This document shows, piece by piece, positions 1 through 64,000 of a DNA stretch of 64,000 nucleotides. The notes under the pieces are model-generated. The model was not told the origin of the DNA, did not search any database, and was given only the letters and a program-made list of their open reading frames with translations. Numbering within the stretch: the first letter of the stretch is position 1; the number at the start of each line of letters is the position of its first letter. The translations under genes and the position numbers were made by a program. Source of the DNA: Clostridia bacterium (GTDB lineage Bacteria; Bacillota; Clostridia; Oscillospirales; Acutalibacteraceae); the NCBI GenBank assembly GCA_017410605.1, contig JAFQQN010000012.1, positions 62,001-126,000 on the forward strand. The letters run 5' to 3'.

Positions 1-503
1 AAAGCATCTACTGTTACATAATCGTTATCCTTAACACCAAAGGCCTCACCGTCTGAAAGACTCATATGAATGTGACGGTTAGCTATTATACAGCCCTCTT
101 TTAAGGTTACAATACCCTTAGGGCCTATGATTGTAATAGGAGCCGAGCCGGTTATTTTTCCGCTTTCTCTAACCGGTGGGGCCACCTTTAGAAGATAAGA
201 ATCTGTCCTGGATATTTCAACCTGAGAAGCAGAACGAACAGGACCTAAAACCCTTACTTTTTCAATGGGTCTGAGTGACGGACCAACAATAGTCAGCTGC
301 TCTTTACAGGCATATTGTCCGGGTTGGGAAAGGTCTTTAAAAGGGGTAAGCTCGTAACCTTTTCCAAATAAGGTTTCAACATCCTGCTGTGACAGATGAA
401 TATGGCGGTTAGAAATTCCTACCGGAATATTTCCCTCGGCTTGAGAGCCGTTTTCCAAAGCTTTTAAAACCGCTTCGGCTATTGCAGAAACATTTATATC
501 CAT
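1..503 (-). CDS. pduL: Phosphate propanoyltransferase PduL, 3' end cut by the window edge
   Basis: This converts propionyl-CoA and phosphate to propionyl-phosphate and CoA, regenerating CoA inside the microcompartment. The reverse strand reads ATG at 503 with AAGAAGG upstream. Two NRHIH motifs (about residues 32-36 and 140) match the metal-binding histidines of the PduL family, and the shared linker runs through GPSLRPIEKVRVLGPVR. About 167 codons are visible; family members are usually 200-270 residues, so the C-terminus lies outside the window. Residues 1-18 (MDINVSAIAEAVLKALEN) form a short amphipathic helix followed by a polar linker, the form of an encapsulation peptide. It is the last gene visible in the BMC operon, 125 bp downstream of the aldehyde dehydrogenase. 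Confidence 0.93.
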   Translation of the reverse strand, partial: MDINVSAIAEAVLKALENGSQAEGNIPVGISNRHIHLSQQDVETLFGKGYELTPFKDLSQPGQYACKEQLTIVGPSLRPIEKVRVLGPVRSASQVEISRTDSYLLKVAPPVRESGKITGSAPITIIGPKGIVTLKEGCIIANRHIHMSLSDGEAFGVKDNDYVTVDA

Positions 504-577
504 TATAAATTACCTTCTTAAACGAAAATCTTATACAACTTTTTTAAATTTGTTTGAAAAGCCGTTTTGAAGTTTGC

Positions 578-601
578 GGTGCCGTACAAAGGTACTGCCC
601 C
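578..601 (-). other. Imperfect intergenic hairpin between aldehyde dehydrogenase and pduL
   Basis: Arms 578-587 and 592-601 pair at 8 of 10 positions around a 4-nt loop. No U-tract follows in the direction of transcription, so it is more likely an mRNA-stability or processing hairpin than a terminator. Confidence 0.35.
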
Positions 602-628
602 AAACAAAAAACGGTGCAATGGACAAAT

Positions 629-2092
629 TTATATTATGCGGAAGCTATCAGCCATTACACAGCGGCGCTTTCTTGTAAAACTTCTGGCCGATGTAATACC
701 CTCACCGGTAGGCCCTGCAATTGTAAAGGTTGTATGACCCTCGCCGCCAAAGCCTATTCCCGCATAAGAGGGGGCATTTTTAACAAAAATTGTGGTTTCC
801 ACTGCCGCCGCAAAACGAGAGAGGTTATCAATATTTTTAGAGTGCATATGAGCAGTATGGCGGTTACCGTGCTCTGCCTTTACAGCAAGTTCAATAGCCT
901 CATCAATATCCTTAACGCCAACGATTGGAAGGATAGGCATCATAAGCTCTTCTTGAACGAACAGGTGATTAAAATCGGTTTCGCATATAATACAACGAAC
1001 GTCATCTGAAACCTTAACGCCTATCATATCTAAAATGATTTTTGCATCGCGGCCAACACACTTACGGTTAACAACCTTTTTGGTTTTACCTGTCTTTTTA
1101 TCTGTAGCATCTACCAAAACAATTTGTGCCAAGGCATCTGCCTGAGCAGAAGAAATAATATAAGCACCATTCTTGGTCATTTCGCTTATAAGACGGTCCT
1201 TAACATTATTAAAAACAAAAACTTCCTTTTCTGCTATGCAAGGTAGGTTGTTATCAAAGGTGCAACCGTCAATAATATCTTTACCTGCTTTAACAATATC
1301 TGCCGTATCATCAACAATAACAGGTGGGTTTCCGGCACCGGCACCGATTGCCTTTTTCCCTGATGACAGCACCGAACGAACAACACCGGGGCCACCTGTA
1401 CAAACAAGAAGTCTTATTAGGGGGTGGGTCTGCATAATTTTTGCAGAATCCATAGTAGGCTTATCCATAGAAGCAACCAGAATTTCAGGGCCGCCCACTG
1501 CTTTTGATGCACGGTTTACAAGGTCTACCGCATAGTTAGAAACACATATTGCACCGGGGTGAGGATTAAACACAACACCATTTCCGGCGGCTATCATACC
1601 AATACTGTTGCAAATAACCGTTTCACTTGGGTTAGTACTTGGGGTTATTGCGCCAACAACACCAAATGGTGCCATTTCAACCAAAGTAAGCCCGTTATCG
1701 CCGGTTTTAGCTTCGCTGACAATATCCTCAGTACCGGGGGTTTTATCGGCAACCAGCATATGTTTTGCTGTTTTGTGGTCAACCCTACCCATACCGGTTT
1801 CTTTAACACCCATTTCGGCCATAACAGAGGCTTCACTACGGGTAAGACGGCGAATTTCGGTTATAATTTCTTCTCTTTTTTCAACGCTCATTGCCCTTAC
1901 GGCTTTATAGCCCTCGTTGGCGGCCGCAATAGCCTCATTCATATCACTGAAAATTCCAACCAGTTTTCTGCCCTTATATTCTGTGCTAGTGTATTCACCT
2001 ACAGTTGAAGACTTGGGTGAATTTTCAGCACCAAGACCGGAAATAACCTGCTTTACTATCTGTTCTATCTCGGCTTTGCTTATCTGAGCCAT
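629..2092 (-). CDS. pduP: CoA-acylating propionaldehyde dehydrogenase (PduP-like)
   Basis: It oxidises propionaldehyde with NAD+ and CoA to propionyl-CoA in the BMC lumen. The 487-residue protein has the aldehyde dehydrogenase fold with the catalytic cysteine in NNLPCIAEK (Cys285) and the PSTNPSETVICNS segment typical of the EutE/PduP/AdhE-N family. Residues 1-20 (MAQISKAEIEQIVKQVISGL) are an amphipathic helix joined to the enzyme by a Ser/Thr/Gly linker, a classic N-terminal encapsulation peptide. GGAGG lies 10 bases before the ATG. It follows the DeoR gene and precedes pduL, so CoA consumed here is released by the next product. EutE-type acetaldehyde activity cannot be excluded from sequence, but the locus favours propanal. 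Confidence 0.93.
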   Translation of the reverse strand: MAQISKAEIEQIVKQVISGLGAENSPKSSTVGEYTSTEYKGRKLVGIFSDMNEAIAAANEGYKAVRAMSVEKREEIITEIRRLTRSEASVMAEMGVKETGMGRVDHKTAKHMLVADKTPGTEDIVSEAKTGDNGLTLVEMAPFGVVGAITPSTNPSETVICNSIGMIAAGNGVVFNPHPGAICVSNYAVDLVNRASKAVGGPEILVASMDKPTMDSAKIMQTHPLIRLLVCTGGPGVVRSVLSSGKKAIGAGAGNPPVIVDDTADIVKAGKDIIDGCTFDNNLPCIAEKEVFVFNNVKDRLISEMTKNGAYIISSAQADALAQIVLVDATDKKTGKTKKVVNRKCVGRDAKIILDMIGVKVSDDVRCIICETDFNHLFVQEELMMPILPIVGVKDIDEAIELAVKAEHGNRHTAHMHSKNIDNLSRFAAAVETTIFVKNAPSYAGIGFGGEGHTTFTIAGPTGEGITSARSFTRKRRCVMADSFRII

Positions 2093-2104
2093 AGCTTATT
2101 CCTC

Positions 2105-2881
2105 CTAATTTTCCTTATCGGCAGAAAACTTAAGTTCAACCCCTGCCTTTGAAGCCATATCCGTCCAAATATCTCCCGGATTTTTATCAGTAACTATCAC
2201 ATCAACATCATCAATATTGCAAACCTTAACAAAGGAAGCCTTATCAAACTTGGTTGAATCAACCGCTAGAACCTTTTTCTTGGCCGAAGCAAAAAAGGCC
2301 TTTTTAATTTCGCTGTCCTGCTCGTTGGAATCGGTAACACCCATATTAGAGTCAAGTCCCTTACAAGAACAGACTGCAAGGTCAACATGGTAACCGGAAA
2401 CCATTTTTTCGGCTTGGTACCCTACAAGAGAAAGACCCCCCTCTTTAAGGGTTCCGCCTGTTGATATTATTTTCCAATCGGGCTTATTGCAAAGCTCTAT
2501 TAAAATTTTAATAGAATTAGTAATAAGGGTTATCTTTTGACGGTTTAATATATTTTTTATAACAAACAAAGCAGTAGTGCTGGAGTCTAACATAATATAA
2601 TCGCCGTCGTGAATCATATCGGCAATTATTGAAGCAATATATTGCTTTTGCTCTACATTTGCCTGTTGTCTTACGTGAAAGGGTATATCTATATTAAAAT
2701 TTTCATTCTTAACCGCGCCACCATAGGTTTTTTTAGCAAGCCCATCTTGGTCTAGCTTTTCAAGGTCGCGGCGAATGGTTTCTTCGGTAACCTCAAATTC
2801 GCGGCTAAGGTCGCTAACAACAACCTTGCCCTCTATTGAAAGTTTTGCCAGAATGGCATTCCTGCGTTCTATTGCTAACAA
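2105..2881 (-). CDS. DeoR-family transcriptional regulator
   Basis: A 258-residue regulator of the DeoR/GlpR type. The N-terminal winged helix-turn-helix has the family signature (about residues 20-57, VTEETIRRDLEKL). It is followed by a ribose-isomerase-like sensor domain with STTALFV and TNSIKI segments that usually bind a sugar phosphate. It sits inside the BMC operon between pduT and the aldehyde dehydrogenase and starts at TTG (2881). It is the obvious candidate regulator of the locus; a fuculose/rhamnulose phosphate or lactaldehyde-type effector is an inference. Family members usually repress and are relieved by their ligand. Confidence 0.9.
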   Translation of the reverse strand: MLAIERRNAILAKLSIEGKVVVSDLSREFEVTEETIRRDLEKLDQDGLAKKTYGGAVKNENFNIDIPFHVRQQANVEQKQYIASIIADMIHDGDYIMLDSSTTALFVIKNILNRQKITLITNSIKILIELCNKPDWKIISTGGTLKEGGLSLVGYQAEKMVSGYHVDLAVCSCKGLDSNMGVTDSNEQDSEIKKAFFASAKKKVLAVDSTKFDKASFVKVCNIDDVDVIVTDKNPGDIWTDMASKAGVELKFSADKEN

Positions 2882-2916
2882 GCAAAACGCCCCTTTACAT
2901 TTAATTTAAACCCTGT

Positions 2917-3465
2917 TTATAAAATACTTTGCCAAAGCTTTGCATCGGGACGAGGTATAACCGAGCTATCAAGGAACATTCCCCTGTCCCCTGCCTCATT
3001 TTCTGCCTTTTCAATTGCGGCAGAAACAGCCGAAACACTTCCTGTTAAAAGAAGATAAGATTTTCCACACATTCCCCTTGCCAGACGAAGCTCTATAAGG
3101 TCTACCAAAGCGGTTTTTGCGGCCACATCTGCGGCAACAATTGCGGTTGCGGCAGAAAAGGTTTCCATAACACCCAGGGCCTCAACTCCCTCGGGTTGGG
3201 TTGCACCGTATATAGCAGAAAAAAGGGACTCGTGAGGGTTACCAAGCACAAAGCTATCAATAACCTTTTGCTCTGCCTTGGCCTTAGCCGCCTCAACAGA
3301 AGCCTTAACTGCGCTAAGCTCACCGCTTATAATTACAATATATTTACCTGGGCAAACGGTAGCCGCTTCAACCACTTCTACCTCGGCGGTTTTAATCATA
3401 GTATCGGCCCCGGTCATACCGGCAGAAACGGTAATAAACTCTACCATACCTATTGCCTTAGCCAT
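2917..3465 (-). CDS. pduT: Tandem-domain shell protein PduT (BMC-T) with Fe-S cysteine
   Basis: A trimeric pseudohexameric shell protein made of two BMC domains (residues 1-90 and 95-182). The length, the TVCPGKYI motif and the C-terminal SVIPRPDAKLWQ agree with PduT. Cys38 in that motif corresponds to the cysteine that holds a [4Fe-4S] cluster at the three-fold pore of Salmonella PduT. The second domain has CGKSY where PduT has CGKCY-like or GGKCY sequence. It lies immediately downstream of pduS, its usual electron-transfer partner, so together they could carry electrons across the shell. The start is ATG at 3465 with GAAAGGAAG upstream. Confidence 0.92.
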   Translation of the reverse strand: MAKAIGMVEFITVSAGMTGADTMIKTAEVEVVEAATVCPGKYIVIISGELSAVKASVEAAKAKAEQKVIDSFVLGNPHESLFSAIYGATQPEGVEALGVMETFSAATAIVAADVAAKTALVDLIELRLARGMCGKSYLLLTGSVSAVSAAIEKAENEAGDRGMFLDSSVIPRPDAKLWQSIL

Positions 3466-3490
3466 TTAAAATTCTTCCTTTCAATGGGTC

Positions 3491-4819
3491 TTAGACCGCT
3501 GCGATTATTATATATTTATCGGTAACCTCTGTTACAACTCCGCTTATAGAAGCGTGAATTGCAACACCCAAAGCATCCTTGGGGGCAGAAGCAACCATAT
3601 CACCCTTGTTAACCCTATCACCGCCCCCAACCAAGGCTGTAGCCGGGGCGCCAATGTGCTGCGAAAGTAAAAGCTTTACGGTTTTTGGGTTATACTCGGT
3701 ATCCACCAGCAAAGCGGGGTGATTATATTTTGTAAGACCCAGCCTTGCAGTAAGGCGAGATTTTAAAATATATCTGCCTTTGCGTTCTTCCTTAACAGGG
3801 GAAGCAGTAACCTCGGGAACCGAAATGCCACCCTTTCTAAGACCGCCCTTAAGGTTTCCTATAAGAGTTCTGGGAGACAGCCCCTGGAAACACGAATACA
3901 TTTCGCAAAGGCCACAGCCTGAGCAAAAGAAGGTTCCAAGATAGGGCTTAACATCGGCTGTAACACCGCTGGAAACCGACCTCATAAACTTACTAGGCTC
4001 AATAGGGTGACCTAACAAATTTCTTGGGCAAAGGTCGGTACACATTCTGCACTGACAGCAGGCCGACATTGCTCTTTTAATGGAAACTGCAGGGTTTTGC
4101 TGTCTTTTTTTTATTATGTATTGATCCTCAGGCATAACCAAAATTGCATTGGAGGTTTTGGTTATTACATCAGACTCGCTAACAATACTTCCTGTCATAG
4201 GTCCACCGTTTATAAGGGCGTAATCTTTAATAGTTACGCCACCGGCAAGTTTTAAAACCTCACCCACTGTAATACCCAAGGGCACATAAAGGGTAACAGG
4301 ATTTTTAACCTCACCTGTAACAGTTATAAACTTATGGGTAACGCCGTCGCCCTTTGTAATTGCATAATAAGCGTTAAGCATTGTTTCAACATTATAAACA
4401 ATTACACCAACCGTAATTGGAAGCTTACCGGGAGGTACTACCCTGCCTGTAGTTTCATATATGGTAACAACCTCATCACCGGCAGGATAAACCTCCGGCA
4501 AAAGGCCGATTTTTATCTTACTAAAATTTTTAATCTGACTTTCTACCGAGGCCACAGCCTTTTTATAAGAAGGCTTAATAGCAACGATTGCCTGTTTTGC
4601 ACCGACAGTTTCGCGCACAGTGTCTAAGGCAGAAAGAATTTCACCCGAATATTTATCCATAACCTGGCGGTGAAGCTTTAAAAGAGGCTCACACTCTGCA
4701 CAGTTAAGGATTATTGTATCTGCCGCTTCATTTAACTTAGCATAGCTTGGAAACCCAGCGCCACCGGCGCCTACTACACCACTGTTTTGAAGCAAAGTTT
4801 TAAGTTCATTAATATTCAT
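3491..4819 (-). CDS. pduS: PduS-like RnfC-family flavo-iron-sulfur oxidoreductase
   Basis: A 442-residue electron-transfer protein of the RnfC/Nqo1-like family. The N-terminus has the glycine-rich nucleotide-binding segment GVVGAGGAGFPSY (about residues 15-27). The middle has a flavin/NADH domain and an SLBB-like region. Two [4Fe-4S] motifs follow: CCQCRMCTDLCPRN and CSGCGLCEMYSC. PduS reduces cob(II)alamin in B12-dependent Pdu systems, but the dehydratase here is a glycyl radical enzyme, so the role is more likely NADH oxidation coupled to PduT or to the radical activase. It starts 2 bp after pduN ends, so translation is probably coupled. Confidence 0.9.
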   Translation of the reverse strand: MNINELKTLLQNSGVVGAGGAGFPSYAKLNEAADTIILNCAECEPLLKLHRQVMDKYSGEILSALDTVRETVGAKQAIVAIKPSYKKAVASVESQIKNFSKIKIGLLPEVYPAGDEVVTIYETTGRVVPPGKLPITVGVIVYNVETMLNAYYAITKGDGVTHKFITVTGEVKNPVTLYVPLGITVGEVLKLAGGVTIKDYALINGGPMTGSIVSESDVITKTSNAILVMPEDQYIIKKRQQNPAVSIKRAMSACCQCRMCTDLCPRNLLGHPIEPSKFMRSVSSGVTADVKPYLGTFFCSGCGLCEMYSCFQGLSPRTLIGNLKGGLRKGGISVPEVTASPVKEERKGRYILKSRLTARLGLTKYNHPALLVDTEYNPKTVKLLLSQHIGAPATALVGGGDRVNKGDMVASAPKDALGVAIHASISGVVTEVTDKYIIIAAV

Positions 4820-4821
4820 AA

Positions 4822-5088
4822 TTAATCTTCAAGTCCTATAGAGTTGTCTATAATACCTACAATAGCTGCGTCAACCGGGGCATTTGCCATATCACAGCCA
4901 ATTCTTGCGGCGCTTCCCATACTTACTAAAACAAGCTCACCTATACCTGCGCCAACATTATCAACCGCCACAATGCGGCCCTTATCAGACATATTTTCTA
5001 CCGGCTCAACAATCATAAATTTACTGCCGATGAGCCCTTCGTTTTTTCGTGTGGCTACAACACTGCCAACAACCTTACCAACGATCAT
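4822..5088 (-). CDS. pduN: Pentameric vertex shell protein (BMC-P, EutN/CcmL/PduN)
   Basis: An 88-residue OB-fold protein that caps the twelve vertices of the shell. MIVGKVVGSVVATRKNEGLIGSKFMIV at the N-terminus and DAAIVGIID near the C-terminus are typical of EutN/CcmL. It is the only vertex protein in the visible locus, which is enough to close a polyhedron. It is followed within 2 bp by pduS and preceded by a strong intergenic hairpin that separates it from the highly expressed BMC-H genes. Confidence 0.95.
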   Translation of the reverse strand: MIVGKVVGSVVATRKNEGLIGSKFMIVEPVENMSDKGRIVAVDNVGAGIGELVLVSMGSAARIGCDMANAPVDAAIVGIIDNSIGLED

Positions 5089-5125
5089 GTCTTTCGCTCA
5101 CTTTCCTATGATTTAAATCTAGCTG

Positions 5126-5174
5126 TGCGGTTGTTCGGCCAGGCTCCGCAAAAGCGGAGCCTGATGATACCGCA
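5126..5174 (-). other. Strong intergenic hairpin between BMC-H and pduN genes
   Basis: A perfect 10-bp stem (5140-5149 with 5154-5163, AAAA loop) is enclosed by a second pairing of GCGGT with ACCGC at the outer edge. No U-tract follows. It probably protects the upstream BMC-H mRNA or reduces read-through into the low-copy vertex gene. Confidence 0.6.
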
Positions 5175-5185
5175 AAACCTTTACC

Positions 5186-5464
5186 TTATTTTAAAGAAGG
5201 TAAAATCTTTTCAACATCTGCATGAGGTCTGGGAATTACGTGTACTGCTACAAGTTCCCCAAGCTTAGAAGCGGCGGCGCTTCCCGATTCGGTTGCGGCC
5301 TTAACTGCTCCTACGTCGCCTCTTACCATAACAGATACAAGACCGGAACCAATCTTTTCTGTGCCGATAAGCTCAACATTAGCTGCCTTTACCATTGCAT
5401 CGGCGGCTTCAATTGCTGCTACTAAACCTCTGGTTTCTACCATACCAAGTGCTTCAAGTGCCAT
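5186..5464 (-). CDS. Hexameric shell protein BMC-H, PduA/EutM type (copy 1)
   Basis: A 92-residue canonical BMC-H facet protein. The motifs are [25 protein letters not shown], the pore segment KIGSGL and the C-terminal HVIPRPH. GSGL in the pore loop is like the PduA/EutM pores that pass small polar molecules. The 91 residues after the start Met are identical, apart from the second position, to the BMC domain of the gene 78 bp upstream in the operon, so this is a recent duplicate. GGAGG precedes the ATG. It should be one of the most abundant shell components. Confidence 0.96.
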
Positions 5465-5495
5465 TTTTATTTTCCTCCTATTACAGAAAAATCAA

Positions 5496-5529
5496 TAGTT
5501 CAACGCGGGGGACCGCGTAGAATTAACTA
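5496..5529 (-). other. Intergenic hairpin between two BMC-H genes
   Basis: Inner stem ACGCGG (5503-5508) with CCGCGT (5513-5518), outer stem TAGTT with AACTA. There is no following U-tract. It is placed between two near-identical shell genes, like the hairpins at 578 and 5126. Confidence 0.5.
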
Positions 5530-5542
5530 AAAGTTGTTTCCC

Positions 5543-5929
5543 TTATTTTAAAGAAGGGAGAATTTTTTCAACGTCTGCGTGAGGTCTGGGGATTACGTGT
5601 ACTGCTACAAGCTCTCCAAGCTTAGAAGCGGCGGCACTTCCCGATTCGGTTGCGGCCTTAACTGCTCCTACGTCGCCTCTTACCATAACAGATACAAGAC
5701 CGGAACCAATCTTTTCTGTGCCGATAAGCTCAACATTAGCGGCCTTTACCATTGCATCAGCTGCCTCAATTGCTGCTACTAAACCTCTGGTTTCTACCAT
5801 ACCAAGTGCTTCAAGTGACATTTTCTTTTCCTCCTTAACGGGTTTTGCAGGTGCTACCTGCTGAGTTGCTTCTTTTATTGTTGTTTTTGGTGCAGTTGTT
5901 TTTTTAGCACCGCTTTTTGCTGCTGCCAT
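5543..5929 (-). CDS. BMC-H shell protein with 36-residue N-terminal extension and internal start (copy 2)
   Basis: The 128-residue reading frame starts at ATG 5929 behind AAAGGTGAG. It has a Lys/Ala/Thr/Pro-rich, probably disordered extension (residues 1-36), then a complete PduA-type BMC domain. The extension codons include AAGGAGG (reverse complement of 5830-5836) eight bases before an in-frame ATG at 5821-5819. A second, 92-residue protein equal to copy 1 could therefore be made from the same gene. This mirrors PduB and PduB', where a 37-residue extension anchors shell to core, but there the domain is BMC-T. The BMC part is identical to copy 1. Confidence 0.93.
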
Positions 5930-5941
5930 AATAACTCACCT

Positions 5942-6277
5942 TTAAACTTCTTTTATATATTCTTGCGTTTCGGCCTTTTTCTCGGTCTTTGCTTTTTTTG
6001 TAAGTCGAGAGGCGCTAAGCTTTACCATGCGCTGGGTTTCACTGTGGGGACTTGCAATAACTGCTGTAGCGGCCGGCTTTATTATAGCCCCTGCCTCGGC
6101 GGCCTCAACCGCGGCCTTAACGGCAGAAATTTGGCCCTCTACAATAATTGTAACAAGCCTTCCGCCCAGTTTTCTTTCCCAGGTTACAAAATTAACCTCG
6201 GCTGCTTTACACATAAGGTCTAAGCAGTCCACCGCGGCGGTAACGCTCTGAACCTCTACCAGTCCGATAGACTTCAT
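5942..6277 (-). CDS. BMC-H shell protein with basic C-terminal tail
   Basis: A 111-residue BMC-domain protein. The domain spans residues 1-90 (KSIGLVEVQSVTAAVDCLDLMCKAAEV, pore region RKLGGRLV, then a VIASPHSE terminus in place of VIPRPH). It diverges clearly from the PduA-type paralogues on both sides. The last 20 residues are rich in Lys and Glu and are likely exposed. Three cysteines or neighbouring polar residues lie in the first helix, but I see no cluster motif. Its stop overlaps the ribosome binding site of the extended BMC-H gene. It is probably a minor facet with a different pore or a scaffold for cargo. Confidence 0.9.
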   Translation of the reverse strand: MKSIGLVEVQSVTAAVDCLDLMCKAAEVNFVTWERKLGGRLVTIIVEGQISAVKAAVEAAEAGAIIKPAATAVIASPHSETQRMVKLSASRLTKKAKTEKKAETQEYIKEV

Positions 6278-6293
6278 TTAAAATACCTCTTTT

Positions 6294-6569
6294 TTAGAGC
6301 TTAGGTAAAATCTTTTCAACGTCTGCGTGGGGTCTGGGGATTACGTATACTGCTACAAGCTCTCCAAGCTTAGAAGCGGCGGCACTTCCCGATTCGGTTG
6401 CAGCCTTTACTGCTCCTACGTCGCCCCTTACCATAACAGATACAAGACCGGAACCAATCTTCTCTGTGCCGATAAGCTCAACCTCTGCAGCCTTTACCAT
6501 TGCATCTGCAGCCTCAATTGCTGCTACTAAACCTCTGGTTTCTACCATACCAAGTGCTTCATATGCCAT
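6294..6569 (-). CDS. Hexameric shell protein BMC-H, PduA/EutM type (copy 3)
   Basis: A 91-residue canonical BMC-H. It differs from copies 1 and 2 at only a few positions (Glu for Asn before the VELIGTEK strand, Tyr for His before VIPRPH, and the C-terminal residues). The start was set at ATG 6569 because GGAGG lies just before it; the upstream in-frame TTG lies in that ribosome binding site. The high nucleotide identity to the other two copies, with their neighbours diverged, points to duplication with gene conversion. Confidence 0.95.
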
Positions 6570-6586
6570 TTTATTTTCCTCCAATA

Positions 6587-6901
6587 TTATTTTTTATCAA
6601 AAGCATTTAACTTTAACATTTTTTCGGTGCCCTCTTCGGCACTGGGGATAATATGTTTGCAAACCACACCCGAAACGGTGTTTGCGGCCTGCTCGGCGGC
6701 CTCAACTGCGGCCTCAACATCGGTAACACTTCCGCGAAACTTAACTGCCACAATAAGCGGAACCTCAAGCCCGTCGGGGTTACCCGGTTTATTTTTATCG
6801 AAGTTTTCAACCGTTACATTTGCGGCTTTACAACCTGCATCACAGGCAACGAAAGCAGCCGCAAGGCCATAAACCTCAATAATTCCAACTGATTTTCCCA
6901 T
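6587..6901 (-). CDS. BMC-H shell protein, divergent
   Basis: A 104-residue single BMC domain ([27 protein letters not shown]) with a longer insertion in the pore-side loop ([13 protein letters not shown]) than the PduA-type copies and the variant C-terminus [12 protein letters not shown] at 6901 is preferred because AGGTGA lies 5 bases upstream; a GTG at 6910 is in that site. It is the first shell gene after the alcohol dehydrogenase. Together with the other BMC-H, BMC-T and BMC-P genes the locus has every geometric class needed for a closed shell. Confidence 0.92.
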
Positions 6902-6913
6902 TGGCTTCACCTA

Positions 6914-8107
6914 TTATTCATTAACAATGGCAATTTTAAGACCCTGCATTGAAAGATTGGTCTCAAGCGCCTCGTTTATTTTGTCTAATGGGAAACGGTG
7001 GGTAATAAGCTTTTCAACCGGAATTCCTATTGCTTTTGCACGTTTTAGGAAATCAAAGGTGGTTGCATAATCGCGGAGGGTGTAAACCCAAGAGCCAACT
7101 GTTGTAATTTCCTTTGCGCAAATATCGAAGTGGGGGTTAATAGAAGCATCGCCACCGTTAATGAAGAAGCCAAGCTCACAAAGTCCTCCGCCATTACGAA
7201 TAAATTTATAAACATTTGCGTGGGCAATGGGAGAGCCGGTGCACTGGAAGGCAAAGTCTGCGGGGTAACCACCAAATGCATCTTCAACTGCCTTAGCAAG
7301 TTCCTCTACACCGTTATGGTTTTTAAAGTTAACCGAATGTTCTGCACCCATTTCTTTAGCAAAGGCAAGGCGCTTATCTTCACCGTCAACCGCAACAATG
7401 TTTTCAATACCCATTGTTCTGAGCACCGCAATACAGAGAAGACCGATAGGTCCGCAACCCTGAACTGCAACGCGGCTGTTAAACCTAAGTATGCCGGTGG
7501 TTTTTGCGCGTTCAACCGCGTGAATTAAAACAGCGGCCGGTTCAATAAGAATACGAAGGTCTAAACTTAAATCACTTACGTTAAATACGGTGGAGCCGCC
7601 GCGAACAATAATATAATCGGCAAACCAACCGTTAAGGTGAACGTCGTCATCGGGCAAAAGTCCGTAAACATCTGCGCCGCCAACGTTTTGCTTGTTAAGG
7701 TCGAACATTGTAATATCGGGGTTATCCTTAAATATCATACAGGTAACTACCTTGTCACCTATGTTAAGGGGTTTACCCGCGCTGTCCTTCTTAACATTTT
7801 TACCCATTGCAACAATCTCACCGGTGCCTTCGTGACCAAGAGCTACAGGAATAAGACCAAATGGGTCTCTTTTAAATTCGTGAGCATCGGTTCCGCAAAC
7901 ACCGCAGCCCTCAACCTTAACGAGCATATCATCATCGCCAAGGGGGGGAATGGGATACTCTTTAACATCAAAATGTTCAAGACCGGTCAACATTGCAACC
8001 CTTGCAGTTTTGGGGACCGCACCGGTAGCCTTAGGTGCGGCAGAAGCACCGCCCTGCATTTCGCCAATGACCTGCTTGACAATTTTTTCAATTTCAGCAG
8101 AATTCAT
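6914..8107 (-). CDS. Zinc-type alcohol dehydrogenase of the BMC with N-terminal encapsulation peptide
   Basis: A medium-chain dehydrogenase/reductase of 397 residues. The catalytic zinc motif is GCGVCGTD (Cys71) with GHEGTG (His92, Glu93), and the Rossmann segment is GCGPIGLLCIAVL. The four-cysteine structural zinc lobe is absent. Residues 1-17 (MNSAEIEKIVKQVIGEM) are an amphipathic helix followed by a Gly/Ala/Ser/Pro linker, an encapsulation peptide. It most likely reduces propanal to 1-propanol, recycling NADH inside the shell in place of the iron-type PduQ. Reduction of lactaldehyde to 1,2-propanediol is an alternative that sequence cannot decide. Confidence 0.88.
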   Translation of the reverse strand: MNSAEIEKIVKQVIGEMQGGASAAPKATGAVPKTARVAMLTGLEHFDVKEYPIPPLGDDDMLVKVEGCGVCGTDAHEFKRDPFGLIPVALGHEGTGEIVAMGKNVKKDSAGKPLNIGDKVVTCMIFKDNPDITMFDLNKQNVGGADVYGLLPDDDVHLNGWFADYIIVRGGSTVFNVSDLSLDLRILIEPAAVLIHAVERAKTTGILRFNSRVAVQGCGPIGLLCIAVLRTMGIENIVAVDGEDKRLAFAKEMGAEHSVNFKNHNGVEELAKAVEDAFGGYPADFAFQCTGSPIAHANVYKFIRNGGGLCELGFFINGGDASINPHFDICAKEITTVGSWVYTLRDYATTFDFLKRAKAIGIPVEKLITHRFPLDKINEALETNLSMQGLKIAIVNE

Positions 8108-8125
8108 AACTGATATATCCTTTCG

Positions 8126-8599
8126 TTAATTGCCCTTCGAAAAAACCTCTGCGCCATATTCGGCAAGAAAGGTATCTTCGCTTTCACTTCCACCGCTTAC
8201 ACCAAGGCCGCCTACAAGCTGGCCGTTTTTGTTATAAAGGGGAACTCCGCCGCCAAAAATAACAATTCTTCCCTGGTTTGTAAACTGTATTCCGTAAAGT
8301 GAGCCGCCGGGAGCGGCCAATTTGCTAAGTGTAGTAGTTGGCATTTTTAGCGCGGTTACAGTATAAGCCTTATTAAAGGCAATATCATAACTTGCAATAA
8401 AAGCGCCGTCCATGCACTGAACGCTAACGGGGTTGGCAGAAGCATCTGCCACTGCCACAACAGCCTTAACACCTATTTCCTCGGCCTTTGCCTTTACCTT
8501 TTCAATAAGGGCATTTGCCGCCTCAAGGGTAATGTTGCCGTCATTTATAACACTGTCGACCACACGGCCCACAAGGTTTTTAATTTCTTGTTCGGTCAT
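8126..8599 (-). CDS. GlcG/PduO C-terminal-like (heme-binding family) BMC protein
   Basis: A 157-residue protein of the GlcG/HbpS family, equivalent to the C-terminal domain of PduO. The family motifs VAVADASANPV, AFNKAYTVTALKMPT, GGVPLY and GGLGVSGGS are present. The ATP:cobalamin adenosyltransferase domain of full PduO is absent, in line with a B12-independent pathway. Residues 1-17 (MTEQEIKNLVGRVVDSV) look like an encapsulation helix. The exact function of this family is unsettled; heme or redox cofactor binding is known for relatives. Confidence 0.85.
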   Translation of the reverse strand: MTEQEIKNLVGRVVDSVINDGNITLEAANALIEKVKAKAEEIGVKAVVAVADASANPVSVQCMDGAFIASYDIAFNKAYTVTALKMPTTTLSKLAAPGGSLYGIQFTNQGRIVIFGGGVPLYNKNGQLVGGLGVSGGSESEDTFLAEYGAEVFSKGN

Positions 8600-8629
8600 A
8601 ATGGTTCACTATTTATAAAGCAAGGTAAA

Positions 8630-9442
8630 TTATTTACCTAACTGCTCCATAACCTTTCTGGTAATTTGGGCAACTAAATCGTCATTGCAAGAAGCATCGC
8701 CATTGCCGAGGGTTGCACCGCAGGTGCCCTTACAGCTGTGACAGCTGGGAAGACCTGCTTTAGCGTTGGGGCAAAGATTTGCCGGGTGCTTGCCGGGAAG
8801 ACCAAACTGACGACGGATTTCAAAAAGCCTTTCAACCTGGCTCTTAGAAAGCTCTTTAGCGCCACCAAGCTGACCTGAAAGGTAAAGAAGCTTTGCATAG
8901 AACTCAACAGACTCCATCTTATGGTATGCATTAAGAAGAGAGTCAGAGAAAGCAAGAGCGCCGTGGTTCTCTAACAGAACTGCATCGAAATAAGGCAGAT
9001 ATTTTTCAACTGCATCGGGAATTTCGTCGGTAGAGGGTGTACCGTACTCTGCAATGGGAACGCAACCAAGAGCAATAACTGCCTCAGGCATAATAGGTTG
9101 AGTAAGAGGAATACCTGCAATAGCAAAAGCAGTTGCATACATAGGATGGGCGTGTACAACACTCTTAACATCGGGACGGTTTTTATAAACTCTCATATGC
9201 ATTTTAATTTCAGAAGAGGGCTTAAAGCCGGGGTTAGCCTGAATAACCTTACCCTCTGCATCAACCTTACAGATATATTCGGGGGTCATAAAGCCCTTAC
9301 TTACACCTGTGGGTGTGCAAAGAAATTCGTTATCGCTTATCTTTACAGAAATGTTGCCGTCGTTAGAAGCAACCATTCCTCTGTCGTAGATACGCTTACC
9401 AATTTCACATATTTGTTTTTTGATTTCGTATTCTGATACCAT
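8630..9442 (-). CDS. fucA: Class II aldolase (fuculose-/rhamnulose-1-phosphate aldolase) with C-terminal encapsulation peptide
   Basis: It cleaves a 1-phosphorylated deoxyketose to dihydroxyacetone phosphate and L-lactaldehyde, the source of 1,2-propanediol. The aldolase/adducin fold occupies residues 1-215. Zinc ligands are the histidines of HAHPMY and ENHGAL, and GNISVK and TPTGVSKG match FucA. It continues past the usual 210-215 residues into a Cys-rich linker (CPN, SCHSCKGTCG, SCNDD) and ends in DDLVAQITRKVMEQLGK, an encapsulation helix at the C-terminus. It heads the second transcription unit behind its own promoter. FucA and RhaD-type substrates cannot be told apart here; a rhamnulokinase gene 9 kb away supports rhamnulose-1-P. 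Confidence 0.9.
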   Translation of the reverse strand: MVSEYEIKKQICEIGKRIYDRGMVASNDGNISVKISDNEFLCTPTGVSKGFMTPEYICKVDAEGKVIQANPGFKPSSEIKMHMRVYKNRPDVKSVVHAHPMYATAFAIAGIPLTQPIMPEAVIALGCVPIAEYGTPSTDEIPDAVEKYLPYFDAVLLENHGALAFSDSLLNAYHKMESVEFYAKLLYLSGQLGGAKELSKSQVERLFEIRRQFGLPGKHPANLCPNAKAGLPSCHSCKGTCGATLGNGDASCNDDLVAQITRKVMEQLGK

Positions 9443-9493
9443 TTTTCATTTCTCCTTTATAAGAATTTTATGAAATGCTATTTTTACAAAACA

Positions 9494-9522
9494 AATATAC
9501 CACAAACTCCAACAAAAGTCAA
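9494..9522 (-). promoter_or_regulatory. Sigma-A promoter of the aldolase-shell operon
   Basis: On the minus strand TTGACT (9522-9517), a 17-bp spacer and TATATT (9499-9494) lie about 50 bp before the aldolase start, which has AAAGGAG upstream. Confidence 0.8.
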
Positions 9523-9525
9523 CAT

Positions 9526-9551
9526 AAAAAACCCGAAAAAGTAGGTTTTTT
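9526..9551 (-). terminator. Possible terminator after pduV
   Basis: Stem AAAAAACC (9526-9533) with GGTTTTTT (9544-9551) and a 10-nt loop. The descending arm ends in six T on the minus strand. The stem is AT-rich and lies directly before the aldolase promoter, so it may be leaky. Confidence 0.45.
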
Positions 9552-9618
9552 GGCTGTTTTTGTTTGGTTTTGTTTGAGATTTATCTGTCATTTGACTAAA
9601 AATGTTGTTTTTGTCGCA

Positions 9619-10086
9619 TTAATCATCAAATTTTTTGGTTTTATAATATTTTTTTGTATCAAACTTGGTAAAAAAGCTTCTAAGCTCTTCTATACCCTCA
9701 CCTGTTACGGCACTAACCTTGAAAATTTTTTTACAACCTGCCAAGCTTAGCCAGTTTTCTGCCCTTTTGGGATTACCGTCTTTTTTATCAATACCGGTGA
9801 CTATTCCCACAACAGGGCGGTTTGCCATGCTTGTAATATTAGGACTATAAAGGGAATAAGGTTCGTTAGCAGAAAGCAAAAGGCCAACTATATCACTTTC
9901 ATAAGCGTATACCGCCAAGGCGCCGCCGAAGTTTCGGCTTTCTATGTATTCACCGGGGGTATCTATTAAAAAGCCGCCTCGCTCAACGGTTTGGGTTTTA
10001 TTATATTTTATATTCTGTCCTGTTAAGGCTTGGGTAAGGGTGGTCTTTCCGCTTCCCGAACGGCCTATAAGTATAACCTTATTCAT
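9619..10086 (-). CDS. pduV: EutP/PduV-family small GTPase
   Basis: A 155-residue Ras-like P-loop GTPase. The motifs are G1 GRSGSGKTT (residues 8-16), G3 DTPGEY and G4 TGIDKKD. The family is found only in BMC loci; PduV has been linked to positioning or shell association through the PduU beta barrel. Here its ATG overlaps the stop of the PduU-like gene (TAATG), so the two are translationally coupled and probably interact. It ends the first transcription unit. Confidence 0.92.
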   Translation of the reverse strand: MNKVILIGRSGSGKTTLTQALTGQNIKYNKTQTVERGGFLIDTPGEYIESRNFGGALAVYAYESDIVGLLLSANEPYSLYSPNITSMANRPVVGIVTGIDKKDGNPKRAENWLSLAGCKKIFKVSAVTGEGIEELRSFFTKFDTKKYYKTKKFDD

Positions 10087-10469
10087 TAGGTTTTAGTTAT
10101 GGGACAAACCGTAAACTGCAAAACCTCTGCCGCATAGTCACAAACGGCGGCTACAGCCTCATTTACCTGTGATACGCTTCCTGTTACTATAAGGGTTCCG
10201 CTAAAGCGGTCTACAAAGCCCAGCTTTGCACCCGAAGCCTTAGTTGCAATATCTCCCGCTATAATGGCTGTTTCAGCGGGGGTCATTGTGATAATTCCTA
10301 TGGCTGAGGTTTTATAATCCCCTGCCGGGTCCAACCCCAGCTTGGTGTAAAGGTCGCCGTCGGGGTTGGCTATAACATGCGCCAAGGTTATTTGCTTTCC
10401 GGGAACAATCTCTTGAATAATTCTTGTCTTTCCGTCATTAACCAATGGGTCAAAATTTCTTTGTTCCAC
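10086..10469 (-). CDS. pduU: PduU/EutS-type circularly permuted BMC-H shell protein
   Basis: A 127-residue shell protein. The N-terminal KTRIIQEIVPGKQITLAHVIANP forms the extra strands that make the small beta barrel over the pore in PduU/EutS. The permuted BMC domain follows (AIGIITMTPAETAIIAGDIATKASG). The start is GTG at 10469 with AGGAGG nine bases upstream. It sits between the radical activase and PduV genes. Confidence 0.92.
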   Translation of the reverse strand: MEQRNFDPLVNDGKTRIIQEIVPGKQITLAHVIANPDGDLYTKLGLDPAGDYKTSAIGIITMTPAETAIIAGDIATKASGAKLGFVDRFSGTLIVTGSVSQVNEAVAAVCDYAAEVLQFTVCPITKT

Positions 10470-10472
10470 AAC

Positions 10473-11261
10473 CTATCCTCCTATCTGACCCTGAAGTCCA
10501 AATTTTTTGACTGTTTCCAACAGCTTTTCCATATGTTCATCTGTTGGGGGAGATATATGCTCCATTTTATACTCTCTGCCAAGACCCTTATATTTATCAG
10601 AGCCTAACCGATGATATGGCAGAAGATGAATTTCTCCACCCGGCATAATTTCGCTTACATAAGCGGCTATGGCTGATATTTCCTCAACCGTATCGTTAAA
10701 GGTGGGAATAACCGGCACCCTTATTACAAGGTGCCTTGCCTCTTTAGCAAGGTGCCTTGCATTTTCAAGCATTAAACGGTTATCGCGGCCGGTAAACTCC
10801 TTATGCTTTTCAGGGTTTGTATGCTTAATATCCATTAAATAATGGTCAAGATATGGTAAAAGCTTTCTAATGGTTTCAATTGGGGCCGCCGCTGTAGATT
10901 CAATGGCGGTTGAAAGCCCATTTTCCTTAGCCGCTCTTAAAAGAGCTACAGCAAAATCGGGTTGACAAAGGCTTTCGCCACCCGAAAGGGTGATCCCCCC
11001 ACCTGTACGGCGAAAATAAACCCTGTCCTTTAAAACCTCTTCCATAACCTCTTTAACCGTAACATCGCGGCCAACCGTTTTGGTCTTTCCCGCGGTGGTC
11101 ATTTGCTCGATTTCATAGTTTTGAGATTCGGGGTTACAGCACCATTTACACCTGAGCACACAGCCCTTTAGAAAAACTATGGTGCGTATACCCGGCCCAT
11201 CGTGAACCGAAAACTTCTGAATATCAAATATACGGCCGATGGTATTTAAATAATCCTGCAT
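10473..11261 (-). CDS. Glycyl radical enzyme activase (radical SAM), short form
   Basis: It uses S-adenosylmethionine and a [4Fe-4S] cluster to abstract hydrogen from the radical-site glycine of the partner dehydratase. The CX3CX2C motif is CVLRCKWC (Cys34, 38, 41) after the GRE-activase signature HDGPGIRT. The GGE-type SAM motif is SGGESLCQP. Only about 20 residues separate the cluster motif from the conserved TVKEVMEEV helix. The insert with two ferredoxin-like [4Fe-4S] clusters found in most diol dehydratase, choline lyase and benzylsuccinate synthase activases is therefore missing, giving a 262-residue protein close to pyruvate formate-lyase activase length. Its ribosome binding site lies in the last codons of the dehydratase gene. 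Confidence 0.94.
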   Translation of the reverse strand: MQDYLNTIGRIFDIQKFSVHDGPGIRTIVFLKGCVLRCKWCCNPESQNYEIEQMTTAGKTKTVGRDVTVKEVMEEVLKDRVYFRRTGGGITLSGGESLCQPDFAVALLRAAKENGLSTAIESTAAAPIETIRKLLPYLDHYLMDIKHTNPEKHKEFTGRDNRLMLENARHLAKEARHLVIRVPVIPTFNDTVEEISAIAAYVSEIMPGGEIHLLPYHRLGSDKYKGLGREYKMEHISPPTDEHMEKLLETVKKFGLQGQIGG

Positions 11262-11267
11262 CTCAGT

Positions 11268-13796
11268 TTAAAAACCTCCCTGCTCGGTACGGTTTATAAT
11301 ATCGTCCTGAAGTGAACGTGAAAGGGTTGTAAAGAGTGCGCTATATCCCGCAACACGAACAACAAGGGTTTTATATTTTTCAGGGTATTTTTGGGCATCT
11401 AAAAGGGTTTCGCGGCTTACAACATTAAACTGCATATGCATACCCTTTTGCTCAAAATAGCCACACACCAAGGCGGCAAAACTTTCGAGCCCGCTTTGAC
11501 CCTTAAGAGCACTTGGATGGAACTTCATATTAAACAAGGTTCCGTTAGAGGCAATAAAGTGGTCTAGCCTTGCAACCGAGTTGCAAGAAGCAGTAGGACC
11601 GTTAACATCTCTTCCTGCGGCGGGGGAAACACCGTCTGCCACGGGGGTTCCGGCAAGTCTTCCGTCGGGGGTGGCGCCTGTTTGTGCGCCAAGAGGCACG
11701 TTGGCCGAAACGGGGTAAAGACCTGCTTGGAAAATTCCGCCTCTTGGATTTTTGAACTCTTGCAAAGGCTTTGTATATGTATAGGCCACATCCCTTGCGA
11801 AAAGGTCTACCTCTAAATTATCGTTACCAAACTTGGGCAAGGCTTCAATATCTTCCCTTAGCTTGTCATAAAAACGCTTTTTATCTTCAGGGGTTTGGTT
11901 CTTAGTTATTTTAATATAAACATCAGAAATTTCTTCCTTAGAAAGGGCTCTGCCCTTTAAGGCCAGCTCTTTAACAATTTGGGTGGTTAACCCGGTTGCA
12001 ATAACAGGGGGCATTTCTTCACCGTAGTTATTGCGAAGAGCATCAGCAAACTGATTTAGTGTATACTTTTTCTGCTCGTAAACCAGAGTCTTTATTGCAT
12101 AAAGGGCATCTGCCATATTTGCAATACCAAAGCCCTGTGGACCGGTAAAATTATAAACTGCACCGCCCTGCTGAACAGAGGTTCCTCTTTTAATACAGTC
12201 CTCAACCATAGACGAAAGAAACGGTAATGGGCAACGCTTAGCGTGAGCAACATCTATACTGTTGTTGGCGTTAACCATATACTCTATCATTTTTCGCATT
12301 TGTGTTTTGTAGGCACTATAGAACTTATCAAAGGTATCAAAATCTTTAATTTCTCCTGTTTTTGGGCCAACCTGAACACCAAAATCCTTACCATTGCCAA
12401 ACACAAGCTCTAAGGGACGGCACATATTGAAGAAAGCAGCATCGTGCCAACCCTCGGTCTTGCCCGATTTTTGAGGCTCAACACAACCAATAATATTATA
12501 ATCTCTTGCATCCTCAAGGGTAAGACCGCGGCTGACTAAAGCGGGGATAATAACCTCGTCGTTATAATAAGCAGGAAGACCAAGTCCCATTCGTGTTAGC
12601 TCTGCGGCACGAAGAATAAATTCGTGTGGGGTTCCGTTCCAAATTCTCACCGAGAAAGATGGCTGAGGAAGACTAACATGGGCGGTGGCGTTTATACACA
12701 TAAAGGAAAGGTCGTTTGTAGCATCAAGGCCCTCGGTATTCTGTCCGCCGGCAATAAGGTTTTGGAAAAGGCTGTATCCGGCAAAGCCCTCGGCCGAGGC
12801 GGCATCTCTTACCTTATTAAGGTCGTTAAGCTTTACCCATATACAATCCATAAGTTCCTGGGCAAATTCCCTTGTAATTTTGCCCTCGTCTAAATCCTTT
12901 TTATAATAGGGATACATATATTGGTCGAAACGTCCGGGAGAAATTGAATGACCGCTGGATTCGGTCTGAAGAAGCATCTGCACAAACCAGAAGGACTGAC
13001 AGGCTTCATAAAAGCTCTTTGCACCCTTTCGCGGAACATTAGCGCAGTTATTTGCAATAAGAGCAAGTTCCAGCTTTCGTTTTGAGTCGGTTTCTGCCTT
13101 TGCCATTTCTACGGCTAACAAGGCATATCTTTCTGCGTAGAGGCAGGCCGCCTCTAGGGATTTTATAACCGCATTTAAAAAGGCATTCTTTTCCGCATAG
13201 TCGGCATCACCATCGCTAAGACCCTCAAGCTCTGTCTTTGCCTTGGCCATAATACCCTCAAAGCCAATTTCTAAAACCTCGGCATAGTTTACGGTAACGT
13301 GGCCTACGCCGTTGTAAAAATAGTTGCCGGGGGTAAAAATATTATGAGCCATTGCGGTTTTGGTTCCCTCGCTCATATATTCTAAGGCAAGCTCGCTGGT
13401 GGTACGGCCTTTCCAATATTTATAAACCTCTCTAAGGGTTTGCTTTGTTTCCTCAGAGATGTAAAATGGGTCGGCAGTTCTGGTTTCAACTGTATCAAAC
13501 TCGTCCTCAAGCCACTGGTAGGAAAACTCGGGGAAGACCTGACAGCTTCGGGGCTGTTTTGTAGCACTTCCTACAATAAGTTCCTCAGGGCGAATGGTTA
13601 TGGGAATATTTTTAAGAATGTGCTCAAAAGCCTCTGCTCTTCTTGTTATAACAGGTTTACCCTCGCTGTTTTTATAGCTTTCTGTAAGCAAAACAGCACG
13701 GTCTGCCTCTATTTGGGGCATTTTTTCAAAAAGATGCTCCACCAAACGGGAAATTCGGGGACTCTTTTTTATTTCTTCAATATAAAATTCAGCCAT
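11268..13796 (-). CDS. Glycyl radical 1,2-propanediol dehydratase (B12-independent)
   Basis: It dehydrates (S)-1,2-propanediol to propanal. The 842-residue protein covers the full PFL-like barrel. The thiyl-radical cysteine is Cys438 in IIGCVEPQ with the adjacent catalytic Glu440, a diol-dehydratase signature. The glycyl radical is at Gly817 in RVAGYSALF. The sequence starts straight into the family N-terminus (SPRISRLVEHLFEK), so I see no encapsulation peptide. Glycerol dehydratase and choline lyase share the fold; the aldolase, PduP/L and rhamnulokinase context favours propanediol. It is the first gene of the locus, with the activase 6 bp downstream and a strong promoter plus AGGAGG. Confidence 0.93.
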   Translation of the reverse strand: MAEFYIEEIKKSPRISRLVEHLFEKMPQIEADRAVLLTESYKNSEGKPVITRRAEAFEHILKNIPITIRPEELIVGSATKQPRSCQVFPEFSYQWLEDEFDTVETRTADPFYISEETKQTLREVYKYWKGRTTSELALEYMSEGTKTAMAHNIFTPGNYFYNGVGHVTVNYAEVLEIGFEGIMAKAKTELEGLSDGDADYAEKNAFLNAVIKSLEAACLYAERYALLAVEMAKAETDSKRKLELALIANNCANVPRKGAKSFYEACQSFWFVQMLLQTESSGHSISPGRFDQYMYPYYKKDLDEGKITREFAQELMDCIWVKLNDLNKVRDAASAEGFAGYSLFQNLIAGGQNTEGLDATNDLSFMCINATAHVSLPQPSFSVRIWNGTPHEFILRAAELTRMGLGLPAYYNDEVIIPALVSRGLTLEDARDYNIIGCVEPQKSGKTEGWHDAAFFNMCRPLELVFGNGKDFGVQVGPKTGEIKDFDTFDKFYSAYKTQMRKMIEYMVNANNSIDVAHAKRCPLPFLSSMVEDCIKRGTSVQQGGAVYNFTGPQGFGIANMADALYAIKTLVYEQKKYTLNQFADALRNNYGEEMPPVIATGLTTQIVKELALKGRALSKEEISDVYIKITKNQTPEDKKRFYDKLREDIEALPKFGNDNLEVDLFARDVAYTYTKPLQEFKNPRGGIFQAGLYPVSANVPLGAQTGATPDGRLAGTPVADGVSPAAGRDVNGPTASCNSVARLDHFIASNGTLFNMKFHPSALKGQSGLESFAALVCGYFEQKGMHMQFNVVSRETLLDAQKYPEKYKTLVVRVAGYSALFTTLSRSLQDDIINRTEQGGF

Positions 13797-13837
13797 AATT
13801 TACCTCCTGAATCTTAAATCGCTATATATCCAACATT

Positions 13838-13866
13838 ATTTTAATACAAAAACAACCTTTTGTCAA
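13838..13866 (-). promoter_or_regulatory. Sigma-A promoter of the dehydratase-activase-pduUV operon
   Basis: TTGACA (13866-13861), 17-bp spacer, TAAAAT (13843-13838) on the minus strand, about 40 bp before the dehydratase ATG. This is a near-consensus promoter. Confidence 0.87.
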
Positions 13867-13898
13867 TAGAAAACTAACAAAAAACAAGAAAAAACAGG

Positions 13899-13915
13899 CA
13901 AAAAACAACATTGTT
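13899..13915. promoter_or_regulatory. Candidate operator upstream of the dehydratase promoter
   Basis: An inverted repeat AACAA-CA-TTGTT (13904-13915) lies about 40 bp upstream of the -35 box. The overlapping 14-mer 13899-13912 has a near-identical inverted copy at 9601-9613, near the aldolase promoter. A binding site for the locus DeoR regulator is an inference. Confidence 0.3.
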
Positions 13916-13987
13916 TAGTTCTTTTGTTTTGGAAACGGTAAGAAAATATGTTTAAATTTCTATTTTTTCAAAATTTGCTTTTTAGTA

Positions 13988-14036
13988 TTGAAATATCTTT
14001 AATAATATGATATTATAATAAAAGAACATTTGTTTC
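13988..14036 (+). promoter_or_regulatory. lexA promoter with LexA (DinR-type) box
   Basis: TTGAAA (13988-13993), 17-bp spacer, TATTAT (14011-14016). GAACATTTGTTT (14024-14035) just downstream matches the Gram-positive SOS box GAAC-N4-GTTC at all but the last position, so lexA is probably autoregulated. Confidence 0.7.
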
Positions 14037-14051
14037 GAAAGGTGTGGTATT

Positions 14052-14639
14052 TTGTCAGAAAATACACTTACCATAAAACAGGCCCAGGTTTTCAAGGTTA
14101 TAAGTCGCTATCTTGCTCAGGGTATTCCACCAACGGTTAGGGAAATTTGCGCCCATACAGGCATAAAATCTACCTCGACGGTACACAGAATACTTTCAGA
14201 GCTTGAAGAACTAGGATACATCACACGCTTTGGCGGCAACTCTAGGGGTATTCGAATTAACGGCAGTGCCCCCAGCTCACAGGTTCCGGTTTTGGGAAAG
14301 GTAACGGCCGGCCAGCCTATTTTAGCGGTTGAAGATATTGAAGGCTATATTCCCTTCCCCGTTAAAAATGCCGACGGCCTTTTTGCCCTTCGTGTTTCGG
14401 GGCTTAGTATGAAAAATGCCGGTATTTTAGACGGTGATATTATTATTGCCGACAAAAATCAAGCGGTGCGCTCGGGTATGATTGTTGTTGCTATGATAGA
14501 GGAAGAAGCCACCGTTAAGCGCCTTGGCTTTGAAAACGGTAAACCTGTGCTTTTCCCCGAAAATGAAGATTTTGAGCCCATCTATGCCGAAGGAATAGAT
14601 ATTTTAGGCAAGGTAGTGGGTAGCTTCCGCCAATATTAA
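14052..14639 (+). CDS. lexA: LexA repressor
   Basis: SOS repressor with RecA-stimulated self-cleavage. The 195 residues include the N-terminal winged helix (residues 1-65, [23 protein letters not shown]), the Ala-Gly region reading VTAGQPI in place of the usual cleavage AG context, and the S24 peptidase domain with catalytic Ser in GLSMKNAGI and Lys in ATVKRLG. The start is TTG with GAAAGGTG upstream. It is transcribed divergently from the BMC dehydratase and 11 bp before rnhA, and a LexA box overlaps its promoter. Confidence 0.95.
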
Positions 14640-14650
14640 GGGGTGTATTT

Positions 14651-15106
14651 ATGTCACTAAAAACAGTTTATCTTTACACCGACGGCGCCTGTTCCGGTAA
14701 TCCCGGCCCCGGTGGTTGGGGCGCTCTTCTTCGTTTTGGGGAAAAGGAAAAAGCCCTTTCGGGTGGTGAGTCCGATACCACCAACAACCGAATGGAGCTC
14801 ACCGCCGTAATAAAAGGGCTTGAGGCTTTAAATCAACCCTGTTATATTCACCTTTATACCGACTCAAAATATGTTGCCGACGGAATTGGCAAGGGTTGGG
14901 CCGCCTCTTGGCAAAAAAACGGTTGGCGAAAGGCCGACAAAAAACCTGCCCTCAACCCAGATTTATGGGAAAAGCTTTTAAGCCTTTGTGAGGTTCACAC
15001 CCTAGATATTCATTGGCTTAAGGGCCACGCCGGTCACCCCGAAAATGAGCTTTGCGATAAAATGGCCGTAGAGCAGTCGCAAAAATTCAATAAAAACACT
15101 AAATAA
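14651..15106 (+). CDS. rnhA: Ribonuclease HI
   Basis: It degrades RNA in RNA:DNA hybrids. The 151 residues carry the complete DEDD active site: Asp in [16 protein letters not shown], Glu in RMELTA, Asp in YTDSKYV and the C-terminal Asp in NELCDKMA. The basic handle region [18 protein letters not shown] is present. It follows lexA closely and is probably co-transcribed. Confidence 0.96.
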
Positions 15107-15187
15107 TATAATAAAGCAATGTTCTGATAAAAGGTGTTAGAAAGCTTTGGTTAAACAGCTTTTGATACATTTAAAAGGTATTATTTT

Positions 15188-15220
15188 AGACCCCGATTTG
15201 CAAAAAGCAAGTCGGGGTCT
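15188..15220 (+). other. Stable stem-loop after rnhA
   Basis: A 15-bp stem (15188-15201 with 15207-15220, one G-U pair) around AAAAA. No U-tract follows on either strand, so it may be a processing or stability element for the rnhA mRNA or the leader of the next gene rather than a classic terminator. Confidence 0.5.
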
Positions 15221-15281
15221 ATTGGTCAAGCCATTCACCCCTCACCCATATTTATCATATAATAAAACGGGGGTGAAAATA

Positions 15282-15695
15282 ATGAACGAATGTACCTGTA
15301 ATAACAGGGTTGACTGCCGCTTTCTTTCCGTAGCAGGAAGTATTATTATAGGAATAGTTGCCGGCGTGCTGACCTTTACCGGTGTAATTTCAATAGGAAT
15401 ACCCTTTTTATGGGTAGCCTTAGGCGTAGGGCTGTTATATCTTGGCACTATTCTTTTAACTGCAATTAATTCGGCATCCAGAATTGTGCGTGAATGTATA
15501 TGCAGCGTTTTGGGAATATTAACAGTCGGCATATTAGGAACGCTTTTAACTGCGGTTATACTTTTAGGTGTTGCCTTTGCCGCTACAAGCGTATTAGGTG
15601 CAATAATTTCGGGAGCACTGCTAACCTTCCTTTCTTTATTGGTAAGCTCGGCAGTATGCCTTATTAAATGCATTGCCAGCTGTTGCTTTGATTAA
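15282..15695 (+). CDS. Small multi-pass membrane protein with cysteine-rich ends, unknown function
   Basis: I do not recognise this family. The start was moved to ATG 15282, preceded by GGGGGTGA. The 137-residue product begins MNECTCNN with Cys pairs. It then has about four hydrophobic helices (SVAGSIIIGIVAGVLTF, FLWVALGVGLLYLGTILL, VLGILTVGILGTLLTAVIL, AIISGALLTFLSLLV) and ends CIKCIASCCFD-like with clustered cysteines. The paired Cys at both ends could bind a metal or form disulfides. It stands alone between rnhA and thrS. Confidence 0.7.
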   Translation: MNECTCNNRVDCRFLSVAGSIIIGIVAGVLTFTGVISIGIPFLWVALGVGLLYLGTILLTAINSASRIVRECICSVLGILTVGILGTLLTAVILLGVAFAATSVLGAIISGALLTFLSLLVSSAVCLIKCIASCCFD

Positions 15696-15814
15696 ATATC
15701 CATTGCAATGAATGTTATGTTTGTTTGAAAGTTTAAAACTTCAATCAAATAAATCCAATAAAAACGGCTGTCAAAACGCTTTTTAGCCTTTGAATAAACT
15801 ACAGCCATTATAAT

Positions 15815-15849
15815 AAAACTCGCCCTAGGCCAAGCCTGAGGCGAGTTTT
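15815..15849. terminator. Bidirectional terminator of thrS and the membrane protein gene
   Basis: AAAACTCGCC (15815-15824) pairs with GGCGAGTTTT (15840-15849); an inner AGGC/GCCT stem closes the loop. T-rich tracts lie on both sides. Confidence 0.8.
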
Positions 15850-15868
15850 GGTGTTTTATAATATGGTT

Positions 15869-17806
15869 TTATCTTGCTTTAGTATTAATCTCTACCAAAG
15901 CATCGGCAATAAACTTGTCAACTGCCACTGCGCCAAGGTCACCCTCTTTTCGCGAGCGAACAGAAAGTGTGCCGTCGGCAACCTCGTTATCGCCTATAAC
16001 AAGCATATAGGGTACCCTTTGCATTCGGGCTTCTCTTATTTTATAGCCAATTTTTTCGTTACGGTCGTCAAGCTCAACCCTCATTCCAACAGCTTCAAGC
16101 TTTTCTTTAACCTGGTTTGCAAACTCTAAATGGCGGTCTGCAATAGGAAGCAGTTTAACCTGAACGGGGGCAAGCCATAAGGGGAAGGCGCCTGCATATT
16201 TTTCAATAAGCAATGCTAAGGTTCTTTCATAACAACCAATAGATGTACGGTGAATAATGTAGGGGTTCTTCTTGGTTCCGTCTTTATCTACATACTCCAT
16301 ACCAAATTTTTCGGCCAACATCTGGTCTACCTGAATGGTAATAAGGGTGTCTTCCTTGCCGTGAACATTTTTAATTTGAATGTCAAGCTTAGGACCATAG
16401 AAAGCGGCTTCACCAATACCAATCTTATAAGGAATTTCCAGGTTGTCTAAAATTTTACCCATAATCCCCTGAGCTTCGTCCCACTGCTCATCGGTACCAA
16501 TATATTTTTCTCTGTCTTTAGGGTCCCACTGAGAGAAACGGTATGAAACATCCTCATAAAGACCCAAAGTTTTAAGCATATAAATTGCAAGTTCCAAACA
16601 GCCCCTAAACTCGTCTTCAAGCTGTTCGGGAGTACACATAAGATGACCCTCAGAAATAGTGAACTGACGCACCCTTATTAGTCCGTGCATTTCACCCGAT
16701 GCCTCATTTCTGAAAAGGGTTGAGGTTTCGTTATAGCGAAGAGGCAGGTCACGGTAGGAGCGACTGCGGTTGAGGTATGCCTGATATTGGAAAGGACAGG
16801 TCATAGGACGAAGTGCAAAAACCTCGTCATCCTTTTCTTCATCGCCCAAAACAAACATACCGTCTTTATAATGGTCCCAGTGTCCCGAAACCTTATAAAG
16901 GTCTGATTTTGCCATAAAGGGGGTTTTGGTAAGCTGCCAACCGCGGCGTTGCTCTTCATCTTCCACAAAGCGTTGTAAAAGCTGAATCATTCTTGCTCCC
17001 TTGGGAAGCATAATGGGAAGACCCTGACCAATAAGGTCAGAGGTTGTAAAGAGCTCTAGCTCACGACCAAGCTTATTGTGGTCCCTTTTTTTTGCCTCTT
17101 CTAAGGCTGTAAGGTGTTCCTCTAGCATTGAGGCCTTGGGGAAAGCTGTTCCGTAAACACGCTGAAGCATTTTTCTCTTAGAATCGCCACGCCAATAAGC
17201 GCCGGTGGCAGAGGTGAGCTTGAAGGCCTTAACAGAACCTGTAGACATAAGGTGGGCACCGGCGCAAAGGTCGGTAAATTCGCCCTGTTTATAGAAGCTT
17301 ATTTCCTCACCCTCGGGGAGGTCTTCTATAAGCTCTACCTTATAAGGCTCATCTGCATTTTTAAAGAAATCTAAAGCCTCACTGCGAGACATAGTAAATC
17401 TTTCAAGAGTAATATCCTCTTTAACGATTTTTCGCATTTCTTCTTCAATTTTTTCTAAAACCTCAGCAGTAAATACTGTTTCGGTATCAAAATCATAATA
17501 AAAACCGTTATCTATAGCCGGGCCTATAGCAAGTTTTGTGTTAGGAAAAAGCCTTTTTACTGCCTGGGCCAAAATATGTGAACAGGTGTGACGGAAAGCC
17601 CACTTGCCATATTCATCATCGAAGGTTAAAAGTGAAAGCTCACAATCAGATTTAAGAGATGTGCGAAGGTCACATTCCTTATTATCTACAGTAGCGGCGC
17701 AAACGCTTTTGGCAAGACCGGCACCAATAGATTTTGCAATTTCGATAGGTGTGATACCCTCTTCAAACTGGCGGACTACTCCGCCCTTAAGTGTTACGTT
17801 AATCAT
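15869..17806 (-). CDS. thrS: Threonyl-tRNA synthetase
   Basis: It charges tRNA-Thr. The start was placed at ATG 17806 behind TGGAGGA; the longer open frame upstream runs into the T-box leader. The 645-residue protein has an N-terminal TGS domain (residues 1-60), the editing domain with HTCSHILAQA, the class II catalytic core (motif 2 in FRNEASGEMHGLIRVRQF, motif 3 in IGCYERTLALL) and the anticodon-binding domain from about residue 540. Expression is controlled by the T-box upstream. Confidence 0.97.
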   Translation of the reverse strand: MINVTLKGGVVRQFEEGITPIEIAKSIGAGLAKSVCAATVDNKECDLRTSLKSDCELSLLTFDDEYGKWAFRHTCSHILAQAVKRLFPNTKLAIGPAIDNGFYYDFDTETVFTAEVLEKIEEEMRKIVKEDITLERFTMSRSEALDFFKNADEPYKVELIEDLPEGEEISFYKQGEFTDLCAGAHLMSTGSVKAFKLTSATGAYWRGDSKRKMLQRVYGTAFPKASMLEEHLTALEEAKKRDHNKLGRELELFTTSDLIGQGLPIMLPKGARMIQLLQRFVEDEEQRRGWQLTKTPFMAKSDLYKVSGHWDHYKDGMFVLGDEEKDDEVFALRPMTCPFQYQAYLNRSRSYRDLPLRYNETSTLFRNEASGEMHGLIRVRQFTISEGHLMCTPEQLEDEFRGCLELAIYMLKTLGLYEDVSYRFSQWDPKDREKYIGTDEQWDEAQGIMGKILDNLEIPYKIGIGEAAFYGPKLDIQIKNVHGKEDTLITIQVDQMLAEKFGMEYVDKDGTKKNPYIIHRTSIGCYERTLALLIEKYAGAFPLWLAPVQVKLLPIADRHLEFANQVKEKLEAVGMRVELDDRNEKIGYKIREARMQRVPYMLVIGDNEVADGTLSVRSRKEGDLGAVAVDKFIADALVEINTKAR

Positions 17807-17841
17807 AAAAAATTCCTCCAATTTAATGTTTTGGAAAGAAG

Positions 17842-18078
17842 ACAATATAAAAAGCCTTCCTCCCAATATGGGATGAAGGCAATTGCTCCACGGTTCCACC
17901 CAAATTGTGCAAAACTGCACCACTTGTACTGTCTTTAACGCAACAACGCGGCCGCCTTATTTCGGTCGGCACTCCGGGGTGGTCTTCACACAACTGCCTT
18001 GCAACCAAGCTCACACCAAAACGCTTGGCTCTCTGATGCATTACAAAAGGCTACTTTCCCCATCAACGTATTTTTATT
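17842..18078 (-). promoter_or_regulatory. T-box riboswitch leader of thrS
   Basis: The minus-strand leader contains GGGTGGAACCGTGG (around 17888-17902), the conserved T-box sequence that pairs with uncharged tRNA acceptor ends. It is followed by a terminator hairpin (arms 17854-17859 and 17875-17880) with TTTTTATA. Paired upstream segments form Stem I, and ACC triplets near 17975-17985 could be the threonine specifier. Transcription starts from the promoter at 18086-18114. Confidence 0.9.
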
Positions 18079-18085
18079 TGTTAAT

Positions 18086-18114
18086 ATAATACCCCAAAAA
18101 AGGCGCCTTGTCAA
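18086..18114 (-). promoter_or_regulatory. thrS promoter, embedded in the rhaB terminator
   Basis: TTGACA (18114-18109), 17-bp spacer, TATTAT (18091-18086) on the minus strand. The -35 box falls in the loop of the terminator hairpin at 18102-18127. Confidence 0.8.
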
Positions 18115-18127
18115 GTAGACAGGCGCC
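18096..18127 (-). terminator. rhaB intrinsic terminator
   Basis: GGCGCCT (minus strand, 18127-18121) pairs with AGGCGCC (18108-18102), with an inner GTC/GAC pairing, followed by six T (18101-18096). It lies 14 bp past the rhaB stop. Confidence 0.85.
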
Positions 18128-18140
18128 CCAAATTTTATTT

Positions 18141-19613
18141 TTATTTACCCAAAATTTTCTTAAATTCTTCGAAAGCCTCTTCGCCGTCGAACTCTGTTAC
18201 AGGCTCATAGGTTTTAATGGGGAAGCTTTCAGCAATAACCCTTCTTGCCTCATTAAGGTCTTTAAGAATACCAAAATGCATCATCTGAACCGCAACATTT
18301 CCCGTAACTGTAGCCTCAACAGGGCCGGCTTTAACAGTTTTACGGCAGAAATCGGCAGTCATACTGCAAAGAAGCTGGTCTTTAATACCGCCGCCTATCA
18401 TATGAATAGCGGTTATGTTTTTATTTGTAAGCTTTTCAAGCTGTTCAACATTATAGCGATATTTGAAAGCAAGGCTCTGATAAATACAGCGGAGAATTTC
18501 TCCCATAGTTTCGGGAACGTACTGACCTGTTCTGCGACAGAATTCCTGAACACGCTTAGGCATATTGCCTGGGGCTACAAAATCTTTAGCATCGGGGTCT
18601 ACAAAGCACTTAAAAGGCTCGGCCTCTTTTGCGGCTTTTTCCATTTCGTCAAATGAAACATCAAGACCCTGGCGCTTCCACTCCTGACGTGATTGCTGAA
18701 TAAGCCAAAGACCCATAATATTTTTAAGATAGCGAATTTTTCCGTCAGAGGCACCCTCGTTGGTAAAGCCGGCCTTAAAGGACTCCTCGGTTAAAACAGG
18801 TGTATCATTAACTGTTCCGAAAAGAGACCATGTTCCACAACTGATATATGCATAGTCTTTTTCCTGAGTAGGAACAGAAGCAACCGCAGAAGCGGTGTCG
18901 TGTGTAGCAACAGCAATAACAGGAACGCTGTTACAGTGAAGCTCCTCACAAATTTCGGGGAGAAGATTGCCATAAACATCGCCGGGCTTTATCATTTCTC
19001 CAAAAAGGCTTTTAGAGATTCCTAATGTCTTAAGAACTTCTTCATTCCAGTACTTTGTTTCGGGGTCGAGCATACCTGTGGTAGAAGCCTCAGTATACTC
19101 TGTTCTCATAGCGCCGGTAAGAAAATATGCAAACAAATCGGGAATCAGTAAAATTTTTTCGGTCATTTGTAAAAGTTCGGGTTGCTTTTGAACAAGTGCC
19201 TCAAGCTGATATACCGTATTAAGGTCTAACTGCTGTGTTCCTGTTTTGGCATAAAGCTCATTATTAGGCATTTTTTTATAAAAAGAGTCCTGCATTCCCT
19301 CGGTTCTCACATCTCTGTAATGAACCGGGTTGGCTATAAGCTGACCGTTTTTATCTAAAAGTCCAAAGTCTACACCCCAGGTATCTATTCCAATACAGTC
19401 AAAGCCACCGGCGGCGTTTGCCTTTAAAATTCCCTGTTTAATTTCATGAAACAGGCGAAGAACATCCCAATAAAGATGTCCGTTAACCGAAACAGGGTCG
19501 TTAGAAAAACGATGAATTTCTTCAATAATAAGCTTACCGTCTTTTATTTCAGAAAGCATTGCTCGGCCACTTGATGCGCCGAAATCGAAAGCTAAAATTT
19601 TCTTTGTTTGCAT
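18141..19613 (-). CDS. rhaB: Rhamnulokinase
   Basis: It phosphorylates L-rhamnulose at C1 with ATP, giving the substrate of the class II aldolase in the BMC operon. The 490-residue FGGY-type kinase has the RhaB-specific N-terminal DFGASSGR phosphate-binding motif, GIDTWGVDFGLLD, the sugar-binding VHYRDVRTEGM and the ATP-site HMIGGGIKDQLLCSMTADF. Fuculokinase lacks several of these. No isomerase or permease gene is visible nearby. It has its own promoter, an inverted repeat at the promoter and its own terminator, so it is a single-gene unit separated from the BMC locus by lexA, rnhA and thrS. Confidence 0.93.
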   Translation of the reverse strand: MQTKKILAFDFGASSGRAMLSEIKDGKLIIEEIHRFSNDPVSVNGHLYWDVLRLFHEIKQGILKANAAGGFDCIGIDTWGVDFGLLDKNGQLIANPVHYRDVRTEGMQDSFYKKMPNNELYAKTGTQQLDLNTVYQLEALVQKQPELLQMTEKILLIPDLFAYFLTGAMRTEYTEASTTGMLDPETKYWNEEVLKTLGISKSLFGEMIKPGDVYGNLLPEICEELHCNSVPVIAVATHDTASAVASVPTQEKDYAYISCGTWSLFGTVNDTPVLTEESFKAGFTNEGASDGKIRYLKNIMGLWLIQQSRQEWKRQGLDVSFDEMEKAAKEAEPFKCFVDPDAKDFVAPGNMPKRVQEFCRRTGQYVPETMGEILRCIYQSLAFKYRYNVEQLEKLTNKNITAIHMIGGGIKDQLLCSMTADFCRKTVKAGPVEATVTGNVAVQMMHFGILKDLNEARRVIAESFPIKTYEPVTEFDGEEAFEEFKKILGK

Positions 19614-19653
19614 AATTTTTCCTCCGAAAAAAATTTTTGAATATTTTTTGCTT

Positions 19654-19691
19654 TAAGTGTAATTATAATACTGAACTTGCAAAAATGCAAG
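19654..19691 (-). promoter_or_regulatory. rhaB promoter with overlapping inverted repeat
   Basis: On the minus strand TTGCAT, a 17-bp spacer and TATAAT lie before rhaB. The -35 region coincides with the perfect inverted repeat CTTGCA-AAAA-TGCAAG (19676-19691), placed to act as an operator for rhaB and perhaps for the divergent DUF378 gene. Confidence 0.55.
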
Positions 19692-19723
19692 TCAAAGCAG
19701 CACCGAGAAAAGGAGTTCATAAT

Positions 19724-19939
19724 ATGTTAGACAAAATTTGCTTAACCTTAGCCATTATCGGTGGACTTAACTGGGGTAGTATCGGTCTTTTTGGCTTTGA
19801 CATTGTGGCTTGGATATTTGGCGGTCAAAACGCGCTATTCAGCCGAATTATTTACACAGTCATTGCCTTGGCCGCTGTTTGGTGCATTTCTCTTCTATTT
19901 AGAAACGATACCGAGCACAGCCATTCTTCTGCCCACTAG
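19724..19939 (+). CDS. DUF378 small membrane protein
   Basis: A 71-residue protein of the DUF378 (YuzA) family with the hallmark LAIIGGLNWGSIGLFGFDIV and a second helix IIYTVIALAAVWCISLLF. Two transmembrane segments are predicted by eye. The start was set at ATG 19724 behind AAAGGAG; the longer frame from 19637 overlaps the rhaB promoter. The C-terminal tail is rich in His and Ser. Function is unknown in the family. Confidence 0.85.
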   Translation: MLDKICLTLAIIGGLNWGSIGLFGFDIVAWIFGGQNALFSRIIYTVIALAAVWCISLLFRNDTEHSHSSAH

Positions 19940-19940
19940 G

Positions 19941-20147
19941 TCAGCCAAACAAATCTTCCTGCAGGGATGCAATTTTTTTGCGGCGAACCGCGGTTGCTTC
20001 ACTGTCAGGCAGATACATATTATCTTCGAAAACCAAAACAGTTCCTTCTTTAATGTTTTCTTTAAGCATTTTGGCAGGAACGTTTTTTATCTTTCCGTCA
20101 ATCTCTAAAACCGCTATGTTACCCTCATATCTTTCAAGTATTATCAT
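19941..20147 (-). CDS. DUF3006 protein
   Basis: A 68-residue protein with the DUF3006 pattern: MIILERYEGNIAVLEIDGKIKNVPAKML, then an acidic-basic C-terminal helix. Its start overlaps the end of the ComEC-like gene by 14 bp. In clostridia DUF3006 genes are commonly paired with ComEC/Rec2-like metallohydrolases, as here. No function is established. Confidence 0.85.
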   Translation of the reverse strand: MIILERYEGNIAVLEIDGKIKNVPAKMLKENIKEGTVLVFEDNMYLPDSEATAVRRKKIASLQEDLFG

Positions 20148-21066
20148 TTTTGTTCCCCCTATCTGTACTTACCGAAAATCCGCTCTCTTCAGGTGTTACG
20201 GTAATATTACCGTCCAGGTCTGTGCGATACAGCTTTATGCCCTTAGCTTTAACCCTTTCTAAAACTATATTGGCTGGATGATTATAAAAATTGTTATAGC
20301 CACAGCTTACCACCACCGCCGACGGGCTAACAGCATTTATTAGCTTTTCAGAGGAAGAGGTTGAAGAGCCATGATGACCTAGCTTTAAAATATCGGCCTT
20401 AAGGGAAATGCCCCTTTCTAGAAGAGCCGTTTCCGCTTCCCACTGGCTATCTCCTGTAAAAACTACCGACATATTAGAAAGAGTTACTCTAAGACAAACC
20501 GAGCGTTCGTTCTCCTCATCGGCATTGTTTAAAAATGACAATACCTCTATTTTACTTCGGCCTATCATAGCCGCAGTTCCTATTTGCGGTTCAATAAGCC
20601 TTACTTCTCTTTCTTCCACCAAACTTTTAAACCTTGTGACAACTTCTTTATCACAATCTTCGGCAAAGCTACTATTAATTAAAATGTTTTTAACCGTCAT
20701 TCTTTCAAGTAGGTCACACAGTCCTCCAAGATGGTCCTCATGGTAATGGGTGACAACTGCAAGGTTGAGTTCTTTTATTCCCAGGCTTTTGAGATGATAA
20801 TAAAGCTCATCACTATCATCAGCAGAGCCAAAATCTATAACAATGTTGCTATCGGCAGATTTTACAATTGTACAGTCACCCTGACCAATATCACAAAACT
20901 CAATAAAACTGCTATCATTGTTTTCTTGCAAACAACCGGTAACCTTAAGCAGACCCTGAAAAGGAGAAATGCTTATTATATTAAGATAAAATAAAATCTC
21001 AAAAATAACTAACAATACCGAAGTGCCAACCGCAAAAACAAGGGCGGCAAATTTAAGCTTTTTCAT
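20134..21066 (-). CDS. ComEC/Rec2-like metallo-beta-lactamase-fold hydrolase, membrane anchored
   Basis: A 310-residue protein. One N-terminal transmembrane segment (about residues 7-33) is followed by a metallo-beta-lactamase domain. Metal ligands include the HYHEDH motif (THYHEDHLGG), the TGDSQWEAE loop and LGHHGSS. This equals the soluble domain of ComEC without the channel, and members are thought to act on extracellular nucleotides or DNA. The ATG overlaps the stop of the YgiQ gene (TAATG). Confidence 0.87.
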   Translation of the reverse strand: MKKLKFAALVFAVGTSVLLVIFEILFYLNIISISPFQGLLKVTGCLQENNDSSFIEFCDIGQGDCTIVKSADSNIVIDFGSADDSDELYYHLKSLGIKELNLAVVTHYHEDHLGGLCDLLERMTVKNILINSSFAEDCDKEVVTRFKSLVEEREVRLIEPQIGTAAMIGRSKIEVLSFLNNADEENERSVCLRVTLSNMSVVFTGDSQWEAETALLERGISLKADILKLGHHGSSTSSSEKLINAVSPSAVVVSCGYNNFYNHPANIVLERVKAKGIKLYRTDLDGNITVTPEESGFSVSTDRGNKNDNT

Positions 21067-22940
21067 TATTTTTTCTTAATTTTTTTCTTATTTTTAATAC
21101 TTCTTATGGGGTGACGCTTTTTATTAGTATTAGCGGCATTTTTGTTTATAAAGCCCATAGGTGGTGTGATTAAATGCTCTTTTGAATTGCCTACTAAATC
21201 TAACCTGTTTGCAATCTTCAAAGCTTTGAAAATTATCTGCTTATTCTCGGGCTTAAAATACTGTAGCAAGGCCCGTTGCATTTGTTTCTCTTCGGAGGTT
21301 TTTGCAACAAACACCGGCTTCAAAGTATAAGGGTCTAACCCTGTATAAAACATACAGGTAGAAATTGTTCCGGGTGTGGGATAAAAATCTTGCACCTGGC
21401 GGGGGTGTATTCCCTGTCTTTTAAGAAATACAGCCAATTCTATAGCATCTTTAAGGGTGCTTCCCGGGTGGCTTGACATAAGATAAGGCACTAAATACTG
21501 CTCTTTACCCATACCCTTTGTTATTTCATAAAAACGTTTTTGAAATTTTAAATATTCTTCTATATGGGGTTTGCCCATTTTATCTAAAACTGCGGCAGAA
21601 CAATGCTCAGGGGCAACCTTAAGCTGACCGCTTATATGGTCGCGGACAAGCTCTTTGAAAAAGGCCTCATTTTTATCTGCAATAAGATAGTCATAACGTA
21701 TTCCTGAGCGTATAAACACGCTTTTAATTTTAGGTATTTTTTTAATTTCTCTTAAAATTTCAAGGTATTCAGTATGGTCTACCGTTAAAGCAGGACATCT
21801 GTTAGGTGCAAGACACTTTTTACCCTTACATAGTCCCCTTTTAAGCTGACCCTCACAAGAAGTGCGACGAAAGTTTGCTGTAGGGCCACCAACATCGTGT
21901 ATATAACCCTTAAAATTAGGCTTTTTTGTTAGCCTTTTGGCTTCACTGACAACCGACTGTGGGCTTCTAACCGTTATTTGTCTACCCTGGTGGAAGGCTA
22001 TAGAGCAAAAGTTACAGGCACCAAAACAGCCGCGGTTATGAGTTATGGAAAATTCTACCTCTTTAATGGCTGGTACTCCACCCATTTTTTCATAGCTGGG
22101 GTGGTAGGTTCCCTCAAAGGGAAGCTCATACACCTTATCCATTTCCTCTGTGGTAAGGGGCGGCATAGGCGGATTTTGAACAAGGTATCCATTTTCCTGT
22201 TTTTGAATAAGGCGTTTTCCTCTTACTGCATCGTGCTCATCATACTGGGTTCTACAGGCATTGGCATAAGCCTCTTTAGAGGTCGAAACCTTAGTAAAAG
22301 AGGGCAACATAATACCCTCTATTCCCTCAATGCTTTCGGTCATATAACAGGTTCCAAGAACGCTTCTGAGTTCTGACACCGAAAGACCTGATTTAAGCCC
22401 GTCTGCAATTTCTAAAATAGATTTTTCGCCCATTCCAAAGGACAAAATATCTGCCCTACTATCTGCCAACACAGACTGCATTACCCTGTCTTCCCAATAA
22501 TCATAATGGGCAAAACGGCGAAGAGAGGCCTCTAAACCGCCTATCACAACCGGAACATTTGGGTATTTTTCTTTAACAAGACGGCTGTATACCGTAACCG
22601 CCCTGTCGGGGCGAAGCCCGGCCTTGTTTCCTGGGGAATAGGCGTCATCACTGCGTTTTTTTCGTGCTGCAGTATAATGCGCCACCATTGAATCTATATT
22701 CCCTGCATTTATTAAAAAGGCATACTTTGGTGCGCCAAACCGGGAAATATCGTCACTGTTTTTAAAATTAGGCTGAGCTATAACGCAAACGGAATAGCCC
22801 TTACTTTCTAAAAGCCGTGACAAAATAGCTGTACCAAAGCTTGGATGGTCTACATATGCATCGCCGGTTATAAAAACAAAATCCGGCTGTTTTATACCTA
22901 AGGCTTCTGCCTCGGCTTTAGTGATTGGCAAAAAACTCAT
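21066..22940 (-). CDS. YgiQ-family radical SAM protein
   Basis: A 624-residue protein with the YgiQ architecture: N-terminal domain FVFITGDAYVDHPSFG and GGLEASLRRFAHYDYW, then the radical SAM cluster motif CFGACNFCS in THNRGCFGACNFC, then a B12-like/TIM core with PEHCS and the C-terminal YTGLDPYT segment. The Lys-rich C-terminus is typical of clostridial members. The substrate is unknown. It is the first gene of a run with the ComEC-like and DUF3006 genes. Confidence 0.92.
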   Translation of the reverse strand: MSFLPITKAEAEALGIKQPDFVFITGDAYVDHPSFGTAILSRLLESKGYSVCVIAQPNFKNSDDISRFGAPKYAFLINAGNIDSMVAHYTAARKKRSDDAYSPGNKAGLRPDRAVTVYSRLVKEKYPNVPVVIGGLEASLRRFAHYDYWEDRVMQSVLADSRADILSFGMGEKSILEIADGLKSGLSVSELRSVLGTCYMTESIEGIEGIMLPSFTKVSTSKEAYANACRTQYDEHDAVRGKRLIQKQENGYLVQNPPMPPLTTEEMDKVYELPFEGTYHPSYEKMGGVPAIKEVEFSITHNRGCFGACNFCSIAFHQGRQITVRSPQSVVSEAKRLTKKPNFKGYIHDVGGPTANFRRTSCEGQLKRGLCKGKKCLAPNRCPALTVDHTEYLEILREIKKIPKIKSVFIRSGIRYDYLIADKNEAFFKELVRDHISGQLKVAPEHCSAAVLDKMGKPHIEEYLKFQKRFYEITKGMGKEQYLVPYLMSSHPGSTLKDAIELAVFLKRQGIHPRQVQDFYPTPGTISTCMFYTGLDPYTLKPVFVAKTSEEKQMQRALLQYFKPENKQIIFKALKIANRLDLVGNSKEHLITPPMGFINKNAANTNKKRHPIRSIKNKKKIKKK

Positions 22941-22957
22941 TAAATATCACCAAATAA

Positions 22958-25480
22958 TTATTCTTCATCAAAAGTAGATTGCTCTGTCTCTTCGGTGGAG
23001 TTACCTGACATAGCCTGTCTTTCAAGCCACTGGGCTTGGGTAATAAGCACCTGTCGGGGTTTTGAACCTTCATAAGGTCCTACAATACCCATTACCTCCA
23101 TCTCATCAACTATTCTTGCGGCACGGGCATAACCTAGCTTTAATCTTCTTTGAAGCAAAGAGGTAGAAGCCTGTCCTGCCTCAATAACACATTCAATAGC
23201 CTTATCTATCATAACATCGTGCTCACCGTCGGCTGCCGTTTCGTTTTTACCACCCTTTTCCTTAGCGGCGGTAATGCTTTCGATAGTATCGCTAATGCTT
23301 TTGTCGTATTCTACTACTCTTCCGGTTTTAACAAACTCTACAACACGCTCAACCTCGGCATCACTTACAAAGCAACCCTGAATTCTCGTAGGCTTATTAG
23401 AACCAACAGGGCAAAACAACATATCGCCCTTACCTAAAAGCTTCTCGGCGCCACCAACATCTAAAATGGTTCGGCTGTCTATTTGTGAGGACACCGCAAA
23501 GGCAACACGAGTAGGAACGTTTGCTTTAATAAGACCTGTCACAACATCTACCGAGGGGCGCTGGGTTGCAATAATAAGGTGCATTCCCGCGGCTCTTGCT
23601 TTTTGAGCAATTCGGCAGATTGAATCTTCAACCTCTTTTGGGGCAGTCATCATAAGGTCGGCAAGCTCATCAACTATAATAACAATATGGGGCATTTTAA
23701 CCATATCGTCGCTCATTTCGGCAAGGTTATTATACCCTTCTAGATTTCTTACATCATTCTCTGCAAAAAGCTTATAACGTTTTTCCATTTCCTGAACAGC
23801 CCAACCAAGAGCGCCCGAAGCCTTTCTGGGGTCGGTAACTACCGGAACCAAAAGGTGAGGAATGCCGTTATATATTCCAAGCTCTACAACCTTGGGGTCT
23901 ATCATAAGAAGCTTAACCTCATCGGGTGATGCCTTATAAAGTAAACTGATAATAATAGAGTTAATGCAAACCGATTTACCAGAACCTGTAGCACCTGCAA
24001 TAAGCCCATGAGGCATTTTAGCAATGTCGGTCATAACGGCATTGCCGCCAATATCCTTACCGAGTGCTACTGTCAGCTTACTTTTTGCATTGGCAAAGGC
24101 ATTTGTTTCTAAAATTTCTTTAACCCCAACCATTGCAGTAACCTTATTAGGCACCTCAATGCCCACAGCGGCCTTATTGGGAATCGGAGCCTCTATTCGA
24201 ACACCTGCAGTTGCCAGGTTAAGGGCAATATCGTCTGACAGGCCTGTAATTTTACTAATTTTAACACCAATAGCCGGTTGAAGCTCATAACGGGTAACGG
24301 CGGGGCCTCGGCTTACATCGACAACCCTTGTTTCAACGCCAAAGCTTTTAAGCACATTAACAAGGTTATCGGCGGTAGCCTGAAGCTCTTTTTCTCCTGT
24401 GGCACCAAGCTTATTTTTATTTTCATTTAAAAGCTCTAAGGGAGGATAGTTGTAAACCTCTTCATATTCATCTTCTGTATCCATAACCTGTTTTGCAAAC
24501 TCCTCAGTTTCGGTGGCTACAGAAATTTTTTCTCCCGGATTGCCCATAACCTCGGCTGTATGTATTGCGCTCTCATCGGCCGAAAGCTCGGTAGCATCTA
24601 GACTGTCAGACTCAGCAACACTCTGAGGCTCTTCTTTAGGCTTTCTGCTGAAAAATTTTGCTGTTTTTTCTCGCCCTTCTTCTCCAGAGCCCTCTTGAAC
24701 AGGCTCAGTATATTGGTCTTGGGCGGGATAGTCGTTATAGGCGGCAACAAGCTTTTCGCCCTTATTTTCGGCCTTAAAATTCCTCTCTTCGGGAATATGG
24801 TCTACCGGAATATCGGGATTGAACTTCCTTTTACTTGCCTCTTCGGCACGTCTTGCTCTTTCCTCAAAAGCGTCTTCTGCCTGGCGTTCTATTGTGCGAA
24901 CCGGCTTAGACACAGCCTTAAACAGGCCAACAAGGGTGGTGCCGGTTAAAAACATTAACAAAACAAAGGCGGCAATAATAACAATAACAGCCGCACCGGC
25001 CCTTCCACAGGCAAGACGAATAGGTGTACCTATGAGGGCGCCCAGCGCACCGCCGCTTTTTAAAAGTATGCCCGATGTATATGCCGCGGCTATGTTCTCG
25101 CCAAAGCCAAGGGCTTCATCGGCAATAAAAATATCTATAACAGAATTTATTAAAACAACTAAAACAGAGGCTTCTATAATTTTTGCTTTTACACTTCCCC
25201 TTAGCTTATCCATAGCCAAAAACACGGCTATTACCATAAGAATAACCGGTATAACAAAAACCAAAACACCAAAAATGCCATACATGGCTTTATGTAAAAA
25301 CTCCCAAACACTTTGACCCTTTATAATAACAAGGAAAAATGTTAAAAGTGCAAGAGCAAACATAATTATAGCGGCAAACTCTCTTTTACCGTCAACCTGA
25401 GGCTGACTTTTCTTCTGCTTAGCCCTTGTTATTTCACTTGCCGTAGCGCTTTTCTTTCTTGCTTTTTTTCTTTCTGCCAT
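22958..25480 (-). CDS. ftsK: DNA translocase FtsK/SpoIIIE
   Basis: It pumps chromosomal DNA through the division or sporulation septum. ATG at 25480 ([10 protein letters not shown]) is chosen over the upstream frame because it fits the family N-terminus. Four hydrophobic helices occupy the first ~200 residues, then a charged linker and the RecA-like motor with Walker [11 protein letters not shown] and Walker [12 protein letters not shown]. The C-terminal gamma winged helix ([41 protein letters not shown]) recognises orientation sequences. It is 50 bp from tepA, the order seen in Bacillus, which supports the SpoIIIE assignment. Confidence 0.95.
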
Positions 25481-25529
25481 AAACAAACTTCCCTTCATAT
25501 ATGTAGCGGTTTCATACCGCACCTTAAAA

Positions 25530-26243
25530 TCATTTTTTGTTTTTCTCTTCTATAAGCTTATAAAGAGAACTAATAGCATCGCTAAGGCTTCCTACCTTAT
25601 CTATAAGACCGATTTTAACAGCGTCCTCACCGCAAAGCACCGTTCCCATATCGGTTGCAAGCTCGCCTGTATTCATCATAAGCTTTTCTAAAACCGACTT
25701 GCTGACCTTAGAATTTTTTGTAACAAATCCGGTTATTCTTTCTTGCATTTTTTCAAAATAATTAAGGGTTTGAGGAACCCCAAGCACAAGACCGTTTGTT
25801 CTTACGGGGTGAATAGTCATTGTTGCCGAGGGGACTATAAACGATTTATTAGAAGCCACAGCCAAAGGCACACCAATAGAGTGCCCACCGCCCAAAACAA
25901 GTGATACCGTGGGCTTTTTCATACCCGAAATAAGCTCTGCCAGAGCAAGGCCTGCTTCAACATCTCCGCCTACAGTATTTAAAATTACCAAAAGGCCGTC
26001 AATTTTCTTTTCCTGCTCTATTGCTACAAGCTGTGGAATAACATGCTCATACCTTGTGGCCTTTGTGCCGGAGGGGAGCTCTATATGACCCTCAATTTCA
26101 CCTGCAATTGTAAGGCAATGAATGGCATATTCGCCGTTAACAGGCGTTATAGAGCCTAATTTTTCAATTTGCTCTAAACTGTTTTCTGCTAAATATGACT
26201 CACAACCACTATTTTGATTTTTGTTTTTCTGCTCTGAAAACAT
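25530..26243 (-). CDS. tepA: ClpP-class serine protease TepA
   Basis: A 237-residue ClpP/SPP-like protease of the TepA (YmfB) family. The oxyanion segment is [11 protein letters not shown]. The nucleophile Ser is in LGGGHSIG and the His in TMTIHPV. ATG 26243 is chosen because AGGAGG lies 8 bases upstream, and the mapped promoter at 26309-26337 would start transcription near the longer frame's Met. TepA degrades small acid-soluble or translocation-related substrates in Bacillus. It is upstream of ftsK and probably co-transcribed. Confidence 0.9.
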
Positions 26244-26308
26244 TACTTTTCCTCCTAATTTAAGGTCAGTAATATTATTTGGAAAGCAGACAAACATATT
26301 CATTTTAT

Positions 26309-26337
26309 AGTATACTATTTTTTGAACAAAACTTCAA
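26309..26337 (-). promoter_or_regulatory. tepA-ftsK promoter
   Basis: TTGAAG (26337-26332), 17-bp spacer, TATACT (26314-26309) on the minus strand. Confidence 0.7.
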
Positions 26338-26395
26338 TAGAAAAGGGGTAAAAACTGTATAATCTTTTAATTTTTTATGAAAATTCTGTATTGAG

Positions 26396-26441
26396 TTGAC
26401 ATCTTAATGACAATATGTTATCATATGAACAATCATTCATA
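26396..26441 (+). promoter_or_regulatory. Metal-efflux operon promoter with ArsR/SmtB operator
   Basis: TTGACA (26396-26401), 17-bp spacer, TATCAT (26419-26424). The inverted repeat TATGAA-N6-TTCATA (26424-26441) covers the start site. TGAACA...TTCA is the usual ArsR/SmtB operator style, so the repressor below should shut off its own operon until metal binds. Confidence 0.85.
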
Positions 26442-26457
26442 CGATTGAGGTGAATAA

Positions 26458-26814
26458 ATGGAAGTTGCAGAAAAACGAAACGAATACATACACATAAAAA
26501 ATCACATTGCCCAAGAGGTTAAAAGTAATTTGCCCCTTGAAGATACCCTTTATAATCTGGCTGATTTATTCAAGCTTTTCGGTGATACAACAAGAATAAA
26601 AATACTTTATCTTCTTTTTGACCGTGAGCTTTGTGTCTGTGACATTGCAACCCTGCTAGGCATAACCCAATCTGCCATTTCTCACCAGCTTAAAACCCTA
26701 AAAGCAAACAAGCTTATAAAATGCAGAAGGGTTGGAAAAACCGTTTTTTATTCTTTGGCCGATGACCATGTTCGCACCATTATTGCCCAAGGTGCCGAGC
26801 ATTTGGAAGAATAG
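26458..26814 (+). CDS. ArsR/SmtB-family metal-sensing repressor
   Basis: A 118-residue winged-helix repressor that senses a divalent metal. The DNA-reading helix is SAISHQLKTLKANKLI. The last helix carries DDHVRTIIAQGAEHLEE, where Asp, His, His and Glu have the D-x-H-x10-H-x2-E/H spacing of the alpha5 zinc site in CzrA/SmtB. ELCVCD also places two cysteines in the alpha3 position used by CadC and ArsR for soft metals, so cadmium or lead is possible as well as zinc. It is the first gene of the operon with the HMA protein and the P1B ATPase. Confidence 0.93.
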   Translation: MEVAEKRNEYIHIKNHIAQEVKSNLPLEDTLYNLADLFKLFGDTTRIKILYLLFDRELCVCDIATLLGITQSAISHQLKTLKANKLIKCRRVGKTVFYSLADDHVRTIIAQGAEHLEE

Positions 26815-26850
26815 TTAAAAAACAAAACAACTACTAAAGGAGTAATATTT

Positions 26851-27072
26851 ATGAGAAAAGTTTTAAAGGTAACCGATATTGACTGCGCCCATTGTGCCGC
26901 CGCTATGGAAAAAGGAATTGGCAAAATCCCCGGTGTAACCTATGCAAGTGTAAACTTTTTAACACAGAAAATTATTATGGAATATGAAGACACTGTGGAT
27001 TTTGAAGAGCTTTTACCCCTTGTTAAAAAGGCTGTAAAAAAGGTTGATAACGACTGTGATGTAATAGCCTAA
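26851..27072 (+). CDS. Free-standing heavy-metal-associated (HMA) domain protein
   Basis: A 73-residue ferredoxin-fold metal-binding domain. The CxxC motif is in DIDCAHCAAAMEKGI (Cys12, Cys15), and AAxME fits the zinc/cadmium-ATPase HMA type better than CopZ. The P-type ATPase 12 bp downstream has no HMA domain, so this looks like that domain made as a separate chaperone. Confidence 0.92.
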   Translation: MRKVLKVTDIDCAHCAAAMEKGIGKIPGVTYASVNFLTQKIIMEYEDTVDFEELLPLVKKAVKKVDNDCDVIA

Positions 27073-27084
27073 GTGAGGTAAAAT

Positions 27085-29022
27085 ATGTTGACAAAAAAGC
27101 AAAAGAAATCACTTAAACTTATAATAATTTCAGGGGTTCTGTACGGCGTTTGCGCCCTATTGCCCTTTGAAAAATTTGGTCCGCACCATAATATTATAGA
27201 ACTGCTTTGTTATTTCGTGCCTTACATTATTTGCGGATTTACGGTTCTAAAAAAGGCCGTTTTAAACATTTTTTCGGGTCGCATTTTCGACGAAAACTTT
27301 TTAATGGCTGTGGCAACCGTAGGTGCCCTTATTTTAAGTGCCCTTTCAGGCCACGAGCATGAGGCAGCAGCACACGCGCACAGCGGCGCCGGCGAAGCGG
27401 CTATGGTGGTTATTTTGTACCGCATAGGTACCCTTTTTGAAAGCATTGCGGCAGAAAAAAGCCGCCGCTCTATAAACGAGCTTATGAACATTATGCCCGA
27501 TTTTGCCAACGTTCAGCGTGACGAAGAAATTATAACCCTAGACCCCGCCGAGGTTGAGGTTGGAGAGATTATTGTAATAAAACCGGGTGAAAGAATACCC
27601 CTTGACGGCAAAATTTTAGAGGGAAGCAGCAGCCTTAACACCTCAGCCCTAACAGGTGAAATCACACCGCTTAATGTTACTAAAGGCGACAGAGTTATAA
27701 GCGGTGCTATAAACCTTAACGGTCTTTTAAAGGTTGAAACCGAAAGCCGTTATGAAAATTCCACCGTTGGTAAGGTATTAGAACTAATAGAAAATTCAAC
27801 CACTAAAAAGGCCAAAACCGAAAACTTTATTTCACGCTTTGCTGCCATTTACACCCCAGTGGTGGTTATTGCCGCACTTGTTATTGGAATTTTGCCACCC
27901 ATTCTTGGTTGGCTTAACCTTATGGAAAGTGTACACAGGGCTTTAACCTTTCTGGTTGTTTCCTGCCCTTGTGCATTGGTTATTTCTGTTCCCCTTTCCT
28001 TTTTCGGCGGAATGGGTGCCGCCTCTCGCCAAGGTATTCTTATTAAGGGTGCAACCCACCTGGAGGCTTTCAGTAAAATTAAATATTGTCTTTTTGATAA
28101 AACCGGAACCCTTACAAACGGAAGCTTTAAGGTTACGGCCATACACCCCGAAAAAATTACCGAAGCCGAACTGCTTAGGGTTGCGGCGGCAGTTGAATCT
28201 AACAGCGACCACCCCCTATCGGTTTCCCTTGTGGAGGCCTACGGCCGTGTGCCCGACCTTAAGGCTGAAAAGGTTATGGAACTTGCCGGAGCAGGAATAA
28301 GAGCCGAAATTGAAGGCAACACTGTTTTGGTGGGTAATGAAAAATTAATGAAATTAGAAAAGATTGATATTACCGAATGTCCCCAGTGCCATTTGCACCA
28401 CCACGGTGCCAGTACCGTGCACATTGCAATGAACGGCGAATATATGGGTCACATTGTTATGTCTGACCAAATAAAGCCCGGTGCAAAAGAATTAATACAC
28501 TACCTTAAAAAGCACAGCATAGAGCCTGTTATGGTTTCGGGTGATAAGCCAGAGGCCGCCAATACCGTTGCTAATGAAATAGGAATAGAAAACGTTCACG
28601 CCTCACTTTTACCAAATGAAAAGGCTCAGCTGGTAGAAAGGCTTATGGCCGATAGAGCCAAAAACGAAAAAATCGCCTTTGTTGGCGACGGCATTAACGA
28701 TGCACCCGTTCTAATAACCGCCGATGTTGGAATTTCTATGGGGGCAATGGGAAGCGATGCAGCTATTGAAGCGGCCGATATTGTTATTATGGATGACAAC
28801 CTTTCAAAAATAAGCCTTGCTAAAAAAATTGCCTCCCGCACTATGGCAATAGTACGAGAAAATATAGTTTTCGCTATTGGAATAAAGGTGCTTGTTTTAA
28901 TATTCGGTGCCTTTACCGAGGTTCCTATGTGGCTTGCAATATTTGCCGATGTTGGGGTGACGGTTATTGCCACCCTTAACGCCGCCAGAGCAATGACTCT
29001 TGGAATTTTAAAAAAAAAATAA
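27085..29022 (+). CDS. Zn/Cd/Pb-exporting P1B-type ATPase (CadA/ZntA-like)
   Basis: It exports divalent heavy metal using ATP. The 645-residue protein lacks an N-terminal HMA domain. The membrane metal site is SCPCAL (Cys294-Pro-Cys296). The phosphorylated Asp is Asp338 in DKTGTLT, and the hinge is VGDGINDAPVL. The last membrane pair contains KVLVLIFGAF and FADVGVTV, the Lys/Asp pair of the P1B-2 (Zn, Cd, Pb) group. Two additions stand out: a His-rich cytoplasmic loop GHEHEAAAHAHSG after the first helices, and a CPQCHLHHH cluster (residues 432-440) within the nucleotide-binding domain. Both may bind metal. Confidence 0.93.
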   Translation: MLTKKQKKSLKLIIISGVLYGVCALLPFEKFGPHHNIIELLCYFVPYIICGFTVLKKAVLNIFSGRIFDENFLMAVATVGALILSALSGHEHEAAAHAHSGAGEAAMVVILYRIGTLFESIAAEKSRRSINELMNIMPDFANVQRDEEIITLDPAEVEVGEIIVIKPGERIPLDGKILEGSSSLNTSALTGEITPLNVTKGDRVISGAINLNGLLKVETESRYENSTVGKVLELIENSTTKKAKTENFISRFAAIYTPVVVIAALVIGILPPILGWLNLMESVHRALTFLVVSCPCALVISVPLSFFGGMGAASRQGILIKGATHLEAFSKIKYCLFDKTGTLTNGSFKVTAIHPEKITEAELLRVAAAVESNSDHPLSVSLVEAYGRVPDLKAEKVMELAGAGIRAEIEGNTVLVGNEKLMKLEKIDITECPQCHLHHHGASTVHIAMNGEYMGHIVMSDQIKPGAKELIHYLKKHSIEPVMVSGDKPEAANTVANEIGIENVHASLLPNEKAQLVERLMADRAKNEKIAFVGDGINDAPVLITADVGISMGAMGSDAAIEAADIVIMDDNLSKISLAKKIASRTMAIVRENIVFAIGIKVLVLIFGAFTEVPMWLAIFADVGVTVIATLNAARAMTLGILKKK

Positions 29023-29054
29023 AACAAAGGGTGCCGTTGCACCCTTTGTTTTTT
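29023..29054. terminator. Terminator between P1B ATPase and rarA
   Basis: A 12-bp perfect stem AACAAAGGGTGC/GCACCCTTTGTT with a CGTT loop and T-tract; A-rich on the other side, so it serves both convergent genes. Confidence 0.9.
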
Positions 29055-30324
29055 ATTTTCCGTTTTTAATTTTATCCATATAAGCCTTATAGCTTTGTTC
29101 GGTTTTATTATCACCAAACTCATAATAAACCTTATTTTGAAGCTCATCGGGCAGATATTGTTGCTTAACATAATGATTTGGAAAAGCGTGAGGATATTTA
29201 TAAAATTGTCCCTTAACTTCTGTGTCCTCGCCGTCAAAATGTTTGTTTTGTAAATGTCGGGGAATGGTTTTTCCTATACCTGCTTCAACATCTGCCATTG
29301 CGGCGGCAATACCGTCGTGGCCCGAGTTTGATTTTGGGCTTATAGAAACTAAAACAACAGCATCTGCAAGGGGTATTCTGGCTTCGGGCAGACCCACCAT
29401 AAGGGCAGAATCTACATAGGCCTTAACAATAGGCATTATGCCGGGATAAGCAAGACCAACATCCTCAGCCGCCGTAACAAGAAGCCTTCTACAGGCCGAG
29501 GGTAAATCCCCTGCGGCAAGTAACCGACCCAAATAGTAAAGTGCAGCGTCGGGGTCACTTCCCCTCATAGATTTTTGGTATGCTGACAAAATATCATAAT
29601 GGGCATCACCGTCACGGTCATATCTCACCGCGCTTTGAGAGGTTAAATCTAAGGCCGTTTGTTTGGTTATAAATACCTCTTTTTCATTACGCTCTGCCGT
29701 AAGCATACAAAGCTCTGTTGTGTTAAGGGCGCGCCTTAAATCACCTGCGGCACCCCCAGAAATTACCCTTAAAACGCCCTCCTCAAGCTGCACCTTAAGC
29801 CCTTGCTCTTGCCCCATCTTTTCAAAAGCGCGAGATATAAACTGCTCAATATCGTTATTTGAAAGGGGTTTAAACTCAAACACCGTGGAACGGCTGAGTA
29901 TTGCATTATACACATAAAAATAGGGGTTCTCGGTTGTTGATGCAATAAGGGTAATATCGCCGTTTTCAATATATTCCAAAAGGGTTTGCTGTTGCTTTTT
30001 ATTAAAATACTGAATTTCGTCTAAATATAGAAGAATTCCCTTTTGGTTTTCAAAATCACTTCGACTGGCAATAATAGCCTTAAGGTCTGCCGTTGAGGCT
30101 GTAGTAGCATTAAGCCTGTAAAGACTTTTACCGCTTTTTTTTGCAATAATATTTGCAACGGTGGTTTTGCCAACACCCGAAGGACCGTAAAATATTAAAT
30201 TTGGTATCTGACCGCTTTCAATTATTCTTCTTAGAATTTTACCCTCATCTAACAGATGGTGCTGTCCTACGACCTCTTCGACTGTTTGGGGGCGAATTCG
30301 GTCGGCAAGTGGTGAAACGGGCAT
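29053..30324 (-). CDS. rarA: Replication-associated recombination protein RarA (MgsA)
   Basis: A 423-residue AAA+ ATPase acting at stalled forks. Walker A is GPSGVGKTT (residues 47-55) and Walker B LLYLDEIQYF. The sensor region STTENPYF follows, and the C-terminal domain has the RarA tetramerisation segment DPDAALYYLGRLLAAGD and YKYPHAFPNHYV. It is 33 bp downstream of glyA and probably shares its promoter. Confidence 0.95.
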   Translation of the reverse strand: MPVSPLADRIRPQTVEEVVGQHHLLDEGKILRRIIESGQIPNLIFYGPSGVGKTTVANIIAKKSGKSLYRLNATTASTADLKAIIASRSDFENQKGILLYLDEIQYFNKKQQQTLLEYIENGDITLIASTTENPYFYVYNAILSRSTVFEFKPLSNNDIEQFISRAFEKMGQEQGLKVQLEEGVLRVISGGAAGDLRRALNTTELCMLTAERNEKEVFITKQTALDLTSQSAVRYDRDGDAHYDILSAYQKSMRGSDPDAALYYLGRLLAAGDLPSACRRLLVTAAEDVGLAYPGIMPIVKAYVDSALMVGLPEARIPLADAVVLVSISPKSNSGHDGIAAAMADVEAGIGKTIPRHLQNKHFDGEDTEVKGQFYKYPHAFPNHYVKQQYLPDELQNKVYYEFGDNKTEQSYKAYMDKIKNGK

Positions 30325-30357
30325 TAGCTAACCTGCTTTCTTTTTAATTATAAAAAC

Positions 30358-31608
30358 CTATTTATAAAGGGGGAACTTAGCACAAAGTTCATTAACACCG
30401 GCAATAATTTTTTCTTTATTACCCTCAAAATCGCGTATTGCCATTGTAATGAAATCTGCTATCTTAACCATTTCTTCGGTACCCATTCCTCTTGTGGTAA
30501 CGGCCGGTGTTCCAATCCTTACACCGCTGGTAACAAAAGGCTTCTCGGGGTCATTAGGAATGGCATTTTTGTTTGCCGTAATATAAACCTCGTCTAAACG
30601 GTGCTCAAGTTCTTTGCCGGTAATTCCTGTGCCAACAAGGTCTAAGAGCATAAGGTGGTTGTCGGTACCGCCCGATACAAGATTAACGCCGTTTTCAACA
30701 AATCTTTCAGACATAGCCTTTGCATTTTTAATAATCTGTTTTTGATATTCTTTAAAGCTATCTGTTAAAGCTTCGCCGAAGCAAACCGCCTTTGCGGCAA
30801 TAATATGCTCTAAGGGGCCGCCCTGTGTTCCAGGGAAAATAGCCTTGTCAATAGCGGCGGCATACTCTGCCTTGCAAAGAATAAGACCGCCTCTGGGGCC
30901 GCGAAGTGTTTTGTGTGTGGTTGTGGTTACAACATCGGCATAGGGAACCGGGCTTTGGTGCAGTCCTGCCGCAACAAGACCGGCAATATGAGCCATATCT
31001 ACCATAAATAAGGCTCCTACCTCTTTTGCAATGTCTGCAATAACGTCAAACTTAATTTCTCTTGGGTAGGCCGAGGCACCGGCAACAATAAGCTTAGGTT
31101 TACACTCCTTAGCAATACGGCGCATATCTTCGTAATCAATATATCCGTCATCTGCCACACCGTAAGGCACAAAATTATAATTCTTACCCGAAGCGTTAAC
31201 AGGCGAACCGTGGGTTAAGTGACCGCCGTGGGCAAGGTTCATACCCATAATTGTATCACCAATATTCACCAAAGCCTGATAGGCTGCCAGGTTTGCACTG
31301 GCACCTGAATGGGGCTGAACGTTTGCGTGTTCTGCACCAAAAAGCTTCTTGGCTCGTTCTCTTGCAATATCCTCTACAACGTCTACACAGTAGCAACCGC
31401 CGTAGTATCTTTTGCCGGGGTATCCTTCCGCATATTTATTAGTAAGCACCGAACCCATTGCCGCCATAACAGCAGGGGAAACAAAGTTTTCAGAAGCAAT
31501 AAGCTCAATATTCCTTTGCTGGCGGGCAAGTTCTTCCTTCATTGCATTTCCAACCTCTGGGTCGGCATCTGCAACAAAACCTATAGTGTCTAACATTTTT
31601 TCGTACAT
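30358..31608 (-). CDS. glyA: Serine hydroxymethyltransferase
   Basis: It interconverts serine and glycine with tetrahydrofolate. ATG 31608 ([10 protein letters not shown]) is used because GGAGGA lies 8 bases before it. The 416-residue protein has the PLP lysine in [13 protein letters not shown], the folate/substrate segments SENFVSPAV and [18 protein letters not shown], and [15 protein letters not shown] near the C-terminus. Confidence 0.97.
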
Positions 31609-31639
31609 TTTCTGTCCTCCGTTTTTCAATAATATATTT

Positions 31640-31668
31640 ATTATACTCGATTTAGCACTTTAAATCAA
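31640..31668 (-). promoter_or_regulatory. glyA promoter
   Basis: TTGATT (31668-31663), 17-bp spacer, TATAAT (31645-31640) on the minus strand. Confidence 0.8.
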
Positions 31669-31734
31669 TACTTTTTATTCTTTCCTGTCATTTTATGTTG
31701 AAAATAATGAAATTTGTTAAATTTTATATTTTCC

Positions 31735-31763
31735 TTGTTTTTGTAGGGCTTTTGTGGTATAAT
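31735..31763 (+). promoter_or_regulatory. Citrate synthase gene promoter
   Basis: TTGTTT (31735-31740), 17-bp spacer, TATAAT (31758-31763), 55 bp before the start codon. Confidence 0.65.
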
Positions 31764-31818
31764 AATTATTAAATTTTAGGCATATTATGCCAACTGTTTT
31801 GGAAAGGCAGATGACAAC

Positions 31819-33189
31819 ATGAAATATCAAGACAGCGATTTGTTTGACGTTACTACACGAATGGAAGAGCTTGCAGACATTTGTGCCTCCAATAGTGTTA
31901 TTCCGTCAGAGCTTTATGTAAAGCACCAGGTTAACAGAGGGCTTAGAGACCAAAAAGGTAACGGTGTTGTAACCGGCCTTACCGAAATAAGTGAAGTTAA
32001 TGGCTTTAAAGTAATAGACGGCGTTAAAACCCCTTGTAAGGGTGAGCTTTATTACCGTGGGGTAGATGTTAAAAAGCTTGTTTCAGGCTTTATGGCAGAA
32101 GACCGTTTCGGCTTTGAAGAAACTGCCTATCTTCTTCTTTTCGGCAGACTTCCGAAAGGAGAAGAGCTTACAGAATTTACAGAGCTTCTTGCGGCCTATC
32201 GCAGGCTTCCTGTAAACTTTGTGCGCGAGGTTGTTTTAAAGGCTCCCAGCGCAGATATTATGAACTCTCTTGCCAAGAGCGTACTTACCCTCTACGGATA
32301 TGATGACAACGCTACCGACAACAGCATACCCAACGTTCTCCGTCAAAGCCTTCAGCTTATTGCATTGTTCCCACTGCTTTCAGTTTACGGCTATCAGGGT
32401 TACAGCCACTACGGTTTAGGCAACAGCCTTATAATTCACCAGTCCGACCCAAGCCTTAGCTTGGCAGAAAACCTTTTGCACCTATTAAGGGCAGACGGCA
32501 CCTTTACAAGAACAGAAGCCAAGCTTTTAGACCTTGCTTTAATTTTACATGCTGAACACGGCGGTGGCAACAACTCTACATTTACAACAAGGGTTGTTAC
32601 CAGCGCAGGCACCGACACCTATTCTACTATGGCAGCCGCCCTTTCAAGCCTTAAAGGCCCCCGACACGGCGGTGCTAATATTAAGGTTGTTCAAATGTTC
32701 CGCGATCTTAAAGAAAAGGTTAAGGATTGGGAAAATGAAGAAGAAATTGCAAACTACCTTCGCGGTCTTCTTCGCAAGGAGAACTTTGATAAATCCGGTC
32801 TTATTTATGGTATGGGCCATGCAGTTTACACCTTGAGCGACCCCAGAGCCGAGCTTTTAAAACAGTTTGTAGGTAAGCTTTCTACTGAAAAGAACAGAGA
32901 AAAAGAATGTAACCTTTATATGACTGTTGAACGTATTGCGCCCCAAATTATCGCCGAAGAGCGCCATATTTACAAGGGTGTCAGCGCCAATGTTGATTTT
33001 TACAGCGGCTTTATTTACGATATGCTTGACCTACCCTTAGAGCTTTACACGCCTATCTTTGCTATAGGCCGTATAGTTGGTTGGAGCGCACACAGAATTG
33101 AAGAAATTTTAAGCCAGGGCAAAATTATCCGTCCCGCCTACATTAGCGTTTCCGACCATCAGGAATATGTTCCTTTGGAAGAAAGATAA
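31819..33189 (+). CDS. gltA: Citrate synthase (Si type)
   Basis: It condenses oxaloacetate and acetyl-CoA. The 456-residue protein belongs to the clostridial long-N-terminus group. Active-site histidines are in LHAEHGGGNNSTF and GMGHAVYTL (the usual MGHxVY motif), with the Asp in SANVDFYSG and the Arg in GRIVGWSAHRIEE. A 2-methylcitrate synthase activity is conceivable, because the BMC pathway produces propionyl-CoA, but no prpB/D genes are near. It is monocistronic. Confidence 0.93.
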   Translation: MKYQDSDLFDVTTRMEELADICASNSVIPSELYVKHQVNRGLRDQKGNGVVTGLTEISEVNGFKVIDGVKTPCKGELYYRGVDVKKLVSGFMAEDRFGFEETAYLLLFGRLPKGEELTEFTELLAAYRRLPVNFVREVVLKAPSADIMNSLAKSVLTLYGYDDNATDNSIPNVLRQSLQLIALFPLLSVYGYQGYSHYGLGNSLIIHQSDPSLSLAENLLHLLRADGTFTRTEAKLLDLALILHAEHGGGNNSTFTTRVVTSAGTDTYSTMAAALSSLKGPRHGGANIKVVQMFRDLKEKVKDWENEEEIANYLRGLLRKENFDKSGLIYGMGHAVYTLSDPRAELLKQFVGKLSTEKNREKECNLYMTVERIAPQIIAEERHIYKGVSANVDFYSGFIYDMLDLPLELYTPIFAIGRIVGWSAHRIEEILSQGKIIRPAYISVSDHQEYVPLEER

Positions 33190-33203
33190 AAATTAAATGC
33201 AAC

Positions 33204-33234
33204 AAAAAACACGGTTCGCCTGACCGTGTTTTTT
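33204..33234. terminator. Bidirectional terminator between citrate synthase and GH2 genes
   Basis: A 12-bp stem AAAAAACACGGT with ACCGTGTTTTTT and a 7-nt loop. It serves the two convergent genes. Confidence 0.9.
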
Positions 33235-33242
33235 GTTTGTGT

Positions 33243-35573
33243 TTATTTAGAGGGAATAACATCCAACTTGCAGTAACCTAAATTATCGCTTTGGGCAAAG
33301 AGAGAAAATTCCTCAACACCATCATCAGCAATTACACCAACGGTAATTTTGCCCATATACATTTTTCGCTCACTATTGGTAACATTTGCGTGGTCACAGT
33401 TGTCAGAGCCTGTTCCAATTACTTTAACATTCATATCCGAAGTAAAGAACTTAACATATTCTGCCGCATCAGGCACCACTCTGCCATCTTCGTCCAAACA
33501 CTCGCAAGTAAATAATGCAATATCCTCACCGTTGGCTTTAAACTCGTTCTCTAATCTTAAAGAAAGCCGTACAGGTGATTTAGTGGTAACCCTTTCGTCC
33601 TCGGCTGCAAGCTTACCATCGCGGTAACCCTTTACCGAAAGGGTGCCGGGAATATAAACAACATCCCATTCTCCGCGGCCATATTTTTCGATTTCTTTTT
33701 TGCCAAGAGATTTTCCGTTCAAGAAAAGCTCTAACTCATCACAGTTGGTATAAACCGTAACCTTAATTTCACTGCCTTCAAGCCCCTTAAAATTCCAATG
33801 AGGTAAAATATGAACCATAGGCTCGGTAGTCCAATGAGATTTATTCTGGTAAAAGCCGCCCTTTTTCTGCAAAAATAAATCAATAGCACCCGAGCGTGAG
33901 CAAACCGTAGGCCACATAGCCTCTCCTCTATGCTCAATACCTGCCCATTGGTACATACCCATCATATACTCTTTCTCAGCAATCGCCTTCCACCATTTTT
34001 CACGACTAACGAAGAGTCTGTTGCTATCTTTATCCCACGCCGCCGCACGACCGGGAACATCATTAAAATGCCAATCCCTCGCATGGGCTACGGCTCCGCA
34101 CTCAGATGCCACCATAGGCTTATTTGGGAAAAGACTATGCACTTCATCATAAAGGTTTAGGTAGTAATTAATGCCTATTACATCACAATCGTTATAAACC
34201 ATTGAATGGTTAGGCTCTTTATCCTCTGCGGTGGTTATAAATCGGGTTTTATCCAACTTTTGAATAAGATGGTAAAGAGCCTTGTGAACCCTTTGACCCA
34301 TATCGGTAATATGAACCTTTTCTTCATTTCCCGTAGACCAGAAAACAACCGACGGGCGGTTTCTGTCCCTCTTTACAAGGGTTGTAAGCTGCTCCTTGGC
34401 CTCGTCATTGGTTTCAAACCATCTCGCCTCATTCATAACAATAAAGCCCATTTCGTCCAGAGCGTCCATTGTGGCATCACAGTGCTGATAATGGGCGGTT
34501 CGGTATGCGTTGGCACCCATTTCTTTTAGAAGTTTAATGCGGTATCTGGCAATATTATCCGGCATTGCAAGACCTGTAAGACCAAAATCACCGTGACAAC
34601 AAACGCCCATAATTTTTACGTGCCGTCCGTTTAAGAAAAATCCCTTTTCGGGGTCAACGGCAATCGTTCTAAAACCTATTCGTGTAGTATTTTCATCTAA
34701 CGCCTCACCGTTTTTATATAGCAAGGTCTTTACGGTATAAAGATTAGGGGTGTCGATATCCCACAATTTGGGCTCATTAACAGTAACAGAATATTTAACG
34801 GTATGTTTTTCTCTTAATTCAACTTTTCCCTCACAGTTTGCTACAGCAACAACTGTACCATCACTGTCTATAATACTACTCTCCACCTCAAACTGTGTAT
34901 CCTCATACATATCGTTTACAACAGTAGTTTCAAAATCTACCGACCAAGTTTTATCATCTAGCTTTCTTGCAGGAGCATAAACACCGTAAAGGTCAATGGC
35001 AAGAGGCTCGGTTATAACCAATTTGACCCCTCGGTAAATACCGCCACCTTGATACCACCAACCCTCAAACTCTTCTGTGTTAGAGTAAACCGCAATAATG
35101 TTTTCTTTGTCATAATAAATATTATTCGTTATGTCTATCTCAAAGCTGTTATATGTAGAAAAATTGTGCTTCATAAGACAACCATTAAGATAAACTGTAG
35201 AATGACCTGCAATACCGCCAAACTGCAAAAGCACTCTTTTTCCCCTTACATCTTCATCAAAGGTAAAATGCTTTCTGTACCAAGCATTTTCATATTTAAA
35301 ATAACCGTGAGCGTTGTTTTCATTAGGGTCGTTATCCTGGTCAATAATATAATCGTGGGGAAGGTTTACTTTTTTCCAACCATCGTTTCTCGGCTCTTTG
35401 CCGGGAGCATTAAACATATTAGGCCTATCAAAATACTCATAAGCCGCAGGTCCCATAATCTTTCGTTCTATTTTTGACTGAGCATAAACAGGGCCTTTAT
35501 CCTTTGGGCGGGGCACCTTTAAATCGCCCTTAAGAAAAAGCCAATCCTTATTAAGATTTATAACCTTACGCAT
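33243..35573 (-). CDS. Glycoside hydrolase family 2 (beta-galactosidase/beta-glucuronidase-like)
   Basis: A 776-residue retaining glycosidase. The sugar-binding jelly roll has DGWKKVNLPHDY and YWYRK-like YENAWYRKHF (to ~190), followed by an immunoglobulin-like domain and the TIM barrel. The acid/base is Glu417 in STGNEE and the nucleophile Glu491 in VASECGAV. Two Ig-like domains complete the C-terminus, including a DUF4982-type segment. There is no signal peptide, so it acts in the cytoplasm on an imported glycoside. A divergent AraC gene 172 bp away probably regulates it. Beta-galactosidase is the most likely activity, but GH2 specificity cannot be fixed by reading. Confidence 0.88.
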   Translation of the reverse strand: MRKVINLNKDWLFLKGDLKVPRPKDKGPVYAQSKIERKIMGPAAYEYFDRPNMFNAPGKEPRNDGWKKVNLPHDYIIDQDNDPNENNAHGYFKYENAWYRKHFTFDEDVRGKRVLLQFGGIAGHSTVYLNGCLMKHNFSTYNSFEIDITNNIYYDKENIIAVYSNTEEFEGWWYQGGGIYRGVKLVITEPLAIDLYGVYAPARKLDDKTWSVDFETTVVNDMYEDTQFEVESSIIDSDGTVVAVANCEGKVELREKHTVKYSVTVNEPKLWDIDTPNLYTVKTLLYKNGEALDENTTRIGFRTIAVDPEKGFFLNGRHVKIMGVCCHGDFGLTGLAMPDNIARYRIKLLKEMGANAYRTAHYQHCDATMDALDEMGFIVMNEARWFETNDEAKEQLTTLVKRDRNRPSVVFWSTGNEEKVHITDMGQRVHKALYHLIQKLDKTRFITTAEDKEPNHSMVYNDCDVIGINYYLNLYDEVHSLFPNKPMVASECGAVAHARDWHFNDVPGRAAAWDKDSNRLFVSREKWWKAIAEKEYMMGMYQWAGIEHRGEAMWPTVCSRSGAIDLFLQKKGGFYQNKSHWTTEPMVHILPHWNFKGLEGSEIKVTVYTNCDELELFLNGKSLGKKEIEKYGRGEWDVVYIPGTLSVKGYRDGKLAAEDERVTTKSPVRLSLRLENEFKANGEDIALFTCECLDEDGRVVPDAAEYVKFFTSDMNVKVIGTGSDNCDHANVTNSERKMYMGKITVGVIADDGVEEFSLFAQSDNLGYCKLDVIPSK

Positions 35574-35590
35574 AAAATCACCGTTTCTAT

Positions 35591-35613
35591 AGAAGAGAAC
35601 CCGACTCTCTTCT
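35591..35613 (-). other. Leader hairpin before the GH2 gene
   Basis: AGAAGAG (35591-35597) pairs with CTCTTCT (35607-35613) 18 bp upstream of the start codon; no T-tract. A TATAAT-like -10 box lies upstream at about 35633, without a good -35. Confidence 0.35.
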
Positions 35614-35745
35614 TATCTATTTATGAAAACATTATATACTGCAAATCTTCAAAACGAAATGCACCAAATATATAATTTATACTTTTCTACACAAAATCTC
35701 TTGTTTTTTTGACGTAAATATTATAAAATTACCTTGGTGATAACT

Positions 35746-36531
35746 ATGAACGATTTCTTCTTAATAACCAATGTCCGTAATGTTTTCTTAATCGACGAAA
35801 AAAAATACCCAAATAACAGGACTGAATACCTTCCCAACCTTATAGCAAACGAAATAATATATCGTCCTAATGGCTATTCAACCGTAAATTTTGACGGCAA
35901 AACTATTAAAACCTCTCCCGGAAGTGTTTATATTCTTCCTAAAAAGAACGGTGGAAAGTATACGGTAGATTTTGAAGAACCCGATATTTTTATAGATATA
36001 TTTTTCGATACAGATGTACCTGTATTTGATAAACCTATGCTTCTTTCTACAAAAAACAATGCCAATCTGAACAGCCTTTTTCATAAAGCATTTTCCTGTT
36101 GGGTAAAAAAAGAAAAAGGCTACAAATTTGAATGCATTTCAATTATTAATAAAATCTTTGCTGAGCTATTGAAGGAAAATTACATTCCCGACAATAAATT
36201 TAAAAAGATTGAACCGGCAATAAACTATATAGAAAAAAACTTTTTAAATCAAAATATATGCTGCGAAAAACTAACCGAACTTTGCGAAATTAATTACAGC
36301 TATCTGCAAAGGCTTTTCAATGAAAAATTCGGTCTGCCCCCCAAAAAATATATAATTCAGCTTAAAATTAATTATGCACGGCAGTTACTGGCCTCTGGTA
36401 CCTATTCTGTTAGCCGTACGGCAGAGGAATGTGGATTTTCTAATGTTTACTTTTTCAGCAGACAGTTTAAAGAATATACCGGCCTTTCACCAACAGAATA
36501 TATTGTAAAAAAACGAGTTAGAAATAAGTAA
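35746..36531 (+). CDS. AraC-family transcriptional regulator
   Basis: A 261-residue regulator. Residues 1-130 form a cupin-like sensor (NEIIYRPNGYSTVNFDGKTIKTSPGSVYILP). The C-terminal ~100 residues carry two helix-turn-helix motifs, the second with the AraC signature TAEECGFSNVYFFSRQFKEYTGLSPTEY. ATG 35746 with GGTGA upstream replaces the upstream TTG. It is divergent from the GH2 gene and likely activates it in response to its sugar. Confidence 0.92.
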   Translation: MNDFFLITNVRNVFLIDEKKYPNNRTEYLPNLIANEIIYRPNGYSTVNFDGKTIKTSPGSVYILPKKNGGKYTVDFEEPDIFIDIFFDTDVPVFDKPMLLSTKNNANLNSLFHKAFSCWVKKEKGYKFECISIINKIFAELLKENYIPDNKFKKIEPAINYIEKNFLNQNICCEKLTELCEINYSYLQRLFNEKFGLPPKKYIIQLKINYARQLLASGTYSVSRTAEECGFSNVYFFSRQFKEYTGLSPTEYIVKKRVRNK

Positions 36532-36564
36532 TAGTTTTAAAAACTTACCTTTGTCAGCGGTCTG

Positions 36565-36589
36565 AGGCTTCTCTAATTTAGAGAAGCCT
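36565..36589. other. Perfect hairpin between araC-type and spoVAF-like genes
   Basis: A 10-bp stem AGGCTTCTCT/AGAGAAGCCT with an AATTT loop between convergent genes. It has little T-tract on either strand, so termination efficiency is doubtful. Confidence 0.5.
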
Positions 36590-36602
36590 TAAAAACTGTT
36601 AA

Positions 36603-38000
36603 TTATTCCTTTATTTTTGTTCTTATAAAAATCTTTAAAACATCTCTTCCGTTGAAAGGAATAAAGGGATATAAATAATTTCTGCCGTCAATGGTTTTGG
36701 TGGTTGCCATAATAACAAGGGATGCTATGATCCCCCCAACAAGACCGTAAATACCAAAGAACTCGGTCAAAAGCAAAAGGCCTATTCTTATAAATTTTTG
36801 GGCATAGCCCATTTCAAAGCTGGGCTGAGAAAATCCTGCAATGGCCACAAAAGACATATAAAGAATACATTCCATTGAAAACCAACCGGCATTTATTGCA
36901 AACTCTGAAAGCAGTAAACCACCAATAATACTAAGAGAGCTTGAAAGGTTATCGGGGGTGTTGAGTGAGGCAAGGCGCAGTCCGTCTATTAAAAATTCTA
37001 ATATTAAAAGCTGAGCCAAAATTGGAATAGCAGGTTCTTCAGCCAGTTTTATAAAAGAAAGCCAGGGCGGAATATAGCCGGGGTTGTTAATAAACAGCAA
37101 AAACAAGGGTGTCAGCACCACCGTAAGCAATGAAACAATTTGTCTTATTGTTCTTACAAAGGTGGCTGTTAGTGGGGTAAAATAATAATCGTTGGCCTCT
37201 TTTGTGAAATCGGCAAAGGAGGTTGGAAGTATCATAACCGCCGGAGAATTATCCATTATAAGCAAAATTCTGCCCTCTAAAAGACAGGCACTGGCATAGT
37301 CGGGTCTTTCGGTAAACTTAAACCTTGGAAAAGGGCTGAAAATGTGCCCCGGAATAAGCATTTCTGAAAGGGCCTGTTGTGTCATCGACACTCCCTTTAT
37401 ATCTATTTCTTTTAGCCTTTTTCTTAAAATATTAAGGGTCTTTTCACTGCTTTTCCCCTCTAGAAAGCATATTGCAACATCCACCTTTGAACTGCTTCCT
37501 ACCTGATAGTATTCCATTCTAAGAGAAAAATCTCTGACTCTGCGGCGAATAAGTGCCGTATTAAAAATAAGGGTTTCTACAAAGCCGTCTTTAGCGCCAC
37601 GCATACTGCGGTCCTTATCGGGTTCACTTATTGAACGGGCTGGGTAGGTTCTGGTATCAACAATAAGCTGGTCTTCTATGCCGTCAATTACCAGCATTGC
37701 GCCCCCCGACAAAACTGTGGTTACAGCTGCGTCTAAATCCTTGGGGCTTTCCACCTCCACATAAGGCACAAATCGCCTTGAAAACTCCTCCATTGTTTCT
37801 ATAGTAGCAAGTTCCTCGGCCTTAATTTTGAAAAGAAACTCCATTATCTTTTCAAAAACCTCATCCTTTATAAAGCCGTCAATAAAATATAAAACCGATC
37901 GTTTACCACCTATTATTAAATCTCTTTTTACAACATCAAAACTTTTGTCCGGGGAAAGCCTACTGTCTATTCCGGCAACCTTTTCTTTAAAGCCTGGCAT
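36603..38000 (-). CDS. GerA-family spore protein, SpoVAF-like
   Basis: A 465-residue inner spore-membrane protein. The start is ATG 38000 (MPGFKEK) behind AAAAGGAG. The soluble N-terminal half of the GerAA/SpoVAF family (RDLIIGGKRSVLYFIDGF, EGRILLIMDNSPAVMILPTSF) precedes about five membrane helices (TIRQIVSLLTVVLTPLFLLF, the PAIPILAQLLILEFLIDGLRLASL loop, and GLVGGIIASLVIMATT). The gene is alone, without GerAB or GerAC partners, as for SpoVAF rather than a complete germinant receptor. It implies a sporulating lineage. Confidence 0.85.
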   Translation of the reverse strand: MPGFKEKVAGIDSRLSPDKSFDVVKRDLIIGGKRSVLYFIDGFIKDEVFEKIMEFLFKIKAEELATIETMEEFSRRFVPYVEVESPKDLDAAVTTVLSGGAMLVIDGIEDQLIVDTRTYPARSISEPDKDRSMRGAKDGFVETLIFNTALIRRRVRDFSLRMEYYQVGSSSKVDVAICFLEGKSSEKTLNILRKRLKEIDIKGVSMTQQALSEMLIPGHIFSPFPRFKFTERPDYASACLLEGRILLIMDNSPAVMILPTSFADFTKEANDYYFTPLTATFVRTIRQIVSLLTVVLTPLFLLFINNPGYIPPWLSFIKLAEEPAIPILAQLLILEFLIDGLRLASLNTPDNLSSSLSIIGGLLLSEFAINAGWFSMECILYMSFVAIAGFSQPSFEMGYAQKFIRIGLLLLTEFFGIYGLVGGIIASLVIMATTKTIDGRNYLYPFIPFNGRDVLKIFIRTKIKE

Positions 38001-38009
38001 AAAAAACAA

Positions 38010-38039
38010 CTCCTTTTGGATTATTTTTTCCAAAAGGAG
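38010..38039 (-). promoter_or_regulatory. Hairpin that includes the spoVAF-like ribosome binding site
   Basis: CTCCTTTTGG and CCAAAAGGAG form a perfect 10-bp stem with a 10-nt AT loop. On the mRNA the second arm contains the Shine-Dalgarno AAAAGGAG, followed by a T-rich run and the ATG. It could hide the ribosome binding site or act as an attenuator. Confidence 0.55.
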
Positions 38040-38070
38040 ATGTTTAATTCATATTATTCTTTTTTACTGC

Positions 38071-38571
38071 TTATTTGGTTGTACTTCCAAAACCGCCGTT
38101 TCTAACCCCGTCGGTGTCGTCGTCTATAGTAATTCCAAATGGTAGGAATATGCCTTGCGCAAAGCCCTGACCTTTTTTCACTTCTAAGGTTTTCTCCTTC
38201 GAGCGGTTGGTCATTCTTATCATAATATGGCCCTCATTATCGGAATAAAAATAATCACTGTCAATTATTCCAACTGTGTTATTGAGGGTAAGGCAATATT
38301 TAAAGCCAAGCCCACTTCTGGGGAATATCATAAGCACGTAGCCGTCATTTATCTCACTTCTTATTCCGGTAGGAACAGTAATTTCTTCACCCGGAGCAAG
38401 GGTGAAATCTATAGGCGAAAAAAAGTCATACCCTGCAGAGCCTATAGTAGCTCTTTTAGGAAGAATAAGCTCATTGAAAATAGTATTATAATTTGCCTGT
38501 CCAAAGTTCTTTTCCATATCAGAAAGAAACCTATCACAGCTAACCTTATGAAATTTTGCAACCTTTAACAT
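38071..38571 (-). CDS. dut: dUTP diphosphatase
   Basis: It hydrolyses dUTP to dUMP. All five trimeric dUTPase motifs are present in order: GSAGYDF, PRSGLGFK, GIIDSDYF, GQGFAQGIF and RNGGFGSTTK. The 166 residues include about 45 before motif I, more than the usual 20-25. It is 13 bp after the 2-hydroxyacid dehydrogenase gene. Confidence 0.94.
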   Translation of the reverse strand: MLKVAKFHKVSCDRFLSDMEKNFGQANYNTIFNELILPKRATIGSAGYDFFSPIDFTLAPGEEITVPTGIRSEINDGYVLMIFPRSGLGFKYCLTLNNTVGIIDSDYFYSDNEGHIMIRMTNRSKEKTLEVKKGQGFAQGIFLPFGITIDDDTDGVRNGGFGSTTK

Positions 38572-38584
38572 AAAATCTTCCTTT

Positions 38585-39535
38585 CTATTTGCTTACAACA
38601 TTTATAGGCTTACCATCACAAAAGCCTTTAAGATTGTCATAAGCCAAATTTATAAGCCTTTGCCTGGTTTCATAAGCCCCCCAGGCAACATGTGGGGTAT
38701 ATATACAGTTTTTCGCACTAAAAAGGGGATAACTTTCTGTCAGGGGTTCGTTTGCCGTAACATCAACTGCCGCACCGGCGATTATGTTTTCATTAAGTGC
38801 CTCTGCCAAGGCCGGCTCGTCCACAATACCACCGCGGGCGGTATTTATAAAATATGACGTGGGCTTCATTTTAGAAAAAGCCTCTTTATTAAATGTTTTT
38901 TCGGTTTGGTTTGTCAGCGGAGCGTGTAAGCTTAAAAAGTCGCTTTCCTTTAAAAGGGTATCAAAATCTACCTGTAGAGCCCCCTCATAAGCCTTTGGGG
39001 TTCTGGAATAATAAATAACCCTCATACCAAAAGCCTGAGCCATTTGGGCAACCCTTTGAGCAATGTTCCCAAACCCGAAAAGGCCTAAGGTTTTACCCTC
39101 TAGCTCCTGCATTTTAAAGGGGAAGCAATCACAACCCGGAGCAAAGCTCCAACCGCCGTTTTTAACGTGGTCATTATATTTTACAAGAGAAAGGGCAAGG
39201 GCCATAATAAACCCCATTGTATGTGTTGCTACAGCATTGGTAGAGTAGCCGGGAATATTAGTAACGGTTATTCCCCGTTTACTTGCAGCTTCAACATCTA
39301 CATTATTATAGCCGGTAGCCAGTAAGCCAATATATTTTAGGTTTGGTGCGCTATCCATTACCTTTGCTGTAATATTTACCCTGTTTAAAAGAATTGCGTC
39401 TGCCTTTTTAACAACACCGCAAAGACCTTCTTCATTTAGCACATCATAACACTCATAACTGCCTAACCCCCGAAAGATTTCGGGAGAAATATCACCGTTG
39501 CTTACCGTGGGCCAACCCAAAATAACAATATTCAT
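38585..39535 (-). CDS. D-isomer-specific 2-hydroxyacid dehydrogenase
   Basis: A 316-residue NAD-dependent dehydrogenase. The Rossmann motif is GKTLGLFGFGNIAQRVAQMAQAFGM. The catalytic Arg is in NTARGGIVDE, the Glu in VTANEPL and the His in YTPHVAWG. TGYNNVDVEAA and the TPHVAWGAYETR ending resemble glycerate dehydrogenase/hydroxypyruvate reductase (HprA). Substrate cannot be settled. It precedes dut and likely shares a transcript. Confidence 0.9.
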   Translation of the reverse strand: MNIVILGWPTVSNGDISPEIFRGLGSYECYDVLNEEGLCGVVKKADAILLNRVNITAKVMDSAPNLKYIGLLATGYNNVDVEAASKRGITVTNIPGYSTNAVATHTMGFIMALALSLVKYNDHVKNGGWSFAPGCDCFPFKMQELEGKTLGLFGFGNIAQRVAQMAQAFGMRVIYYSRTPKAYEGALQVDFDTLLKESDFLSLHAPLTNQTEKTFNKEAFSKMKPTSYFINTARGGIVDEPALAEALNENIIAGAAVDVTANEPLTESYPLFSAKNCIYTPHVAWGAYETRQRLINLAYDNLKGFCDGKPINVVSK

Positions 39536-39640
39536 CAAAGTACCCCCTAAAAACCACTTACTAAATTATAGCCTATAACCTCAAAAATTTCAACTAATAT
39601 ATGCTACAAGTCAAAATATGACATTATTTTATGTTGGTAC

Positions 39641-39669
39641 TTGAAAAAATTTTATTAATGTAATAGAAT
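39641..39669 (+). promoter_or_regulatory. xpt-mntP promoter
   Basis: TTGAAA (39641-39646), 17-bp spacer, TAGAAT (39664-39669), 31 bp before the xpt start. The leader is too short for a purine riboswitch. Confidence 0.65.
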
Positions 39670-39700
39670 AGAAGATAATATATTTAATTGTGAGGTAGTT

Positions 39701-40279
39701 ATGAAGCTTCTTGAGGAACGAATTTTAAAAGACGGAAAAATTAAAGAAGGCAATGTTTTAAAGGTTGATAGCTTTTTAAACCATCAAATAGATGTTGAAC
39801 TTTTAAACCTGCTTGGAAAAGAATGGAAACGGCTCTTCGAAAAAGATAATGTAACCAAAATTCTCACCATTGAGGCTTCAGGTATAGGCATTGCCTGTAT
39901 TGTGGCACAGCATTTTGGTGTGCCGGTAGTTTTTGCAAAAAAAACACAGACAAAAAACATTGCGGGTGATACATATAAAAGCCGCGTTGAGTCTTTTACT
40001 CACGGCAAGGTTTATGACATTTTGGTTTCTAAAGAGTTTTTAACCCCCGAAGACAGGGTGCTTATTATAGATGACTTTTTGGCCAAAGGCAGTGCTCTTG
40101 AGGGCCTTTCAAAGCTTGTAATTGATTCCGGTGCAACCCTTGTAGGCGCTGGTATTGCAATAGAAAAAGGCTTTCAAAACGGCGGTGCGCTTATTAGGGG
40201 CCGCGGTATAAGGGTTGAGTCCCTTGCCATTATTGACGAAATGGCTGACGGAAAGATAACCTTCCGCAAACAGAATTAA
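39701..40279 (+). CDS. xpt: Xanthine phosphoribosyltransferase
   Basis: A purine salvage enzyme making XMP from xanthine and PRPP. The 192 residues have the Xpt signature [31 protein letters not shown]-like N-terminus and the PRPP loop [14 protein letters not shown]. It is followed 13 bp later by mntP. Confidence 0.95.
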
Positions 40280-40292
40280 AGCGAGGCTTTTT

Positions 40293-40859
40293 ATGGAAAT
40301 TTATTCTCTTATTGCAACGGCAATTGCCCTTTCTATGGATGCCTTTGCAGTTGCCATTTGCAAAGGGCTCAGCGCAAATAAGCTAAAGCCCCGTCATATG
40401 CTTCTGACGGGACTTTATTTTGGCGGTTTTCAGGCATTAATGCCTCTTATAGGTTATTACCTCAGCATCAGCTTCCGTGAGCTTATCGAAAGCTTTGACC
40501 ACTGGATAGCCTTTATTCTTTTATCCTTACTAGGCGCCAATATGATAAAAGAAGCCCTTTCCAAGGACGAAGAATGTATGTGCGGCGGCTTTTCTGTGAA
40601 AGAAATGCTGCCAATGGCCGTTGCCACCAGTATAGATGCCTTAGCCGTAGGCATAACCTTTGCTTTTTTAGATGTAAAAATTTTTCCTGCAATCTCACTT
40701 ATTGGCATTATAACCTTTGTTTTTTCTGCAATAGGTGTTTATATTGGCCGTATAGTGGGTTCGCGGTTCAAGTCAAAAGCAGAGCTTTTCGGCGGTGTTG
40801 TTCTTATTTTAATCGGCCTTAAAATTCTGCTCGAACACTTGGGTGTTATAAGCCTTTAA
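40293..40859 (+). CDS. mntP: Manganese efflux pump MntP
   Basis: A 188-residue, six-helix MntP-family exporter. Conserved membrane aspartates are in [12 protein letters not shown] and [14 protein letters not shown], the paired repeats of the family. A cytoplasmic loop carries CMCGG. No yybP-ykoY manganese riboswitch is visible upstream; the gene follows xpt directly. Confidence 0.94.
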
Positions 40860-40865
40860 CCTGTT

Positions 40866-40994
40866 TTATTTGTTTAATGTGATTTTAATTATTTGGGCAA
40901 GCTCGTTGCAAAATGCGGCGAGCTTTTTTATTTTAGAATCACATTCTTCAAACTCTCTAAGGTTAAGCTCCAAGCCCTCTGAAAGCCTTTTCAT
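40866..40994 (-). CDS. Possible 42-residue protein at the end of the capsid operon
   Basis: ATG at 40994 overlaps the TGA of the 623-residue phage protein (ATGA), with AGGAG 9 bases upstream. The product, MKRLSEGLELNLREFEECDS and onward, is a charged amphipathic helix with no known domain. Translational coupling supports it. Against it, the mntP terminator (40899-40930, other strand) lies entirely inside the frame, so the codons may be fortuitous. Confidence 0.45.
   Translation of the reverse strand: MKRLSEGLELNLREFEECDSKIKKLAAFCNELAQIIKITLNK
40899..40930 (+). terminator. mntP terminator
   Basis: AAGCTCG (40899-40905) pairs with CGAGCTT (40919-40925), with an inner GCA/TGC pairing and a T-tract. 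Confidence 0.8.
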
Positions 40995-42862
40995 ATATCT
41001 CTACTCCTATATTTTATAATCAGCTTTTCAATTACAGCGTCGCCCCTGCCCGAAAGCTTCAAATAAAAGCCGTCATTCCAGGTTGCACCTAAAGGGATGT
41101 TAATAACACCCTCATCCTTTACAAATCCGGTAAAAACATTTTTATAAAGGCTTTCTCCTCTTAGGCGTACCATGGCTGAAAGCTCACACCCCTTTTGAGA
41201 GCTTAAAAAAAGCTTAAGGCCTATGGGCAAAACTTTTTGATAATTATCTCCGGGCAATTCACAACTGCAAAGGCTCCAGTCGAGGGTATAGCTTGAACCA
41301 TCAGCAACATAAATCCCCTCTTTTTTTACAAAATATACCTGATTTTCCATAAGAAAAACAGATTTTATTCCGTCACCACTTTCGGCCCACCACTTATCAC
41401 CGTCTATGAAGTAAACAAAAACATTATCCCCGTCTAATATATAATACTTCCCCTTTGCTGCTGCGGCAAATTTAGGGTCAAAAAGTGTTACTTCTTTAGA
41501 AATTGTACTGTCACTTCCACCGTTATATTTCATAACCGAACCGTCTGAAAAATATAAAAGACTGTCCTTTATATTGCAAAGGGTTTTGCTTGAAGACATT
41601 GGTATTCCGCCAACCTGAAGATTGGTTGCAAAATATTTTTCGGGCTTACTTTCATATAGCTTGAAGCCGCCATCGACCGTAAAACAATGAAGCTGATTTT
41701 TAAACTCTGTAAGGCCTGTGCATGGCTTACTCAAAGGAAGCTCAAAACTACCATTTTCATCCTCTTCATTTCCGCAAAAAATAAGCGGCTGACCACTTCG
41801 CGAGGCCGTTAATATTTTCCCCTCGTTATCGGCAATGAAAAGCCTGTTGTCAATAACCAAGGTATGGTCGGTTTTTGGAATAATGGGGGTTATTTTAATA
41901 AAACAGTCATTGGCCAAGGCTTCTTCCTCAAAGGTTTTGTCAAACACAATAGCTGAATCATTAATATGTGTTATGGTTGCCTTTCCATTGTTACTTTCAA
42001 TAGATGCTCCCTCAATTTTCACCCTCATTCCGGGAAACAGCGTGTTTGCTATATCCGGGTCTGTGTAAATTCGAGTTCCTGAAAATCTTGAAAAGCTTAA
42101 TGAATTTCCAAAAAATTCAACTCCCCTACTGCCATAGCCCAAATAAATTGTTTGGGGCGATTTATATATTTTGGGATAGCGAACTAAAGCAAAGGCCTTT
42201 TCGGGTATTACATTGTAGCTTCTAACAGGAGCGTTAAGCCAGAATACTGTGCCCACATTTATAAGCAAGCCCTCCTCCGAAGCATAAACCTCCTCTTTTT
42301 TTACAACCTTGAAATTCTTTTCACTATTCCAAGAAAACTTGATTTCACAACCCACCTTCAGCAAACCAACATCAGAACAAACATCGTTTCCGTCATATCC
42401 ATTAGTAAAAAAAAGTCCATATGCACCAACAAAAGGAAACTTTATTGGGATAGCATCGTTAGTAGCAAATTCTATCCACGGTTCTGTTCGTTCTTCATAA
42501 ACAAGCTGGTCGGGAAATATATAAATTTTATCCTCAAAAGCCACTATTGTTCTGTCGGGCGCACCAGAGAGGGGAAGCAACCCAATTTGTTCACCTAGGG
42601 TAAAGCCTTTGTCCTTCTTTATTAATTCTTTAATGTTGTTTATATAACGAAGAAAGACTCTGTCCCCGCAGTTTATTATTTGATCGGGTTCTTTTTCAAA
42701 GGGAAGCGCTAGTTTTCTGGCGGCACGAACAAAGCACCTGTCCCCATATTCAAGATTGAGGGTTTCGGCCATATAGTTAACATTTGTTTTACGCTGGTCT
42801 AGGCCTAAAGGGGTTATTATTTTGGTTTTTGTATCAATTTTTTTAAGCAATGAAAAACTCAT
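40991..42862 (-). CDS. Phage structural protein, beta-propeller-like (623 aa)
   Basis: I do not recognise a named family with certainty. The protein is almost entirely beta strands with repeated short units of the type (V)IDNRLFIADNEGKIL, LHCFTVDGGFKLYE, LLYFSDGSVMKYN, YYILDGDNVFVYF and VYFVKKEGIYVADG, as in a propeller. Its place at the end of a scaffold-capsid-fibre operon suggests a tail tube, stopper or tail-needle component of a short-tailed phage. It overlaps the preceding 122-residue gene by 4 bp. There is no signal peptide. Confidence 0.6.
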   Translation of the reverse strand: MSFSLLKKIDTKTKIITPLGLDQRKTNVNYMAETLNLEYGDRCFVRAARKLALPFEKEPDQIINCGDRVFLRYINNIKELIKKDKGFTLGEQIGLLPLSGAPDRTIVAFEDKIYIFPDQLVYEERTEPWIEFATNDAIPIKFPFVGAYGLFFTNGYDGNDVCSDVGLLKVGCEIKFSWNSEKNFKVVKKEEVYASEEGLLINVGTVFWLNAPVRSYNVIPEKAFALVRYPKIYKSPQTIYLGYGSRGVEFFGNSLSFSRFSGTRIYTDPDIANTLFPGMRVKIEGASIESNNGKATITHINDSAIVFDKTFEEEALANDCFIKITPIIPKTDHTLVIDNRLFIADNEGKILTASRSGQPLIFCGNEEDENGSFELPLSKPCTGLTEFKNQLHCFTVDGGFKLYESKPEKYFATNLQVGGIPMSSSKTLCNIKDSLLYFSDGSVMKYNGGSDSTISKEVTLFDPKFAAAAKGKYYILDGDNVFVYFIDGDKWWAESGDGIKSVFLMENQVYFVKKEGIYVADGSSYTLDWSLCSCELPGDNYQKVLPIGLKLFLSSQKGCELSAMVRLRGESLYKNVFTGFVKDEGVINIPLGATWNDGFYLKLSGRGDAVIEKLIIKYRSRDI

Positions 42863-43227
42863 ATTCCACCGCCTAGCTTTACCCTTTTAACAGGTGTATA
42901 TTTTTTTCTGTAATATACCTTTATTCTATCTAATATATCCTCAAAAAGGGCTTGATAAAAAGCGGCCATTTGACCGTCACAACGCTGTGCAGAAACAAGC
43001 ATTGCTACATACGCAGTATAAAGGTTATAAAACTCCTCCGGCAGCAGAAGTTTTTCTTTTTTACTGCTTTCGGTTAAAAGCCTTTGCTGTATTTCAACCC
43101 CGGCAGGAGAAAGAACTTCACTTTCTAAACGCTTTTCCAATAAATTAATGGCTGAAGCCAAAAATGAAGCATCGGTAAAATCGAACTGTCGTTTAGCCCA
43201 TAAAATCAGGGTATTAAAGGTCATCAT
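42859..43227 (-). CDS. Phage connector-like small helical protein
   Basis: A 122-residue, largely alpha-helical protein (NTLILWAKRQFDFTDASFLASAINLLEKRLESEV..., FYNLYTAYVAMLVSAQRCDGQMAAFYQALFEDILDRI) with a basic C-terminus RKKYTPVKRVKLGGG. Size and position after the capsid genes fit a head-tail adaptor, but no family motif is clear. The start and stop overlap both neighbours (ATGA type). Confidence 0.5.
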   Translation of the reverse strand: MMTFNTLILWAKRQFDFTDASFLASAINLLEKRLESEVLSPAGVEIQQRLLTESSKKEKLLLPEEFYNLYTAYVAMLVSAQRCDGQMAAFYQALFEDILDRIKVYYRKKYTPVKRVKLGGGI

Positions 43228-44282
43228 TCTTCCTCCCCATAAACAAAATAAATTGCTCCGGCATCTACAGTATTGTTTTCTAAAGCCTCTTTGTACTCTG
43301 TTTCAGAAACCTCTTTAATAACAACCCCTGAAAGCTGTGCCTCAAGCTCTTCCTTTTTTACATATTCTGAAAGCGCGGGTTTTTCAGCACCTAAAGGCTG
43401 AGCCTCTTCGCCGTCCCACCAATAGTCCGGAACTCCAAGCTCTATAACATAGAGGTTATCGCCTACATTAAGGTCTGATACGGTTTTTCCGTCAGCGCGT
43501 TCATATTCTCCCCGAATCCAGGCTTTAAGCTGCTCCTCGGTTTCAAAGGAAATTGAATTGGCTTTACCCTTAGCGATGTCCTTAGCCTCATTGGCTAATG
43601 CACGAATGTCTGGGTGGCTTATTGAAGTGTTTGAATTGTGCTGTTCTATGCTTTGTAGTGTGGTTTCAGCAAATTCTTTTGCTTCTTGAGCAGAAAGAGC
43701 TGCGTTGTTTTTACTTTCTTCTGCGCTCTGCTTGGCCATATGGGTAGCATCGGTCCATTCACAAACCCTTTGTTCGGCTGTCTTTACCACTTCGGCAAGA
43801 ATATTTATAGTATCAAGGCTTTTTTGAGCAGCGGAAGAATAGTCCGAAGCAGAAGTTGCAAAGCTTTCTGCTTTAACGGCAGAGTCCTCGGCCTCATTAG
43901 CCTTCCCGGTTACCTCACTTAAAAAGAAGTTGTAGGGGTCGGGGGTAGGCTCTTGGGGTATACACATAACATATCCGCTTTTTTGTACCTGAATGGGCAA
44001 CTCTATTGTAGTTGCTCTTTTTTCGTTGAATACACCAAAGCAAGAAACATACATTATTCCGTCTACAAGAACCTCAAATGGTATTTTGCATTTATCATCT
44101 TGTAAAACAACATGGTAAACATTTTCATCTTTTCTGAAAACTGCGGTTTTATAAAGGGTTGCCCAGCTTTCATCAAAATTAAACTGAGCCTCAGCATAAT
44201 TTACGCTGTCGGCAGCTATAAAAACATCTGCCGATTCAATACTAGAGCCTGTTATATTAAAGCTTAAGGTTTGGGTAGACAT
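43224..44282 (-). CDS. Phage fibre or baseplate-type protein
   Basis: A 352-residue protein. Residues 1-110 are a beta-rich domain like the N-terminus of BppU-type or head-fibre proteins (LSFNITGSSIESADVFIAADSVNYAEAQFNFDESW). Next is a long Ala/Ser/Glu-rich coiled coil (about 125-235) and a C-terminal part with LNVGDNLYVIELGVPDYWWDGEEAQPLG and EYKEALENNTVDAGAIYFVYGEE, which recur at the ends of phage fibre subunits. It probably trimerises on the particle surface. Confidence 0.7.
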   Translation of the reverse strand: MSTQTLSFNITGSSIESADVFIAADSVNYAEAQFNFDESWATLYKTAVFRKDENVYHVVLQDDKCKIPFEVLVDGIMYVSCFGVFNEKRATTIELPIQVQKSGYVMCIPQEPTPDPYNFFLSEVTGKANEAEDSAVKAESFATSASDYSSAAQKSLDTINILAEVVKTAEQRVCEWTDATHMAKQSAEESKNNAALSAQEAKEFAETTLQSIEQHNSNTSISHPDIRALANEAKDIAKGKANSISFETEEQLKAWIRGEYERADGKTVSDLNVGDNLYVIELGVPDYWWDGEEAQPLGAEKPALSEYVKKEELEAQLSGVVIKEVSETEYKEALENNTVDAGAIYFVYGEEE

Positions 44283-44294
44283 AAATTACCCTCC

Positions 44295-44645
44295 TTAAAC
44301 GTTTGCTGTGTTCTTTTCGTAATCTAGAACAAGCCGCTCTACTAAAGAAGCAACATATTCATCTTGTGAAAGTGAGTTTTTAAGGGCCTGCTCAATAAAC
44401 CTTGGAACAGTAACCTCTACCCCGCGTTTAATAAGATACGACTTGTCATTAACACAAACATAAACATCGTCTTTATATTTGCCGTTATCCTTAAAAAGCT
44501 TGATTATAACCGGTTGCTTCATATAGTCCTCATTTTTTTGAACCTTAATATTTGCTAACCTGTTATTTTCAGCCTTTTGGCCTAACTGCTCTTTTAAAAG
44601 AGCTATCTCCTCTTTAAGCTGTGCTACGGTTTTATTTTCTGCCAT
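44295..44645 (-). CDS. Small phage structural protein of the capsid operon
   Basis: A 116-residue protein. The N-terminal 30 residues form a coiled coil (TVAQLKEEIALLKEQLGQK). The rest is a compact domain with FKDNGKYKDDVYVCVNDKSYLIKRGVEVTVPRFIEQAL. The KRGVEVTVPRFIEQAL ending recurs in small proteins next to phage capsid genes; a decoration or head-completion role is an inference. Confidence 0.6.
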   Translation of the reverse strand: MAENKTVAQLKEEIALLKEQLGQKAENNRLANIKVQKNEDYMKQPVIIKLFKDNGKYKDDVYVCVNDKSYLIKRGVEVTVPRFIEQALKNSLSQDEYVASLVERLVLDYEKNTANV

Positions 44646-44725
44646 TGTTCATCTTCCTTTCTATGGTTATCTAAAGCATTTAAACTCGAATTGGGTTTTA
44701 AAAAGTTACTTTTTTCAGTGGTCGG

Positions 44726-44754
44726 GAAATCTGCGGCAAAAAGCCGCAGATTTC
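44726..44754 (-). other. Hairpin directly after the major capsid gene
   Basis: A perfect 12-bp GC-rich stem (44726-44737 with 44743-44754) starts 9 bp past the capsid stop. On the minus strand it is followed about 15 bases later by a second small AAAAAGT/ACTTTTT pairing. It probably attenuates transcription so that capsid mRNA exceeds downstream genes. Confidence 0.6.
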
Positions 44755-44762
44755 TATAAACT

Positions 44763-45968
44763 TTAATTAGAATATTCGTCGGCGAAGGTAGAGCAGGATT
44801 CTATTCTTATCATATAATTTTCTACCAGACGCTCGGCTGTTTTGGTTGCCTTCCAACCGGCAGAAGCACGCTGATTTAAGGGGTCAGCCGTACCGGCAGA
44901 GCCAAGTTGCTTTACAATGTGCTCAAGTCCGCCGTTTTCAAGCTCGGTAACGCCATATGCATTAGCACCCAAAACAAGGGTAGAATAAACAGAAATACCG
45001 TTCTGTCCACCCTCACCGGGGTAAACCTTTTCATCGGCATTACAGCTCACTGCGTCACTTAAAGTGATAGTAGCTGTGCCCTCACCGGCGGTAGCAGAAG
45101 CAATTTCAAAACAAATTCCGCCAATAATAACCTTGCGGCCTGCCATCTCTTCGGCTTCGCTTTCGCTAACTGCTTCCTTTACTGTAATAGTAGTGCCGCC
45201 ACTAACCTGTGCCTTTACGGTAAGCTCACGGCTAAGGGCAGTAAGGTCTTTACCGCGCCAGATTTTTGCCTCGTTAGATTCTACGAATCTAACATTGCCG
45301 ATTTTACCAATTTCACCGTTGAAAAGATTTTCGGGTGCAGCATATTTATGAGCCTCCATCCACTCTGCGCTACGCATAAGGTCATACGCAACATAAGGGT
45401 GAATAATAGCAACATAACTTCCGTCAATGGTCTTGGCGAGGTTGTTTTTAAGCTTGGCGGCGGCTCTTAAAATAATGTCTACGCTAAGCTTTGCATCCTC
45501 AGTAAGAGAAGCACGAGAGGTAACAGGTGTTGCTACGCCGTCCTTTACAATGGGGGCATACATTATGTTTGTACCGCCGTTTAAAACCTCACGGGTTACG
45601 GTGTCAAGGGTTCTGCCTGCCTGGTCACCTAAAATTTCGGTAGCCTGTACCATATTGTTATCAAGGGTGGTAAGCTTAATCATATCGGGAATGCCCACCC
45701 AACCGCCATACTGAGAAACAGTAGAAGAAACGGTTGTAACCTTAAGGTCCTGACCGTCGGGGGTAATTCCCTCTGCAAGGGGCTTGGTAGCCTTGGGGAG
45801 AGGTGAATATTTTCTAAACTCAATTGTCTTACCGTTTCCCGCAGGGATAGGGTGCTTTTGACCAAACTGGTCGTGAACAAGGTTTTCGTTTGCGTTGTCA
45901 CAGAGATAATCCTTATAATAGGTTCGCATATCACTGGACAGGGTTGTTTCGTTTTTAATATCGCTCAT
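44763..45968 (-). CDS. N4-gp56-family major capsid protein
   Basis: A 401-residue HK97-fold shell subunit of the N4-gp56 family. Family features are the N-terminal YYKDYLCDNANENLVHDQFGQKHPIP, GKTIEFRKYSPL, VSQYGGWVGIPD, LGDQAGRTLDTVTREVLNGGTN and the C-terminal GWKATKTAERLVENYMIRIES. An Ig-like or beta-insert lies in the middle (VKAQVSGGTTITVKEAVSES). It follows a scaffold-like gene, as expected. Length and continuity show no damage. Confidence 0.88.
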   Translation of the reverse strand: MSDIKNETTLSSDMRTYYKDYLCDNANENLVHDQFGQKHPIPAGNGKTIEFRKYSPLPKATKPLAEGITPDGQDLKVTTVSSTVSQYGGWVGIPDMIKLTTLDNNMVQATEILGDQAGRTLDTVTREVLNGGTNIMYAPIVKDGVATPVTSRASLTEDAKLSVDIILRAAAKLKNNLAKTIDGSYVAIIHPYVAYDLMRSAEWMEAHKYAAPENLFNGEIGKIGNVRFVESNEAKIWRGKDLTALSRELTVKAQVSGGTTITVKEAVSESEAEEMAGRKVIIGGICFEIASATAGEGTATITLSDAVSCNADEKVYPGEGGQNGISVYSTLVLGANAYGVTELENGGLEHIVKQLGSAGTADPLNQRASAGWKATKTAERLVENYMIRIESCSTFADEYSN

Positions 45969-45978
45969 TTATATTCTC

Positions 45979-46668
45979 CTAAAAGGTTATTTTTTCGCCC
46001 ATAAGGGCTTTACGGGCAAGTTCTTTTCTCTTTTTGGGGGTAAGAGAAGAAACTGCACCACGGGTACCATAGCCGCTATTTGTAATGAGTCCGTTTTCAC
46101 CCGGTCTTCCCGCCTTAAAGCGAATACTGTCAGCCATTTGCTTTGCGGCTGTTTCTGCTCCGTATTTCATAGACCCGTCCATTATCTGGTCGATATGTAG
46201 GGTCTGATAGGCCGTAAGCATATCAACTCCGCCATCTAAAAGGGCTTTAAAGGTAGGGTTTTCAAGTTCTTTTTCCAGGTTAAAATCGGTATATCCCATA
46301 GCAACAATTTCTGCGGCTCTTAGTGACAAAGCAGTATTATCTGTTTTGTCAGGTGAAGCCTCCTTAGTTTCGGGCTGAACAATAGATTTTACCTCTTTCT
46401 CGCCCTCTGCTGAGGCCTCGCTTTTTTTAATTTCTTTAAAACGCTTATTAATAATTCCCTGTACCCTAGCGGCAAAAGCCTCTTTATAAGGGCCCTTAAT
46501 AAGCCTTTCAAATTCTTCGCTGTCGGCGTCACAGCCTAATTTTTCGCCCGTTTTTGAGGCTTCGGTTTCGGTCTGGGTGCTCCCGCCTTCTTCTTTTGGG
46601 TTTTTCGGGGTTGAAGCAGACTTTAAAACCTCTTCCTCTTTTTTAATTTCAGTATCTTGTGTTTGCAA
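45979..46668 (-). CDS. Phage capsid scaffolding-like protein
   Basis: A 229-residue protein. The first 130 residues are highly charged and low in complexity (Glu/Lys/Thr/Ser). A helical segment DSEEFERLIKGPYKEAFAARVQGIINKRFKEIK follows, then a conserved C-terminal tail SGYGTRGAVSSLTPKKRKELARKALMGEKITF. This organisation and the place immediately upstream of the capsid gene fit a scaffold. The start is TTG at 46668 with AGGAG 7 bases upstream. A TATAAT-like -10 lies at 46742-46737, but I find no good -35. Confidence 0.7.
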   Translation of the reverse strand: MQTQDTEIKKEEEVLKSASTPKNPKEEGGSTQTETEASKTGEKLGCDADSEEFERLIKGPYKEAFAARVQGIINKRFKEIKKSEASAEGEKEVKSIVQPETKEASPDKTDNTALSLRAAEIVAMGYTDFNLEKELENPTFKALLDGGVDMLTAYQTLHIDQIMDGSMKYGAETAAKQMADSIRFKAGRPGENGLITNSGYGTRGAVSSLTPKKRKELARKALMGEKITF

Positions 46669-46778
46669 AACAATACTCCTTTCATCGTCTTTTCCGAAGT
46701 GTCACACGGCTTGGCGCCTTCTCACCGTGCAAGTCAATTATAATCGGCCGTCGATTCACTTTCCCCCCACCTCTCAAA

Positions 46779-46807
46779 TTGACAATCGGTAGGCATTATG
46801 CTACAAT
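46779..46807 (+). promoter_or_regulatory. Near-consensus promoter facing the barnase/barstar genes
   Basis: TTGACA (46779-46784), 17-bp spacer, TACAAT (46802-46807). It points rightward, away from the capsid operon. Confidence 0.75.
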
Positions 46808-46852
46808 AACCACAAGGTGTTTAAAAAGGTAGGGGGAAATAAAAAACCTCTT

Positions 46853-46896
46853 CTTTTACAATAAAACTAAAGTTAACTTTGAATTTATTGTAAAAG
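46853..46896. repeat. 44-bp concentric palindrome before the barnase remnant
   Basis: Outer arms of 13 bp (46853-46865, 46884-46896) enclose the perfect 12-bp palindrome AAAGTTAACTTT (46869-46880) on the same centre. The right arm runs into the AAAAGGAG ribosome binding site of a 13-codon frame starting at 46906. Confidence 0.75.
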
Positions 46897-46951
46897 GAGT
46901 AAAATATGTTATCAAAAAACTACAAGCATTGGATAAGTATGTCCTAACAAA

Positions 46952-47212
46952 ATGCTAACAAGAGGAATATATAAAAATCATGAGAGGCATTTACCTGAGG
47001 CTTATGGGAGAATATGGTATGAGGCAGATTTGAATTATAAATTTGGCTTTCGAAATGTTCAAAGAATACTTTGGTCGAATGACGGTTTGATATTTGTTAC
47101 CTACGACCATTACAAAACTTTTTATAATGATTATAGAATGTCGAAACGACTATTTTCGTTTCGACAAGCCGATTTTATCGGCTTTCGCATAATTAAATTT
47201 CCGAAAATTTAA
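46952..47212 (+). pseudogene. Barnase-family guanyl-specific ribonuclease, N-terminally truncated
   Basis: The frame encodes the C-terminal half of barnase: YGRIWYEADLNY, GFRNVQRILWS, DGLIFVTYDHYKTF. The catalytic positions Glu24, Arg34, Arg38 and His53 have the spacing of barnase Glu73, Arg83, Arg87 and His102 (10, 4, 15). The N-terminal helices, with Lys27, are missing. The better ribosome binding site at 46893-46899 serves an ATG at 46906 that is in another frame and stops after 13 codons. After Arg62 the frame continues for 24 codons through the first three palindromes of the next element. It is probably a decayed toxin; activity is doubtful but not excluded. Confidence 0.75.
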
Positions 47213-47317
47213 TTATGCTCTACATTCATTGCAATGGGTTAGTCCAAATTTTATAAAAAATTTGGCACAATATCTTGATATTGAGTCGAAATAGCGTGAT
47301 TTCACGCTATTTCGACT
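47139..47317. repeat. Array of seven contiguous palindromes
   Basis: Perfect inverted repeats follow each other with almost no spacer: 47139-47166 (11-bp arms), 47167-47183 (7), 47187-47218 (14), 47227-47236 (5), 47244-47265 (9), 47268-47283 (7) and 47284-47317 (16). About 159 of 179 bases are in palindromes. The first and last share the outer arms GTCGAAA/TTTCGAC, so the array has inverted ends. It begins on the codon after the barnase domain and ends 41 bp before the barstar gene. Confidence 0.9.
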
Positions 47318-47357
47318 TCCTATAACCATTATGAAATAGTATAAGGATATTAATTTT

Positions 47358-47642
47358 ATGAAGATAATTAAACTAGATTTAACGGGCTGTAAAACCGGGT
47401 ATGATTTACACGAGAGAATAAGGGTTGCCTTTGATTTTCCCGAATGGTACGGCAAAAACTGGGATGCATTTAATGATTTACTATGTACCGAATGCGATGC
47501 AGATAAAGTCATTATAATGGGAGAGAACACATTACCCCAAGCCTTTATTAATGATTTGTCTCTAATGCATAAAGTATTTGAGCTCAAAATTGATTTTAAT
47601 AAGAGGTGTAATTTTAACGATTTTTCTTATGAGATAATATAA
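47358..47642 (+). CDS. Barstar-family ribonuclease inhibitor (immunity protein)
   Basis: A 94-residue protein with the barstar fold pattern: an N-terminal strand MKIIKLDLTG, a helix with DLHERIRVAFDFPEWYGKNWDAFNDLL (the barstar YGxNxDAxxDxL motif that faces the RNase active site), a strand KVIIMG and a C-terminal helix and strand. Acidic residues in the helix would occupy the RNase site. Start ATG follows ATAAGGATATTAATTTT. It lies 41 bp after the palindrome array and 9 bp before a second barstar. Confidence 0.88.
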   Translation: MKIIKLDLTGCKTGYDLHERIRVAFDFPEWYGKNWDAFNDLLCTECDADKVIIMGENTLPQAFINDLSLMHKVFELKIDFNKRCNFNDFSYEII

Positions 47643-47651
47643 GGAGATATT

Positions 47652-47940
47652 ATGAACAAAAAACATCAATATTAGATTAACTGGTTTTAATGACATAAAC
47701 GAACTACATAAGCGTATAAAATCATCGTTAGATTTTCCGGAATATTACGGAGAAAACTTAGACGCTTTTTGGGATTGTATAAACCGCGACTGTGATATTG
47801 ATTTCGTGACTGTAATGGGTGTCGAAAGTGTTTCACAAAGCTTAAAATCAACAGTAAAACAGATACTTGAACTGTTTGAAGAAAACAAGAAGGAGTGGAA
47901 GAATACAGTCAGTCCTTTTGATTATAAAGTGGTTTCATAA
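47652..47940 (+). pseudogene. Second barstar-family gene, frameshifted near its start
   Basis: ATG 47652 has a good AAGGAG site but reads only MNKKHQY before a stop. One frame over, from 47662 to 47940, the sequence encodes a full barstar: INIRLTGFNDINELHKRI, then LDFPEYYGENLDAFWDCI and a C-terminal helix. One base fewer in the six-A run at 47658-47663 would join them as MNKNINIRLTGF. This is a homopolymer indel, a sequencing error or ribosomal slippage. It is related to but clearly diverged from the first barstar. Confidence 0.85.
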
Positions 47941-48019
47941 GCCTATAAAAATAGAATTAACAGAATCAAATAACGCCCTTTCCAAAAGAAATTGGGTGTT
48001 GTCCCCATTACCAAAAGCC

Positions 48020-48048
48020 TTGCGATTATACCGACTATATGCTAAAAT
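48020..48048 (+). promoter_or_regulatory. Promoter of the SDR-uvrC unit
   Basis: TTGCGA (48020-48025), 17-bp spacer, TAAAAT (48043-48048). Confidence 0.6.
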
Positions 48049-48084
48049 AAATTTAAACTTCCAACCCAATTTTGAGGTGATATT

Positions 48085-48816
48085 ATGGCTAAAACCGTTC
48101 TGATTACAGGTGCCTCCAGAGGTATAGGCGCCGCCACCGCCCGTCTTTTTGCAGAGAAAGGCTTTAATACTGCTATTTGCTATAACAGGGGCGAAGAAAA
48201 GGCTCTTGCTCTTGTGAGTGAGCTTACACAAAAGGGCTTTAATGCCATAGCAATAAAGCTTGACGTTTGTAATCCTGAAAACTGTACTAAGGCTATAGAA
48301 AAATGTGTAAAAGCCTTTGGCGGTATAAATGTTCTGGTTAACAACGCCGGTATAGCCCAACAAAAGCTTGTTACTGATATTACAGACGACGATTGGAATA
48401 CTATGCTTAATACCAACCTTAGCGGTGTTTTTTATTGCTGCCGCGCCGCTTCCCCCTATTTTATTTCTCAAAAAATGGGTAGCATTGTAAACGTTTCTTC
48501 TATGTGGGGGGTTACGGGTGCCTCAATGGAGGTTCATTATTCCGCCGCCAAGGCAGGTGTCATAGGCCTTACAAAGGCTCTTGCTAAAGAGCTTGGCCCT
48601 AGTAATATAAGGGTAAACTGCATAGCCCCCGGAGTTATTCAAACCGAAATGAACAAGGCTTTAAGCGCTGAAACCATATCTGCCCTTTGTGAGGACACAC
48701 CCCTTTGCCGAACAGGAAAGCCTGAAGAGATTGCAAGGGCTATTTACTTTTTAGCCGAAGAGGCCGATTTTATTACAGGTCAGGTGCTTACCGCCGACGG
48801 CGGAATGACTGTTTAA
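48085..48816 (+). CDS. SDR oxidoreductase, EF-P 5-aminopentanone reductase type (YmfI-like)
   Basis: A 243-residue short-chain dehydrogenase. The cofactor motif is TGASRGIG, then NNAG and the catalytic Ser and YSAAK (Tyr/Lys) in NVSSMWGVTGASMEVHYSAAKAG. The SSMWG-VGAS-EVHYSAAKAG string is typical of YmfI proteins, which complete the 5-aminopentanol modification of elongation factor P in Firmicutes, rather than of FabG. Without a tested substrate, a FabG-like role stays possible. It precedes uvrC by 25 bp. Confidence 0.8.
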   Translation: MAKTVLITGASRGIGAATARLFAEKGFNTAICYNRGEEKALALVSELTQKGFNAIAIKLDVCNPENCTKAIEKCVKAFGGINVLVNNAGIAQQKLVTDITDDDWNTMLNTNLSGVFYCCRAASPYFISQKMGSIVNVSSMWGVTGASMEVHYSAAKAGVIGLTKALAKELGPSNIRVNCIAPGVIQTEMNKALSAETISALCEDTPLCRTGKPEEIARAIYFLAEEADFITGQVLTADGGMTV

Positions 48817-48841
48817 AGCATAATATTAATTTTCGAAAGGA

Positions 48842-50674
48842 GTGATTGATACGGACCGCTTAGATTTAAGAAAAAAGGCAATGGCTCTGCCTTTAGAACC
48901 CGGCGTTTACATTATGAAAAACAAGTCAGGCAAAATAATTTATATAGGCAAAGCTAAAAAGCTTAAAAACCGTGTCAGCTCCTACTTTGGAAGCGACAAA
49001 CAGCATACCGAAAAGGTTAAAAAAATGGTCTCCCAGGTGGAGGATTTTGAATATATTCTTTGCGACAGCGAATTTGAGGCGCTTATTTTAGAGTGTTCTC
49101 TTATAAAACAGCACAGCCCTAAATATAACATTCTTTTAAAGGACGATAAGGGCTATCACTATATAAAAATCACCTCTGGCGATTGGCCAAGAATAAGCGA
49201 GGTGAAACAGGTTTTAAAGGACGGGGCAGAATATTTAGGCCCCTTTAACTCGGGTTGGATATTAAAACAGACTATTGATGAGGCTAAGAAAATTTATAAG
49301 CTTCCAAACTGCTCAAGAAAATTCCCCGAAGATTTTGGAAAAGAGCGCCCCTGCCTTAACTTTCATATTGGCAGATGCTCTGCACCCTGTACCGGCAAGG
49401 TAAAAAACCGTGATTATATAGAGGCTGTAGAGAGTGCCGTAGCCTTTATAAAGGGTGGAAGCGCAAACACTCTTAAAGAACTGAATGCCCAAATGCTTTC
49501 AGCCTCTGACCGACTGGATTTTGAAACAGCGGCTAAGCTGAGAGACCGAATAAAAGCTATTGAAAAAACTGCTCAAAAGCAAAAGGTTATAACCTCTACC
49601 TACCCAAATCAAGACATAATTGCCGCCACTAGAAGCATAAATTCGGTCTGCTTTACGGTAATGTCTTTTTCGGCAGGTCATCTTCGCGACCTAAAATGCT
49701 TTATAATTAAAGAGCCGGGCGATTTGATAGACGACCGCAGTGAATTTTTGGAAAGATATTACAGCGCCGCCCAAAACATTCCCCCGAGGGTAGTCCTCGA
49801 CGGCGAAATTAACGATATTCCCCTTACCGAAAGTTGGCTTAAAAGCCTTAGCGGAAGAAATGTTTCTATAATTATTCCACAAAAGGGCGAACAGTTTAAT
49901 CTTGTTAAAATGTGTGCCTTTAATGCGGCAGAGTATTTAGCAAAAGCAGAGCAAAACTCAACCCCCGAAACCGCCGCATTAGACGAAATCAGCCGACTGT
50001 TAGGGCTTGAAACCCCTCCCACTTATATTGAGGCTTACGATATTTCCCACACTGCGGGAGATGAAAATGTTGCAGGAATGACGGTGTTTAAAGACGGTAA
50101 GCCCCTAAAAAAAGCCTATAAAAAATTTAAAATTAAGGGGTTTACAGGCCAAGACGATTACCGCTCTATGGCAGAGGTGCTAAACCGCAGATTTGACGAA
50201 TATAAAGCCGCAAAGGAAAGGAACGAAAATGAGGGCTTTGGCCGTCTGCCCGACCTTATTTTGTTAGACGGCGGTTTGGGTCAGCTACACGCCGTGTTGC
50301 CTGTTTTAGAAAAATACAACCTTAAAATTCCCACCTTTGGTATGGTTAAGGATTCAAAGCATAAAACCCGTGCAGTAGCCGCTTCGGGTGGCGATATTTC
50401 AATTAAAGCCAACCGCAGAGCCTACACCCTTATTTCTACCATACAGGAAGAAACACACCGCTTTGCAATAACCTATCACAGGGCACGAAGCACTAAAAAA
50501 GGGCTTACTGCAGAGCTTTCAAAGGTTCCGGGCATAGGGCCTAAACGGCTCAAGCTCTTACTTAAAGAGTTTAAAGACCCAAGCTTGATTAAAAGCCTCA
50601 CCGCCGAAGAGATAAACCAAAAAACCAAACTGCCAATGGAAGTTTGCAAAAATATTGTAAAATTTTATTCGTAA
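48842..50674 (+). CDS. uvrC: UvrABC system protein C
   Basis: It makes both incisions in nucleotide excision repair. The GIY-YIG domain is at the N-terminus (GVYIMKNKSGKIIYIGKAKKLKNR). A UVR helix pair (about residues 200-235, LNAQMLSASDRLDFETAAKLRDRI), the RNase H-like C-terminal nuclease (EAYDISHTAGDENVAGMTVF, LLDGGLGQL) and a helix-hairpin-helix end (LSKVPGIGPKRLKLLL) follow. The start is uncertain: GTG 48842 overlaps the AAAGGAG site, and the next Met is residue 14. An ATT at 48845 has no better spacing. Confidence 0.95.
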   Translation: MIDTDRLDLRKKAMALPLEPGVYIMKNKSGKIIYIGKAKKLKNRVSSYFGSDKQHTEKVKKMVSQVEDFEYILCDSEFEALILECSLIKQHSPKYNILLKDDKGYHYIKITSGDWPRISEVKQVLKDGAEYLGPFNSGWILKQTIDEAKKIYKLPNCSRKFPEDFGKERPCLNFHIGRCSAPCTGKVKNRDYIEAVESAVAFIKGGSANTLKELNAQMLSASDRLDFETAAKLRDRIKAIEKTAQKQKVITSTYPNQDIIAATRSINSVCFTVMSFSAGHLRDLKCFIIKEPGDLIDDRSEFLERYYSAAQNIPPRVVLDGEINDIPLTESWLKSLSGRNVSIIIPQKGEQFNLVKMCAFNAAEYLAKAEQNSTPETAALDEISRLLGLETPPTYIEAYDISHTAGDENVAGMTVFKDGKPLKKAYKKFKIKGFTGQDDYRSMAEVLNRRFDEYKAAKERNENEGFGRLPDLILLDGGLGQLHAVLPVLEKYNLKIPTFGMVKDSKHKTRAVAASGGDISIKANRRAYTLISTIQEETHRFAITYHRARSTKKGLTAELSKVPGIGPKRLKLLLKEFKDPSLIKSLTAEEINQKTKLPMEVCKNIVKFYS

Positions 50675-50684
50675 ATTAAAATTA

Positions 50685-50731
50685 AGGTCTGTAAAAAACT
50701 TGCTAAAGCAAATTTTTACAGACCTCTTTTT
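50685..50731 (+). terminator. uvrC terminator
   Basis: A 13-bp stem AGGTCTGTAAAAA with TTTTTACAGACCT and an internal TTGC/GCAA pairing, then CTTTTT. Confidence 0.9.
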
Positions 50732-50759
50732 CTGCCTTTTCATTTAATTTTTTAATATG

Positions 50760-50890
50760 TTATGAGAGTATCTCATAAGAAAAATTGGGGGTTTCTATTT
50801 CAACATCGTCAAGAACCTCTAGCAAAACCATAGTGGCTTTTTTAAGTTCTTCTTCCAAATTATTTAAACCGTATATTTTTACAGCAGTTA
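50760..50890 (-). pseudogene. Possible coding remnant between uvrC and cdaA
   Basis: The minus strand holds 43 open codons ending in TAA at 50760 (VKIYGLNNLEEELKKATMVL and onward), with protein-like amphipathic composition but no start codon before an internal Met. I recognise no family. The rest of 50732-50928 shows nothing. Confidence 0.25.
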
Positions 50891-50928
50891 TTATTTATGA
50901 AATTATTTTTAAATATTAGTGTTAGCTA

Positions 50929-50957
50929 TTGAAACTAAAAGGAATAAATGTTAAAAT
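50929..50957 (+). promoter_or_regulatory. cdaA-cdaR promoter
   Basis: TTGAAA (50929-50934), 17-bp spacer, TAAAAT (50952-50957). Confidence 0.75.
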
Positions 50958-51027
50958 AATATAGTAAAATGCTAGTGTTGTGCCAATTAAATTGGCTTGA
51001 AAATTTTCAAAAGGGTGTGTGAGATAT

Positions 51028-51921
51028 ATGGCGACTGTTTGGAGCGCACTTGTTTCAGCCTGGAATCTGCTTGTTTATGTTATTTCAGGTATTCGTATTC
51101 AGGATTTAATAGATATTGCGGTTATAACCTTTCTTATTTATAAGTGCATAGGCTTTTTCCGTCAGACCCGTGCCGGTCAGCTTATTAAAGGCCTGGTATT
51201 TTTACTGGCAATGGCAATTATTGCCCAGTGGTTTGACCTGGTTATGTTAAAATGGCTTATGGCTAAGATTATGGATTCCATTCTCATAATTGCCGTAATT
51301 ATATTCCACCCCGAAATTCGCCGCGCCTTAGAGCATATGGGTACCAGTGGCTTTGGTAGTCTTAATAAATCGGGTATGAGCATTGAAGATGAACGCTTGG
51401 CCGCACAAATTGAATCTGCAAGTAAAGCCGCAGGGTTAATGCAGGAGCAAAAGTGCGGTGCGCTTATGGTTTTTGAACGCACCACTCAGCTAGGCGAAAT
51501 TATTTCTACCGGAACCATTATTAAGGCCTCCTCTTCCTCTGCCCTTATTTGCAACATTTTTTATCCAAAATCACCATTACACGACGGTGCTATGGTACTT
51601 AGAGAGGGCAAAATACACGCCGCAGGGTGCATACTTCCCCTTACTCAAAACAGTGAGTTAAACAAAGCTCTTGGCACACGGCACCGCGCCGCAATTGGAA
51701 TGAGTGAAAACTCTGATGCGGTTGTTGTAGTTGTTTCTGAAGAAACAGGAACCATTTCTGTTGCGGTCAACGGTGAGCTAAAACGCGGGTTTGACGCTAT
51801 CACCCTTCAAACCGAGCTTAACGACCTGCTTTTATCACACGCAAACACCAACGCCGAGCCCTTACACACAAGGCTTATAAACAAAATTAAAAGCATATTT
51901 ACATTTAAAAATACTAAATAA
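51028..51921 (+). CDS. cdaA: Diadenylate cyclase CdaA
   Basis: It makes cyclic di-AMP from two ATP. About three membrane helices occupy the first 95 residues. The DAC domain follows with the catalytic DGAMVLREGKIHAAGCILPL and GTRHRAAIGMSENSDAVVVVVSEETG motifs. ATG 51028 is preferred, with GGGTGTG upstream; a GTG at 51019 is in frame. It is co-transcribed with its regulator CdaR 17 bp downstream. The usual third gene, glmM, is not here. Confidence 0.95.
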   Translation: MATVWSALVSAWNLLVYVISGIRIQDLIDIAVITFLIYKCIGFFRQTRAGQLIKGLVFLLAMAIIAQWFDLVMLKWLMAKIMDSILIIAVIIFHPEIRRALEHMGTSGFGSLNKSGMSIEDERLAAQIESASKAAGLMQEQKCGALMVFERTTQLGEIISTGTIIKASSSSALICNIFYPKSPLHDGAMVLREGKIHAAGCILPLTQNSELNKALGTRHRAAIGMSENSDAVVVVVSEETGTISVAVNGELKRGFDAITLQTELNDLLLSHANTNAEPLHTRLINKIKSIFTFKNTK

Positions 51922-51938
51922 AGAAAGGAGAATAATAA

Positions 51939-53231
51939 GTGGCCGAAAAAAGCAAATTCAACACCAAAAAGCTATTTGAAAACAAAAAAATAGTTCTTTT
52001 GTTTTCTTTTATAGCCGCATTTGTTTTTTGGATGTTTATTACCATTACTGCATCTACCGATTCTAAAAATGCAATTTCGGGTGTTTCTATAAGTATTCCC
52101 ACCGAAAACACAGTTGTAAGTAATCTTGGCTTAGATGTCATTGGAAACCTGGAAGATGTTAAAGCTACAGTTAATGTTTCCGGCCCTGCATATGTTGTAA
52201 GCGGTCTTACAGTTGACGATTTTTTGGTTACCGCCTCACTTTCAAATGTAACCAATGCCGGTACCTACGACCTTAAGCTAAATGTTACTAAGCGCACCAC
52301 CGCCACCAGCAATGAATATGAAATTTCATCTGTTTCTCCTTCTTCAATATCTGTCACCTTTGACTATATAGATACTAAGCTGTTCACAGTTATACCAAAG
52401 GCAGACGGTGCTTCGGCTGTAGAGGGTCTTACGGCAGAAGACCCTGTTGTGGCTAACGCAAATCATTCTGTTCTTTCTATTAAAGGCCCACGCAGCGAAA
52501 TAGAAAAAATCACCTCGGTTACCGCTACCGCGAAGGTCGATGCTGTTTTAGAAAAAACTCAAAGCTTCGCCGCAGTTATTAACCTTTTAGATAAAGACGG
52601 TAAAACCCTATCTGCCGATAACTATACCATTATGGGCTCTGACGGTCAGCCTGTTGGCGATATGCAATTAACTGTTCCTATTTTCAAAAGAAAGCTTGTT
52701 GAGGTTAAGGCTCAGTTTAAAAATGCCCCGGCAAAATATGTAAGCTCTCCAATACCCCACTCTTTAAGCGAAAAAACTATTTTAATAAGCGGACCACCCG
52801 AAACGGTCAACTCAATTTCATCTGTTCCCTTAAGCGAAATTGATTTTGACAGTATATCACCGGAAAATTCAGCCTTTGATGCCGCTCTTATTCTTCCCGA
52901 AGGGGTAAAATGCGCCGATAATATCAGTTCGGTTAAGGTAACAATAAACAATATAACAGACTATAAAACAAAGTCCTTCACAATAACCATCGTTTCCCCT
53001 AACAAAACTGAAAATTTATCTGATGTTTCTCTTTCCAGAAGCATTAGAAATGTGACAGTAATGGGTCCCACTTATGTTATTAATAAGCTATCGGCTTCAG
53101 ACCTTTATGCCGAAATAGATATAACCGGTAAGCAAAGCGGTCAGCACACCGTAACAGCAAGAATACGCTGTCGCTCAAGCAACGAGGTATGGCAGGTAGG
53201 AAGCTATACTGCATCGGTTGATATATCTTAA
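51939..53231 (+). CDS. cdaR: CdaR, YbbR-domain regulator of CdaA
   Basis: A 430-residue membrane-anchored protein: one transmembrane helix (KIVLLFSFIAAFVFWMFITI) and four extracytoplasmic YbbR repeats of about 85-90 residues, with recurrent V.GP.Y/SVV...V units. It modulates CdaA at the membrane. The start is GTG with AAAGGAG 7 bases upstream. Confidence 0.92.
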   Translation: MAEKSKFNTKKLFENKKIVLLFSFIAAFVFWMFITITASTDSKNAISGVSISIPTENTVVSNLGLDVIGNLEDVKATVNVSGPAYVVSGLTVDDFLVTASLSNVTNAGTYDLKLNVTKRTTATSNEYEISSVSPSSISVTFDYIDTKLFTVIPKADGASAVEGLTAEDPVVANANHSVLSIKGPRSEIEKITSVTATAKVDAVLEKTQSFAAVINLLDKDGKTLSADNYTIMGSDGQPVGDMQLTVPIFKRKLVEVKAQFKNAPAKYVSSPIPHSLSEKTILISGPPETVNSISSVPLSEIDFDSISPENSAFDAALILPEGVKCADNISSVKVTINNITDYKTKSFTITIVSPNKTENLSDVSLSRSIRNVTVMGPTYVINKLSASDLYAEIDITGKQSGQHTVTARIRCRSSNEVWQVGSYTASVDIS

Positions 53232-53326
53232 TTTCTTTGACCCAAAAATGAAGTCACATCCCGGCATAGTTAAGCTATAGCACAATATTCACCCCGCTTC
53301 ATATACTGATAGTGGGGTGATAATAC

Positions 53327-53656
53327 ATGTGGACAGTTTTATCAGTAAGTTTCATTGTTGTAACTTCAATTTATGGAATAACCGAAATTTTAAGGGAGCT
53401 ATGGCTTTATTTTTTAAGGCCAAAAAATTCTCCACCCGGGTTTACAGTATTGCTTTTAAAAGAGGATATATTTAAAGAACAGCTTCGTTTTGCTATGGAA
53501 CACCTTTCTTGGGAGCGTCCAAAAAATTTCTCTGGGCTTATTGTAATAGACACCGACCTTTCTGAGAAAAGCAAAAAAGAGCTAAGCCTAATTATTAACA
53601 ATAATCACAACATAATGCGTATTGAAGAGGCTTCACTGCTATTCTCTAAAAACTAA
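53327..53656 (+). CDS. Small membrane-anchored protein of unknown function
   Basis: A 109-residue protein. The N-terminal transmembrane helix (TVLSVSFIVVTSIYGITEIL) is followed by a cytoplasmic domain reading PPGFTVLLLKEDIFKEQLRFAMEHLSWERPKNFSGLIVIDTDLSEKSKKELSLIINNN. The alternating strands and helices, with LIVIDTDLSE, suggest a small Rossmann-like fold. I do not recognise a named family. GGGGTGA precedes ATG. It sits 16 bp before recD2. Confidence 0.75.
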   Translation: MWTVLSVSFIVVTSIYGITEILRELWLYFLRPKNSPPGFTVLLLKEDIFKEQLRFAMEHLSWERPKNFSGLIVIDTDLSEKSKKELSLIINNNHNIMRIEEASLLFSKN

Positions 53657-53672
53657 TATAAAGGATAATATA

Positions 53673-55898
53673 ATGACGGCAAAAACAAATGCTTCTGACA
53701 CAACGGAAGCCTTAAGCGGAACTATAGAACATATTACATATTCTAATGGCAATAACGGCTATACCGTAGCCACCCTTAAGCTACCCGACGATGAAATTAC
53801 CATCGTCGGGATAATGCCTTTTGTGTCGGTGGGCGACTTCGTTGAAATAACCGGGTCTTTTGATGTGCACCCCACCTATGGCCCCCAATTTAAGGTTAAA
53901 ACCTTTGAGCGGTCGGCCCCTACAGATACTGCCTCAATTTTAAATTATCTTTCCTCCGGTGCTATAAGGGGTGTTGGCCCTGCCACAGCCAGAAGCATAA
54001 TAGAACGCTTTGGCGACCGTGCATTAGAAATAATTGAAACCGAACCCTTGCGCCTGGCAGAGATAAGAGGTATTTCAGAAGAAAAGGCCAAGAGCATTGG
54101 TGAAAGCTATCTTAAGCAATTTGGAATCAGAGACCTTATACTATTTCTTTCGCCCTTTAAGGTTTCTCCCGAACGTGCCCTTAAGGTCTATCAGGCTTTA
54201 GGTTCTAATTCCTGCGAAATTATAAAAAGAAACCCTTATGTTCTTTGCAGTGAGGATATTGGCTTTGCCTTCGAAAAAGCAGAAGAAATAGCCTATACCT
54301 TTGGCTACCCAAAAGACAGCGGGGAAAGAATTTCGGCCGGTATAGAATATGTGCTTAAACATAATCTTCAAAACGGCCACACCTGTCTGCCTAAGGACAA
54401 GCTTATAGCTACCGCCTCCCGCCTTTTGGAATGTGACCCGGGCGAAGCAGAAGAAATATGTGAATATATGCTTTCTTCCCTTATGCTTAGAAAAATTGTT
54501 AACGACCAAGAAGAATTTATAGCTCTGCCCAAATACCACGCCGCAGAGGATTTTATAGCCGCCCGACTTTCGGTTATGCTAAAATATGCACCTCCAAGCG
54601 AAATGATGGCTGAGCTGGAAATAGACCTTTTAGAACAACGCCAGAAAATAAAATATGAAGAAAAACAACGCGAGGCAATAAGAACCGCCCTTTCGAACGG
54701 CATAACTGTTCTTACAGGCGGACCCGGAACAGGTAAAACTACAACCCTTAACGCTATAATAAGAATTTTAATGTCTAAGGGACTTACTATAAGCCTTGCC
54801 GCCCCCACAGGAAGAGCCGCAAAAAGAATAACCGAGCTTACAGGCTTTGAGGCTAAAACCATTCACCGCCTTTTAGAGGTGGAATGGAGTGAGGACGAAA
54901 AACAAAGCTTTGCCCGAAACGAGCAAAACCCCTTAAAATGCGACGTGCTTATTGTAGATGAAATGTCTATGGTAGATGCGTTGATTTTTGAAAGTTTGCT
55001 AAGGGCAGTAAGGCTGGGTTGCCGACTTATTCTTGTTGGCGATGCAGACCAGCTTCCCAGTGTGGGTGCCGGTAACGTTCTGGCCGACATTCTTGCCAGT
55101 GGGCATATTCCGGCAGTAAAGCTGGATAAGGTTTTCAGACAGGCTATGGAAAGCCTTATTGTTGCCAATGCTCACCGAATAATTGCGGGTGAAATGCCCG
55201 ACCTCTCTTCAAAAGCTTCCGACTTTTTTATGTTAAAAGCAAGGGAAAGCAATTCCGCCTGTGATACTGTGGTAGACCTTTGCGTAAACCGTCTGCCTAA
55301 GGCCTATAATTTCGACCCACTGACAGATATTCAGGTGCTTTGCCCCTCAAAAATGCTTGACCTTGGAAGCACTAACCTAAACAATATGCTTCAAAATGCA
55401 CTTAACCCTAATGCGAAAAAGAAAAATTCCATATTCTTTAAAGGCTGTGAGCTTCGCGAGGGCGATAAGGTAATGCAAATTAAAAATAATTACGATATAA
55501 TATGGACCTCTGATAAAGGGGAAGAAGGTACAGGTATCTTCAACGGCGATGTGGGCATATTAAAAACCGTAGACCGCCATAACGGTATTGTTCAGGTTAA
55601 ATTTGACGATAAACTTGCCACATATTATAGCGACAATATAGGAGAATTAGAACTGGCCTATGCAATGACAATACATAAAAGCCAGGGTAGTGAATTTGAA
55701 TGTGTTGTCCTTCCCCTTTTTGATACCCCCAGTCGCCTTCTTTACCGCAATCTTTTATATACTGCGGTCACACGGGCAAAAAAGTTGCTTATAATCGTGG
55801 GAAGTGAAAGGACTGTGGAAACAATGGTTGAAAATAACAGAAAAAACCTACGTTACACCTGTCTTAAGCGAAGGCTTAATGAAAATTTTACTAAATGA
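53673..55898 (+). CDS. recD2: RecD2-family ATP-dependent DNA helicase
   Basis: A 741-residue 5'-3' superfamily 1B helicase. ATG 53673 (MTAKTNASD) has AAAGGA upstream and replaces the longer frame. N-terminal OB-like domain (GTIEHITYSNGNNGYTVATLKL), a helix-hairpin-helix region (AIRGVGPATARSIIERFGD), Walker A GGPGTGKTTTL, Walker B VLIVDEMSMVD and motif VI YTAVTRAKKLLIIVG are all present. It overlaps comF by 20 bp. Confidence 0.95.
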   Translation: MTAKTNASDTTEALSGTIEHITYSNGNNGYTVATLKLPDDEITIVGIMPFVSVGDFVEITGSFDVHPTYGPQFKVKTFERSAPTDTASILNYLSSGAIRGVGPATARSIIERFGDRALEIIETEPLRLAEIRGISEEKAKSIGESYLKQFGIRDLILFLSPFKVSPERALKVYQALGSNSCEIIKRNPYVLCSEDIGFAFEKAEEIAYTFGYPKDSGERISAGIEYVLKHNLQNGHTCLPKDKLIATASRLLECDPGEAEEICEYMLSSLMLRKIVNDQEEFIALPKYHAAEDFIAARLSVMLKYAPPSEMMAELEIDLLEQRQKIKYEEKQREAIRTALSNGITVLTGGPGTGKTTTLNAIIRILMSKGLTISLAAPTGRAAKRITELTGFEAKTIHRLLEVEWSEDEKQSFARNEQNPLKCDVLIVDEMSMVDALIFESLLRAVRLGCRLILVGDADQLPSVGAGNVLADILASGHIPAVKLDKVFRQAMESLIVANAHRIIAGEMPDLSSKASDFFMLKARESNSACDTVVDLCVNRLPKAYNFDPLTDIQVLCPSKMLDLGSTNLNNMLQNALNPNAKKKNSIFFKGCELREGDKVMQIKNNYDIIWTSDKGEEGTGIFNGDVGILKTVDRHNGIVQVKFDDKLATYYSDNIGELELAYAMTIHKSQGSEFECVVLPLFDTPSRLLYRNLLYTAVTRAKKLLIIVGSERTVETMVENNRKNLRYTCLKRRLNENFTK

Positions 55899-56592
55899 GT
55901 TTATATCTAAGCTCATAGCCCTGTTTTTCCCAAACCGTTGTCTTATCTGTAATAAACTTACTTCCCATAAATATTTTTGCCAGGTCTGTAATGCCCCTAA
56001 ACCCTTTAATGTAAAGCTTTGTGCAAAGTGCGGTTCGCCCAAAAAGCACTGCGACTGTAAATTTCACTTTTATTATTTTGATAAAATAATCACCTGCTTT
56101 GAAAAAACAGACAATGCTCAAACAGCCTTTTACAGCTTTAAATTTAGCGAAAACCTTGCTGGGGCTTCATATTTTGGTGAAATTATGGCTGACTGTATAA
56201 ACCAAGCCTTTAAAAACAATGAAATTGATTTTATCACCTGTGTGCCAATGCACTCTTCCGAAAAGTATAAACGCGGCTACAATCAATCAGAGCTTTTGGC
56301 TAAACAAATAGCAAAAATAAACAGGCTAAAATATAAATCATTGCTTGTCCAACCCAAAGCAACCCCCATTCAGCATAAAGCCTCTTCTATCTCCGAAAGG
56401 TTCTACAATGTAAGGGGTAAATATAAAGTAAAGCACCCCGAAGCAGTTAATGGTAAAACAGTATTGTTGGTAGACGATATTATGACCACCGGCGCCACTA
56501 TAAGCGAGTGCGCCAGGGAACTAAAGCTTTCAGGTTGTGAAAAGGTTTACGCTGCTACAGCCCTTAAAACCTTGAGAAAAGCAAAAAGATAA
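55879..56592 (+). CDS. comFC: ComF family (ComFC-like) phosphoribosyltransferase-fold protein
   Basis: A 237-residue competence-related protein. The N-terminal zinc ribbon has CLIC, CQVC, CAKC and CDC pairs. The C-terminal PRTase domain has the PRPP loop VLLVDDIMTTGATISEC. ATG 55879 lies inside the end of recD2, which couples translation. ComFC is needed for DNA uptake in competent bacteria, but the gene is widespread in others. Confidence 0.9.
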   Translation: MKILLNEFISKLIALFFPNRCLICNKLTSHKYFCQVCNAPKPFNVKLCAKCGSPKKHCDCKFHFYYFDKIITCFEKTDNAQTAFYSFKFSENLAGASYFGEIMADCINQAFKNNEIDFITCVPMHSSEKYKRGYNQSELLAKQIAKINRLKYKSLLVQPKATPIQHKASSISERFYNVRGKYKVKHPEAVNGKTVLLVDDIMTTGATISECARELKLSGCEKVYAATALKTLRKAKR

Positions 56593-56606
56593 ATTGAAAA
56601 CTTATG

Positions 56607-56635
56607 TTGAAAAAATGTCCGACATAGGTTAAAAT
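56607..56635 (+). promoter_or_regulatory. mreB promoter
   Basis: TTGAAA (56607-56612), 17-bp spacer, TAAAAT (56630-56635). Confidence 0.75.
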
Positions 56636-56671
56636 ATTAAAGTACACTTAATATCCTAAAGGGGATTTGTT

Positions 56672-57697
56672 ATGGCAACAAATATAGCTATAGATATAGG
56701 AACATATAAAACCGTTCTTTCCTCGGGCAATAAAATAGTATTAGAGCTTCCCAGCGTAGTTACAGTAGATACCGACAGGTGGGAGCCTCTTTATTTTGGC
56801 GAAAAGGCCTTTAGCACTATTGGAAGAACACCCGATAGTCTTACATGCGTTTTTCCGATTGAGCGAAGTGTCATTGCCGACTATGATGTTGCCGAAGCAA
56901 TGCTGAGAGAATATATGACCACCGCCTTTGGAAGCAGAATTATAAAGCCCAAGGTTATGATAGTAATGCCCAGTGGTGTTACAGCTATGCAGCACCACTC
57001 GGTTGCCGATGTTGTAGAAGCCTCAGGCGGAAGAAATGCCGCCACTATTGAAGCCCCCCTTGCCGTTGCAGTTGGCCTGGGAATAGATTTTACTCTTCCC
57101 CGTGGCAGTATGGTGGTAGATTTTGGCGCCGGTACAACCGATGTTGCTTCCCTTTCTATGGGTGGCATTGCGGCCTGTGATTCTATTCCTGTTGCTTCAA
57201 GAGATTTAGACGAAAGCATTATTAAATATGTAAGAAAAAATTATAATATTTTAATAGGCCTTACCACAGCAGAAGAGATTAAAAAGAAAATTGGCTCGGC
57301 CGTAGAACGCCCCCTTGAAGTGGCTATCACCGTCAAAGGAAGGCACCTGCATACCGGGCTACCCACCTCATTTGAAATAACCTCCAGCCAAGTTTATGAT
57401 GCTATTTCGGTTAACTGCTATTCTATTATCAGCGGAATTCGTAGGGTTATTGAAAAAACCCCACCCGACCTTGTAGCAGATATTATGACCGACGGTATTC
57501 ACCTTACGGGAGGTGGCGCACTGCTTTCAGGCTTTGCTAACCTTTTAGAAAAATGCATAGGCACTAAGGTTCACTTGGCCAAAGACCCAATGCATACTGC
57601 GGTTAACGGTGCCGCCATGGCCCTTAAAAACCCAAGGTTTTTAGAAAATGTTGATTTTGAGTACCGCGCTCTTAGAGAGCTTGAAATTGAGGGCTGA
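56672..57697 (+). CDS. mreB: MreB/Mbl-family rod-shape actin homologue
   Basis: A 341-residue bacterial actin that directs side-wall synthesis. The phosphate 1 motif is AIDIGTYKTVL, phosphate 2 VVDFGAGTTDVASLS and the adenosine motif LTGGGALLSGF. EAPLAVAVGLGIDF is the usual EAP string. mreC and mreD do not follow, so this may be the Mbl or MreBH-type paralogue. Confidence 0.92.
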   Translation: MATNIAIDIGTYKTVLSSGNKIVLELPSVVTVDTDRWEPLYFGEKAFSTIGRTPDSLTCVFPIERSVIADYDVAEAMLREYMTTAFGSRIIKPKVMIVMPSGVTAMQHHSVADVVEASGGRNAATIEAPLAVAVGLGIDFTLPRGSMVVDFGAGTTDVASLSMGGIAACDSIPVASRDLDESIIKYVRKNYNILIGLTTAEEIKKKIGSAVERPLEVAITVKGRHLHTGLPTSFEITSSQVYDAISVNCYSIISGIRRVIEKTPPDLVADIMTDGIHLTGGGALLSGFANLLEKCIGTKVHLAKDPMHTAVNGAAMALKNPRFLENVDFEYRALRELEIEG

Positions 57698-57700
57698 TAG

Positions 57701-57892
57701 ATGAATAAGAAAAACACCGTTACAAACTGTGAGCTGTGTGCATATAATGTTTACGACGAAGAATATGACTGTTATGTTTGCTCAATAAATTTAGACGAGG
57801 ATGAAATGCTTCGTTTTTTAAGCGGCAGCGATTATCAATGCCCTTATTTTAATTTGTACGATGAATATAAAATGGTAAGAAAGCAAAACTAA
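57701..57892 (+). CDS. DUF6472-type cysteine-rich small protein
   Basis: A 63-residue acidic protein with four paired cysteines: CELCAYNVYDEEYDCYVC and a later C in YQCPYF, typical of a small zinc-binding protein. The LDEDEMLRFLSG and DEYKMVRKQ strings match the clostridial DUF6472 family as I recall it. It starts 3 bp after mreB and is presumably co-expressed with it. Confidence 0.75.
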   Translation: MNKKNTVTNCELCAYNVYDEEYDCYVCSINLDEDEMLRFLSGSDYQCPYFNLYDEYKMVRKQN

Positions 57893-57929
57893 AAAAGGAA
57901 CCGAAATTCTAAAATTTCGGTTCCTTTTT
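57892..57929. terminator. Bidirectional terminator between mreB unit and XRE regulator
   Basis: AAAAAGGAACCGAAATT (57892-57908) pairs with AATTTCGGTTCCTTTTT (57913-57929). Confidence 0.92.
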
Positions 57930-58133
57930 CTATTCTTTTGAAAATTCAAATAACTCGTTAGGGGTACAGTCAAAAAGCAAACACATTGCCTCAATATTTT
58001 CGTACCTTATCGACTTGGTTTGGTTATTTATCATTTTATTAAAATTTTGATAACTCATACCTAGCTGCTTATATAACCAATATTTTGTTTTGCCGTTTTT
58101 TTCTAATAATTCTATCGCCCTTAATTTTAACAT
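57930..58133 (-). CDS. XRE (Cro/CI)-family small regulator
   Basis: A 67-residue single-domain helix-turn-helix protein: KYWLYKQLGMSYQNFNKMINNQTKSIRYENIEAMCLLFDCTPNELF, a YozG/YvaO-type Cro/CI domain with no other module. It is divergent from the SLOG gene, and the palindromes in the shared intergenic region are its likely binding sites. Confidence 0.9.
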   Translation of the reverse strand: MLKLRAIELLEKNGKTKYWLYKQLGMSYQNFNKMINNQTKSIRYENIEAMCLLFDCTPNELFEFSKE

Positions 58134-58148
58134 AAGATACTTCCTCGT

Positions 58149-58226
58149 TAGATATTTGTAAAATTATAATATCTAATTTTGCCCCTTTACATATAGACTA
58201 ATACATTATATAATGTATTAGTCTAT
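58149..58226. promoter_or_regulatory. Divergent promoter region with a 34-bp perfect palindrome
   Basis: A 34-bp perfect palindrome (58193-58226) covers the spacer and -10 of the rightward promoter: TTTACA (58186-58191), 17 bp, TATAAT (58209-58214). A second inverted repeat TAGATATT...AATATCTA (58149-58175) covers the leftward promoter region near a TATAAT-like box. It is arranged as an operator for the XRE protein. Confidence 0.8.
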
Positions 58227-58248
58227 TAATTTGAAAAGGAGAGACATT

Positions 58249-58716
58249 ATGAAAAAATCGAGTTGTTGTTTTTCGGGGCACAGAATTATACCGCCCACCA
58301 AATATGAAGTAATAAAGCATAAATTGTTGTATGAAATAGAAAAACTGGCAAAGCTTGGTGTTCATTCGTTCAAATCTGGAGGTGCAATGGGGTTTGACTT
58401 GTTGGCTGCAGAATGTGTCTTGGAAATTAAAAAACATTTTCCAGAAATTAAACTTATTATGGTTTACCCTTTTCCAGAACAAGCAAAATTATGGAATGAT
58501 AGCTACATTAAAAAATATAATTACATTAAGGCGCATTGCGACGAATTTGTGTATGTTAACCCCTGCTACAGCAAAGCTGCAATATTTAAAAGAAATCGCC
58601 TTCTCGTAAATGAAAGCAACTACTGTATATGTTATTTGACAAAACCTAACGGCGGTACTGCATATACCGTTAAGGAAGCCTATGAAAATGGCCTCTCCAT
58701 AATAAATCTAGCGTAA
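58249..58716 (+). CDS. SLOG-superfamily protein (DUF1273/YpsA-like)
   Basis: A 155-residue Rossmann-like nucleotide- or nucleotide-sugar-binding protein. The hallmarks are CCFSGHR at the N-terminus, FKSGGAMGFDLLAAECVL and the C-terminal GGTAYTVKEAYENGLSIINL. ATG 58249 has AAAAGGAGAG upstream. SLOG proteins act as ligand sensors in phage defence and nucleotide signalling, and DUF1273 members are common near mobile elements. This one is controlled by a palindrome-covered promoter and a divergent XRE gene. The function is not known. Confidence 0.85.
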   Translation: MKKSSCCFSGHRIIPPTKYEVIKHKLLYEIEKLAKLGVHSFKSGGAMGFDLLAAECVLEIKKHFPEIKLIMVYPFPEQAKLWNDSYIKKYNYIKAHCDEFVYVNPCYSKAAIFKRNRLLVNESNYCICYLTKPNGGTAYTVKEAYENGLSIINLA

Positions 58717-58719
58717 AGT

Positions 58720-58765
58720 AAAAACCACCCGAAACAGAGAAATATCTCTCTTTCAGGTGGTTTTT
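58720..58765. terminator. Terminator after the SLOG gene
   Basis: AAAAACCACC (58720-58729) pairs with GGTGGTTTTT (58756-58765) with further inner pairing. It also faces the end of the DUF4340 gene. Confidence 0.85.
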
Positions 58766-58821
58766 TAATACAATATTGTTTCACAAACCTACTGCCGCAT
58801 CAAATATTAAGTGGGTACCTT

Positions 58822-60477
58822 TTACGGTGCGGGTATGCCCTTATCGTTAACAATGTTTTCAACATATTCAACCAAATTATCGTAAATACTTGAGCTGACA
58901 AGACCAAGCTTAAGCCCATCAACCACAACCAGATAACGGCGGTCGGTCTGTTTTATAAGCTCTAGCTTCTTAGTACCCTTTGCCGTATCGGTAAATGTAA
59001 AGGTTGCCGTATATGAGGGTGTGCCGGAAATATAGCTCTCCTCATAGGTTGGAGCAATTGTAACAATATGCTCATAATAGGCCGTAAAAAGGTCGCTGTC
59101 AAGAACCTTGCCGTCAAGCTCAACCTTAAAAGCATTGCTTTCGGCATTCTCGTCATAGGTTGTCTTAAAATTATAAGTTTTTTCCGGGGTTTCTATTTTA
59201 ATATCAGAAAAAGAATTATAATATTCTAAGAAAACAAAATCGTTAAAATAATCTGTTTTCTTGGCGCCCAGCATTGACAAGGCGTCGGCCGAAACGGCAT
59301 AAATTGCATCTCTGCCCTCTAACATAACAGCGTAATACCTGTTTTCCTCGTCATACATACTGGCTTTCATTCCAACCGTAACCGAGCCGCTCTTAAGTTT
59401 AACCTCAAGCTGTGGTTTATCAAGCTTATAGGTTTTAATATCGTCAGCGGTTGGATAAAGCACATAAGCATCAATAGCAACTAATCCGTCAGACAAAAGC
59501 CCAAACATAGCATTACAGGTGTCGGTATCTCCGTACCGAACTCCATCTGCAGTAGTAACGGTATGACTTGCCATTTCATTATCCCAAAGGCTTTTAATGG
59601 TTATCTTTTCGTTGTTATAGTGTGGACCTGAAAGCTCGATATAATCAAAATAAGCTATATTACCCTCATCATCGAAATATTTTTTGTCGTCGGCTGGGGT
59701 GTCACTGTCTAAAGAGGGCGCCGTAATAATAACGGCATTAGCAAAATCTTCTAAACAAAGGTCAAATTTATCAACCGTGCCAATGGTTACAAGATAAACC
59801 TTTTCATCACCTGAAACCTTAAGATAATATCCTGTGCCATCGGGGGCTTTGTTTCCTACAGTAATATCATAGCTCCCCTCTGCGGCGGTTGTAACCTTAA
59901 TGGTAATATAGGGCTTATCAAAGCCATAATCTAAAGAAGTATCGGTCATTTCGCGACTGGCATAAATTGAAAGTATGCCATCTGCTGTGGTGCCCACAAG
60001 ACTGCTTGAAAGTAGGGTCATATCAACATCCAACAGCTTCCAGTCAATTGAAGAATAGCTTTCTGAACCCGACTCAGTTTCTTCCTCTTCAAAAATAGGT
60101 TCTATTTTAAAATTTCCGTATTGGTTGTTAAGTTCTATAAGCTTAACATCTTTAGCCTTAGTTGTTTTAACCTTTACAGAATAGGTTTGAGTTGTTTCAT
60201 CAGTGTTTTCGGGCAAAAATTTAATAACACAAAACACACCGGCGGCAACAACAACAGCCGAAAGAACAAGGCAAAGCAATGTTATAAGGCTTCTTTTTTT
60301 GGCAGAACCTGTTTTTTTCGTTTCCTCATACTGTGTATTGCGGGAAAAAATTGTTGATTCCTCACTGTCAAAAAGCTCTGTACCGTCACCTATTTCTTCT
60401 GGTTGCTCAGCCGAAGCTACAGTTTGTTCCTCATTAACTTCCTCTTCTGGAGTTATCGGTTTCTTCTCAAAATCCAA
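58822..60477 (-). CDS. DUF4340-domain membrane-anchored protein of an ABC export system
   Basis: A 551-residue protein. An acidic cytoplasmic N-terminus (residues 1-65) is followed by one transmembrane helix (SLITLLCLVLSAVVVAAGVFCVIKFL), then an extracytoplasmic region with DUF4340 repeats (TTAEGSYDITVGNKAPDGTGYYLKVSGDEKVYLV, repeated later as KLKSGSVTVGMKASMYDEENRYYAVMLEGRDAIYAV). DUF4340 proteins are the fourth partner of GldAFG-like exporters. It overlaps the GldG-like gene by 25 bp and is the last gene of the operon. Confidence 0.88.
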   Translation of the reverse strand: MDFEKKPITPEEEVNEEQTVASAEQPEEIGDGTELFDSEESTIFSRNTQYEETKKTGSAKKRSLITLLCLVLSAVVVAAGVFCVIKFLPENTDETTQTYSVKVKTTKAKDVKLIELNNQYGNFKIEPIFEEEETESGSESYSSIDWKLLDVDMTLLSSSLVGTTADGILSIYASREMTDTSLDYGFDKPYITIKVTTAAEGSYDITVGNKAPDGTGYYLKVSGDEKVYLVTIGTVDKFDLCLEDFANAVIITAPSLDSDTPADDKKYFDDEGNIAYFDYIELSGPHYNNEKITIKSLWDNEMASHTVTTADGVRYGDTDTCNAMFGLLSDGLVAIDAYVLYPTADDIKTYKLDKPQLEVKLKSGSVTVGMKASMYDEENRYYAVMLEGRDAIYAVSADALSMLGAKKTDYFNDFVFLEYYNSFSDIKIETPEKTYNFKTTYDENAESNAFKVELDGKVLDSDLFTAYYEHIVTIAPTYEESYISGTPSYTATFTFTDTAKGTKKLELIKQTDRRYLVVVDGLKLGLVSSSIYDNLVEYVENIVNDKGIPAP

Positions 60478-62129
60478 ATTGCAATACCTCCAATCAAAAC
60501 AAGAATAGGAAATACAAACATTGAAACAACTCTTACAGTATTTATCTGTGAGTCGGTAACGTTCATATAGCTAAGACGGGTAATTTTATAATCAAAATAA
60601 ACTGCATCCGAACGGCCGGAGATAGAGTTAGTTGCTGTAACCGCAAACTCCATATTGCCGGCAGGAGAGCTGCTCCACTCTGAAGAAATAAGGTTTTCAC
60701 TTGAAAAATAACCAACATAGCTTACAACATCATTAGAATTGTCATCGTAGGTTGAATCGCCTGTTACCATTGCAACCGGAATAGAAGCCTTTTCTTCACT
60801 TGAGGGGGGAGTATAGCTTCCGTCGGTTCCCTTAGGAGCCACAACTGCAGTTTCGCTGGTTTCTAAAAGCACGTGAGTTTTACGGCTGTCCTTCTCCTCA
60901 TAAACCCTTGAAAGGGCAATGTTGTTGCTGCTTATATAAACCTTTTGAGCGTTGTTTATGGTCTTGGTAAGGTCGTCCTCGGCATTTAAAAGGAAAATAT
61001 AGTTGTCCGATTTTTTAGAGGAATCGGTTTCATATGCAATTCCGTCCTCAACACCTATACCCCACTCCTCTAAAAAGTCATTAAGGTTGGGCGTTTCGGG
61101 TGAGCCTGTGCTACCGAAAACCAAAAAGCTCTTACCCTTTTTTCCGTCGTTATCTAAAAACTTATCAATAGCTCTAAGCTCTTCACCTGTCATATCGGCT
61201 GTAGGGGCAACAAGCAAAATAAGATCATAGTTTTCCAAGGTTGAAGCAGTAGCAAGACCCTCAATTTCTGTTACCTCAAAATTATAGCTTTCAAGTGCAG
61301 TAATATATTCATCTGCGGCACCGCTTTTGGAGATTGTAGATAAAAATCCAACCTTACGGTTTTCACTAGCCGCAACGGTATAAATTGCACCTGAAAGGGC
61401 AGATTCCAGGTTAGAAGCGGTAATTGAATAACTGGACATACCGTAATAAGAGGAATATCCGCCGGAATTATCCTGCAGAACATAAATATCATCAAAAACT
61501 ACCACATCTGAAAGAGTAACCTGTTTGCCACCAATATCGCGGGTACAGCGAACAAGAATATCACCGTAGGTAATATCTATACTGCTTTCGCTTTCAAGCT
61601 TCTGAAAACTAGGCGACTGTGTATCAATATACTCAATCTTAATGTTGCTGTTATGCTTAGCATAAGCCTCTATAAGCGTTATTGTCTGATTGAAGTAGTT
61701 ATAGGGTGTAGAATTTTCCTGAACGTAATATGTGTTATACGCATAGTTAACCATATCACTGCCTGTATAACCCTCTCTAGACGCGCAAACAATAACCTCA
61801 ACCTCTTCATCAATACTTTTAATGAAGTTAATGTTCTTATCACTTAAGGTGTTTGACTTTTGGGCAGTAGCATCAATAGTTATTGGCAGACGCTGTGCGA
61901 GTACTGTGGTTAAAACATTAATAAGCACCAAAACCGCAACAACAACTATGGTAGTAACAAGAACAAAGCTGCTCTTTTTAAGGGCATTTTTGTTTCTAAG
62001 CTTCTTTTCACCCTTGGGTATTTTTCTAACCTTTTCTTTCTTGGTTCTTTTTTCTTTAATAGTTTCTTCTACCGGCATTTTTTCTTCGGTGTCAGAAATA
62101 TTGTTTTGGAGTTCTTTGTTTTCACTCAT
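60453..62129 (-). CDS. GldG-like auxiliary ABC transporter component
   Basis: A 558-residue protein with the PF09822 (GldG, ABC-type uncharacterised transport) layout. A Lys/Glu-rich cytoplasmic N-terminus and a transmembrane helix (FVLVTTIVVVAVLVLINVLTTVLA) precede a large extracytoplasmic domain with DLILLVAPTADMTGEELRAIDKFLDNDGK. A C-terminal helix (VSMFVFPILVLIGGIAIWILRR) completes it. It is coupled to the permease upstream and the DUF4340 gene downstream. Confidence 0.88.
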   Translation of the reverse strand: MSENKELQNNISDTEEKMPVEETIKEKRTKKEKVRKIPKGEKKLRNKNALKKSSFVLVTTIVVVAVLVLINVLTTVLAQRLPITIDATAQKSNTLSDKNINFIKSIDEEVEVIVCASREGYTGSDMVNYAYNTYYVQENSTPYNYFNQTITLIEAYAKHNSNIKIEYIDTQSPSFQKLESESSIDITYGDILVRCTRDIGGKQVTLSDVVVFDDIYVLQDNSGGYSSYYGMSSYSITASNLESALSGAIYTVAASENRKVGFLSTISKSGAADEYITALESYNFEVTEIEGLATASTLENYDLILLVAPTADMTGEELRAIDKFLDNDGKKGKSFLVFGSTGSPETPNLNDFLEEWGIGVEDGIAYETDSSKKSDNYIFLLNAEDDLTKTINNAQKVYISSNNIALSRVYEEKDSRKTHVLLETSETAVVAPKGTDGSYTPPSSEEKASIPVAMVTGDSTYDDNSNDVVSYVGYFSSENLISSEWSSSPAGNMEFAVTATNSISGRSDAVYFDYKITRLSYMNVTDSQINTVRVVSMFVFPILVLIGGIAIWILRRNR

Positions 62130-62144
62130 TATATTTTACCTCCT

Positions 62145-62849
62145 TTAAGCCCAACGTTTGCGATCCATAGCAAGGGTTGTAAGGTAAATAAACAAAACTG
62201 CAATGCTAAGGAAGAAAACAATGTTTGAAGCATCTATCTGACCGCTTGTAAAGGCATAAAACCTGTTTACAAATGAAAAATAAGTACAGGCTGTGCTAAC
62301 CCAAGCAACATCAACAGCAGTGGCAAAATAATCAATCTGCATAATAAAGAAAGAAACAACCATTCCCACAATTCCGGCAATTATCTGGCTTTCGGTCATA
62401 GAAGAAATAAAAAGACCAATTGCAATTATAGCCGCACCGTAAAGGGCAATACCTACAAGATTGCTTAAAAACATTACCCAGCTAACATCAGCCGAATTGA
62501 CATTAAGAATAATCTCATAAATAACACTTGCGGTAAAGGGGAGCATAAAAAGGGTAAAGGCTGCTAAAAACTTACCGGTAACAATTTTCCAAAGCTTAAC
62601 CGGTGCTGTAAGTAAAACTTGGTCTACCTTTTGCTTTTTGTCTTCGCTAACCAGCCTCATAGTTATAATAGGCGAAACGAAAAGCGAAACACTTGAAATG
62701 CTCATAAACAAAAACGAAATATCTGAATAACCCGCGCTAAACATATAGGTAAAATAAAGACCCATTAAAAAAAGCATAACCGCCATAACAATATAGCCTA
62801 TAGGCGAAGTAAAATAAGCCTTCATCTCTCTTTTATAAACTGCACCCAT
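62145..62849 (-). CDS. ABC transporter permease, GldF/ABC-2 type
   Basis: A 234-residue ABC-2-type permease of about six helices (for example IGYIVMAVMLFLMGLYFTYMF, FTLFMLPFTASVIYEIIL, IVGMVVSFFIMQI). The start FKREMKAYFTSPIGYIV-like KREMKAYFTSPIGYIVMAV string is typical of GldF. Its ATG overlaps the stop of the ATPase gene (TAATG). Confidence 0.92.
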   Translation of the reverse strand: MGAVYKREMKAYFTSPIGYIVMAVMLFLMGLYFTYMFSAGYSDISFLFMSISSVSLFVSPIITMRLVSEDKKQKVDQVLLTAPVKLWKIVTGKFLAAFTLFMLPFTASVIYEIILNVNSADVSWVMFLSNLVGIALYGAAIIAIGLFISSMTESQIIAGIVGMVVSFFIMQIDYFATAVDVAWVSTACTYFSFVNRFYAFTSGQIDASNIVFFLSIAVLFIYLTTLAMDRKRWA

Positions 62850-63877
62850 TATTTTTCCTCCTCACCAAAAGCGGCTTCAAAGGCAGCCGCCTTGTCGCTG
62901 TCACTAAGAGCCTCATCTTTTTGGGCTTCACTTTTTTTGGCAACAAAGCTTCCGTCGGTAAGCCTTAAGAATATTTGTTCTAGGGTTAACTCGTTAGAAT
63001 TAAGCTCTAAAATAGTCCACTTGCGGTCGCTCATTCTTGTGAAAATTTCTTTTCTGACGTCGGTCTCCTCAGCGGGTTCAATTTCATAATCCATAGAGCC
63101 TGGCTCAATAACACCTAAAGAGGTAATGCTTCTCACCCCTTTTATAGAAGCAATAAGCTTTTTAACCTCTGACTCAGGGCCCTGGGCGCGAAGATGAATT
63201 GTATGATTGCTTGAAAGATTGTGAGAAAGATTAACAGCAGTATCATCAGCCACAATCTCACCATTATTTATAATAAGTATTCTTTTGCAAACTGCCTGAA
63301 TCTCGGAAAGAATATGAGAGCTTAAAATAATGGTGTGGTGTTTGCTAAGACCAACAATAAGCTTTCTTATTTCAATAATTTGCTTTGGGTCAAGACCAAC
63401 GGTTGGCTCGTCCAAAATAAGAACGTCGGGGTTGCCTACAAGAGCCTGAGCAATACCCACACGCTGACGGTAACCCTTTGAAAGGTTTTTAATAAGACGG
63501 TTTTCAACATGGTCTATATGAACCAAGCGACATATTTCGTTAATATGCGGCTTTCTAGGAAACTTAACATTTTTTAAATCATAAATAAAGTTAAGATACT
63601 CTCTTACAGTCATCTCCTGGTAAAGAGGTGGCTGCTCCGGAAGATAGCCTATTCGGCGTTTAGCCAACTCAGGCTCTTCTAAAACATTGTACCCACCAAC
63701 CGAAACCTCGCCGTCGGTAAGAGAAATATACCCGGTCAGTATGTTCATAATTGTTGATTTACCGGCACCGTTGGGGCCAAGGAAACCAACAATTTCACCC
63801 TCATCAATAGAGAAGCTAACATTCTTAACAGCCAGGTGATTACCATAGCGCTTAGATAAATTTTTAACTTCAATCAT
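62849..63877 (-). CDS. ABC transporter ATP-binding protein, GldA-like
   Basis: A 342-residue ATPase. ATG 63877 (MIEVKNLSKRYG) has GGAGG upstream and replaces the longer frame. Walker A is GPNGAGKST, the signature motif LSKGYRQRVGIAQAL, Walker B VLILDEPTVGLD and the H-loop SSHIL. The C-terminal 100 residues form an accessory domain ending in a charged tail. It is the first gene of the four-gene exporter; 63878-64000 upstream is AT-rich leader with no clear promoter. Confidence 0.94.
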   Translation of the reverse strand: MIEVKNLSKRYGNHLAVKNVSFSIDEGEIVGFLGPNGAGKSTIMNILTGYISLTDGEVSVGGYNVLEEPELAKRRIGYLPEQPPLYQEMTVREYLNFIYDLKNVKFPRKPHINEICRLVHIDHVENRLIKNLSKGYRQRVGIAQALVGNPDVLILDEPTVGLDPKQIIEIRKLIVGLSKHHTIILSSHILSEIQAVCKRILIINNGEIVADDTAVNLSHNLSSNHTIHLRAQGPESEVKKLIASIKGVRSITSLGVIEPGSMDYEIEPAEETDVRKEIFTRMSDRKWTILELNSNELTLEQIFLRLTDGSFVAKKSEAQKDEALSDSDKAAAFEAAFGEEEK

Positions 63878-64000
63878 AAAGCTAACCTCCGCAAAAATAA
63901 ACTCACATATTAATATAATAACTGTGAAATTTATATTTTTTGTAAACAAACTATAAATTGCATTATAGATAGTTAATATTTTATCATAAATAAGGACAAA

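Follow-up and report, generated by a model that had tools for sequence, protein, structure and literature searches.

Several gene transfer agents (GTAs) invite comparison with the element described here. RcGTA of Rhodobacter capsulatus is a long-tailed particle of the Alphaproteobacteria whose phage ancestor is unrelated to that of the element, and VSH-1 of Brachyspira belongs to another phylum and has another phage ancestor. Like the element, RcGTA is encoded at multiple loci, is vertically kept and has a TerS without an N-terminal HTH (PMC6854486, PMC11841831), an absence that has been proposed as the defining property of a GTA-type TerS (PMC6854486). VSH-1, cited in PMC11841831, is likewise a GTA with a divided gene set; it is not known to have a shared promoter, whereas a shared promoter is a feature of the element. 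Compared by description, the element being known from its genes, the closest known system appears to be FpGTA (Borodovich et al. 2026, PMC12946183), which is near-ubiquitous in Faecalibacterium, a gut genus of Ruminococcaceae, and for which capsids of about 40 nm and DNA of about 8.4–9 kb were shown experimentally. FpGTA is also podovirus-like and multi-locus, with two loci (PMC12946183), and its set comprises, as here, a TerS without an obvious DNA-binding domain, TerL, portal, scaffold, capsid, fibres, holin and endolysin. However, FpGTA holds its terminase, portal, scaffold and capsid genes in one 10.5-kb operon, whereas here the terminase–portal genes lie apart from the scaffold–capsid genes, and the element further differs in its at least four loci, its shared promoter and a linked barnase/barstar pair. 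GTAs in general are difficult to recognise in sequence data, since they resemble remnants and their genes tend to be distributed among several loci (PMC11841831).

In the window, i.e., the whole 64,000-nt stretch of DNA analysed, a minus-strand capsid operon occupies positions 40866-46668. The six-gene set reported there by the first-pass annotation is real, all six ORFs being present and intact, and a seventh, small ORF follows them:

45979..46668, minus strand: scaffold-like protein, 229 aa, TTG start; phrog_13908, 4.3e-37; same position in five sister species
44763..45968, minus strand: major capsid protein, 401 aa; PHROG 1357 major head protein, E 1.8e-82
44295..44645, minus strand: small conserved protein 3′ of the capsid gene, 116 aa; phrog_15239, 1.2e-21
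43224..44282, minus strand: fibre-like protein, 352 aa; phrog_19695, 9.6e-18; absent in G001 and G006
42859..43227, minus strand: head-tail adaptor (previously "connector-like"), 122 aa; AlphaFold pLDDT 92
40991..42862, minus strand: tail nozzle (previously "propeller-like"), 623 aa; AlphaFold pLDDT 87; absent in G001
40866..40994, minus strand: small 42-aa ORF, the seventh, overlapping the nozzle stop codon

These genes form one transcription unit: the first three junctions have spacers of 10, 117 and 12 nt, and at each of the other three the reading frames overlap by 4 nt. The capsid protein also matches the Pfam family Phage_capsid_4 and is 76–82% identical to its counterparts in the five sister species. 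The gene of the 116-aa protein follows the capsid gene in all six carriers, and likewise in phages, and its product is probably a virion component. The fibre-like protein consists of a coiled coil flanked by conserved end domains, an architecture that is kept in four species according to the alignment. A 48-aa, 42%-identical counterpart of the 42-aa ORF stands after the nozzle gene in G002, and none was found after the nozzle gene in G003, G004 and G006.

For the adaptor, the top 17 matches of the structure search are all adaptors of short-tailed phages (Z 7.9–12), and the next unrelated chain scores 5.5. Foldseek alone gave a weak result for this fold, which was resolved only with a second structural aligner. 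The nozzle model shows the fold type of T7 gp12 and P22 gp10 (Foldseek pdb, E about 1e-15 to 1e-9, best 8.7e-16). From these two modelled folds, the encoded neck is predicted to be of the podovirus (P22/T7/N4) type. The P22-type portal, adaptor fold and nozzle fold are what the element shares with P22/T7-like podoviruses; unlike those phages, the element is not self-propagating and its genes are dispersed among host genes. The capsid operon itself is flanked by host genes (mntP, xpt, dUTPase and GerA; barstar, fabG, uvrC and cdaA), and the earlier observation that no packaging genes lie beside it in the window holds. The GC content of the element (0.411) equals that of the window (0.411), i.e., it is host-like. 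We consider it probable, with good confidence, that the capsid operon encodes the capsid and the short tail of a podovirus-type particle that has been domesticated, most likely as a GTA. A domesticated particle was among the readings that the first-pass annotation had offered; it is the one supported here, made specific as a split, GTA-like system.

The same annotation had supposed that all other phage genes were lost, which proved wrong, as portal, terminase, holin and endolysin genes are kept elsewhere in the genome. Its proposal to look there for a portal and a terminase was borne out: a PF03237 search of the 1.72-Mb MAG, which was searched and then read in selected stretches, found one large terminase, on contig C17, in a locus encoding TerS (93 aa), TerL (478 aa) and a P22-type portal (P22_portal, 3e-29). 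The portal ORF is listed with 571 aa, and comparison with homologues puts its start at L002:15672, 17 nt after TerL. This locus lies between two ABC-transporter genes and atpD/atpG, and the neighbours of the terminase locus differ between species. Since TerS, TerL and portal are encoded on C17 and scaffold and capsid in the window, the head module is divided between two loci. The Walker A/B and nuclease acidic residues of TerL are invariant in the six species, i.e., its catalytic motifs appear intact, with the portal present alongside.

In all six species, TerS is about 90 aa long from the likely starts and comprises a core and, at its C-terminus, the peptide GGVVVLPEV; it has no HTH, unlike the phage TerS proteins of loci L094, L128 and L049. 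When it was compared by hhalign with a six-sequence profile of phage and compact-cluster TerS, the C-terminal part alone aligned, with a modest probability of 70%, and a direct profile comparison with two HTH-bearing phage TerS proteins gave no match. Judged from sequence, the TerS of the carriers is of the GTA type, the DNA-binding domain being absent.

Side-by-side reading of the regions upstream of the scaffold and TerS genes first revealed a promoter-like element, i.e., a predicted sequence pattern, with the consensus GTRGGGGGAWW-N17-TANNNT upstream of the capsid and terminase operons in the six species whose upstream regions were compared. With variants counted, it is present in 12 of 12 cases (both operons in six carriers): in G001, the two loci share a variant, AGGGGGGAGAAA, and G006 has a one-base departure, GTGGGGAGAAA, before TerS. 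The corresponding features of the window are:

46737..46770, minus strand: promoter-like element of the capsid operon, GTGGGGGGAAA-N17-TATAAT, exact match
46676..46736, minus strand: 5′ leader of the capsid operon, a GGCGCC-centred hairpin with the tail TGACACTTCGGAAAGACGATGAAAGGAG
46829..46862, plus strand: second promoter-like copy, GTAGGGGGAAA-N17-TACAAT, pointing away from the capsid operon

The arms of the leader hairpin differ between species, the tail is nearly invariant in the six species, and a related tail occurs at the same position in two clusters from outside the genus (L047 and L072, discussed below). The promoter-like element was further sought in two genome-wide scans, with at most one mismatch allowed. 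Strict sites (GTRGGGGGAW-N18-TANNNT) number exactly five in the 1.72-Mb genome, against 0.17 expected from a third-order Markov model, and all five lie at element genes, namely the capsid operon, TerS-TerL-portal, a holin–endolysin cassette on contig C2, a second fibre gene on contig C4 and the barnase/barstar pair. Neither scan gave a site in the two non-carrier genomes, G005 and G007. In G003 and G004, extra promoter copies precede DnaD-like genes away from the structural loci, and some copies precede genes that are not obviously particle-related.

The lysis cassette and the second fibre gene of this genome were located via the shared promoter, not via homology to the window. The C2 site precedes a lysis cassette, the third locus, which encodes a phrog_1863 protein together with a holin and an endolysin of the Peptidase_M15/choline-binding type. 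In the five sister species, the terminase operon itself is extended by genes for a phrog_1863 protein, a holin of the r1t type and an Amidase_3 endolysin, and the C2 holin and endolysin are not homologous to the latter two. A search of this genome for the sister-type Amidase_3 endolysin returned only host-type amidases at about 30–35% identity, and the lysis cassette surfaced through the promoter instead. G007 has a single endolysin (73% over 179 aa), which was not assigned to the element; its neighbour is a phage-like 444-aa gene. The C4 site precedes a gene for a 607-aa fibre-like protein, and the promoter likewise precedes its counterparts in G003 and G004. This protein would be a second fibre, as judged from its company and its look because it has no family matches; its gene is missing in exactly G001 and G006, the species that also lack the first fibre. 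As read from the genome, the element genes are placed at no fewer than four separate chromosomal loci here (head–tail in the window, TerS-TerL-portal on C17, lysis on C2 and the second fibre on C4), and the barnase/barstar pair, which is divergent from the capsid operon, is probably a fifth.

The shared promoter ties these scattered pieces together. Because one promoter type stands before all loci, we infer one common switching factor, e.g., an alternative sigma factor or an activator, which would turn on all loci together. The co-expressed genes would then build a procapsid on the scaffold, and TerL, guided by a TerS without a sequence-specific DNA-binding domain, would package host DNA at random by the headful via the portal. 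Adaptor, nozzle and fibres would close the head, and holin and endolysin would lyse the producer, releasing particles that could deliver their DNA to recipient cells.

A different function for the particle has to be weighed because of the barnase/barstar pair and because of a precedent, PBSX, a killer that packages host DNA (discussed in PMC12946183). The particle could be a domesticated killing device that is released by lysis and binds to rival cells in order to kill them. Its weapon might be a MuF-linked nuclease carried in the capsid, to which barstar would make the producer immune. The pair in the window reads as follows:

46952..47212, plus strand: truncated barnase-type ribonuclease, 86 aa; PF00545, 6.6e-5
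47358..47642, plus strand: barstar-type immunity protein, 94 aa, intact; PF01337, 1.3e-14

The MuF part of the window barnase is mostly lost, with stops upstream, so that a truncated toxin stands next to an intact immunity gene. The counterpart in G004 is a putative full-length MuF–barnase fusion of 167 aa (Phage_Mu_F 3e-5, below the Pfam cut-off; Ribonuclease 2e-6) with barstar adjacent and the same promoter in front. In G003, a one-mismatch promoter precedes the gene of another, dissimilar toxin-like protein, the N-terminus of which bears a MuF-like motif. The much faster divergence of nozzle, adaptor and fibre than of head and terminase would also suit a particle aimed at rivals. However, this genome has the toxin in truncated form, a promoter-found toxin occurs in only two or three of the six species, and killing and gene transfer are compatible with each other. 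A killing function in place of gene transfer is a live rival that we regard as unlikely.

The first-pass annotation had also considered a prophage remnant, which would now have to be a decaying one whose structural genes are intact by chance. No integrase or phage replication genes were seen at the loci examined, and tail genes are lost in two species, as such a remnant might show. These losses are clean deletions, of nozzle and fibre in G001 and of fibre in G006. With the nozzle and the two fibres missing from G001, and the two fibres also from G006, selection for delivery may not act in every species. Scattered decay in the relatives, the sign to be expected of a remnant, was not seen: internal stops are absent from 12 gene families in all six carriers, with one nozzle gene cut by a contig end. 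The set also recurs in relatives at the same locus as far as six species and mntP are concerned, with mntP next to the capsid operon in five of the five carriers whose contig extends there; the recurrence is incomplete in the two species with deletions. Constraint, for which a dN/dS check had been proposed, is strong, with omega of about 0.04–0.06 for terminase and capsid. For close pairs, which alone are quoted since dS is near saturation for distant ones, omega is 0.03–0.05 for TerL, 0.04–0.07 for capsid, 0.06–0.12 for portal, 0.04–0.13 for endolysin and 0.3–0.5 for scaffold, and it is 0.06–0.11 for the host gene mntP.

The distribution of the element bears on the same reading. Capsid and TerL are both present in the same six of the eight genomes of the genus and both absent from the other two, all genomes compared being MAGs. 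In the uvrC tree, the six carriers form one clade (100/100), the sister clade of which consists of the non-carriers G005 and G007, at a distance from the carriers about that of other genera. The TerL proteins of the six carriers form one clade among 61 homologues, and a tree of the concatenated element genes has two of three inner splits in common with uvrC, the capsid alone deviating more. The mntP loci of G005 and G007 were considered as empty sites and rejected, as their surroundings are unrelated, and they do not provide a clean before/after comparison. The pattern in these genomes argues that the structural and packaging genes are kept by purifying selection and vertically inherited in the host lineage. 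With both loci co-retained and free of stops in six species under strong purifying selection, the shared promoter at every locus and a host-like GC content, a remnant is very improbable.

The element might instead be a live temperate phage whose genome is by nature divided or rearranged, since contiguous clusters and phage-like contigs are what stands nearest to it outside the clade. Across 350 loci, strict promoter matches from outside the genus were found at L047, L072 and L078 only, which are 69–71% (TerL) and 64–69% (capsid) identical to the element. L078 is a phage-like contig, in which a promoter of the same type precedes a phage-type TerS with HTH. The closest outside relatives, L047 (MAG STE_159) and L072 (UBA5423), with 71% identity in TerL and 66–69% in capsid, resemble the element in that the same promoter precedes both TerL and the scaffold gene, but differ in being contiguous clusters with longer tail genes and no TerS ahead of TerL; in these two MAGs, both clusters lie behind the same host ATPase gene. 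Compact clusters of genera g175, g194 and g141 were left out as candidates for the same system, because the TerL proteins of L034, L037, L038 and L076 form a separate clade and no strict promoter occurs there. Against a divided phage, host genes separate the loci in every carrier, neighbour synteny exists only at mntP, the loci examined show no replication or integration module, and a divided genome would be unable to package itself as a unit, all of which makes this reading extremely improbable. The history probably runs from a phage through a contiguous form to the split form. The weakest alternative, a satellite hijacking the packaging genes of a helper phage, was raised by the first-pass annotation and suggested by the lack of such genes beside the window capsid. 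It is contradicted by the second locus: this genome encodes TerS, TerL and portal of the element itself, which occur in the same six species and share its promoter, again with no integrase or replication module at the loci examined.

The reading as a dispersed GTA is accordingly preferred, and a more detailed version of it is offered tentatively, as possible rather than probable: a podovirus-type GTA of independent origin from FpGTA, at five or more loci that form one regulon through a promoter type inherited from the phage ancestor, with a toxin–immunity pair recruited and lysis cassettes swapped in. A before/after series is apparent, in which contiguous relatives with both promoters are followed by the split form. 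Podovirus-type GTAs would thereby be extended to a ruminant-gut lineage, with a hint that a toxin–immunity pair can enter a GTA regulon. If the particles carry host DNA, they would be another regular vehicle for horizontal gene flow in herbivore guts.

The leader of the capsid operon may contain an RNA regulatory element.
46676–46736 of the window, minus strand: capsid-operon leader, with equivalents in five other loci (L165, L168, L170, L172, L176) and in the closest outside relatives, L047 and L072.
It comprises a GGCGCC-centred hairpin, whose arms vary between species with pairing retained in most, and a tail that is almost unchanged. Folding of single leader sequences was distinct from shuffles in just two of six. 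The window holds another leader.
17866–18075, minus strand: T-box leader (Rfam RF00230, 114.7 bits).

Further genes lie behind the promoter-like element shared by the element's operons in the carrier genomes G003 and G004.
L278 2779–3343, L282 2846–3211 and L277 3871–4448: DnaD-like helicase-loader genes, promoter in front, two of the three adjoining the same hydF-like GTPase gene.
L279 4560–5367 (G003:C68): gene for a DUF6883 protein, followed by a small gene and preceded by a promoter copy with one mismatch.
The DUF6883 protein bears a MuF-like Cys/His motif, and the two genes are possibly a second toxin-immunity pair. In the non-carrier G007, a lone endolysin is adjoined by a phage-like 444-aa gene, and this may be a remnant of something related.
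L205 10026–12622 (G007:C21): the endolysin, matching at 73% over 179 aa, and its phage-like neighbour.

Contiguous clusters occur in two MAGs, both behind the same CopA-type ATPase gene, with the promoter preceding TerL and the scaffold gene, and with no TerS in front of TerL.
L047 4965–18704 and L072 2650–17272: contiguous clusters.

Related TerL genes were found in eight sampled genomes of genus g141, most of those read having a compact cluster with HTH-type TerS, which could represent prophages or another domesticated family.
L334–L336, L340, L341, L344, L349: g141 TerL loci.

Other Oscillospirales-like genera also contain compact contiguous podovirus-type clusters.
L034, L037 (=L346), L038, L076 (=L347); L337, L342: compact clusters.
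They lack the element's strict promoter, and host genes flank some of them. Their TerS apparently has no HTH, the proposed GTA-type trait, and the clusters are further candidate gene transfer agents (GTAs).
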